Source: Bacteroidota bacterium | Lineage (GTDB): Bacteria > Bacteroidota > Bacteroidia > JABEUT01 | Direction of reading: 5' to 3' | DNA length: 34,821 bases | NCBI GenBank assembly: GCA_013289165.1 | Contig: JABDAL010000016.1 | Coordinates: 1-34,821 of the forward strand | Shown: piece after piece, positions 1 through 34,821 of the stretch | Layout of the letters: every line of letters begins with the position of its first letter | How positions within the stretch are numbered: position 1 is the first letter of the stretch | Program-made: the position numbers and the translations under genes | Notes under the pieces: model-generated | The model's database searches: none | The model's input: only the letters and a program-made list of their open reading frames with translations | What the model was told of the DNA's origin: nothing

Positions 1-412
1 AAACAGTTAAAATGACAAAAGCAATGTTCGAAATAGATATCCTATCCTGCCATTCCACAGGAATAATAACAGGCTTGATGTACTCTGCCCCTACTAATGC
101 TACTGCCACAGCGCTTCCTGCATTAGTAATAACCAGTGCCCAATTAAACATAAATGCAAACGATGGATGATAGCAATAAGAGAATACCCTATAGTATCCC
201 CCTGCTGCAGGCAATCGTGAACCTATTTCAGCGAAAGTAAGGGCACCGCAAACGCTTATAAAGCCACCTACCAGCCATGAAGCATAGAATATAAAAGGTG
301 TTCCGGCTTTTTCGGCAATAATACTTGGGGTTTTAAAAATGCCCACTCCAATAACAAAACTTACCACCAGCATGGTAAGGTCGAAGCGGTTTAATTTGGA
401 TTGTATGCTCAT
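1..412 (-). CDS. APC-superfamily amino-acid permease, N-terminal part (cut by window edge)
   Basis: Inner-membrane amino-acid transporter of the APC superfamily; only the first 137 codons are present and the gene runs off the left edge. Visible are the short cytoplasmic start MSIQSKLNRFDL, the first helix with the family's unwound glycine motif (VIGVGIFKTP, about residues 20-29), a second helix, the loop GALTFAEIGSRLPAAGGYY (about residues 56-74) and a third helix, the standard APC N-terminus. The ATG at 412 was chosen because an upstream ATG at 423 meets a stop after four codons. The start lies 10 nt after the stop of the M1 peptidase gene, so the two are probably co-transcribed and the permease may import products of the peptidase. 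Substrate cannot be told from this fragment. Confidence 0.88.
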   Translation of the reverse strand, partial: MSIQSKLNRFDLTMLVVSFVIGVGIFKTPSIIAEKAGTPFIFYASWLVGGFISVCGALTFAEIGSRLPAAGGYYRVFSYCYHPSFAFMFNWALVITNAGSAVAVALVGAEYIKPVIIPVEWQDRISISNIAFVILTV

Positions 413-422
413 CGCCCGGACA

Positions 423-3400
423 TTAAAAACTTCTGCCAATGCCCACTACAAAGCGGTATTGAACATTATTGCTCTCGGCATATGGCAATGGGTTTAGGAA
501 AAAAGGCATATCAAAGCGTATAGTAAGAGGTTTAACTAATTGCAAAGGGCCCCATTTTTGTATAGTAAGAGCAGCACCTGCACCGGCATCGGCAAGAATG
601 CCGGTAAATTCCAGCGGTATGTTTTCACCTTCATAAGGAGTAATGCTAACTGCTCCTGCATCAAAAAATAAATAAGTAGTCAGGGCAAACATATTTCTCA
701 GGAAATGTGGATTAAAATGTACGAACCGATTAAATTCCAATTCGGCATTTACCGAGGCTCCTGAGTTACCATAAGCGGCATATGTCAGATATCCCTTTGA
801 GTCCTGGGCAAGATAAAGGTATCCGGCATATCCCCTTAGATTAAGCCCTCCGCCTTCCTGGAAATAGTTTACATCATAATTAGAGTAAGTTGCCCAGTTA
901 GAAGGAACTATCCCCGCGGCACGTGTAAAGGGATTATCAGCCATTTCCTCCGGATTAGCTCCTGCTAAATAAAGTGCCGATTCAACAGGAGTATTGCTAC
1001 CCGCACCATACTGGGCAAATACACGGGTTTTCAATACCAGTTTTTTTAGGATAGTTTGACTATTTATCCAGGTAAATGAAGATTGGTTGTAGTTGTAATC
1101 ATTGGTGAATGCCGAACTACGGAATTTAAATTCATAGGAGCCCTTTCCGTAATCGGAATAGTGGTAGTCGTGTTTCAATCCAAGCGTGATAGTATTATTA
1201 TACTCCTTGCTCTGCCAGGTAGAAATCCAATCACCATAATTATTATAACTATGTGGGGTCAGTAGGTAAAGGCTGTCATAGCTATAAGGGCGGTACATAG
1301 CTTTTAACTGTGCATAAAAAGTATTTTTTAGTGACTTATCTTTTACCTGGAAAAGTAACTTAGCCTCATCAAGCCCGTCAAGGCTTTGCATATACAGGTT
1401 TATGGATGAATTCTTAATAAATCCGTCCAAGGGAGTCTGGTAATCGAATGTAAATGATATTGGCGGATCAATGCCCGGATTAGGAACACCAGAAGGTAAG
1501 TTTGTCCCGACGTGAGTATTGAAATAAACAGTGGCATTGATATTATCTTTAAACAACATATAATCTCCATGCAGGTGGGCTCCTATTTGGACACCATCGT
1601 AGCTATCGTACCATACCGAAGGCCCTACAAAGGCTTCATAGTTGCGCCAGTCAGGGGTATTTGCAATTTTAGAATCGAAATACCACTTGATAGGAAAGGG
1701 TTTAGTATTGTTCAGCATATTTATATCGGCAAGACGCAAAGTAGTGTCAATAGATACCTTTGATATTCCACCCGGAACAGTTACTGCCACGGTATACATA
1801 GGCTCTACTTTTCCCCATCCAATCCAGCGGGGAAGCATAATTGCGTTGGTCTTTTTCTCAAACCACGAATTAGGAATATAGTAGTTAAAAACACTATCCT
1901 TTTTAGATTTCACCGTAAAATCAATAGGCATCTGCATTTCACCTTTTCGGTCAAACGTGATTATATATTGGTCTTTTTCTTTGCCTTTTTCAACTTTGTC
2001 TATACCATAATCCAGTGTTTTAGAGGTATTCAGCCATTCGTCAAAAAACCAAGTCAGGTCTGTATGCACATATCCGGTAATGGAATTTCTGAAATCATTC
2101 AGGTAAGGATGGCAAAATTTCCATTGGTTGAAATAATGCTGCATGGCTTTAAAGAACAAAGAATCACCCAGCACATACTGCAAATTATACAACATGGTTG
2201 CCGTTTTAAAATATACTTGCCCATAGCCCCCGTCATGCCCCAAAGCACTACCAAAATCATCAGACTGGGTATTCAGTGTAACGTCTTTATATCCGAGGCG
2301 CCCTCCGTTGCGGGCTGCAAATAATTTGCCCTGGTAGTTTTCGGTAAAATCTGCAATACCCATTTCATTATTCATCAGGTAGCCTGAATATACTTCCTGC
2401 ATCACTAAAAGGTCTGGCCTATAGTAGTGGCGTACGTATGCATTTGCCGGAAGATATTGCACTTCGTATGGCCCGTCCATTTTACGGCATATCCAACTTT
2501 CTGCAAATTGTGTAAAACCTTCGTCCAGGGCGGCGCGGTAGGTTTCATTGTTACCCACCATTCCAAAAAACCAATTATGGCTCACCTCGTGGGCAAGCAG
2601 AGTACGGTAATCCGGGTCTCCTCCTCCATCCAGTGTCAGCATAGGATATTCCATACCATCCCTGGCATCAGCTACAATTATTTTGGGATATGCAAACATC
2701 CCAAAGTATTTAGAATCTGTTGCAATAATCCGCGATGTGTAAGAAGATGCGTTCTGCCAGCGGGAAGCGTGCATTTCCTCGGCTAATGCAATACATTGTA
2801 TCCCCATCCAGTTGCTAACGCCAATCCGGTAAGTGGGGTCAGCCGTAAGTGCAAAGTCATGCACATTTTCAGCATGAAAGAGCCATGTTTTGGGTTTGTT
2901 CGTTCTTGGAACTACAACAGAGGGGGCAGAGTTCCAGGGCTTGTCCTTAAAATTACGGATATCTAACTTTCTAAACAATGTATCCGGCATTACATCATCT
3001 TCATTCAAAAGGTTTCCAGTAGCCCCTACAACATAATTATTAGGCAATGTAAATGCGACATCATAGCAACCAAAATCGCCATAAAATTCATGTGCCAGGT
3101 GCTGCTGAACATCCCAGCCAAACTTGGTATCATACACACATATACGCGGGTACCAATGCACCACGTCGTATTGCTTGAACAGGGTATTTTTATCCTGGTA
3201 AGCAATAAACATCTTCATACGATTACGGGCACCCTTAAGGTCAAAATAGGTGCGAAAAGTAATATGGAAAGTAACGGAACCATTAGGTGGCAAGGGCTTT
3301 GGCAACAACACTTTCATCACCGTATTATCCACTTCTGTTTTAAGTTCGGTGTTTCCCACACGAATAGATTTTACATAGCAGCCACTATCCTGTGACTCAT

Positions 3401-3755
3401 ACTGGCCGAAAGTAAGTTTCTGTTTATTACTTTTATATAAGTTGCTGTAATAGGAATCCTTATTCTGTGCATTGGAATACAGATGGAAAAAGGCCTCTTT
3501 CAGCGTGTCGGGTGAGTTATTATAATATTCCAGCGTTTCATTCCCATCTATTACATCTAACGAGTCATTCAAGTTAGCAATAAGAATATAATGTACATCC
3601 TGCTGCCAATAGCCGGGATACGGGGGACGGTTTTTCCAGTAATAAGGGTTTTGGGGGCTGCGGTAATTATCGGCGGGGAAGCTATAGTCCTGGCTTTGGG
3701 CATTTGTAAATCCCCATATAATCAGGAGCATGGAAACAAAGTATCTCTTTTGCAT
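423..3755 (-). CDS. M1-family metallopeptidase with C-terminal outer-membrane beta-barrel domain
   Basis: Zinc aminopeptidase of the M1 (gluzincin) family, 1110 aa, exported. Residues 1-19 are a signal peptide. Residues about 50-290 are the N-terminal beta domain. The catalytic part has GMEYP at 367-371 in the place of the GAMEN exopeptidase motif, HEVSH at 389-393 and the third zinc ligand Glu412, exactly 18 residues after the second His. Ordinary M1 enzymes end near 600-900 aa. Here residues about 700-1110 are rich in alternating aromatic/polar strands, contain LNLRGY (LRGY at 973-976), which resembles the conserved RG(F/Y) motif of Omp85/BamA barrels, and end in Phe as outer-membrane barrels do. 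The fusion to a barrel is my inference from these signs. An APC permease follows 10 nt downstream. Confidence 0.88.
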   Translation of the reverse strand: MQKRYFVSMLLIIWGFTNAQSQDYSFPADNYRSPQNPYYWKNRPPYPGYWQQDVHYILIANLNDSLDVIDGNETLEYYNNSPDTLKEAFFHLYSNAQNKDSYYSNLYKSNKQKLTFGQYESQDSGCYVKSIRVGNTELKTEVDNTVMKVLLPKPLPPNGSVTFHITFRTYFDLKGARNRMKMFIAYQDKNTLFKQYDVVHWYPRICVYDTKFGWDVQQHLAHEFYGDFGCYDVAFTLPNNYVVGATGNLLNEDDVMPDTLFRKLDIRNFKDKPWNSAPSVVVPRTNKPKTWLFHAENVHDFALTADPTYRIGVSNWMGIQCIALAEEMHASRWQNASSYTSRIIATDSKYFGMFAYPKIIVADARDGMEYPMLTLDGGGDPDYRTLLAHEVSHNWFFGMVGNNETYRAALDEGFTQFAESWICRKMDGPYEVQYLPANAYVRHYYRPDLLVMQEVYSGYLMNNEMGIADFTENYQGKLFAARNGGRLGYKDVTLNTQSDDFGSALGHDGGYGQVYFKTATMLYNLQYVLGDSLFFKAMQHYFNQWKFCHPYLNDFRNSITGYVHTDLTWFFDEWLNTSKTLDYGIDKVEKGKEKDQYIITFDRKGEMQMPIDFTVKSKKDSVFNYYIPNSWFEKKTNAIMLPRWIGWGKVEPMYTVAVTVPGGISKVSIDTTLRLADINMLNNTKPFPIKWYFDSKIANTPDWRNYEAFVGPSVWYDSYDGVQIGAHLHGDYMLFKDNINATVYFNTHVGTNLPSGVPNPGIDPPISFTFDYQTPLDGFIKNSSINLYMQSLDGLDEAKLLFQVKDKSLKNTFYAQLKAMYRPYSYDSLYLLTPHSYNNYGDWISTWQSKEYNNTITLGLKHDYHYSDYGKGSYEFKFRSSAFTNDYNYNQSSFTWINSQTILKKLVLKTRVFAQYGAGSNTPVESALYLAGANPEEMADNPFTRAAGIVPSNWATYSNYDVNYFQEGGGLNLRGYAGYLYLAQDSKGYLTYAAYGNSGASVNAELEFNRFVHFNPHFLRNMFALTTYLFFDAGAVSITPYEGENIPLEFTGILADAGAGAALTIQKWGPLQLVKPLTIRFDMPFFLNPLPYAESNNVQYRFVVGIGRSF

Positions 3756-3825
3756 GAGGTTATGTATGGATTAGGCAATATTACGTACAATTAGTAAAAG
3801 AACCTATTATTTCTCAAAATGAATG

Positions 3826-3833
3826 TACTTTTG
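3826..3833 (+). promoter_or_regulatory. Bacteroidota -7 promoter element for hisS
   Basis: TACTTTTG matches TAnnTTTG exactly and lies 64 nt before the hisS ATG. No convincing -33 TTG was found at the usual spacing. Confidence 0.5.
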
Positions 3834-3897
3834 TCAGAAATAGGGAGAAGGAATAAGTTGACTTACACCTTATAGCCTATCTCCTATTGCTAAACTA

Positions 3898-5301
3898 ATG
3901 AAACCCTCTATACCCAAAGGAACCCGCGACTTTTCACCACAAGAGATGGTGAAACGCAATTATATTTTTGATACCATTCGGCAAGTATACCAGGGCCATG
4001 GCTACCAGCCCATAGAAACCCCCGCTATGGAAAACCTGGAAACCCTTATGGGTAAATATGGAGAAGAAGGTGACAGGCTTATTTTTAAAATACTAAATAG
4101 CGGAAATTATTTGGAAGGGCTACCCGATGATTTATCCTTTACCACTTACCCCTTAGCTCAATTAACAAAACACATTTCCGAAAAAGCCCTTCGGTATGAC
4201 CTCACAGTTCCTTTTGCCCGCTATGTAGTACAACATCGCAATGATATTACTTTTCCGTTTAAGCGTTACCAGATACAACCCGTTTGGCGCGCTGACCGCC
4301 CACAGAAAGGCCGTTACCGCGAATTTTACCAATGCGATGCAGATGTTATTGGCAGCGATTCTCTGTTAAATGAAGTGGAGCTAATACAAATAATTGATGA
4401 AGTATTTACAAAATTGGGAGTACCAGTTATCATTAAAATAAACAATCGGAAAATATTGCAGGGAATAGCAGAATACATAGGGAAACCAGACCGAATGATT
4501 GATATTGCAACAGCCCTAGATAAATTGGATAAAATAGGTACTGAAGGCGTTAGAGACGAACTAAGGCAGAAAGGGTTTTCAAAAGAACAAATTGAAAAGT
4601 TAGAAGGACTGATTCTATCTCAAAACGATTATAGTAAATCAGGACATTCCCAAGTGGCACTTCTTCGTATACAAAGGGAGAATTTTATCAATACTAATTC
4701 AGAAGTTATAAAACTCGGGGCAGACGAGTTGCATTATATTAAAAGTATGTTTAACTCTTTGCATCCGCCCATGTATAGCAAAATTCAAGTTGATCCCTCC
4801 CTCGCCCGTGGCTTGAATTACTACACAGGCACAATCATAGAAGTAAAAGTAGACAATACAAAAAGCGCTTCCCAATTCACCAGCAGCATTTGTGGTGGTG
4901 GCAGGTATGATGACCTTACCGGCATTTTTGGATTGCCTAATGTTTCAGGAGTTGGCATTTCTTTTGGAGCAGATAGGATTTATGATGTGATGGAGGAACT
5001 GAAATTATTTCCTCCCCAATTTATAACTTCCACCAAAGTGCTCTTTATAAATTTTGGAGAAGAAGCAAAGCATTGCTTTCCTTTATTGAAAGAACTACGC
5101 AAAGCAGGTATCAATTCAGAACTATACCCGGATGCAGCAAAAATCAAAAAACAGATGGACTATGCCAATGGCAAGCAAATAGCTTACGTGGCTTTCCTCG
5201 GAGCAGAAGAAGTTAAGAAGGGAATAGTAAAACTGAAAAATATGGTAACAGGAGAGGAAAAGGAAGTAGCAACAGGAGATTTAATTCAGCATATTCAATG
5301 A
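3898..5301 (+). CDS. hisS: Histidyl-tRNA synthetase
   Basis: Class II aminoacyl-tRNA synthetase that charges tRNA-His with histidine in the cytoplasm; 467 aa, slightly long for the family because of an insert near residues 50-85. Class II motif 1 covers about residues 17-45 (GTRDFSPQEM precedes it at 8-17). DLTVPFARYV is at 101-110. Motif 2 is RYREFYQCDAD at 139-149. The histidine-specific loop LARGLNYYTG is at 302-311. Motif 3 is GVGISFGADR near 352-361. The C-terminal 100 residues form the anticodon-binding domain. The stop overlaps the start of hutH as ATGA, so the two genes are translationally coupled. The upstream gene is divergent. Confidence 0.97.
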   Translation: MKPSIPKGTRDFSPQEMVKRNYIFDTIRQVYQGHGYQPIETPAMENLETLMGKYGEEGDRLIFKILNSGNYLEGLPDDLSFTTYPLAQLTKHISEKALRYDLTVPFARYVVQHRNDITFPFKRYQIQPVWRADRPQKGRYREFYQCDADVIGSDSLLNEVELIQIIDEVFTKLGVPVIIKINNRKILQGIAEYIGKPDRMIDIATALDKLDKIGTEGVRDELRQKGFSKEQIEKLEGLILSQNDYSKSGHSQVALLRIQRENFINTNSEVIKLGADELHYIKSMFNSLHPPMYSKIQVDPSLARGLNYYTGTIIEVKVDNTKSASQFTSSICGGGRYDDLTGIFGLPNVSGVGISFGADRIYDVMEELKLFPPQFITSTKVLFINFGEEAKHCFPLLKELRKAGINSELYPDAAKIKKQMDYANGKQIAYVAFLGAEEVKKGIVKLKNMVTGEEKEVATGDLIQHIQ

Positions 5302-6782
5302 AGCTTTACCAAATAAACGATACCCTTGATTTTACCACAATCAAAACTATTCTGAAAGAAAACAGCAGAATTGCCCTTTCGGAAAAGGCGGAAGAGCTCA
5401 TCCAAAAAGGAAGAAAATATTTAGATAAAAAAATTGCTTCATCAGATGCTCCATTATATGGCATTAATACAGGTTTTGGCGCATTACGAAATGTAAAGAT
5501 TGCTCCGAAAGATTATGCCACACTGCAAAGGAATCTTTTGCTCTCCCATGCTTGCGGAGCAGGTGAAGAAGTCCCCCCGGAAATTGTACGTTTAATGCTG
5601 CTTTTAAAAGTGCAGTCGCTTAGTTATGGGCATTCAGGTATAGATATTTCTACTGTAGAAAGATTGATTGACTTATTCAACCATCACATTACACCGGTAG
5701 TATATACCCAAGGCTCGCTGGGTGCTTCGGGCGATTTAGCACCATTGGCTCATCTGTGTTTACCGTTAATTGGCGAAGGAGAAGTTTATTATAAAGGAAA
5801 AAAATTAAGCGCAGCCCAATTATATAAAAAGCTAAAATGGAAACCCCTTACGTTGAAATCAAAGGAGGGGCTTGCATTGCTTAACGGCACCCAGTTTATG
5901 AGTGCCTATGGGGTTTGGCTTCTGCTACAGGCGCAAAGGCTTTCTACTATTGCTGATACTATCGCATCGTTGTCACTCGACTCCTATAATTGCAGGCTTG
6001 AGCCATTTGATGAATTAGTGCATTTCGTGCGTGCCCATCATGGACAAAAAACATCTGCCAATTTTATTTTAGACTGTTTAAAAGGAAGTAAAATGTTTAC
6101 AGCGAAAAAAAATGATGTGCAAGACCCCTACTCTTTCCGTTGCATACCGCAGGTACATGGGGCTGTAAGAGATACGGCAGAATATGTAACTACTGTTTTT
6201 GAAAAAGAAATTAATTCGGTAACCGATAACCCACTTATATTTCCTGTTGAAGATAAAATTATTTCCGGTGGAAATTTTCACGGGCATCCGCTTGCTATTT
6301 CGTTAGATTACTTGTCAATAGCTTTATCCACGCTGGGCAATATTTCAGAAAGAAGAACCTACTGCCTCTTGTCGGGGCAAAGAGGGTTACCTGCTTTTCT
6401 TGCAAAAGACGCAGGGCTTAATTCCGGCCTGATGATTTTACAATACACATCTGCATCTGTAGTGAGCCAGAATAAGCAGTATGCTACTCCTGCATCTATT
6501 GACAGCATTATGTCTTCCAACGGACAGGAAGATTATGTAAGTATGGGTGCCAACGCTGCAACCAAGTGTTTTAAAATCCTGGATAATTTAAAAACCATCT
6601 TTTCGATAGAGCTTATTACGGCCGCACAAGCACTTCAATTTAGACGGCCTGCCAAAACTTCACCTGTGCTGGAAAAATTAGTTTCCGATTTCCGTAAACA
6701 AGTTCCTTTTATTGATAAGGACAGAATCCTAAGCGAAGATATCCGGAAAGGACGGGAGTTTATAGACCAGCGGGAAATTTAG
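5298..6782 (+). CDS. hutH: Histidine ammonia-lyase
   Basis: Converts L-histidine to urocanate and ammonia; cytoplasmic, 494 aa. The MIO prosthetic group forms from Ala143-Ser144-Gly145 in GSLGASGDLAPL. Tyr54 (YGINTGFG), Ser83-His84 (LSHACGAG) and Glu411 (GQEDYVSMG) match histidine-specific HAL positions. Tyrosine ammonia-lyases of flexirubin clusters usually lack the QED glutamate, which argues against that alternative. The gene overlaps hisS by 4 nt (ATGA). Its stop overlaps the convergent cca stop by 4 nt. No hutU, hutI or hutG is present in the window, so the rest of the degradation pathway is either elsewhere or absent. Confidence 0.93.
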   Translation: MKLYQINDTLDFTTIKTILKENSRIALSEKAEELIQKGRKYLDKKIASSDAPLYGINTGFGALRNVKIAPKDYATLQRNLLLSHACGAGEEVPPEIVRLMLLLKVQSLSYGHSGIDISTVERLIDLFNHHITPVVYTQGSLGASGDLAPLAHLCLPLIGEGEVYYKGKKLSAAQLYKKLKWKPLTLKSKEGLALLNGTQFMSAYGVWLLLQAQRLSTIADTIASLSLDSYNCRLEPFDELVHFVRAHHGQKTSANFILDCLKGSKMFTAKKNDVQDPYSFRCIPQVHGAVRDTAEYVTTVFEKEINSVTDNPLIFPVEDKIISGGNFHGHPLAISLDYLSIALSTLGNISERRTYCLLSGQRGLPAFLAKDAGLNSGLMILQYTSASVVSQNKQYATPASIDSIMSSNGQEDYVSMGANAATKCFKILDNLKTIFSIELITAAQALQFRRPAKTSPVLEKLVSDFRKQVPFIDKDRILSEDIRKGREFIDQREI

Positions 6783-8215
6783 TGCTCCGCTCTTTTAAGC
6801 CCCATCTCCTCGCCTTTTTTCACCATAAATTGGTAGGCTGCCTGCTCCTCGTTAGGTATTATTCCATCTAAAATAGCTTCACGTATGGCAGTTTTAATAA
6901 TCCCTACTTCCAGGCAGGGGCCAATGCCAAATGTTTTCATAATATCTTCGCCGGTAACAGGAGGCTGCCAGTTTCGCAAGTGGTCCTTTTCTTCCACATC
7001 TTTCAACTTCTGCCTCACTAATTGAAAATTAGCAAGATATTTCTTTATCTTCTTGTCGTTTTTGGTAGTAATATCTGCCTCGCAAAGCAACATGAGGTCA
7101 TCAATCTCATCTCCGGCATCAGCAAGCAGGCGACGCACAGCCGAATCAGTAACAATATCCTGTGCCAGCACAATAGGGCGCAAATGGAGTTGCACAAGCT
7201 TCTGCACATATTTCATCTTCTCGTTTAAAGGTAGTTTCAGGTCCGCAAAAATTTGCGGAACCATGCGTGCCCCTTTATCTTCATGCCCATGAAAAGTCCA
7301 ACCCACTTTATTATCATAGCGCTTGGTGAGGGGCTTAGCAATATCGTGAAGTATAGCAGCCCAGCGTAGCCAAAGATCATTCGTACGCAATGAAAGATTA
7401 TCCAATACCTGGAGGGTATGATAGAAATTATCTTTGTGGGCTTGTACTCCCACGGTATCCACTCCCTGCAGGGCAGCCATCTCCGGGAAAATAATTTGCA
7501 ACAAACCTGCATCAAACAAAAGGCTTAACCCTACCGAGGGAATATCCGAAAGAATAATTTTATTCAATTCATCGGTAATACGCTCTTTCGATATAATCTT
7601 GATACGGTCCTTATTCCTGCAAATAGATTCAAAAGATTGTTTCTCTATTTCAAATCCCAACTGCGATGCAAAACGTATAGCCCGCATCATGCGCAAAGGG
7701 TCGTCGCTATATGTAATATCCGGGTCAAGCGGGGTACGAATGATACGGTTCTCCAAATCATTAATTCCGTCGAAAGAGTCTACTAATACCCCATAATTAC
7801 TTTTGCTTAATCCTATTGCAAGTGCATTAATAGTGAAATCGCGGCGCTTTTGATCATCGTCCAATGTCCCATCTTCTACAATAGGTTTACGCGAATCACT
7901 GCGATAGGACTCCTTACGGGCACCTACAAATTCAATATTGTAATCGTTGTAGACAATTTGAGCTGTACCAAAATTTTTATACACATTAACTTTGCGGTTA
8001 CCCAGACGGGCAGCCACTTCCATAGCAAGTTCTATTCCTTTGCCGATGGATACGATATCGATATCTTTACAAGGACGGTACAAGAAAAAATCGCGTACAT
8101 ATCCGCCTACCGCATATGCCTCCACACCCAAGCTATCTGCCGCTTCAGATATCACTTTAAAAATAGGGAGCTTTATAGCCTGCCTGCTAATAGCATCTGT
8201 GTCTTCTTTATTCAT
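6779..8215 (-). CDS. cca: CCA tRNA nucleotidyltransferase (class II poly(A) polymerase/CCA family) with HD domain
   Basis: Adds or repairs the 3' CCA end of tRNAs; 478 aa. The nucleotidyltransferase core has GGYVRD at 37-42 and the metal-binding Asp pair in DIDIV (Asp51, Asp53). The nucleotide-selecting motif RRDFTINAL is at 124-132. A C-terminal HD domain is visible with the His-Asp pair at 290-291 (AAILHDIAKP) and further histidines near 266 and 309-311, giving possible phosphohydrolase activity on tRNA ends. The start overlaps the stop of the upstream tsaC-like gene by ATGA, and it is the last gene of the minus-strand cluster. A poly(A) polymerase role is less likely but cannot be excluded by sequence alone. 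Confidence 0.93.
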   Translation of the reverse strand: MNKEDTDAISRQAIKLPIFKVISEAADSLGVEAYAVGGYVRDFFLYRPCKDIDIVSIGKGIELAMEVAARLGNRKVNVYKNFGTAQIVYNDYNIEFVGARKESYRSDSRKPIVEDGTLDDDQKRRDFTINALAIGLSKSNYGVLVDSFDGINDLENRIIRTPLDPDITYSDDPLRMMRAIRFASQLGFEIEKQSFESICRNKDRIKIISKERITDELNKIILSDIPSVGLSLLFDAGLLQIIFPEMAALQGVDTVGVQAHKDNFYHTLQVLDNLSLRTNDLWLRWAAILHDIAKPLTKRYDNKVGWTFHGHEDKGARMVPQIFADLKLPLNEKMKYVQKLVQLHLRPIVLAQDIVTDSAVRRLLADAGDEIDDLMLLCEADITTKNDKKIKKYLANFQLVRQKLKDVEEKDHLRNWQPPVTGEDIMKTFGIGPCLEVGIIKTAIREAILDGIIPNEEQAAYQFMVKKGEEMGLKRAEH

Positions 8216-8769
8216 CGTATAATCTCAATAGCTCCGTTCATACCAATTTTAATAATCCGAGAAGGGGTAGCTTTACCTGTCTCCGATTGCCTCAAAGGTA
8301 CTATGTAATCTACTTTGCTTTTTATGTCATCTCTTATTTCATCGAAAAAAGCGGGAGAAGGGTCCCCGCTTATATTAGCAGATGTAGACACCAATGGCTT
8401 TCTTAAACTATTAATTAGCATCTTGCAGAATTCGTCTTTAACTATCCGTATGGCTATGGTTCCATCCTCCCCTATTAATGTAGGTGCAATGTGCTTCGCA
8501 TTCGGGTAAATAATTGTCAGCGGTTTTTCGGTATATTCTGCCATGTCATACGCTACTTCAGGAATATCTGCATAAAATTCCAGCTGAGTTACTTCTGCTA
8601 CCAAAACTATCATCGACTTGGAAGATGGGCGGTTTTTAATTTCAAATATGCGCTTTACAGCAAGCTCGTTTGTAGCATCGCACCCTATTCCCCAGATGGT
8701 ATCCGTAGGATAAAGTACAACTCCTCCATTCCGCAAGACCTGGATGGACTTTTTAACTTCTTCTATCAT
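8212..8769 (-). CDS. L-threonylcarbamoyladenylate synthase (TsaC/Sua5/YrdC family)
   Basis: Makes threonylcarbamoyl-AMP from threonine, bicarbonate and ATP, the first step of t6A modification at position 37 of ANN-decoding tRNAs; cytoplasmic, 185 aa. It is a single YrdC domain without the C-terminal Sua5 extension. Visible family motifs are GGVVLYPTDTIWGIGCDA (about 15-32), KRIFEIKNRP (about 39-48), PLVSTSANISG (about 125-135) and PSRIIKI near the C-terminus. Its ATG directly follows the stop of the TMTC-like gene upstream (TAAATG) and its stop overlaps the cca start, so it sits in a tRNA-maturation pair at the end of the cluster. Confidence 0.93.
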   Translation of the reverse strand: MIEEVKKSIQVLRNGGVVLYPTDTIWGIGCDATNELAVKRIFEIKNRPSSKSMIVLVAEVTQLEFYADIPEVAYDMAEYTEKPLTIIYPNAKHIAPTLIGEDGTIAIRIVKDEFCKMLINSLRKPLVSTSANISGDPSPAFFDEIRDDIKSKVDYIVPLRQSETGKATPSRIIKIGMNGAIEIIR

Positions 8770-10788
8770 TTATTTTGAAGCGAATTTTTGTAGCCTGCCC
8801 AGATAGTCGGCAGGCACAGTATATTTATTTTGATTTGCTTTCAACGCATAGTTCAGGGCATCTTGTTCGTCAGAAAGCCTATCGTAGGCTACGGAGAGGT
8901 AATACATACACTCCCCGTTATTAGGTTGAAGATCCAATACATGTAAACAATCTTTAACTGTCATCGCAGCGTTACCACCATTTAAATAAGCTTTTCCCCT
9001 ATATAAATAAAAAGCAGGCTCCTGCGGCTTATGGCTTATTAGTTTATCGTACTCTGTAACCGCCTTATTGAATTGTCCTAAATCCATACATACACTTGCC
9101 ATTTGGGCCAGTGTACCGTCTTGTGTTGTATCGAGGGAATAAGCCTTAGTAAAGTCTTTTAAGGCAAGCTCCAATTTCCCCAGGTTGGCATACGTAACAC
9201 CACGATTATCATAAATAGAGGCATCGGTACTGTCATATTTAATAGCCTGTGCAAAACAATACAATGAAGAATCGAACTGCTTACGCAGCCCATATATCAT
9301 AGCCAGATTACGGAAAATGCCTGCATCTTTCACATCCAACCTGACAAGAAGAGTGTATTCCGGGTATGCCTTATCGTACTTGCCGCTATCGGCATAGTAA
9401 TTTCCTAAATCTATATAGGGAAGTTGTGAATGCATATTGCTTTTGGCAATTACATCTGTCCAAAAGGTTTCAGGGTTGTGCCACACTTTTGTACGCCCGT
9501 AACAGAGTACTGCAAACATCAGCGAGAGTCCGGTTATGGCAACTATCACGAGATTTTTTAACGATGGCTTGGCTAATACCAATTCGTCCAGCACACACAT
9601 AATCATAAAGATGATGCCTATATAAGCAACATAGGTATAACGGTCTGCTATAATGGCATCGCCACAGGAAATAAATTGAAGCACAAAAACAATATCAAAA
9701 AAGTAAAAAGCCAGGCCAAACAGGATTATTCTATATAAGTTTTCTTTTCCTTTCCGTTTAAAGTAAAAGGGGACGCATACTATAAGAGCAGTAACGAAAG
9801 GCATAACATAAAACAATACAGGCAATGCCACGCCCACGCGGAAATCAGGATAGGGATAAAATCCATTTAAATGAAACGGCCATAAAAATTTAACCAGGTA
9901 CATGTTAAAGCCATAAAAGGCAAAGAATATCCGGTTGACAAAAGAAACAGTTTGAAAATCGGCAACAGCGCCACTATTTTTCTGAATCAGGTAGGCAACT
10001 ATTCCAAAAATGGCAGAACCCAGCAGGAAAGGTATTTTCTCGATAAAGAGCTTCTTGTCCCATTTTCTTCCCAATAAAAAATCAATAGTAAATAATATGA
10101 GTGGGAATGATACTGCCATTGGCTTAGAAAGACAAGATGCAGCAAAAACTAATAGGGCATATATGTACCATTTAGCCCGGCGGCTATCCAAATAGTTTAG
10201 ATAGAAAAGCAGGCCTAATAAATAGAAGAAAGTATATAATACATCCTTACGCTCAGAAATCCAAGAGACGGATTCCACATGCATGGGATGAATGCCAAAC
10301 CACAGAGCACATATTCCTGCTATCAGAAGCGATGAAGCATATTTCATTTTCAAGTGCTTGCAAAGTGCTGAAGCCAGCAGAAAAACCAGCACCACATTAG
10401 CAAGATGAATTAGGATGTTAGTGAAGTAATACATGTGTGGTTCTAACTGCGAAAAATGGTAATTGACAGCAAGAGAAACCATAGTGAGAGGATGGTAATT
10501 GCTGGGGGTGATACCATGAAACAGCATCATCTTCAGGTTTTCACCGGAAAAACTTTTGATATACTGGTTTTTAACAATATACACACCATCATCCCAATTG
10601 AGAAACTGGTTGTTAAGGGAATAATGAAAGCACCCAAAAGTAAGTATAACAATAGCTCCCAATATAGCATACAGGTGCCATGCCGGATATTCCATTTTAA
10701 CCGGTATTTTGGGTTTAGATACCACCTGTGAACCCTTTTGTTCCGACTTTTTAATGGGTTTGCTATATTTCCGGTTCTTGTTGTTCAT
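8770..10788 (-). CDS. TMTC/PMT-like GT-C membrane protein with C-terminal TPRs, copy 1
   Basis: Inner-membrane protein of 672 aa. A Lys/Pro-rich cytoplasmic N-terminus (1-36) is followed by about eleven hydrophobic helices to residue 430 and six or so TPR units (about 457-672). NWDD puts the Asp66-Asp67 pair in the first extracytoplasmic loop, the position of the catalytic acidic pair in PMT/TMTC O-mannosyltransferases. Other shared blocks are HPLTM at 99-103, HPMHVESVSW at 167-176, SERKDV at 178-183, SKPMAV at 220-225 and ADRYTYV at 380-386. Enzyme activity and sugar donor are inferred, not seen. It is the last of four tandem paralogues. Its membrane half is closest to copy 3 but its TPR half is closest to copy 2. 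Confidence 0.82.
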   Translation of the reverse strand: MNNKNRKYSKPIKKSEQKGSQVVSKPKIPVKMEYPAWHLYAILGAIVILTFGCFHYSLNNQFLNWDDGVYIVKNQYIKSFSGENLKMMLFHGITPSNYHPLTMVSLAVNYHFSQLEPHMYYFTNILIHLANVVLVFLLASALCKHLKMKYASSLLIAGICALWFGIHPMHVESVSWISERKDVLYTFFYLLGLLFYLNYLDSRRAKWYIYALLVFAASCLSKPMAVSFPLILFTIDFLLGRKWDKKLFIEKIPFLLGSAIFGIVAYLIQKNSGAVADFQTVSFVNRIFFAFYGFNMYLVKFLWPFHLNGFYPYPDFRVGVALPVLFYVMPFVTALIVCVPFYFKRKGKENLYRIILFGLAFYFFDIVFVLQFISCGDAIIADRYTYVAYIGIIFMIMCVLDELVLAKPSLKNLVIVAITGLSLMFAVLCYGRTKVWHNPETFWTDVIAKSNMHSQLPYIDLGNYYADSGKYDKAYPEYTLLVRLDVKDAGIFRNLAMIYGLRKQFDSSLYCFAQAIKYDSTDASIYDNRGVTYANLGKLELALKDFTKAYSLDTTQDGTLAQMASVCMDLGQFNKAVTEYDKLISHKPQEPAFYLYRGKAYLNGGNAAMTVKDCLHVLDLQPNNGECMYYLSVAYDRLSDEQDALNYALKANQNKYTVPADYLGRLQKFASK

Positions 10789-10795
10789 TGGACAG

Positions 10796-10814
10796 GCGAA
10801 TTTACATGTTCTTG
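10796..10814 (-). repeat. Conserved 19-nt block upstream of TMTC-like copy 1
   Basis: Seven bases before the copy 1 ATG there is a 19-nt block that matches 17 of 19 bases of the block at 15212-15230, placed identically before copy 3. It includes TAAATTCG, one base off the -7 consensus TAnnTTTG, so it may be an internal promoter or simply retained from duplication. Confidence 0.5.
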
Positions 10815-10837
10815 GAAAACCCGATTCCCAAAATAAT

Positions 10838-13078
10838 CTATTTCAACTTATTCAAATACCCGTCGGGTAGCTTGTAGCCTATTGTTTGTGACATGGTGGC
10901 ATACTTTAAAGCATCTGTATTATTATTCAGGGCGTGATAGGCAATAGAGAGATTATACAGGCACTCTCCATTGTTGGGTTGAAGTTCAAGCAGGTGTAAG
11001 TAATCTTTTAATGCCATAGCAGGCTTGCCCCCATTCAAATAAGCATTTCCGCGCGATAAATAAAATGTAGGCTCTTTAGAATTACGCCTTATGAGCGTGG
11101 TGTAATCATTCACCGCATTACCCAATTGCCCTACCTGTATATACATACTGGCACGCTGCGCCAGTGTCCCGCTCTGCGTGGTATCGAGGGAATAGGATTT
11201 ACTCAAGTCTTTTACTGCAAGAGTAAACTGCTTCATATTGGCATATGTAATAGCGCGATTGAAATAAATGCTGGCATCCACACTATCGTATTTAATTGCC
11301 TTTGCAAAGAAATAAATAGAAGAATCAAATTGCTTGCGCTGCCCATATATCATAGCCAGGTTGCGGTAAACCACGGCATCATGGGAGTTTAATTTATTCA
11401 GAATAAGATATTCCGGGTAGGCTTTGTCATATTTACTGCTATCAGCATAATAAGTAGCCAAATTAAAATATGCGACCGGTGCTTTCTCCCCCTGCTTGCT
11501 AATTACATCGGACCATAAAGTTTCAGGGTCATGCCACACTCTTGTACGCCCATGGGCAAGATAAGCAAGCGATATGCAAATAAGCATCAGCACACCTGAA
11601 ATAACGGCACGGTACGATTTATTCTTATACCAAAACCAATGAGCCAAATAAACCAGAATGAAAATAAATCCAAAATAAGAGACATAGCTATATCTATCAG
11701 ACATGATAGTGGTTCCTGCCGAAAGAAATTGCAAAATAAAAACCACGTTGGCAAAATAGAACCCTATGCCAAACAACATCACCCTGAAAAGGTCTTTTTC
11801 TTTTCTCACTATGCAGAGGGGAACAAGAACAATGGCAGCAGCGAGGAAAGGAGTAACATAAAAAAGAGGAGGTAAATGATAATCGGAAGTAAGATTAGGG
11901 AAAGGATAATAGGAACAAAGATTTACCGGCCATATTGCTTTAAACGCATACATGGTAAATGAATAACAGGAAATGAGCAGTTTTTGAAATACTGAATAAC
12001 CATGAGTAAAAACAACTGTATCATGGCCTACTTCGAGAAATATGGATTGAAGCCCCGATAAAAATGCAATGACAAGAAACATCCATTTTTCAGCAACTAA
12101 TTTAAACAGTGCTTTTCCTTCTTCGTAAATCCAATTTTTCCCTTTTGATATAAATTGCACATCACGCTTTAGTAAAATATCTATAACCAACATGGACAGG
12201 GGAAACGAAACCGCCATAGGCTTGGAGAACAATGAAAGCAGGAAAAATTCGAGCACATAAAAAAGTTCCGGCTTATATTTTATATACTTCCGTTCAACCA
12301 ATATCGCAGCCACCAGCAGCGTCAAGAAGAAAATAAATATCAATGGAATCCATATAGAAAAGTTATGCCCTTTGATAGTAAAATCGAGGCTAAAGCTCCT
12401 TAGGCATATAATTCCGGCTACACACAATAATGCAAGAACAATATTAAGATAGGGCATCCACCTGAATGTTGCCCCCTCTGTATACCGGATATACATCATA
12501 AGCCCCGCAAAGTAGAATACGGAATACATGACATCTTTGCGCTCTGCCAGCCAGGCAACCGATTCCACATGCATGGGATGGATACCATGTACCAAAGCAC
12601 CAATAGCAGCTATCCAGGGAATAAACGGAATAGCTTTATATCCCACCTTGGTCATGGCGCCCATCAGGGTTTTGATAAAATAGAATATCAATATGGCATT
12701 TAAAATATGGAGGAGGATGTTGGTTAAGTAATACCCAAACGGATTCAAGTGTGAAAACTGGTAATTTACTGCCAGCGATAGCATGGTTAAAGGATGGTAA
12801 TAATTCAACGTGATGTCATGGAATAGCATGCTGTTTAAATTCGCGGCAGTAAAAGCAGTTATATAAGGGTCTTTGTTTACATAAATCCAATCATCCCAAT
12901 TAGTGAGAAACCTATTTTGTAAAGTATAATGGAAACAAATAAATATGACTACTGCAACGCCCGCCAATAGAGCCACATTCAGATCACGGCTGTTTATGGA
13001 TACTAACTTCTCCTGTTGTTTTATATTGACAGGACTAACAGCAGCCTTCTTCTGAATATTCTTTTTGGGGGTATTCAT
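10838..13078 (-). CDS. TMTC/PMT-like GT-C membrane protein with C-terminal TPRs, copy 2
   Basis: The longest paralogue at 746 aa. The acidic pair is Asp62-Asp63 in TNWDD. HPLTML is near 95-100, HPMHVESVAW at 167-176, AERKDV near 178-183, SKPMAV at 285-290, and the SDRYSYV block follows. Compared with the other copies there are about 65 extra residues between AERKDV and SKPMAV (about 203-270), containing one or two added hydrophobic segments. TPR units fill roughly residues 525-746 and are nearly the same as in copy 1 (KYDKAYPEY, RNLAMIYG, RKQFDSS and DASIY are shared). The gene starts 11 nt after copy 3 and ends 49 nt before copy 1. The catalytic role is inferred from the fold family. Confidence 0.82.
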   Translation of the reverse strand: MNTPKKNIQKKAAVSPVNIKQQEKLVSINSRDLNVALLAGVAVVIFICFHYTLQNRFLTNWDDWIYVNKDPYITAFTAANLNSMLFHDITLNYYHPLTMLSLAVNYQFSHLNPFGYYLTNILLHILNAILIFYFIKTLMGAMTKVGYKAIPFIPWIAAIGALVHGIHPMHVESVAWLAERKDVMYSVFYFAGLMMYIRYTEGATFRWMPYLNIVLALLCVAGIICLRSFSLDFTIKGHNFSIWIPLIFIFFLTLLVAAILVERKYIKYKPELFYVLEFFLLSLFSKPMAVSFPLSMLVIDILLKRDVQFISKGKNWIYEEGKALFKLVAEKWMFLVIAFLSGLQSIFLEVGHDTVVFTHGYSVFQKLLISCYSFTMYAFKAIWPVNLCSYYPFPNLTSDYHLPPLFYVTPFLAAAIVLVPLCIVRKEKDLFRVMLFGIGFYFANVVFILQFLSAGTTIMSDRYSYVSYFGFIFILVYLAHWFWYKNKSYRAVISGVLMLICISLAYLAHGRTRVWHDPETLWSDVISKQGEKAPVAYFNLATYYADSSKYDKAYPEYLILNKLNSHDAVVYRNLAMIYGQRKQFDSSIYFFAKAIKYDSVDASIYFNRAITYANMKQFTLAVKDLSKSYSLDTTQSGTLAQRASMYIQVGQLGNAVNDYTTLIRRNSKEPTFYLSRGNAYLNGGKPAMALKDYLHLLELQPNNGECLYNLSIAYHALNNNTDALKYATMSQTIGYKLPDGYLNKLK

Positions 13079-13089
13079 ACATACACAAG

Positions 13090-15204
13090 CTATTGACCGC
13101 CGGCTTTTGCCAACTTTTGCAAATCACTTATATATCCATCGGGTAATTTATACCCATTCTGCCCGGCTTTCAGGGCATAGTTGACAGCCTGCGAATACAT
13201 TTTTTGCGCCTTATATGCAAGCGATAAATCGAGCAGGCAATTAGCATCCTTAGGATTGGCACTTAATTCTCTATTGAAATCCTGAATAGCATCTTTAAAA
13301 TCTCCGGTATTAAACTCTGCAACACCTCTGCTCAAATAGTACTCAGGTTTTCTGGGGTCAATAGCAATAAGGCGGTTATAGTCAGCCATGGCAGCAGGAA
13401 AATTCTTCATGTCATTTAAAAGGGTGCGTGCACGGTAATCCAGCAACATCTCGCTGGTAGAGTCCATTTTAAAAGCATGATTATAATCTTGCAGGGCTAG
13501 TTCCGGTTGTCCCATCTTCGAATATGTAATCCCCCGGTCAAGATAGGTATCAAAGCTTTTGGTATCAAGAGACAGGGACTTTGTATATTCTTCCAGCGAT
13601 TTTTGATAATTGCCACGTATGGCCCAAATATTCCCCAGGTTACTATATACGCCGGCATCCTTACTTTTAATTTGTTCGAGTATTTCATAGTTCATATAGG
13701 CACTGTCGTAATCGGGTGGATTTTTATCTTGTACATAATAGTTCCCAAGGTTTTTATAGGAAGTTTCTACCCCCGGATGAACATGAATAATAAATTCGGA
13801 GCGCCCCTTTCCGGCAACAAAAGTAGTATCAACTTTAGCAGGATATTTTGAAATAACATCTTCCCAAAGGGTTTTCGTATTATGCCAAACTTCTGTTCTC
13901 GCCTGGCATAAATAGGCCAGCATACACGAAAATCCGGCGACTATAACTATTACCAGGGTTTTGAGAGACGGCATTTTTTCTATTACCTGGTAAATAAAAT
14001 AGACCAGCATAAAAGTAAACCCGATATACGCAGCATAACTATACCTGTCCGCCATAATAGCCGGGCCAGCAGAAACAAACTGCAGGATAAACATTACATT
14101 GAAAAAATAAAACCCAAATCCAAACAGGGCAACCCGGAAATAGTTTTCCCCTTTTCTGTAGGCAAGATATAATAACCCTGCTGTAACACCAATAGCAACC
14201 AGGGGTGCAAAATAAAAGTAAAGAGGAAGATTATTGGAATCTGTTAATTCAGGATAGGGATAATACGAAGAAAGATGCGTGGGAACAAATAATTTAATGA
14301 GATACATTAAATAGTTGTACCCTACAAACATTATCCGCTGAAATATGGTAAATACCTGGAAGGATGTAATGGAGCCCCCTTCATTGGCCCATTTATACGC
14401 AACGTAACCAAAAATAAGGGATATTATAAGAAATGGAATCTTTTCAAATAATAGTTTCCATTCCAGCTTTCGTTTTAATAATACATCTATCGTAAAAAGC
14501 GACAAAGGAAACACCACTGCAAGTGGCTTTGAAAATAAAGACAGGAAATAAAGCAGCACAACCAACGCCAATTGGGATTTCTTATTTTCCATCACATATT
14601 TTACATACATGATAAGGCCGGGCAGATAGAAAAATAAATAAAGTACATCTTTTCGTTCGGCAATCCACGAAACAGATTCTACATGCATGGGATGTATCCC
14701 CTGCCAAAGGGCACATAACCCTGCCAGGTATGGGATACCCTTAATTTTGCCATAGCCCCTTTTTACCATCGCATTGAACAGCGCAAGCGATAAGAAGAAT
14801 ACCCAGATGGTATTAAACAAATGGAAAAGAACTTCAGTAACGTAATAAGGTTTAGGATCTGCGCCTGAAAAATGCCAGTTAAGAGCAAGAGACAACATGG
14901 TGATAGGATGATAGTAGTTGTGTGTAATATCCTTAAACAATATCATCTTCATATTTTGAGAAGAAAGATTTTTTATGTAGGAATTTTCATACACATACAA
15001 CCCATCATCCCAATTAGTAAACTGGTTACTCAGTGAATAATGGTAGCACCAAAAAGTAACTACCAGTATCCCGCCCAATAAAGCAGAGTTAAGCCAGGAT
15101 GGGTATTCGGGCTTTAGAGCAACTTTAACTTTCGGAACAGCTTGTGGCGACTTTTGTTCAGGCTTTTTTACCGGCTTATTATATTTTTGATTCTTACCAC
15201 TCAT
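13090..15204 (-). CDS. TMTC/PMT-like GT-C membrane protein with C-terminal TPRs, copy 3
   Basis: 704 aa. The N-terminal tail MSGKNQKYNKPVKKPEQK closely matches that of copy 1. The acidic pair is Asp66-Asp67 in TNWDDGLY. YHPITML is at about 98-104, HPMHVESVSW at 171-180 and AERKDV at 182-187, followed by SKPLAV and MADRYSY. Between the last membrane helix and the TPRs it has an extra stretch (after DVISKYP, containing FIIHVHPGVE) that the other copies lack. TPRs occupy about residues 480-704 and end in a KLPDGYISDLQKL tail like the KLPDGYL tail of copy 2. It lies 45 nt after copy 4 and 11 nt before copy 2. Confidence 0.82.
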   Translation of the reverse strand: MSGKNQKYNKPVKKPEQKSPQAVPKVKVALKPEYPSWLNSALLGGILVVTFWCYHYSLSNQFTNWDDGLYVYENSYIKNLSSQNMKMILFKDITHNYYHPITMLSLALNWHFSGADPKPYYVTEVLFHLFNTIWVFFLSLALFNAMVKRGYGKIKGIPYLAGLCALWQGIHPMHVESVSWIAERKDVLYLFFYLPGLIMYVKYVMENKKSQLALVVLLYFLSLFSKPLAVVFPLSLFTIDVLLKRKLEWKLLFEKIPFLIISLIFGYVAYKWANEGGSITSFQVFTIFQRIMFVGYNYLMYLIKLFVPTHLSSYYPYPELTDSNNLPLYFYFAPLVAIGVTAGLLYLAYRKGENYFRVALFGFGFYFFNVMFILQFVSAGPAIMADRYSYAAYIGFTFMLVYFIYQVIEKMPSLKTLVIVIVAGFSCMLAYLCQARTEVWHNTKTLWEDVISKYPAKVDTTFVAGKGRSEFIIHVHPGVETSYKNLGNYYVQDKNPPDYDSAYMNYEILEQIKSKDAGVYSNLGNIWAIRGNYQKSLEEYTKSLSLDTKSFDTYLDRGITYSKMGQPELALQDYNHAFKMDSTSEMLLDYRARTLLNDMKNFPAAMADYNRLIAIDPRKPEYYLSRGVAEFNTGDFKDAIQDFNRELSANPKDANCLLDLSLAYKAQKMYSQAVNYALKAGQNGYKLPDGYISDLQKLAKAGGQ

Positions 15205-15211
15205 TCAGCAA

Positions 15212-15230
15212 GCGAAGTTACATGTTCCTG
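15212..15230 (-). repeat. Conserved 19-nt block upstream of TMTC-like copy 3
   Basis: This block matches 17 of 19 bases of the block at 10796-10814 and has the same 7-nt spacing to the ATG. It contains TAACTTCG, one base from the -7 consensus. Confidence 0.5.
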
Positions 15231-15249
15231 CAAAATATCCAATTTATTT

Positions 15250-17244
15250 TTATGGTATATCCAACCGGGCTTTTAATAGCCGCAAATAGTTATCAGGAAC
15301 AGGATACTGGGCATTTTGAGCCATTTGTGCATATTTATATGCATCATTAAAATTACTGAGCCGGTTATATGTAATGGACAAATAAAACATTCCTTCCGAA
15401 TCGTGGGGGGCAATGCTAAGGTCCTGCAGAAAATCTTCCCGGGCAGAATTAATGGAGCCTTTATCATACTCTGCAACCCCCCGGTAATGAAAATATCGTG
15501 AATCAGACGGATTAACATTTATGACTTCTGTATAATATTTTATGGCGCTGTCAAACTGGTGTGCATTCAAATAAGTATAAGCAGTATTTCGGAGTAGTAT
15601 TTCAGAATTGGGATTAATGTGGGCAGAGCGGTTATAATCTTTTACAGCAAGAGCATATCGGCCCATTGCCGAATAAGTTATTGCCCTGTCTAAATAGGTA
15701 ACCGCATCATTACTGTCTAACTTTAGAGCTGTGGTATAATATTGCAGCGACAGGGGGTAATCTCCTTTTGCCCCTAACAGGCTTCCCATATTACAATATA
15801 CTTGAGGATCGCCGGTTTTTAAATCAATCGCTTCCTTATAGTTTTCATAAGCCTTAGTAAGGTCTCCACTGGCAAAATAATAATTACCAAGGTTATTATA
15901 TGCCTTTATTATCCGGTTCGGATACTGCCTGATAACACTCAGCCACAGGGTCTCAGAACTATGCCAGATAAGGGTTCTCTCATAGCAAAGAAAGGCAAAG
16001 AAAAACATATAAATGGAAACAACCACAGCAAGAATTTTTGTTACCAACCCATCTTTTTCAATAATTCTATAAACAAAATAAGTAAGCGGAAAGAATATCC
16101 CAAAATAACAAACGTAAGTATACCTGTCTGCCATCATCGTAGGCCCGGAGCCTACAATTTGGGAGACTATTATCATGTTAAAAAAATAAAATGCCACTCC
16201 AAAGAGAACAACCCTGAAATTATTTTTGCCGGAACGGTAAGAGAGATATAAAGGTATAGCAACCAATAATAAACAGATAAGCGGCATCAAATAATAAACA
16301 AATGGCAGTTCGCCAGAAGGTCCTGTGGGATCAGGATAAGGATAATAGGCACTCTGAGGAATAGGTATTAATGCTTTTAATATATATTTACAGAAACCAT
16401 AAGAAGCGAATAGAATTCGGTGGAAAAAGCTAAATGACGAATGCTCCTGTATGGAGCCTGCAACGACTTGTAAATGATATGTAAGAGCTAACGAAGCTAT
16501 AGAAATAATAATCAAAAGAGATTTTTCTAATAAAATATTTTTCACTGACAAGGTCTCATCCCGCTTTAATAATATATCTATTGCTAACAATGAAAAGGGA
16601 AACACCACTGCCATGGGCTTAGAAAAAAGCGAAAGCAGAAAGCAAACGAGTACTAGTAAAAACCACCGGCGTTTTTTCTCTTCCGCATACATAAAACGGA
16701 TATACGCTATCATTCCCAAAAAATAAAAGAAAGCATATAAGACATCCTTTCGTTCGGCAATCCAGGAAACCGATTCCACATGCATGGGATGAATAGCATA
16801 TGCAAGGGTGCAGAAAAAAGCAAGCCACTCTTTCCATTTAAAAATACCATATCCACTTTTCTCCATGGACTTTAAAATTGTAAGAACTAAAAAAAATACC
16901 AAACAAGAATTTGCTATGTGTAATAGAATATTAATAAGGTAATACATCCCGGGGCTTAACCCTGAAAAATGGTAATTAATTGCATACGAAATTATGGTAA
17001 CTGGATAATAATAATCTCCGGTTACATCATGAAAGAGCATCATTTTCAAATTAGTGGGAGAAAATGACTTGATAAATATATTTTCGGGAATAAAACGCTG
17101 GTCGTCCCAATTGGTAAACTGGTTCCCTAATGAATAGTGGTAACAAAAAAAAGTAAGCAGGGCAATACCTGCCAGCATTATATACTTGGCCTTTGGCAGA
17201 TAGCCTGCCTCTCCGGCAAGCTTATTAGGGGTTGCACCTTTCAT
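15250..17244 (-). CDS. TMTC/PMT-like GT-C membrane protein with C-terminal TPRs, copy 4
   Basis: 664 aa, the first of the four copies to be transcribed, 12 nt after dapD. The N-terminal tail is short (about 20 residues). The acidic pair is Asp47-Asp48 in TNWDDQRF. HPMHVESVSW is at 152-161, AERKDV at 163-168, SKPMAV at 208-213, and MADRYTYV comes later. It has YYPVTI where the other copies have YHPLTM or YHPITM, so a His in the second motif is replaced by Tyr. Five to six TPR units fill the C-terminal third (GDYPLSLQYYTTALKLDS, AVKDYNRSA and others). It is the most divergent TPR region of the set. Role as in copy 1, inferred. Confidence 0.82.
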   Translation of the reverse strand: MKGATPNKLAGEAGYLPKAKYIMLAGIALLTFFCYHYSLGNQFTNWDDQRFIPENIFIKSFSPTNLKMMLFHDVTGDYYYPVTIISYAINYHFSGLSPGMYYLINILLHIANSCLVFFLVLTILKSMEKSGYGIFKWKEWLAFFCTLAYAIHPMHVESVSWIAERKDVLYAFFYFLGMIAYIRFMYAEEKKRRWFLLVLVCFLLSLFSKPMAVVFPFSLLAIDILLKRDETLSVKNILLEKSLLIIISIASLALTYHLQVVAGSIQEHSSFSFFHRILFASYGFCKYILKALIPIPQSAYYPYPDPTGPSGELPFVYYLMPLICLLLVAIPLYLSYRSGKNNFRVVLFGVAFYFFNMIIVSQIVGSGPTMMADRYTYVCYFGIFFPLTYFVYRIIEKDGLVTKILAVVVSIYMFFFAFLCYERTLIWHSSETLWLSVIRQYPNRIIKAYNNLGNYYFASGDLTKAYENYKEAIDLKTGDPQVYCNMGSLLGAKGDYPLSLQYYTTALKLDSNDAVTYLDRAITYSAMGRYALAVKDYNRSAHINPNSEILLRNTAYTYLNAHQFDSAIKYYTEVINVNPSDSRYFHYRGVAEYDKGSINSAREDFLQDLSIAPHDSEGMFYLSITYNRLSNFNDAYKYAQMAQNAQYPVPDNYLRLLKARLDIP

Positions 17245-17256
17245 TGCAAAACGCTA

Positions 17257-18078
17257 TTAAACCGGGACGTGATAATCTCTTAATACCTCATTCAGCGAGG
17301 TTTTGGTATCCGTACTTTCCTTGCGTTTTCCAATAATCAGGGCACAATTAACATGGAAATTTCCGGCAGGGAATTTTTTTTCGTACGAACCGGGAATAAC
17401 TACCGAGCGGGGCGGAACCACACCTTTATATTCAACAGGGTTTTCCCCACTCACATCTATTATTTTAGTAGACTGGGTTAATACTACGTTAGCGCCCAGC
17501 ACGGCCTCTTTCTCAACCCTTACACCCTCTACCACTATGCAGCGAGAGCCTACAAAGCAGTTGTCTTCAATAATCACCGGTGCAGCCTGTGCGGGCTCCA
17601 GTACCCCTCCTATTCCAACACCTCCGCTTAGGTGTACATTTTTTCCTATCTGGGCACAGGAACCCACCGTAGCCCATGTATCAATCATAGTACCACTATC
17701 TACATAAGCACCAATATTAACATAGGAGGGCATCATAATTACCCCAGGCGCCAGATAAGAACCATACCTGGCAATTCCATGCGGAGCAACCCGAACACCT
17801 CTGTCCCCATAATTTTTTTTCAAGGGTATTTTATCAAAAAATTCTATCTCGCCGGCTTCTATTTTCCTGGATGTCTGGGTAAGGAAATAGAGTGTTATCG
17901 CTTTCTTTACCCATTCATTAACCCTCCATCCTGAAGAATCTTTTTCCGCTACACGCACCTCCCCTTCATCCAGCTTTTCAATCACTTTAAGAATAGCGTC
18001 TTTTATGCCGGGATCTTTTATTAATTCCCTCTCCTCCCAAGCCTTATTTATAAGCTCAATTTCTGTATTCATACTCAT
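17257..18078 (-). CDS. dapD: 2,3,4,5-tetrahydropyridine-2,6-dicarboxylate N-succinyltransferase
   Basis: Succinylates tetrahydrodipicolinate in the lysine/meso-diaminopimelate pathway; cytoplasmic trimer, 273 aa. Residues 1-100 are the helical N-terminal domain (SSGWRVNEWVKKAITLYF). From about residue 105 a left-handed beta-helix of hexapeptide repeats follows (GVRVAPHGIARYGSYL, IGAYVDSGTMIDTWATVG, IGKNVHLSGGVGIGG). The C-terminal end has VVPPRSVVIPGSY and CALIIGKR. Length and motifs are typical. Start ATG is at 18078; a second in-frame ATG two codons in is possible. It has an exact -7 element at 18089-18096 and is the first gene of the minus-strand cluster leading into the TMTC-like array. 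Confidence 0.95.
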   Translation of the reverse strand: MSMNTEIELINKAWEERELIKDPGIKDAILKVIEKLDEGEVRVAEKDSSGWRVNEWVKKAITLYFLTQTSRKIEAGEIEFFDKIPLKKNYGDRGVRVAPHGIARYGSYLAPGVIMMPSYVNIGAYVDSGTMIDTWATVGSCAQIGKNVHLSGGVGIGGVLEPAQAAPVIIEDNCFVGSRCIVVEGVRVEKEAVLGANVVLTQSTKIIDVSGENPVEYKGVVPPRSVVIPGSYEKKFPAGNFHVNCALIIGKRKESTDTKTSLNEVLRDYHVPV

Positions 18079-18088
18079 TTTTATATGG

Positions 18089-18096
18089 CAAAGATA
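18089..18096 (-). promoter_or_regulatory. Bacteroidota -7 promoter element for dapD and its downstream cluster
   Basis: On the minus strand TATCTTTG matches TAnnTTTG exactly, 10 nt upstream of the dapD ATG. The leader would be very short. No clear -33 element was seen. Confidence 0.55.
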
Positions 18097-18130
18097 GAAA
18101 ATCGGTGCCTCTCTGTTTTCTCTACCATGT

Positions 18131-18138
18131 TACCTTTG
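18131..18138 (+). promoter_or_regulatory. Bacteroidota -7 promoter element for ruvX
   Basis: TACCTTTG matches TAnnTTTG exactly and ends 7 nt before the ruvX ATG, implying a leaderless or nearly leaderless mRNA. It is divergent from the dapD element 35 bp away. Confidence 0.55.
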
Positions 18139-18145
18139 TGTTTTT

Positions 18146-18583
18146 ATGAAAAGAATACTGGCCATAGATTATGGGCGCAAGCGTGTTGGCATTGCCGCAA
18201 CCGATACAGAACAAATTATTGCTTCAGGATTAACAACCATTGATACACACAAGATATTTGCGTTTCTTGCCGATTACTTAAAAAAGGAACAAGTAGAAGG
18301 CATTGTTGTTGGCGACCCCAAAAACCTAGATAATACCCCTGCCGAAAGTGCTGCGGCCACCTACATATTTATAAAAAAACTTAAAAACACATTCCCCGGT
18401 ATGCCGCTTTACATGGTAGATGAGCGATTCAGCTCTAAAATGGCATTTCAGGCTATGATTGACGGAGGATTAAAAAAGAAAGACAGGCAAAACAAAGCAA
18501 CTATTGACAAAGTGAGTGCTGCTATTATATTGCAGGCCTTTATGGAAATGAAGAAAACGGGTCATCTTCCTGCTCCCGTTTAA
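18146..18583 (+). CDS. ruvX: Putative pre-16S rRNA nuclease / Holliday junction resolvase-like protein, YqgF family
   Basis: RNase H-fold nuclease of the YqgF/RuvX family, which trims the 5' end of pre-16S rRNA and was earlier described as a Holliday junction resolvase; cytoplasmic, 145 aa, usual length. The first catalytic Asp is Asp8 in LAIDYGRKRVGIA. VVGDPKN follows strand 4, and the VDERFSS block carries the acidic residues of the active site. The C-terminal helix has the DKVSAAIILQAF pattern seen in the family. It is followed after 41 nt by def, which has its own -7 element. Confidence 0.93.
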   Translation: MKRILAIDYGRKRVGIAATDTEQIIASGLTTIDTHKIFAFLADYLKKEQVEGIVVGDPKNLDNTPAESAAATYIFIKKLKNTFPGMPLYMVDERFSSKMAFQAMIDGGLKKKDRQNKATIDKVSAAIILQAFMEMKKTGHLPAPV

Positions 18584-18604
18584 CTCTCATTTCAAATTAC
18601 TTAT

Positions 18605-18612
18605 TAATTTTG
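18605..18612 (+). promoter_or_regulatory. Bacteroidota -7 promoter element for def
   Basis: TAATTTTG matches TAnnTTTG exactly, 12 nt before the def ATG. Its last three bases are a TTG in frame with def, which makes a false upstream start. Confidence 0.5.
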
Positions 18613-18624
18613 GCAACCCGAAAT

Positions 18625-19212
18625 ATGATACTACCTATTGTTGCATTTGGAGACCCTGTTCTTAAAAAGAAGGCGATGGATATAACGAAAGATTATCCGG
18701 GCCTCTCCACATTGATAGATAATATGTTCGAAACTATGAAAAATGCAAAGGGCGTGGGCCTTGCCGCCCCACAGGTAGGCATGTCCATTCGTTTATTTAT
18801 AATTGATGCGGCTCCTTATGTGGCCACCAAGGAAGAGGAGGAAGATGACAAAGAAGGGCTTAAAAACTTCCGGAAAGTATTTATTAATGCAAAAATAGTA
18901 GAAGAGGAAGGTGAAGAATGGAAATTTAACGAAGGGTGCCTAAGCATCCCCACCATTAGAGAGGATGTGGAAAGGAAACCCGACCTGAAGATTCGGTATG
19001 TGGATGAAAATTTTGAATCTCATGAGGAAACATATGATGGGGTGAGGGCGAGAATCGTTCAACATGAATATGACCACATAGAAGGCATCTTATTTACCGA
19101 TCGGATTAATCCCTTACGTAAGAGATTACTTAAAAGAAAACTCAGCGACATTTCCAAAGGTATCGTGGAAGTTAGTTATAAAATGAAATTCCCTTTAAAA
19201 AACAAATCATGA
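18625..19212 (+). CDS. def: Peptide deformylase
   Basis: Removes the formyl group from the N-terminal methionine of nascent proteins; cytoplasmic Fe(II)/Zn enzyme, 195 aa from the ATG chosen here. Motif I GVGLAAPQ is at 43-50, motif II EGCLS at 103-107 (Cys105 is a metal ligand) and motif III HEYDH at 147-151 (both His are ligands, Glu148 catalytic). An acidic insert (about 69-77) lies between motifs I and II, as in many Bacteroidota enzymes. A TTG 15 nt upstream is in frame but lies inside the -7 element, and MILPIVAFGDPVL is the family's usual N-terminus, so the ATG at 18625 is preferred. The stop overlaps the next start (ATGA). Confidence 0.95.
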   Translation: MILPIVAFGDPVLKKKAMDITKDYPGLSTLIDNMFETMKNAKGVGLAAPQVGMSIRLFIIDAAPYVATKEEEEDDKEGLKNFRKVFINAKIVEEEGEEWKFNEGCLSIPTIREDVERKPDLKIRYVDENFESHEETYDGVRARIVQHEYDHIEGILFTDRINPLRKRLLKRKLSDISKGIVEVSYKMKFPLKNKS

Positions 19213-19778
19213 AAAAACAGTTCAGTTATCAGTATGCCCGTAATGTATTTATCACTGGCTCTACAGCAGCTATATGTCTATATGGTTGTGGCGGAGGTGG
19301 CAATAAAGCTGCAACAGGTATGGACAGACAAGCTTCTTTAGATTCTATTAAATCTATCGAAACCAAGCTCAAGACTACTCAGACCCCCGATGCATACACC
19401 TATAATGTTGCCGTAACTGCCTACTTAAAATTTGCAGGAAATTTCCCTACTGATAGCATGGCTCCGGTATGTCTTTTTAATGCGGCTAATATTGCCATGA
19501 GCTTAAACCAGTATCAACGGGCTATTAATATTTACGACACTATTAGCACCAAATATCCTACTTTTAAAAGAGCTGCTGATTGCTTATTTATCCGTGGGTT
19601 TATTTATGATGACAAATTAAAAGATACAGCCAGGGCTCGTGTTATGTACCAGCAAGTGATTGATAAATACCCTCACGACAGCCTGGCTATGCAGGCACGT
19701 GCAGCTATTTCCATATTAGGCAAAAGCTACGATGAAATAATTAAAGAGTTTGAAGAGAAAAATAAGAACAAAAAATAA
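19209..19778 (+). CDS. TPR-like lipoprotein
   Basis: 189 aa, coupled to def by an ATGA overlap. The N-terminal hydrophobic stretch ends in the lipobox-like LYGC (Cys about residue 27) followed by a glycine run, so it is probably a lipoprotein. The rest consists of two to three TPR-like helical pairs (AANIAMSLNQYQRAINIYD, DTARARVMYQQVIDKYP), with alternating paired Ala/Tyr positions and a proline after each repeat (KYPT, KYPH). This arrangement resembles BamD/YbgF/YfgM-type periplasmic adaptor proteins, but no specific member is recognised. The convergent gene begins 6 nt beyond its stop. Confidence 0.72.
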   Translation: MKKQFSYQYARNVFITGSTAAICLYGCGGGGNKAATGMDRQASLDSIKSIETKLKTTQTPDAYTYNVAVTAYLKFAGNFPTDSMAPVCLFNAANIAMSLNQYQRAINIYDTISTKYPTFKRAADCLFIRGFIYDDKLKDTARARVMYQQVIDKYPHDSLAMQARAAISILGKSYDEIIKEFEEKNKNKK

Positions 19779-19784
19779 TTCTTA

Positions 19785-20831
19785 TTAGTTTTCATACTGA
19801 ATTTTTGCCCGGTCCGCAGGAGTATTGGTTTTACTGAACAAATCAACCATGAGCGTGGCTTTAGGGTTCAATACACTTCCCTCTGTTATACTATAAACTG
19901 TCCCTGAAAAGTCTGCCAGTTTTTCACCATTTGTATTACAAATCCTATACGCCCCCATACTACTACCGGAACCATCATTAAAGCTTGAACATAGCTGCTT
20001 AACATACAATACACCCGGTTGATGTCCATCAATAGCTGCTTGTATTTCCTGCTTACTAACCAGGTGAATTTGCTGTGCTTTTATATTTGTAATGCGTGTA
20101 AGGTATTGGATACTCTTACTATCACCCAATGCCGAATCAATTAATATCGTCTCCGTTTCAACTTGATTATTCGATTTATTATAATAATAAACAGCTGTCC
20201 TTGCCTTAATGTCCTTTGATTCATAATTCAAATACAATTTAATCGGTTCTGTTTCGAATATCGGTACACTATTATTCTTCATCATAAAGTATAAATCCGA
20301 TTGCATTTCATCTACTATTTGGGGCAAACACGCAAGCATGCCCGACTCAATTTCTCCCAATGTCTTCTCCTCAAAGCCCTTGCCATATATGGTTACCGCA
20401 TTAATCACGTATTCTGCCATAGGAATTTTCTTTACAATACCCTTATCATCTATTTCATTTCCTCCCCGAAACATGGCATAAATAAAATAGTTATTATACG
20501 CCGTCTGATCCGGCTTATTATTCGGGTTTATATACATTTTACGTATCAGTTCTCTACTGCCCATGTTCATCCATGCATCCTGCTCTGCGAATACGAAAAA
20601 AGAATATTGTGCCTTTGTTAAACAAGGTTCCATTTCAGAATATGGAATAATCTTATAGGAGTTAAACTTCCATTGATGGCTAAATACTTCGGCAATTTTT
20701 TTGCCCATATCTGAATTCAGGTCATCTACAACTACCAGTAAGGTAGATGCCTGCAAAGCTTTTACATTTTGTATTCTTTGTGTATTATTATCATATAATT
20801 TTAAAGAAGGATTCGTATAGTCATCCATCAC
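19785..20831 (-). CDS. Unrecognised secreted protein, annotated from first in-frame start (signal peptide upstream is out of frame with its start)
   Basis: I do not recognise this 348-aa protein. The open frame starts at GTG 20831, but in the same frame the 22 codons just upstream encode a classic signal peptide (KNFILPASIALLLCNSICYSQ), preceded by a TGA instead of a start. One A fewer in a run of six at 20893-20898 would join it to GTG 20901, 14 nt after the upstream gene. The mature part has a hydrophobic strand (ASTLLVVVDDLNSD, about 28-41), a region with YFIYAMFRGGNEIDDKG, and a C-terminal beta-rich half. No catalytic motif was seen. It is probably co-transcribed with the DUF4412-like gene. 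Its real N-terminus is in doubt. Confidence 0.62.
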   Translation of the reverse strand: MMDDYTNPSLKLYDNNTQRIQNVKALQASTLLVVVDDLNSDMGKKIAEVFSHQWKFNSYKIIPYSEMEPCLTKAQYSFFVFAEQDAWMNMGSRELIRKMYINPNNKPDQTAYNNYFIYAMFRGGNEIDDKGIVKKIPMAEYVINAVTIYGKGFEEKTLGEIESGMLACLPQIVDEMQSDLYFMMKNNSVPIFETEPIKLYLNYESKDIKARTAVYYYNKSNNQVETETILIDSALGDSKSIQYLTRITNIKAQQIHLVSKQEIQAAIDGHQPGVLYVKQLCSSFNDGSGSSMGAYRICNTNGEKLADFSGTVYSITEGSVLNPKATLMVDLFSKTNTPADRAKIQYEN

Positions 20832-20901
20832 TATTTGCGAATAGCAAATGGAGTTACATAGTAGTAGTGCAATGCTTGCCGGTAAAATAAAGTTTTTTCA
20901 C
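20832..20901 (-). other. Signal-peptide coding remnant upstream of unknown secreted protein, interrupted by a homopolymer frameshift
   Basis: On the minus strand GTG at 20901-20899 is followed by six A and then codons that read as a signal peptide only in the +1-shifted frame that continues into the 348-aa ORF. In the GTG frame translation stops after 15 codons. A natural or sequencing indel in the A run, or transcriptional slippage, could explain it. Confidence 0.6.
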
Positions 20902-20915
20902 GTATGGGGCTCTTG

Positions 20916-21599
20916 TTATTTATCGTAATACTTGTTATCGCTCATTTTGGTCTGGATATCCTGCTGAATTTGGGCAGCTGTCATTAATTTATAGCCCGGC
21001 GGAATAACAAATACATCATCCGAAAGAGTTTGTTTATCAACCGTAGTGGCAGAAAATGATACAAATACTCCTTGCTGTTTCTGCGAAAACTTCAAAGGAA
21101 AGCCCTTTAATCCTTTAAATTGACTGTTCTTGGAGAAAAAGCTTGGCAGTTGTTCCGTACAGTATACATCTGTATTATATGTTTCTCCTTGTTTATCCGT
21201 CACCGTTATCACAGCTTTATGACAGGTATATCCTGCAATTGTTTTGGTTTCGTCAGTATATTTTATTATTGGCTCCCTGGGTTTTGTTGTATCGTCCTTA
21301 ACCTGGTATTTATATCCAAGAAGCTCCAATAAAACAACCGGCTTATCAGGGTTCCTCATATCCATAAAAACGGTTCTCTTTTGCATACCCAAATTGCTGG
21401 CCATTTTTGCTTTATCTCCCTTTATATAGATTTTCATTGAACTGGTTTGCAGAAGAGTTGCCGCTTGCGGATCATCTGAACTTACGGAATAGGTTATAAC
21501 CCCTTCGAAACTATTATCTGAAGTCGATATTGGGGCAATAAACGCGGACAGAGCAAATGCTGCAATGGTTATAGATACTGCACAGAGTATTTTTTTCAT
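20916..21599 (-). CDS. DUF4412-like secreted protein
   Basis: 227 aa. Residues 1-22 are a signal peptide (MKKILCAVSITIAAFALSAF). The mature part has the pattern of DUF4412: FEGVITYSV at the start, KIYIKGDKAKM about residue 56, the middle TKTIAGYTCHKAVI (about 118-131, with the family's YxC(H/K)KA signature), DVYCTEQLP, and a late GFPLKF strand. Function of the family is unknown; it is a periplasmic or surface beta-rich domain common in Bacteroidota. It lies 44 nt after serS with no evident promoter, and the unknown secreted gene starts 14 nt beyond its stop. Confidence 0.75.
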   Translation of the reverse strand: MKKILCAVSITIAAFALSAFIAPISTSDNSFEGVITYSVSSDDPQAATLLQTSSMKIYIKGDKAKMASNLGMQKRTVFMDMRNPDKPVVLLELLGYKYQVKDDTTKPREPIIKYTDETKTIAGYTCHKAVITVTDKQGETYNTDVYCTEQLPSFFSKNSQFKGLKGFPLKFSQKQQGVFVSFSATTVDKQTLSDDVFVIPPGYKLMTAAQIQQDIQTKMSDNKYYDK

Positions 21600-21643
21600 G
21601 TCCTTGGGTGTTTGTTTCTTTTCAATTTATATTAAATCTCCAA

Positions 21644-22915
21644 CTAATTTATGTATTCGAATTTGGTATACGGTACAAGCATTTCCGGAATACGAACTCC
21701 CTTACTGTCCTGGTTATTTTCAAGCAGGGCAGCTACAATTCTTGGCAAAGCCAAAGCGCTTCCGTTAAGCGTATGTGCCAAAACCGGTTTGTCTTTATCC
21801 TTTTTGTAGCGAAGTTTCATACGGTTACTCTGAAAAGTTTCAAAATTGGAAACAGAGCTAACTTCCAGCCAGCGCTTTTGTGCGGCTGAAAATACTTCCA
21901 TATCAAATGTCAGTGCCGAAGCAAAACTCATATCGCCCCCGCAAAGCTTTAGTATACGGAAAGGCAATTGAAGCTCCCTTAATAATCCTGCTATATATTC
22001 TCTCATTTCTTCTAACGCAACATAAGAATCTTCAGGTATCCTTATTTGAACTATCTCCACCTTATCAAACTGGTGCAACCTGTTAAGCCCCCTTACATCT
22101 TTCCCGTAAGAACCTGCTTCCCTCCTAAAACAAGGGGTATACCCGCAATTCTTTACAGGCAAAGAAGATGCATCCAGTATCATATCGCGGTATATATTAG
22201 TTATAGGAACCTCAGCCGTAGGAATAAGATACAACTTATCCTCATTTACAAAATACATCTGTCCTTCCTTATCGGGCAACTGGCCTGTACCAAAACCACT
22301 GTCCTCATTTATTAAGATGGGCGGCTCTATCTCCAAATATCCTGCGTCGCGGGCTTTATCAAGAAAGAAGTTAATAAGTGCCCTTTGAAGACGGGCTCCT
22401 TTTCCTTTGTAAATAGGAAACCCTGCCCCGGTAAGCTTTACACCCGTTTCAAAATCAATAATATCATATTTTTTAGCCAATTCCCAATGAGGAATTGCAT
22501 TTTCTCCCAATTCGGGGGCAGTACCCTCTGTGTGAATAATTTCATTTTCCTCTGGCGTTTTGCCTTTAGGAACACTGGAATGAGGGGTATTAGGCAACAG
22601 AACAGCTTTTGCCTGTAACTCTATTTCATTCTTTTTCATCTCCGCTTCCAGTGCAGTTATGTCCTGCTTCCATTGGGTTGTACTCGCCTTCAACTGGTCT
22701 GCCTCTTCTCTTTTTCCGGCTTTGTATAATTCTCCTATCTCTTTCGATGCCTTATTGAGTTGGGCAAGGGTGTCATCCAGACTCTTTTGGGCAGAACGGC
22801 GTTTATCATCAATCGCCAATATCTCGTCAATAATAGGTTTGGCGTCAAAATTTTTGGTTGCAAGGCGGGAAATTACCTCTTCCGGATTGCGGCGTATGTA
22901 GGCTAACTCAAGCAT
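21644..22915 (-). CDS. serS: Seryl-tRNA synthetase
   Basis: Class II synthetase charging tRNA-Ser (and tRNA-Sec where present) with serine; cytoplasmic, 423 aa from this start. Residues about 25-105 form the N-terminal antiparallel coiled coil that grips the long variable arm of tRNA-Ser. Motif 2 is in FRREAGSYGKDVRGLNRLHQ, and LHQFDKVEIV follows. The motif 3 region has TLNGSALALPRIVAALLEN. An in-frame TTG at 22936 would add seven residues, but it lies inside an exact -7 element (22934-22941), and MLELAYIRRNPE is the usual beginning, so ATG 22915 is used. Confidence 0.96.
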   Translation of the reverse strand: MLELAYIRRNPEEVISRLATKNFDAKPIIDEILAIDDKRRSAQKSLDDTLAQLNKASKEIGELYKAGKREEADQLKASTTQWKQDITALEAEMKKNEIELQAKAVLLPNTPHSSVPKGKTPEENEIIHTEGTAPELGENAIPHWELAKKYDIIDFETGVKLTGAGFPIYKGKGARLQRALINFFLDKARDAGYLEIEPPILINEDSGFGTGQLPDKEGQMYFVNEDKLYLIPTAEVPITNIYRDMILDASSLPVKNCGYTPCFRREAGSYGKDVRGLNRLHQFDKVEIVQIRIPEDSYVALEEMREYIAGLLRELQLPFRILKLCGGDMSFASALTFDMEVFSAAQKRWLEVSSVSNFETFQSNRMKLRYKKDKDKPVLAHTLNGSALALPRIVAALLENNQDSKGVRIPEMLVPYTKFEYIN

Positions 22916-22933
22916 ATTTACAATTTTACGCTG

Positions 22934-22941
22934 CAAATATA
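22934..22941 (-). promoter_or_regulatory. Bacteroidota -7 promoter element for serS
   Basis: On the minus strand TATATTTG matches TAnnTTTG exactly, 18 nt upstream of the serS ATG. Confidence 0.55.
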
Positions 22942-22956
22942 ATAAGGGCGGGGATA

Positions 22957-23343
22957 TTACTTATTACCCGAATACTCCTTATCGTAGCGTGTAAAACTGC
23001 TTATCCAGATAATCCTGGACCACCTGAATGTTACCGGAAAAAGCCCAATAACCAAAGACATAATAATAAAAACTAGCCATAGCGGAGGCATATTCCACCA
23101 AAAGAGGTTCAGTGTATAGAACAACGTAATAAGTGCTGTCTGAAGCCCATACGATACGTACATGGCACCATAAAAGTAGCCTACTTCCCGCTCAAATCTC
23201 AAATTGCAATGCGGGCAGATTTTATTCATTTTTAGTCCATGTGAGGTATATGGATTGTTTTTCTCAAAAACTTGTCCCTCGTGGCATCTCGGGCATCTGT
23301 TTGCAAAAGTGTCTTGAAATATTTCAAAAATTCGTGCAGCCAA
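22957..23343 (-). CDS. DUF983 small membrane protein with two CXXC pairs
   Basis: 128 aa. Cys17/Cys20 (CPRC) and Cys43/Cys46 (CPHC) form a likely zinc-ribbon before two membrane helices (about 57-75 and 82-105), the DUF983 layout. Function of the family is unknown. The start is TTG at 23343: no ATG is in frame upstream before stop codons, and starting at the internal Met39 would remove the first CXXC pair. An exact -7 element lies 19 nt upstream, so TTG here seems genuine, unlike the TTGs at def, serS, the LuxE-like gene and tolC. Gene ends 15 nt before the serS -7 element. Confidence 0.8.
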   Translation of the reverse strand: MAARIFEIFQDTFANRCPRCHEGQVFEKNNPYTSHGLKMNKICPHCNLRFEREVGYFYGAMYVSYGLQTALITLFYTLNLFWWNMPPLWLVFIIMSLVIGLFPVTFRWSRIIWISSFTRYDKEYSGNK

Positions 23344-23362
23344 TTTGAATACAATTATGCTG

Positions 23363-23370
23363 CAAAGATA
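23363..23370 (-). promoter_or_regulatory. Bacteroidota -7 promoter element for the DUF983 gene
   Basis: On the minus strand TATCTTTG matches TAnnTTTG exactly, 19 nt upstream of the TTG start. Confidence 0.5.
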
Positions 23371-23396
23371 TGCATGATACTATAACATCACTTTTG

Positions 23397-23419
23397 CCCC
23401 TCCCCGTTACGGAGAAGGG
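23397..23419. repeat. Imperfect GC-rich palindrome between the DinB-like and DUF983 genes
   Basis: Ten base pairs with two mismatches around a TTA loop, downstream of the DinB-like gene on the minus strand. No T-tract follows on the minus strand, so it is a weak terminator candidate. It may instead be a degenerate copy of a dispersed intergenic palindrome. Confidence 0.35.
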
Positions 23420-23435
23420 ATGTGATTACAGCTTA

Positions 23436-23927
23436 TCAATGCTCATCGGCACTCGGGCCATAGCTGCCCGGGATAGGTATATTTAACAAGCGGAGATATA
23501 CGCCCATTTGTGCCCTGTGGTGAACAATCTGGGAATATGCCATACGGATTACATCCGCTTTGGTAGCTTTATAATATATCTCCTCCCCATTGCGCATTAC
23601 CCACTCCTTACCCAGAATATCATCTTTCGACTTTTCCAGGCTTGCTTTACCTTCAGAAAGTGATGTTTCAAGCAAGCCCAGCAACTCTTTGTTGTTTTTC
23701 ACTACCTTCGGAACATAGGCCTTTTCATCAAAATTAAGTTCATCTGTTTCCAGCCCCATCTTAACCCAAGAAGGCAATTCGGCAATATGGGTAGCAAGAG
23801 TGACCATAGACATACTTTTTTCATGGGGTTTCCAATTGTACTTGTCTTCCGGTATACGGCTCAGCATTTTGAGGGTTGTTTCAGCTTCCTGGTCCATTTC
23901 TTTTAGGAACATTTTAATCATTGTCAT
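23436..23927 (-). CDS. DinB-like four-helix protein
   Basis: 163 aa, DinB/YfiT-type putative metalloenzyme fold; members include thiol transferases and proteins of unknown role. Candidate metal ligands are His47 (ATHIAEL), His136 and His137 (IVHHRAQMG). The start ELDQEAETTLKML-like helix and WKPHEKSMS before the first His are usual for the family. A near-match to the -7 element (TAATCTTG, 23956-23963 on the minus strand) lies upstream. It follows a frameshifted WYL regulator gene on the same strand, and such regulators often sit beside DinB genes. Substrate unknown. Confidence 0.83.
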   Translation of the reverse strand: MTMIKMFLKEMDQEAETTLKMLSRIPEDKYNWKPHEKSMSMVTLATHIAELPSWVKMGLETDELNFDEKAYVPKVVKNNKELLGLLETSLSEGKASLEKSKDDILGKEWVMRNGEEIYYKATKADVIRMAYSQIVHHRAQMGVYLRLLNIPIPGSYGPSADEH

Positions 23928-24007
23928 TGGTTGAATAATTTATTAGTTAATGATGCAAGATTACACCTGCCAAGTGACAACAGTATGTCAGCAGTAAAAA
24001 AGAATCT

Positions 24008-24947
24008 TTACCTTTTTGAAATAGTTGTCGCTATTTTCTTCACCAGTTCCTTTAAACTTGGGGGGCTTACTATCTCTGCATAGTCGCCAAACATCATATA
24101 CCAGCGCGCAAAGCCTTCCAATGAATAGGGTAAGAAAGTCATTTCCACAGCATCACCCGCATCTTTTTGAGACACAAAGCCATTAGAATAGCTGCTCACC
24201 AAAGTGTTTGATAATAGATTTATCTGCTCGCATAACTACGGTATCCAATCCCTGTTCTTTAGAAACTTGTTTTAAATAGGTTCGCAAATTGGGATGTTCT
24301 TTATTAAACTTTTCACTGGTTATGCTAATATGTGATATACGGTCGGTGCGAAAATCACGATAATCATTTCTCAGGTGGCAAAAAGCAATCAGGTGCCAGT
24401 AATTAGTGGAATAAAATACCCCTACAGGCTCTATATTCCGCCGGGTTTTTTCCTGCTTGTTATGGGAGAAGTATTCTATCGAAATAATATTCTTTTCCGA
24501 AATACTTCTTAGTATCACCTGGATAGGATTAGGCAGGGTTTTAGGCTTAGGTAAACAAGGATTATTGAGTACCTCTATATGCTTATCAATATTTTCCAGG
24601 TAATCTTTTTCAGTGTTGCGCAAAACAGCTTTAACCTTATACATGGCAGATTTATAACTTTCCTCTGTATAAGGGTCTGTTAACTTTTCAATGAATTTTT
24701 CAGCAGTAAGAAATGCAGTAGCTTCTTCTTTTGTAAACATTACAGGAGGCAGCCTGTATCCATCCATAATAGAATACCCTATGCCTGCCTCGCCGGATAT
24801 GGGGATTCCGCCCTCTTCAAGGGTTCTTATATCGCGGTAAACAGTTCGGAGGCTGATACCAAAACGCTCTGCAATATCCTGCGCCTTTACAATGCGCTTC
24901 GATTGCAACTGTCTTAAAATAGCAGTAAGCCTGTCAATACGGTTCAT
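24008..24947 (-). pseudogene. HTH-WYL transcriptional regulator (YafY type), interrupted by a frameshift near 24191
   Basis: DNA-binding regulator with an N-terminal HTH (about residues 5-45: DIAERFGISLRTVYRDI) and a central WYL domain (NYWHL at 182-186, with RRNIEPVGVFY before it). The first frame reads from ATG 24947 to a stop at 24183 (254 aa), ending KHFGEQLF. The expected C-terminal part, YSNGFVSQKDAGDAVEMTFL and GFARWYMMFGDYAEIVSP, continues in another frame to 24008. Family members read GEQ(K)YxxGFV here, so one extra C (or two missing bases) near 24191 breaks the gene. It is a pseudogene, sequencing error or slippage site. Without the C-terminal domain the WYL protein may still fold. 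Confidence 0.8.
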
Positions 24948-24979
24948 TGGATAAAAATAATTAAAAAAGCTGGTTTTAT

Positions 24980-25963
24980 TTATAGCTCCGCAGCCATAAT
25001 ATTACATCCCCTGATATCAGAATTATCAAGGCGTCCTGCTACTTCAAAATAACTATTGGGATAGGCTATACCTGAATCTTCTGTGGCAATAAACGAACAG
25101 GAATGAATATTCGCAAGATCAATAATATTTAGTGCCCCGGTTTCATTTATAAGCCCTATCCGGAAGGGGTCATAAATGTCTCTTATAACAACGCGCATCC
25201 AGGGCACGCATTGAAATACCTCCTTCCCTTTTGAATACGCCTGGGAAAGAAGTTCTGTCATGCCATATTCCGAATGGATATTCTCCACATTAAAAGCACC
25301 GGAAAGTATTCTATGCACTTCCTGCCTGGTAAGCTCTTCTCTCCTGCCCTTCATGCCCCCCGTTTCCATAATAATAGTATGCTGTAAACTCATCGGATAC
25401 TTTTCCGCCAGTTTTAACAAGGCATAGGTAACGCCAATTAAAAGTGTTTTCTGCCCTTTTCTTTCATTCTCCACTAACTTTTCTGCCAATTGCGAATAGT
25501 TGTCCATATAAAACCCACTATCGGGATGTTGGCTATCCTTAATAATATCGTTAACCATAAAAACCAATGAAGAATCCTCCCGCTCTAAATAAGACGGTAA
25601 AAGTGCCAGCAGGCAATATTGTTTTATATCTCCATAAAACATATCAAAACCCTTTCGAAAGCTATTTCGGTAAAGTGTAATATCCTTAACAATATGTTTT
25701 GATGGAATAGACGAAGTTGTTGAACTACTGCGAAATATATTATTATACTTATCCCCATCTCCACAAACCACTTCATGCGATTTAAAAAATGAAATGGGTA
25801 AGAATGGGATTTGATTTATGCTATATATTTTCGTAACGTCTACACCCAGCATAGTTATATATTCCCGGTAAACTTTATTGTTTTTATATTGAAGCCGGAA
25901 TATTTCAAGCGCCAGGTTTATAAACTCAGACTCTGACAGATTTTTGAAAATACGTTCCTCCAT
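24980..25963 (-). CDS. LuxE/PaaK-like acyl-protein synthetase (adenylating enzyme)
   Basis: Member of the LuxE family of the ANL adenylating enzymes, which activates a fatty or aryl acid as acyl-AMP; cytoplasmic, 327 aa from this start. FINLALEIFRLQYKNN, VYREY and IPFLPISFFKSHEVV are family-typical. The P-loop-like motif is SSSTTSSIPSKH at 79-90, where relatives usually have SSGTTG, so two Gly are replaced by Ser. Later HSEYGMTELLSQAY carries the ANL Tyr-Gly-Met-Thr-Glu core. The start is ATG 25963, because an exact -7 element lies at 25972-25979 and a 16-codon longer TTG frame would start upstream of it. No LuxC-like reductase is beside it. Confidence 0.82.
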   Translation of the reverse strand: MEERIFKNLSESEFINLALEIFRLQYKNNKVYREYITMLGVDVTKIYSINQIPFLPISFFKSHEVVCGDGDKYNNIFRSSSTTSSIPSKHIVKDITLYRNSFRKGFDMFYGDIKQYCLLALLPSYLEREDSSLVFMVNDIIKDSQHPDSGFYMDNYSQLAEKLVENERKGQKTLLIGVTYALLKLAEKYPMSLQHTIIMETGGMKGRREELTRQEVHRILSGAFNVENIHSEYGMTELLSQAYSKGKEVFQCVPWMRVVIRDIYDPFRIGLINETGALNIIDLANIHSCSFIATEDSGIAYPNSYFEVAGRLDNSDIRGCNIMAAEL

Positions 25964-25971
25964 AAGAAGTT

Positions 25972-25979
25972 CAAAAATA
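25972..25979 (-). promoter_or_regulatory. Bacteroidota -7 promoter element for the LuxE-like gene
   Basis: On the minus strand TATTTTTG matches TAnnTTTG exactly and is 8 nt upstream of the ATG. It lies back to back with the plus-strand element at 25985-25992. Confidence 0.5.
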
Positions 25980-25984
25980 ACACC

Positions 25985-25992
25985 TATATTTG
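25985..25992 (+). promoter_or_regulatory. Bacteroidota -7 promoter element for the lipoprotein at 26012
   Basis: TATATTTG matches TAnnTTTG exactly, 19 nt before the ATG, with only 5 bp between it and the oppositely oriented LuxE-gene element. Confidence 0.5.
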
Positions 25993-26011
25993 CAATAGTA
26001 TTATCCAACGC

Positions 26012-26545
26012 ATGAAATATTTAAAAAGTTTATTAGCTATTTGCTTGTTGGGACTTCTTTTCTACTCCTGTGTAAAAAAGGCAAATTATCCCGATTACCC
26101 GGTAATAACTTATAATAATTTTATTCCTTTTTGTACAGGCTCAAACACCGACTCTGCCTATCTTCTTGTTAATTTTACGGATGGCAATGGTGCTATTGGT
26201 TACTCACAAACGGAAGCAAGCTCCCCCGATTTTTATATCCTGCCTGAAATATATTTCTATACTGGAAAATTTGAACCTCTGATTAATACAATAACGGGAG
26301 ACACCATTAAATACTCCTACGTTATTCCTGATATAACCCCATCCGGTAAAGATAAAGAACTGAACGGAATTATACAAATCAACCTGGAAAACTTTATCCA
26401 GAGCCAAATAAGCGTTCTTGCTGAGGACACTACTTTTGCGAAAAAAACAAACGCTCACAAATTACAATTTGTAGTCTGGATGTTTGATCGCAACGGAAAC
26501 AAAAGCAATGTGATTACTACACCTACCGTTTATTCGTGTCAGTAA
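26012..26545 (+). CDS. Bacteroidota lipoprotein of unknown function
   Basis: 177 aa. The N-terminal signal ends in LLFYSC, a lipobox with Cys20, followed by VKKAN. The mature part is beta-rich with VNFTDGNGAIGY (about 52-63), a degenerate form of the TDGDGDIG motif common in Bacteroidota lipoproteins; it may bind calcium or simply mark this family. The C-terminus has FVVWMFDRNGNKSNV and ends in SCQ, so Cys176 could pair with Cys41. I recognise the family type but not a specific function. It is divergent from the LuxE-like gene, and the next gene is convergent. Confidence 0.75.
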   Translation: MKYLKSLLAICLLGLLFYSCVKKANYPDYPVITYNNFIPFCTGSNTDSAYLLVNFTDGNGAIGYSQTEASSPDFYILPEIYFYTGKFEPLINTITGDTIKYSYVIPDITPSGKDKELNGIIQINLENFIQSQISVLAEDTTFAKKTNAHKLQFVVWMFDRNGNKSNVITTPTVYSCQ

Positions 26546-26569
26546 GAAATTATAACTGCCTTTTCTTTA

Positions 26570-29500
26570 TTACCTTATCAGCTGTATAAACCCTTCCTGC
26601 TTGTAGGTTTTGCTTTGGCAGGTAGCATCTATTACATAATAATATACCCCATCAAGAGCCTTATCCCCACTTTCGGTATTCCCATTCCAATATTGGTACT
26701 GGTTGTTTGATGTATAGATTTCCTTGCCCCAGCGGTCAAATATGGTCATAGTCCATGCATCTATATTTTCAGTTTTAATATACAATACATTGTCCTTTCC
26801 ATAAGGGCCTGGATAATTTGGAGTAATTACGTTAGGTATAGTCAGATTGAAACAAGGGACATCTATCACCACCGTTATGAGCTGCACACTCTCACACCCC
26901 AATCTGTCCGTTCCAATTACGGTATAGGTGGTTGTTACCTTTGGTGTAACCTTCACTGAGTCGCATAAGGGAGGATTTAAACAAGTCACCTCATTGGCAT
27001 TTAACCACTGATACTTTAATGTATCTGGGCCTGCAAAAAGTATGGTCGTATCATGTTCTATCAATAGGGTTTGATTGCAACACGCTATCATATTAGGATT
27101 GTTTGGTGTTACCGTAACAACCCTGTTAGTCTTACAGCCATTGGAAACCGTTACCGTGTAACTAGTTGATGAATCAGGATTCAAAATATTGATGCTGTCA
27201 GTTGTAGCTCCCCCGGGCTCCCAGGTATAAGTAAATGGTCCTTGGCCCGATACACTACTTGCCTTTAGTGTAACAGGAATGCCTGCACAGGCAATAAGAG
27301 AGGGTGTAATATTGCCTACCGTCGGAGCAACCCTTAAATCTACTGTAAAACTATCCACGACTGCACAACCAAGGCTGTTCTTCACGGTTACATATATAGT
27401 CGAATCCTTCGCAATGCCTCCTGTAAAATAGGCTGTAGTAGTTCTTCCATTGCTCCATTTATAACTGGCTCCCCCTGTCACAAATAAGGTGTCTTTTACT
27501 CCGCGGCATTTCCAGGGTGTACCTGTAATTACCGGCTTAGGCAATGGAACTACTACTACCGTTTTAGAATATTGCACACTGTCGCATATGCCATATAGAG
27601 TGGCCGTGTAGGTAGTGGTTACTGTATCATGTACAATGATAGATGAACTGGTAGCTCCATTACTCCATTTATATGTGGCAGGCTGCCCGTTTGTTTGTAT
27701 AGTTAACTGGGAAGTCATACTTGGACATATTATAGAGTCCTGTATGCTAACCGAACCGAAGACTTTTGGTTTTATATAAATGGTAGCAGTTGTTGAATCC
27801 GAACATACACCATTCGAAACAGTGAGCGTATAGGTAGTTGTCGCCTGGGGTGCAACTATTATACTGTCCGATGCCTGCTTGGTACTCCACCGGTATGTTC
27901 CGCCCCCGCTCCCCACAAGCTGCGTAGGAGATCCCTGGCATACCGTGTCAACAGCAGGAGTAATAACCGGAGCAAGTGGAGGTCCCACGAGTATCTTATC
28001 TGTAATTGTATCATTGCAACCAAAAGTGGAGCCTATAATAGTATAGGTGGTAGTTACAGTTGGAGAAGCAACAGGGCTGCTGCAATTATTACAACTTAAA
28101 CTATTCGAAGGAGACCAGGTGAAGTTAGATGCCCCGGTAGCATTCAATTGTATAGAGTTGCCACGGCACAATTTTATATTGGGTGGCGTAATAGTAACAG
28201 TAGGTGTAGGTGTAACACTCACCGTTACAGTAATAGAGTCCCTGCAACCATTGGAACCTGAAAAAAGTGTATACGTAGTAGTTGTTGTAGGGCTTGCCAC
28301 AGGGTTTGCACAATTAGTACAGGTCAAGGCCGTAGCGGGTTTCCAGGCATAATTGATTCCACCTGTAACATTCAATTGAACCTTATTACCCAAACAGATA
28401 CCGGGATTTTGAGGCGTTATTACAGGATTTGTTTTGGGACCAACCACTATCTGAACCGTATCCTGGGCAAAAGTGCAATTCGAAGAATACCCTGTAACAC
28501 TGTACGTAGTATTCGCATTGGGTGATGCCTTAGGATTTGGGCAATTACTACAACTGAGCCCAGTTGCAGGTATCCATATATAACTATTGCAGCCAGTTGC
28601 TGTAAGTTGGACACTGTCACCCTGGCAAATGGTATCACGCTTGGGGCTTATACTCATGGTTTTACTTGCCACTGCGCTGGGATGACAGGTAACGCAATTC
28701 GTATTTTGCCAATACAGGCCTGACAATACCCATGAATAGCAATCGCCACCATTGTTTGTATACGCAGAATAGGTCGTACTGGTCTGGCCGGTTGTTACAG
28801 AGGTTGTAACAGTACAAAAATTATAAAACAAATTAGAGAATTCGCCTGTGGAACCATTAAAGGTCTCATCATTAATACCGGCATTTACATTGATCTGCAT
28901 ATCGGCAAAAATCCCAAATGCTTGTGCGGATGAACTAGCTTCACAAACATTGAAGCCCGTGAATGTTTGTGATTTAACACCGCCTCCGGTCCAAAGCCCA
29001 TCCCAAAGAATAAGGCTTCCACTATACTTAACGCTTTTATCTACGTAAACAATTACAAAAGTAATTCCATCTATTGCCTGTGCAGTAATACCGGTACCAC
29101 TTAGGTTAACAAGATACGACCCTCCTCCTTTTATACAATTTGTAACATCTACACGGTAAGCAATAGTTCCGGTCTCACCCCAGCATTTGGAAGGGCCTGT
29201 ACCAATTGAATCAGCAGAGTAACTAAAGACTTGTGCAGAAGGATTCGTTATACTTACAGAAGCAGGATTGGCTGCGTAAGGAGTAAAATAAGAGCCATTG
29301 AAATATAAAAGTGCTTTTACTACAGAATCAATATTCTTGCAGGTGTCAAATGTCATTGGAATGGGGGCAGGAAGTCCGGTTCCATTCGCATTAAAATTAT
29401 ATTGCTGGCTCCTGGTTTCTACCAGTATGGAACTTTGTTGCCAATTTAATCCGCAAATATTTTGAAAGTAATAAGATTTAGCCAAGCCTCCCGAACTATC

Positions 29501-29635
29501 CGCCGGACGGGGATGAGCCGCTAAGTTCTTATTATTTAGCTGGGAATAATTAATTCCGTTATGGCAATCTACACATTGGCTATAGAGCTTAACGGCAGCA
29601 ATAAGCAATATGCTTACAAAGTAAAATTTTTTCAC
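26570..29635 (-). CDS. T9SS type B sorted surface protein with Ig-like repeats and two CXXCH motifs
   Basis: 1021-aa secreted protein. Residues 1-20 are a signal peptide (start GTG at 29635). The mature chain begins with CVDCH at 21-25, and a second CVTCH is at 314-318, both heme-c attachment motifs. Residues about 50-310 form a beta-rich domain that vaguely recalls DUF3344 (VDVTNCIKGGGSYLVNLSG, ITFVIVYVD). From about 330 to 920 there are Ig-like/PKD-type repeats; three of them carry the pattern (L)(S/T)C.NC.(N/S)P.ASP..TTTY at about 360, 438 and 513. The last 90 residues are the gliding-motility-associated C-terminal domain (IFDRWGKEIYTS, WNGN, GVYYYVIDATC), the T9SS type B sorting signal. 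Possible adhesin or redox-active surface protein; function not established. Confidence 0.87.
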   Translation of the reverse strand: MKKFYFVSILLIAAVKLYSQCVDCHNGINYSQLNNKNLAAHPRPADSSGGLAKSYYFQNICGLNWQQSSILVETRSQQYNFNANGTGLPAPIPMTFDTCKNIDSVVKALLYFNGSYFTPYAANPASVSITNPSAQVFSYSADSIGTGPSKCWGETGTIAYRVDVTNCIKGGGSYLVNLSGTGITAQAIDGITFVIVYVDKSVKYSGSLILWDGLWTGGGVKSQTFTGFNVCEASSSAQAFGIFADMQINVNAGINDETFNGSTGEFSNLFYNFCTVTTSVTTGQTSTTYSAYTNNGGDCYSWVLSGLYWQNTNCVTCHPSAVASKTMSISPKRDTICQGDSVQLTATGCNSYIWIPATGLSCSNCPNPKASPNANTTYSVTGYSSNCTFAQDTVQIVVGPKTNPVITPQNPGICLGNKVQLNVTGGINYAWKPATALTCTNCANPVASPTTTTTYTLFSGSNGCRDSITVTVSVTPTPTVTITPPNIKLCRGNSIQLNATGASNFTWSPSNSLSCNNCSSPVASPTVTTTYTIIGSTFGCNDTITDKILVGPPLAPVITPAVDTVCQGSPTQLVGSGGGTYRWSTKQASDSIIVAPQATTTYTLTVSNGVCSDSTTATIYIKPKVFGSVSIQDSIICPSMTSQLTIQTNGQPATYKWSNGATSSSIIVHDTVTTTYTATLYGICDSVQYSKTVVVVPLPKPVITGTPWKCRGVKDTLFVTGGASYKWSNGRTTTAYFTGGIAKDSTIYVTVKNSLGCAVVDSFTVDLRVAPTVGNITPSLIACAGIPVTLKASSVSGQGPFTYTWEPGGATTDSINILNPDSSTSYTVTVSNGCKTNRVVTVTPNNPNMIACCNQTLLIEHDTTILFAGPDTLKYQWLNANEVTCLNPPLCDSVKVTPKVTTTYTVIGTDRLGCESVQLITVVIDVPCFNLTIPNVITPNYPGPYGKDNVLYIKTENIDAWTMTIFDRWGKEIYTSNNQYQYWNGNTESGDKALDGVYYYVIDATCQSKTYKQEGFIQLIR

Positions 29636-29649
29636 GACGTAATTTTTTG

Positions 29650-29657
29650 CAAATTTA
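29650..29657 (-). promoter_or_regulatory. Bacteroidota -7 promoter element for the T9SS surface protein
   Basis: On the minus strand TAAATTTG matches TAnnTTTG exactly, 14 nt upstream of the GTG start. A GTG start fits MKKFYFVSILL as the signal peptide beginning. Confidence 0.5.
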
Positions 29658-29679
29658 ATACTTCTCTGGTACTTTATAT

Positions 29680-29698
29680 ATCTTTAATATTAAAAGAT
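29680..29698. repeat. AT-rich near-palindrome in the divergent region upstream of the TolC-like gene
   Basis: A nearly symmetric 19-nt element, with ATCTTT and AAAGAT arms, sits between the surface-protein promoter and the tolC promoter. It may be an operator, but AT-rich DNA produces such symmetry by chance. The rest of 29636-29918 shows no gene. Confidence 0.2.
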
Positions 29699-29892
29699 AA
29701 TGACCAAGCTATGTTAACGGGAAAAGTTATATTATGTTGTGTTGAACAAAAATATTCTGCCTCATTTTATAAACATCTTATATATTTATATAACAGGCTG
29801 GTAATGTATATATTATGTTATCAAATAGTAAACAAAAAATAAGTAATGCAGGGATATAATTATTCATTCACAATTCGTAAATAAGGTTTTTT

Positions 29893-29900
29893 TACCTTTG
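29893..29900 (+). promoter_or_regulatory. Bacteroidota -7 promoter element for the TolC/HlyD operon
   Basis: TACCTTTG matches TAnnTTTG exactly, 18 nt before the TolC-like ATG at 29919. The TTG that would start a 7-codon longer frame is the last three bases of this element. Confidence 0.55.
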
Positions 29901-29918
29901 CCCCGTCTAAGCCCGAGT

Positions 29919-31328
29919 ATGAAAATTGAAGAATTCCGAATCCTACCCAAAAACAACAAACAAAAACTACGGTATCCATCTGGTAATAAGCTTTTATCTC
30001 TATTTTTTATTGGCATTTTTATTCCCTTTTGTACTTTTGCCGGAGACACGCTGAAACAGAGAAGCTTGTCATTGGACAGTGCCATTAGTTTAGGTTGGCA
30101 ACATAGCAGGCAGATACAATACTCTAATGCCCGGATAAATGAAGCTAAGTCTTCACTTAGCGATTTAAATAACCGTATTGTTCCCGACTTTGATTTAGGA
30201 GTTGGCTACTCACGATTAAGCAATATCCCTACCGAATACTTTAGCATTCCCGGCATCCCATTTGAAATTCCTTCTACTGCTTTTTTCCCTGTCATTTTGA
30301 ATGATTATTCCGCAACCGCTTCACTAAGTGAAAATATTTTCAATGGATTCCAATGGAAATATGCTGTTCAAAGTATGGCATTCACTGAAAAAGGTGCTGA
30401 ATATTCGTTAGAAAACCAGAAAAACAATGTGTCGCTCTCGGTTGTAATGATGTACATTAATTTATTTAAACTACAGCGCGCTCATGATGTGGTGGAAGAA
30501 AACCTGAAACAGATAAATGCACACGTAGATGAGGTAAGTGATTTTGTAAAGCATGGCCTTGCTACACAAAATGATTTATTACGTGTGGAATTACAATTTT
30601 CTAACACACAACTGACCGAAATTAACATTAAGAATCAAATTGAGACGGTAAACTTTAACCTTAACACTATACTTGGCTTACCTGCAGATACCAGGATTGG
30701 AGTGGACAGCACATCTATTTTAACTAATAAATCTGTCCAGCCATTACCCTACTATCTTGATAATTACATACAAAACCGTAATGACCTGAAAGCTCTGGAC
30801 ATGCAGCAAAAAGCAGCAGAAGCAGGTATTAACCAGGCAAAGAGCAGTTTATATCCTAAGCTTACAGTGGGTGCAGACTATGATTACCTTCGCCCCAATC
30901 CCCGCATTGTTCCACCACTGGACCAGTTCCAGCCTACATGGGACATAGGGTTTAGAATTTCATACAGCCTTACGGGTTTATATGACAATAAAAATAAAAC
31001 CGATGTAAGCCGTGCCAAATATGCAGAAGCCAAAGCCCAGTTTGACGACCTGTCTGACAATGCCAAAATGGATATTAATAAAGATTATATGCAATACAGG
31101 GAGTCATTGGAAAAAATAGATGTGGCAGAAAAATCATTAACACAGGCCACGGAAAACTATAAAATTGTAAAGTCAAAATATGATAACCATGTGGCATTGC
31201 TGACTGATTTGTTAGATGCAGACAATTATCTCTTAAATGCAAAAATCAACCTTATTTCATCCAAAGCTGATGCAACCCTCGCCTATTATTCCATGTTGAA
31301 ATCAGCCGGAGTATTTACTATTAAATAA
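29919..31328 (+). CDS. TolC-family outer-membrane efflux protein
   Basis: Outer-membrane channel component of a tripartite efflux or secretion system, 469 aa from the ATG chosen here. A 23-residue basic N-terminus precedes the signal hydrophobic core (about 24-40, LLSLFFIGIFIPFCTFAG). Long helical stretches alternate with beta-strands in two halves: first SLDSAISLGWQHSRQIQ and NEAKSSLSDLNN, then the second repeat DLKALDMQQKAAEAGINQAK with LYPKLTVGADYDY, the usual OEP pattern. Ends KSAGVFTIK. The start at 29919 is preferred because the upstream TTG (29898) lies in the -7 element. The HlyD-family gene follows after 9 nt. Confidence 0.93.
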   Translation: MKIEEFRILPKNNKQKLRYPSGNKLLSLFFIGIFIPFCTFAGDTLKQRSLSLDSAISLGWQHSRQIQYSNARINEAKSSLSDLNNRIVPDFDLGVGYSRLSNIPTEYFSIPGIPFEIPSTAFFPVILNDYSATASLSENIFNGFQWKYAVQSMAFTEKGAEYSLENQKNNVSLSVVMMYINLFKLQRAHDVVEENLKQINAHVDEVSDFVKHGLATQNDLLRVELQFSNTQLTEINIKNQIETVNFNLNTILGLPADTRIGVDSTSILTNKSVQPLPYYLDNYIQNRNDLKALDMQQKAAEAGINQAKSSLYPKLTVGADYDYLRPNPRIVPPLDQFQPTWDIGFRISYSLTGLYDNKNKTDVSRAKYAEAKAQFDDLSDNAKMDINKDYMQYRESLEKIDVAEKSLTQATENYKIVKSKYDNHVALLTDLLDADNYLLNAKINLISSKADATLAYYSMLKSAGVFTIK

Positions 31329-31337
31329 TAGCTACCC

Positions 31338-32387
31338 ATGAGCACAGAACCAGAAAAAGAAAATAAAAAGAAAGGCAACCGAAAAACTACCATCATCCTG
31401 GGAATAGTATTATTAGCAGGCTTGGTATTTGGTGTACAAGAATACCTCCATTACAAAAATATTGAGGGTACGGATGATGCACAACTCTCCAGCAATATTG
31501 ACCCCGTTGTTGCCCGTATCTCTGACTATGTTACAGCTATAAACTTTAAGGATAATGGACATGTAACCAAAGGACAGGTATTGGTTCAGTTAGATGACAA
31601 AGATTTAACCATTAAAGAACAACAGGCCGAAGCCAATTTAAATGATGCGGAAGCAAATGCGGCCGTATCAAAAGCGAATGCAGCCTCTGTTGAATCGATG
31701 CTGGCTACCAGCAAAGATGAAATAAACTCTGCCAAAATTAATTATGGTAAAGCTCACAGAGATTTTGAGCGCTACCAAAATTTGTACAAGGATGGCTCGG
31801 TAACCCAGGAACAATTCGACCAATATAGAACCACTATGGAAAGTGATTCCAACCAGGTTGATATTGCTACCAAAAAATATGAATCTACCGAAAAACAATA
31901 TGAGCTTGCCCTGGCTGACCTTGCTTCGGCACAAGCGGCTGCCAGTGTAAAACAGGCTGATTTAAATTTTGCAAAACTTCAATTATCTTATGCCACTATT
32001 ACAGCCCCGGCTAGTGGTATCGCCTCCAAACGAAATATCCAGTTGGGCCAGTTGGTAGGTGTTGGTTCATCCCTGCTTGCCATTGTAGAGGACAGTGTTT
32101 GGGTAGAGGCTAATTTTAAAGAAACCCAGCTAAGCGATATAAAAACAGGACAATCTGCAGAAGTAACTGTTGATGCTTTAAACGGAAAACCAATTTCAGG
32201 TACAGTAAGTTCTTTTGCAGGTGCAACAGGTGCTCTATTCTCACTGCTTCCTCCTGATAATGCTACCGGTAATTATGTAAAAGTAGTGCAGCGCATACCT
32301 GTGAAAATCGTTCTGGATACTAAAAATCCTGACTACAAACTACTCCGTCCGGGACTTAGTGTAGAAGTTGCCATCAAGGTGCAATAA
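31338..32387 (+). CDS. HlyD/EmrA-family membrane fusion protein
   Basis: Periplasmic adaptor that links an inner-membrane pump to the TolC channel; 349 aa. A single membrane anchor (about 17-35, TTIILGIVLLAGLVFGV) is followed by the lipoyl-like half motif EGTDDAQLSSNIDPVVARIS and GHVTKGQVLVQLDD (about 72-85), a long coiled coil (about 90-215, Ala/Lys/Glu-rich), the second lipoyl half TITAPASGIASKRNIQLGQ (about 220-238), and a C-terminal beta-barrel ending in LLRPGLSVEVAIKV. The EGTDDAQ start points to the EmrA branch. An EmrB-type MFS pump would be expected next, but the next gene is a DUF4249-like lipoprotein with its own promoter. Confidence 0.92.
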   Translation: MSTEPEKENKKKGNRKTTIILGIVLLAGLVFGVQEYLHYKNIEGTDDAQLSSNIDPVVARISDYVTAINFKDNGHVTKGQVLVQLDDKDLTIKEQQAEANLNDAEANAAVSKANAASVESMLATSKDEINSAKINYGKAHRDFERYQNLYKDGSVTQEQFDQYRTTMESDSNQVDIATKKYESTEKQYELALADLASAQAAASVKQADLNFAKLQLSYATITAPASGIASKRNIQLGQLVGVGSSLLAIVEDSVWVEANFKETQLSDIKTGQSAEVTVDALNGKPISGTVSSFAGATGALFSLLPPDNATGNYVKVVQRIPVKIVLDTKNPDYKLLRPGLSVEVAIKVQ

Positions 32388-32473
32388 TATTCGTTCAATC
32401 TTACGGGCTACCCTGACAATTAATTTCCACCGTGAAAGTTTCTATTTGCGTCCTGCTTACAGAATAGATTTTC

Positions 32474-32481
32474 TATATTTG
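32474..32481 (+). promoter_or_regulatory. Bacteroidota -7 promoter element for the DUF4249-like gene
   Basis: TATATTTG matches TAnnTTTG exactly, 64 nt before the ATG. The transcript would carry the leader described at 32494-32534. Confidence 0.55.
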
Positions 32482-32493
32482 CAAGGTATAAGT

Positions 32494-32534
32494 CTCACCT
32501 ATACGTAAGTTTGCGTTCAGGTGGGCTGCAAACT
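32494..32534 (+). promoter_or_regulatory. Leader region with two mutually exclusive hairpins upstream of the DUF4249-like gene
   Basis: Bases 32494-32500 can pair with 32519-32525 (seven pairs, one G-U), and bases 32508-32514 can pair with 32528-32534 (seven perfect pairs). The two helices interlock and cannot both form fully, so the leader could switch between two folds just before the ATG at 32546. No known riboswitch class is recognised. Confidence 0.35.
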
Positions 32535-32545
32535 CTGACTCGGTA

Positions 32546-33541
32546 ATGAAATTTAAAACAATTCTTTTTTTCATAGCGCTTATTGCGGTATGTAATATTT
32601 CCTGTAATAACGACTTAAAAATCCTGGCTCCTTATAAAAACATTACTGTCGTATACGGGCTTATGGACCAAAACGACAGTGTCCATTATTTCCGTATAAA
32701 TAAAGCTTTTGAGGGCAGTGGGAATGCCTATGAAATGGCTAAACAATACGATTCCATATACTATCCCGTCGGGCTAATATCAGCTGTTTTAGAAGACTCC
32801 AGCACCACAACTAACTCCATAGTGGCAACTTATAAACTGGATACTACAACTGCTATTCCATTGGGGCCCGGCACTTTTCCATATCCTAAGCAATTGCTTT
32901 ACTATAGCAAGGCACAGCTTAATCCCAATGACTATTTCAATCTCATAATAACAAACACTAAAACTGGACAAAAAATAACCGGCTCAACTTCCCTTCTTTC
33001 AGATGTTAATCTAGGTTCCTTTGTGAACGGAACTATGATAAATATTTCCAACAATAGTGCAGTCCCCACTACCTTGTCGTGGAACAGTGTATTTAATGGA
33101 AGAATCTATCAAATGACCATTCGCTTTTTTTATTCTGAAACATACCAGAGTAACAGGACCTCTCATTTTCTTGATTGGATATTCCCCAGCCAAACTTCCA
33201 GCACCCTTGCCGGGCAGGAAAGTTTAATTTATACTTTTACAGCTATCGACCTGTACGATTTGATTGCCTCTTCAATGAAGCCGGAATTGGGTGTTACAAG
33301 AACCGCCGATTCTGTTCAAGTCATTTTCACTACCGGTTCCGACGATTTAAATACCTATGTTCAATTGAGCCAGCCCCCTACAGGTATAAACCAGGATGTA
33401 CCCTCTTTCTCCGATATTAAAAATGCGGTAGGATTATATACCTCGCGCCATGTGCAAACATTTTATCATAAGCAATTAGGGCAAGCAGATCTCGATAGTA
33501 TTAAAAATGGCTCTATAACCGGAAACCTTGGTTTTCAATGA
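32546..33541 (+). CDS. DUF4249-like outer-membrane lipoprotein
   Basis: 331 aa. The signal peptide ends in CNISC (lipobox, Cys20), followed by NNDLKI. The mature part begins KNITVVYGLMDQNDSVHYFRINKAF, matching the start of Bacteroidota lipoproteins related to DUF4249, and continues with beta-strands (ATYKLDTTTAIPLG, YFNLIITNTKTGQKITGST). The C-terminal region has SFSDIKNAVGLYTSRHVQTF, like the GLGIFGS ending of DUF4249. Assignment rests on pattern and is moderate. DUF4249 genes usually sit by a TonB-dependent receptor; none is present here. Function unknown. Confidence 0.65.
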   Translation: MKFKTILFFIALIAVCNISCNNDLKILAPYKNITVVYGLMDQNDSVHYFRINKAFEGSGNAYEMAKQYDSIYYPVGLISAVLEDSSTTTNSIVATYKLDTTTAIPLGPGTFPYPKQLLYYSKAQLNPNDYFNLIITNTKTGQKITGSTSLLSDVNLGSFVNGTMINISNNSAVPTTLSWNSVFNGRIYQMTIRFFYSETYQSNRTSHFLDWIFPSQTSSTLAGQESLIYTFTAIDLYDLIASSMKPELGVTRTADSVQVIFTTGSDDLNTYVQLSQPPTGINQDVPSFSDIKNAVGLYTSRHVQTFYHKQLGQADLDSIKNGSITGNLGFQ

Positions 33542-33603
33542 TAATGCTATAACTTATTGTAACTTTTTGCGTAAAGAACAAAAAATATACAGAAATATCC
33601 CCA

Positions 33604-34476
33604 ATGGCCCATTTAACTAAAAAGGAAGTAAATGCTCTTATTAACCTGCTGGATGACCCGGATGAAAGGATATTCAGTACTATTAAGGGAAAAATTCTCG
33701 GGCTGGGGGAACAAGCTATACCCGTGCTGGAAGATGCCTGGGAAAGTTCGGTAAGTATTTTGCTTCAAACCCGCATTGAAAATATTATTCATCGCATACA
33801 GTTTGAAAAAACATTAGACTCCATTCGCCGCTGGAAAAAGAAAGAGGCATCCGATCTGTTGGAAGGTGCTATTTTAATTGCCCGCTACCATTATCCTGAA
33901 TTAGATGAGGCCAAAATTAACGAGGGAATCCGGCAATTACACCAGGATGTATGGCTTGAAATGAATGACCAGCTTACAGCACTCGAAAAAATCAGGGTAA
34001 TCAACCACATATTTTTTGATGTACATAGGTTTGTAGGCAATACTGAAAACTATACTGCTCCCGAAAATTCATACATTAACAAAGTACTTGAATCTAAAAA
34101 GGGAAACCCTTTATCACTTGCCATTATATACCTCACCCTTTGCCGTAAACTAAACCTGTCGGTGTATGGCGTTAACCTGCCCCAGCATTTTGTTATGGTA
34201 TATATAGACGAACTCATTTTCGCATCCGAAAATAAGGAAGATAATATCATGTTTTATATCAATCCCTTCAGCAAGGGGGCTATATTCAGCCGGAGAGAAA
34301 TTGATATCTTCCTGAACCAGCTTTCCATTGAACCCCAAAAGGCATTCTATCTCCCCTGCTCCAATGTTGAAATTATTAAAAGGCTTTTACGTAACCTTAT
34401 TACTTCTTACACCAATATGGACGAACAGGATAAGGTAAGTGACATGAAAGATATTTTGAAAGTGTTGAATTCTTAA
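33604..34476 (+). CDS. SirB1 / transglutaminase-like domain protein
   Basis: 290 aa, cytoplasmic. Residues about 1-80 are helical (ALINLLDDPDERIFSTI, LQTRIENIIHRIQFEKTL), resembling HEAT-type helices, and the rest is a SirB1/Transglut_core2 domain: YINKVLESKKGNPLSLAIIY and LCRKLNLSVYGVNLPQHFVM (about 160-200). Cys182 would be the equivalent of the catalytic Cys if the domain is active, and His195 the partner; this is an alignment guess. It ends EQDKVSDMKDILKVL. No promoter matching TAnnTTTG exactly was seen upstream; TAACTTTT near 33560 is one base off. A convergent gene starts 20 nt beyond the stop. Confidence 0.8.
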   Translation: MAHLTKKEVNALINLLDDPDERIFSTIKGKILGLGEQAIPVLEDAWESSVSILLQTRIENIIHRIQFEKTLDSIRRWKKKEASDLLEGAILIARYHYPELDEAKINEGIRQLHQDVWLEMNDQLTALEKIRVINHIFFDVHRFVGNTENYTAPENSYINKVLESKKGNPLSLAIIYLTLCRKLNLSVYGVNLPQHFVMVYIDELIFASENKEDNIMFYINPFSKGAIFSRREIDIFLNQLSIEPQKAFYLPCSNVEIIKRLLRNLITSYTNMDEQDKVSDMKDILKVLNS

Positions 34477-34496
34477 CCACCTGGTTAGCCCCTCGC

Positions 34497-34821
34497 TTAT
34501 TTTTTTTCCTCAATTTTTGTCCTTCCCGAAAATTCTATGTCGTCAATAATTAGGGCACTCCCAATTTTTGCTGACTTTACAGATGGAGATTGTATACCAA
34601 TAGAAATAAAAGCCGTATCGGGTACTTCATCTTTAATCCTGTATTTAAGTGGCACAACAAAAGGAACATAATCAGCTTGGGCATCTCCAACACGAAGAAT
34701 AGAATTAACTATCGTATCCCGGCGCCGGCGCACCCAGTTCCATTTAGTTAAAATAGTTCCGAAAACTGCTGTATCACCGGGCATGCAGTTAAAAATATAA
34801 TACCCTGTAAAGCTTGCATAT
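34497..34821 (-). CDS. C-terminal part of a PCMD-like surface protein (cut by window edge)
   Basis: The reading frame is open from 34497 to the right edge of the window, so only about the last 107 residues are visible. The first Met seen (34784) is internal, because YASFTGYYIFNC continues upstream in frame without a stop. The fragment has GYYIFNCMPGDTAVFGTILTKW, FVVPLKYRI, PDTAFISIGIQSPS and GSALIIDDIEF. This is the beta-sandwich ending of PCMD (putative carbohydrate metabolism domain) lipoproteins of Bacteroidota. No T9SS sorting domain is present at this end, and the C-terminus is KIEEKK. Assignment is moderate because the N-terminus is missing. Confidence 0.65.
   Translation of the reverse strand, partial: YASFTGYYIFNCMPGDTAVFGTILTKWNWVRRRRDTIVNSILRVGDAQADYVPFVVPLKYRIKDEVPDTAFISIGIQSPSVKSAKIGSALIIDDIEFSGRTKIEEKK

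Follow-up and report, generated by a model that had tools for sequence, protein, structure and literature searches.

The window analysed here, a stretch of 34,821 nucleotides from a Bacteroidota bacterium, contains four tandem genes for proteins that combine a GT-C core with a TPR tail. These proteins are probably periplasmic protein glycosyltransferases whose TPRs select the substrates, and a sister family of TMTC. One of them, encoded by gene D, joins a core of its own lineage to a tail of the type found in C, and the histories of core and tail differ. Our analysis is based on homology, the predicted fold, conserved residues, the distribution of the array, and discordant core and tail trees.

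The array and its genomic surroundings

An earlier note on this DNA had described four consecutive minus-strand genes of 664 to 746 aa with gaps of only 11 to 49 nt, and this holds: all four open reading frames are intact, and the spacings are 49 nt (D/C), 11 nt (C/B) and 45 nt (B/A). The relevant features are:

15250-17244, minus strand: gene A, 664 aa; GT-C core (about residues 1-444) and TPR tail; key residues from sequence, alignment and model are D47 D48, R165-K-D167, S208-K209-P210 and D373-R374
13090-15204, minus strand: gene B, 704 aa; GT-C core and TPR tail
10838-13078, minus strand: gene C, 746 aa; GT-C core, insert and TPR tail
8770-10788, minus strand: gene D, 672 aa; own-lineage core and C-type TPR tail
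17257-18078, minus strand: dapD (tetrahydrodipicolinate N-succinyltransferase), upstream anchor; from Pfam and synteny
8212-8769, minus strand: sua5/yrdC, downstream anchor, abutting gene D; from Pfam and synteny
6779-8215, minus strand: presumed cca-like tRNA nucleotidyltransferase, overlapping sua5 by 4 nt; from open reading frame and synteny

The product of the last gene was named on reading the sequence rather than by a family search, and we take it to be a cca-like enzyme. The co-directional run exceeds the array and comprises dapD, A, B, C, D, sua5/yrdC and cca, no gap being longer than 49 nt. Terminator-like sites occur at the level of shuffled sequences (10 versus 10.2), none of the ten lies within a gap of the dapD-to-cca run, and sigma-70-like promoter matches number 45 versus 37.1 (sd 4.9). 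Judged from the sequence, the whole run probably forms one transcript.

Over their whole length, the other three copies are 44, 39 and 39% identical to A, and gene C carries an insert of about 60 residues with two hydrophobic segments, sited before the SKP motif. The earlier note had proposed a search for the array in related genomes, and it recurs in genomes of the same genus; because of this recurrence and the 39 to 44% identity of the copies to A, chance similarity is excluded. Across the genus, the shared locus holds 2 to 4 copies of the window-type gene, and this variation in copy number, together with the differing core and tail histories, looks new. Outside the genus, at 8 of 23 dapD loci, sua5 or cca follows downstream after about 1 kb, and the gene in between reads from sequence as GT9-like in six of the eight and as GT4-like in two; Pfam confirms this reading for all three genes tested.

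The family is patchily distributed and was found in 11 of 197 genomes, each at least 90% complete (E<=1e-50, up to 8 candidates scored per genome). The general O-glycosylation system of the Bacteroidota shares with our proposal for the window genes that O-glycosylation takes place in the periplasm, but it is described as phylum-wide, and the window family was therefore rejected as its transferase. As a separate observation, a TMEM260-like (PF11028) protein is present in 197 of 198 Bacteroidota genomes, and this protein is a candidate for the missing O-glycosylation transferase of the phylum.

No conserved donor-synthase or substrate gene was detected beside the family, the most widely shared flanking cluster within 5 kb occurring at 8 of 80 loci, and outside the array loci there is little conserved neighbourhood. 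A GT2 gene adjoins the homologues at loci L084 and L086; its best match in the genome of the window is 29% identical. Type IX secretion tails are weakly enriched in the immediate neighbours after length-matching: 10 Por_Secre_tail and 4 CHU_C among 76 neighbours compare with 5 and at most 1 among 76 controls (Fisher p 0.05 for 14 versus 5, 0.09 for 14 versus 6, and 0.28 for 10 versus 5), in a test that omitted only the five dapD-array loci and kept L058, L062 and L065, which are also of the same genus. Since the enrichment is weak once lengths are matched, type IX cargo was dropped as support.

Fold, conserved residues and relation to known families

The earlier note had suggested a structural check for a GT-C fold. 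The full-length model of A reaches a pLDDT of 94, and as TPR proteins dominated the best 50 matches of the full-length fold search, the core was folded alone (pLDDT 91.6); its PDB matches at ranks 1 to 19 are GT-C transferases or OST complexes, in agreement with that suggestion. Foldseek gave E values of 3.1e-4 for PglB, 7.5e-4 for ArnT and 3.5e-3 for Pmt4, with three matches at E<=0.001 and DPY19, AftA and AftB also among the matches. On reading the model, we count about 11 transmembrane helices, and the predicted topology would place the motifs on the periplasmic side and the TPR tail in the periplasm. A sequence search for a solved GT-C relative of the core found none (the sole match, PufX at E 0.48, is spurious), and none of 56 plasmid records matched by A covered 80% of the query, the best 15 matching its C-terminal, mainly TPR, part.

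The motifs listed earlier, NWDD, HPMHVES, ERKDV, SKP(M/L) and DRY, each occur once in all four proteins, all four have Pfam TPR matches, and the acidic pair placed in the first extracytoplasmic loop is D-D in 79 of 79 aligned sequences. The 58 cores share 23 invariant columns. D47, D48, K209, K241 and R374 are unchanged in all 79 sequences, among them the four of the array; the same count for H152, V156, E157, R165, K166 and D167 is biased, as relatives were gathered with peptide patterns over HPMHVE and ERKDV.

What did not survive is the assignment to TMTC. TMTC1-4 (GT105), the cadherin O-mannosyltransferases, share with the window proteins the GT-C core, the DD of the first loop, RxD-type and K motifs, an Arg in the last loop, C-terminal TPRs and the number of four paralogues. 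The window genes differ in forming a prokaryotic tandem array and in lacking DUF1736 (PF08409), which at E<=0.1 matched none of the 58 cores and, at E<=1 in a search of the genome of the window, none of the four genes of the array. They also lack the E of M4 and the D of M5, to which models of human TMTCs assign the binding of metal. Within M4 (KE(T/Q)xxT in TMTC), K209 is followed by P (48), A (25), G (2), S (2), I (1) or T (1), and by E in 0 of 79 sequences; the column aligned with the D of M5 (DW motif, EL4) holds F (51), Y (15), L (7), I (3) or V (3), and D in 0 of 79. The M7 Arg of the last extracytoplasmic loop corresponds to R374. On these features, no DUF1736, no M4 E and no M5 D, TMTC membership was rejected.

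Both metal-modelled residues are present in 34 of 36 DUF1736-type relatives (the distinct DUF1736-type rows among 46 rows) and both are missing in the other two. The carriers of both include five tandem DUF1736-type TPR GT-C genes on contig C11 of the same genome, which score 21-26 bits with PF08409, under the Pfam cut-off of 27. These C11 proteins resemble the window proteins in their TPR tail, their tandem array and a profile match between the two families over 401 columns (E 1.2e-48), but have KE, DY and GER motifs where the window type has SKP, FYPYP and DRY. Prokaryotic TMTC-like proteins have already been published, and going by the portion of that paper considered here, a bacterial protein with the GT-C and TPR layout is not new by itself (PMC7801869).

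Two other families come close. PMT/POMT (GT39) enzymes share the GT-C fold, and PMT_2 matches 14 of the 58 cores at E<=0.1; however, PMT (PF02366) and MIR had no match in the four proteins at E<=0.01, were absent from the 21 families matched across the 58 cores at E<=0.1, and TPRs stand where PMT has MIR. Among the four, D alone matches PMT_2 (PF13231), with 21.7 bits against a gathering cut-off of 26.1 by hmmscan, and with 24.1 bits by genome search (27.2 with frame neighbours). TMEM260 (GT117) likewise has a GT-C core and a TPR-like tail, the human protein adding O-mannose to Ig-like domains (PMC11292533, as far as the part drawn on here goes), but the window proteins lack PF11028, whose sole match in their genome is a separate gene on contig C63.

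Core and tail histories

In the core tree, groups A, B and C are each supported by 100/100 and D by 100/99. The core of D is a lineage of its own, together with copy 3 of genome G007; by identity it is nearest to B within the window array, and its signal in sliding windows is mixed. In the tail tree C and D form one clade (99/98), and such a clade is rejected for the cores (AU p 0.002). Copy 1 of genome G001, a relative, is a second core/tail exchange: in the core tree it groups with copy 2 of G001 and G008 (100/99), but in the tail tree with copy 1 of G004 and G008 (100/100). Reversing these groupings gives AU p of 0.001 and 7e-59, and the switch point lies near residues 400-475. The groups for the AU tests were picked after the identity table had been seen. 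Copies of the array seem to have swapped tails in the course of evolution, and the exchanges could be gene conversion with no functional meaning. A C-type insert in a B-type gene of G002 was not counted as a third exchange, being only 6-40% identical to the C inserts over the insert windows, and a comparison by identity found no C/D-like case in the DUF1736 arrays.

Between paralogues, tails are 32-36% and cores 42-46% identical in the five group pairs that remain when C-D is set aside. This greater divergence of the tails suggests the specialisation of the paralogues proposed earlier; orthologues of A, B and D have tails no more diverged than their cores, but the tails of C orthologues are more diverged too.

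Proposed function and significance

Of the interpretation put forward earlier, the GT-C fold and the conserved DD are supported and the TMTC membership fell; that proteins are O-glycosylated, with which sugar and on which substrates, is inferred. A to D would be GT-C glycosyltransferases of the inner membrane whose active site faces the periplasm. Their donor would be a sugar, most probably one hexose, linked to polyprenyl phosphate, and they would transfer it to Ser/Thr residues on exported proteins. Past the last membrane helix, the TPR solenoid in the periplasm would bind the acceptor protein, and because of this each copy would have a separate substrate set. Duplication at one locus and recombination near the core/TPR junction would create new core-tail combinations. 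As a sister family of TMTC (GT105) and not TMTC proper, the window type may do without the residues that models of TMTC give as ligands of a divalent metal, and may be independent of metal. Counting against this reading are the failure to find a conserved donor-synthase or substrate gene nearby, the weak enrichment of type IX secretion tails, and the want of a sequence match to any solved GT-C enzyme.

Instead of a protein, a surface glycan or lipid might be decorated, by an ArnT-like or O-antigen/capsule-modifying GT-C enzyme with the TPRs as an assembly scaffold. The presence of ArnT, AftA and AftB among the structural matches and the GT9 or GT4 glycosyltransferase that takes the place of the array in other families of the class fit this idea, which we regard as rather unlikely: diverged TPR solenoids are more easily explained by the recognition of proteins than by one single glycan as acceptor, and the closest characterised architecture, that of TMTC and TMEM260, modifies proteins according to the part of PMC11292533 used here. 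That the genes encode true TMTC O-mannosyltransferases, set off from the animal enzymes by divergence alone, seems improbable with DUF1736 and the metal-modelled pair absent throughout, even though the layout is the same, the DD, YHP/YRP, RxD, K and R motifs align, and loss of the pair in two DUF1736-type relatives means that loss alone does not exclude membership. Finally, the lost metal-ligand positions would suit inactive or regulatory TPR membrane proteins retained as scaffolds; with DD, K209, K241 and R374 retained in every sequence and all four window genes intact, this is very improbable.

Within the preferred reading of periplasmic protein glycosyltransferases, it is possible, and we put it forward tentatively, that the array is a glycosylation cassette of one chemistry, working without TMTC-type metal ligands, with interchangeable TPR specificity modules reshuffled near a fixed junction, beside a DUF1736-type array of 4-5 genes. 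If so, the substrate set would evolve through tail exchange. Within one bacterial genus, the radiation of TPR GT-C proteins has given rise to two multi-gene arrays in parallel, and the residues modelled to bind metal in TMTC are not universal in the superfamily, being jointly missing in the window type and in two of the DUF1736-type relatives. In the text of PMC11292533 consulted here, the recruitment of particular Ig-like domains by the TPRs of TMTC and TMEM260 is a proposal and unproven. The natural core/tail chimaeras of the array make this proposal testable in a bacterium, and the exchanged tails offer a natural experiment on how these enzymes pick their targets.

Gene order, motifs and predicted fold

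The earlier note had described a tandem array of four genes with one architecture, and the ORF reading of the window bore this out, all four being intact:

15250-17244, minus strand: gene A
13090-15204, minus strand: gene B
10838-13078, minus strand: gene C
8770-10788, minus strand: gene D

The motifs singled out in that note are common to A, B, C and D, and Pfam places TPRs after the membrane core in all four proteins. Compared with A over the whole length, the other three are 44, 39 and 39% identical, and a match to PMT_2, a weak one, is found among the four in D only. In the window, dapD, the array and sua5-cca all lie on the same strand, and a scan of the gaps in this run found no terminator-like sites.

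Structure prediction agreed with the proposed GT-C fold. The model of A, based on an alignment of 79 sequences (4 from the window and 75 relatives), has a pLDDT of 94 and a pTM of 0.90, and the core modelled alone from 58 of these 79 window-type sequences reaches a pLDDT of 91.6. When the core was compared to the PDB with Foldseek, ranks 1-19 were GT-C enzymes or OST-containing complexes, among them PglB, ArnT, STT3/OST, Pmt4, DPY19, AftA and AftB, with query-normalised TM-scores of 0.34-0.55 and E<=0.001 for three matches only; in three translocon entries, the matched chain is probably STT3. The model of A can be read as having 11 membrane helices, and this number would place the DD, SKP, FYPYP and DRY motifs as well as the TPR tail outside the cytoplasm. 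The C-type copies have an insert of about 60 residues before SKP in common. Since that of gene C holds two extra hydrophobic segments, the topology would be preserved. A B-type copy of the same-genus genome G002 (L133:9035-11467) carries an insert at the same position, with low identity to the C-type insert.

Separate histories of cores and tails

Several lines of evidence suggest that cores and tails do not share one history. In the window, the tails of C and D are 58% identical and those of the remaining five pairs 33-37%; the cores of C and D are 43% identical, and the D core is closest to that of B (50%). The trees cover 34 proteins: copies from the arrays, single-copy relatives and hand-picked outgroups. 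In them, core groups A, B and C are each supported at 100/100, with group A taking in a single gene of G001, and the D core, grouped with that of G007 (100/99), branches outside them. The C and D tails fall together in a single clade (99/98). A similar switch is seen in G001: the core of copy 1 groups with copy 2 of G001 and G008 (100/99; with its own copy 2 alone just 80/51), and its tail with copy 1 of G004 and G008 (100/100). A forced C+D core grouping (p 0.002), a C-only tail clade (p 0.023) and the opposite groupings for G001 copy 1 (p 0.001 and 7e-59) were all rejected, with p values that are optimistic because the groups were picked after the identities were known. Sliding windows show the switch clearly in the tail, starting near residue 450, with a mixed signal in the D core. 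Mean orthologous tail identity is 70% for A, 63% for B, 52% for C and 63% for D; paralogous tails are 32-36% identical, C-D excepted.

The genome also contains a five-gene tandem array of DUF1736-type TPR GT-C proteins on contig C11 (L144:5644-15233). In the four genomes covered by this count, the tandem genes number five (own genome), four (G002), four (G005) and five (G007), and members of one array are 46-69% identical in their cores and 28-58% in their tails.

Conservation of the locus and distribution of the family

The array was also found in related genomes, with 2-4 copies across the same-genus maps.

Array locus in same-genus genomes
Window, G002: dapD, four copies, sua5-cca; both flanks present
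G001, G008: two copies; both flanks present
G004: dapD, two copies
G005: dapD, A, B, C, with the contig ending there
G007: partial A-like copy, B, C, D, followed by sua5-cca
G006, G010: two copies ahead of sua5; no dapD

In G006, dapD lies on a separate contig without the array, and no array contig was seen in G003 (68% complete) or G009 (57% complete). Outside the genus, sua5 or cca lies about 1 kb beyond dapD in 8/23 dapD loci viewed with 1.5 kb flanks, and a gene read from its sequence as a GT9- or GT4-like glycosyltransferase, in agreement with Pfam for the three run through it, takes the place of the array (L196, L201, L202, L203, L206, L208, L212, L216).

Pairs or triples of strong matches to the core also occur at some loci other than the dapD one. 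In the own genome, which is 2.2 Mb long and 70% complete, the core has 16 matches at E<=0.01, eight of them strong (>280 bits). The core was matched at 1e-10 in 28 of the 40 genomes searched, own included. Phylum-wide, a match at 1e-50 was found in only 11 of 197 genomes (each >=90% complete, at most 8 candidates scored per genome). A peptide-pattern scan of named genome contigs gave at least 587 stretches, 578 of them confirmed; among the 80 matches listed, nearly all are Bacteroidota by title, the others being two Candidatus Eisenbacteria and two merely uncultured bacterium.

Relation to TMTC proteins and possible function

The proposed kinship to the eukaryotic TMTCs holds in part. The DD, YxP, RxD, K and R motifs of human TMTCs, as given in the accessible text of PMC7801869, are kept in the window type, whereas DUF1736 and the E and D residues to which docking models in that text assign a divalent metal are missing: both residues are absent in 79/79 window-type sequences, and PF08409 matched none of 58 window-type cores at E<=0.1. 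Profiles of the window type (58 cores) and the DUF1736 type (20 cores) align over 401 columns with an E of 1.2e-48. In distinct DUF1736-type rows, E is present in 34/36, outside the DUF1736 loop, and D also in 34/36, a count that leans on the search because D sits in the loop used to find the rows. The two exceptions, L163 and L169, have neither residue. This joint absence is consistent with a working pair, and hints that the site was lost jointly more than once. PMTs are not known to depend on a metal. PF08409 scores above its cut-off in 19 of 40 genomes, the own genome and relatives taken together. Its matches within the own genome are the five genes of contig C11 and a single gene on C23, all at E<=0.001, as well as a gene on C9 at 0.05; the curated cut-off is reached only by the C23 match, counted with its frame neighbours.

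A remark in the accessible text of PMC7801869 states that full-length TMTC homologues occur in prokaryotes; functional work on a bacterial homologue was not seen among the open-licence papers listed, including the available parts of PMC6801728 and PMC8476585. For the human enzymes, the TPRs have been proposed to recruit Ig-like domains (PMC11292533, accessible part). Some homologues (L107, L062 and others) adjoin genes for large proteins of the type IX secretion route that bear SprB, PKD, Calx-beta or Ig_7 domains; such neighbours are weakly enriched over length-matched controls. The protein encoded at 26570-29635 in the window itself combines CHU_C, a domain of type IX secretion, with a weak match to Ig_7, and is a possible substrate type.

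TMEM260 is a human GT-C O-mannosyltransferase acting on Ig-like domains, according to the same part of PMC11292533. A TMEM260-like (PF11028) gene is present in the own genome (C63:8803-9330, L157). The PF11028 protein occurs in 197/198 Bacteroidota genomes (own included), mostly as one copy and in some as two to four, and in 1/14 control genomes, namely the Bacteroides. In the open-licence literature, we found no report on TMEM260 together with Bacteroidota and no mention of DUF2723 or PF11028, and GT117 appears in two papers. The accessible text of PMC12871550 describes a phylum-wide O-glycosylation system of Bacteroidota without an identified transferase. By its distribution, the PF11028 protein fits as a candidate for the undiscovered initiating enzyme of this system. 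The window family was rejected for this role, being too patchy in Bacteroidota, and an accessory, dedicated role is therefore likelier for it.
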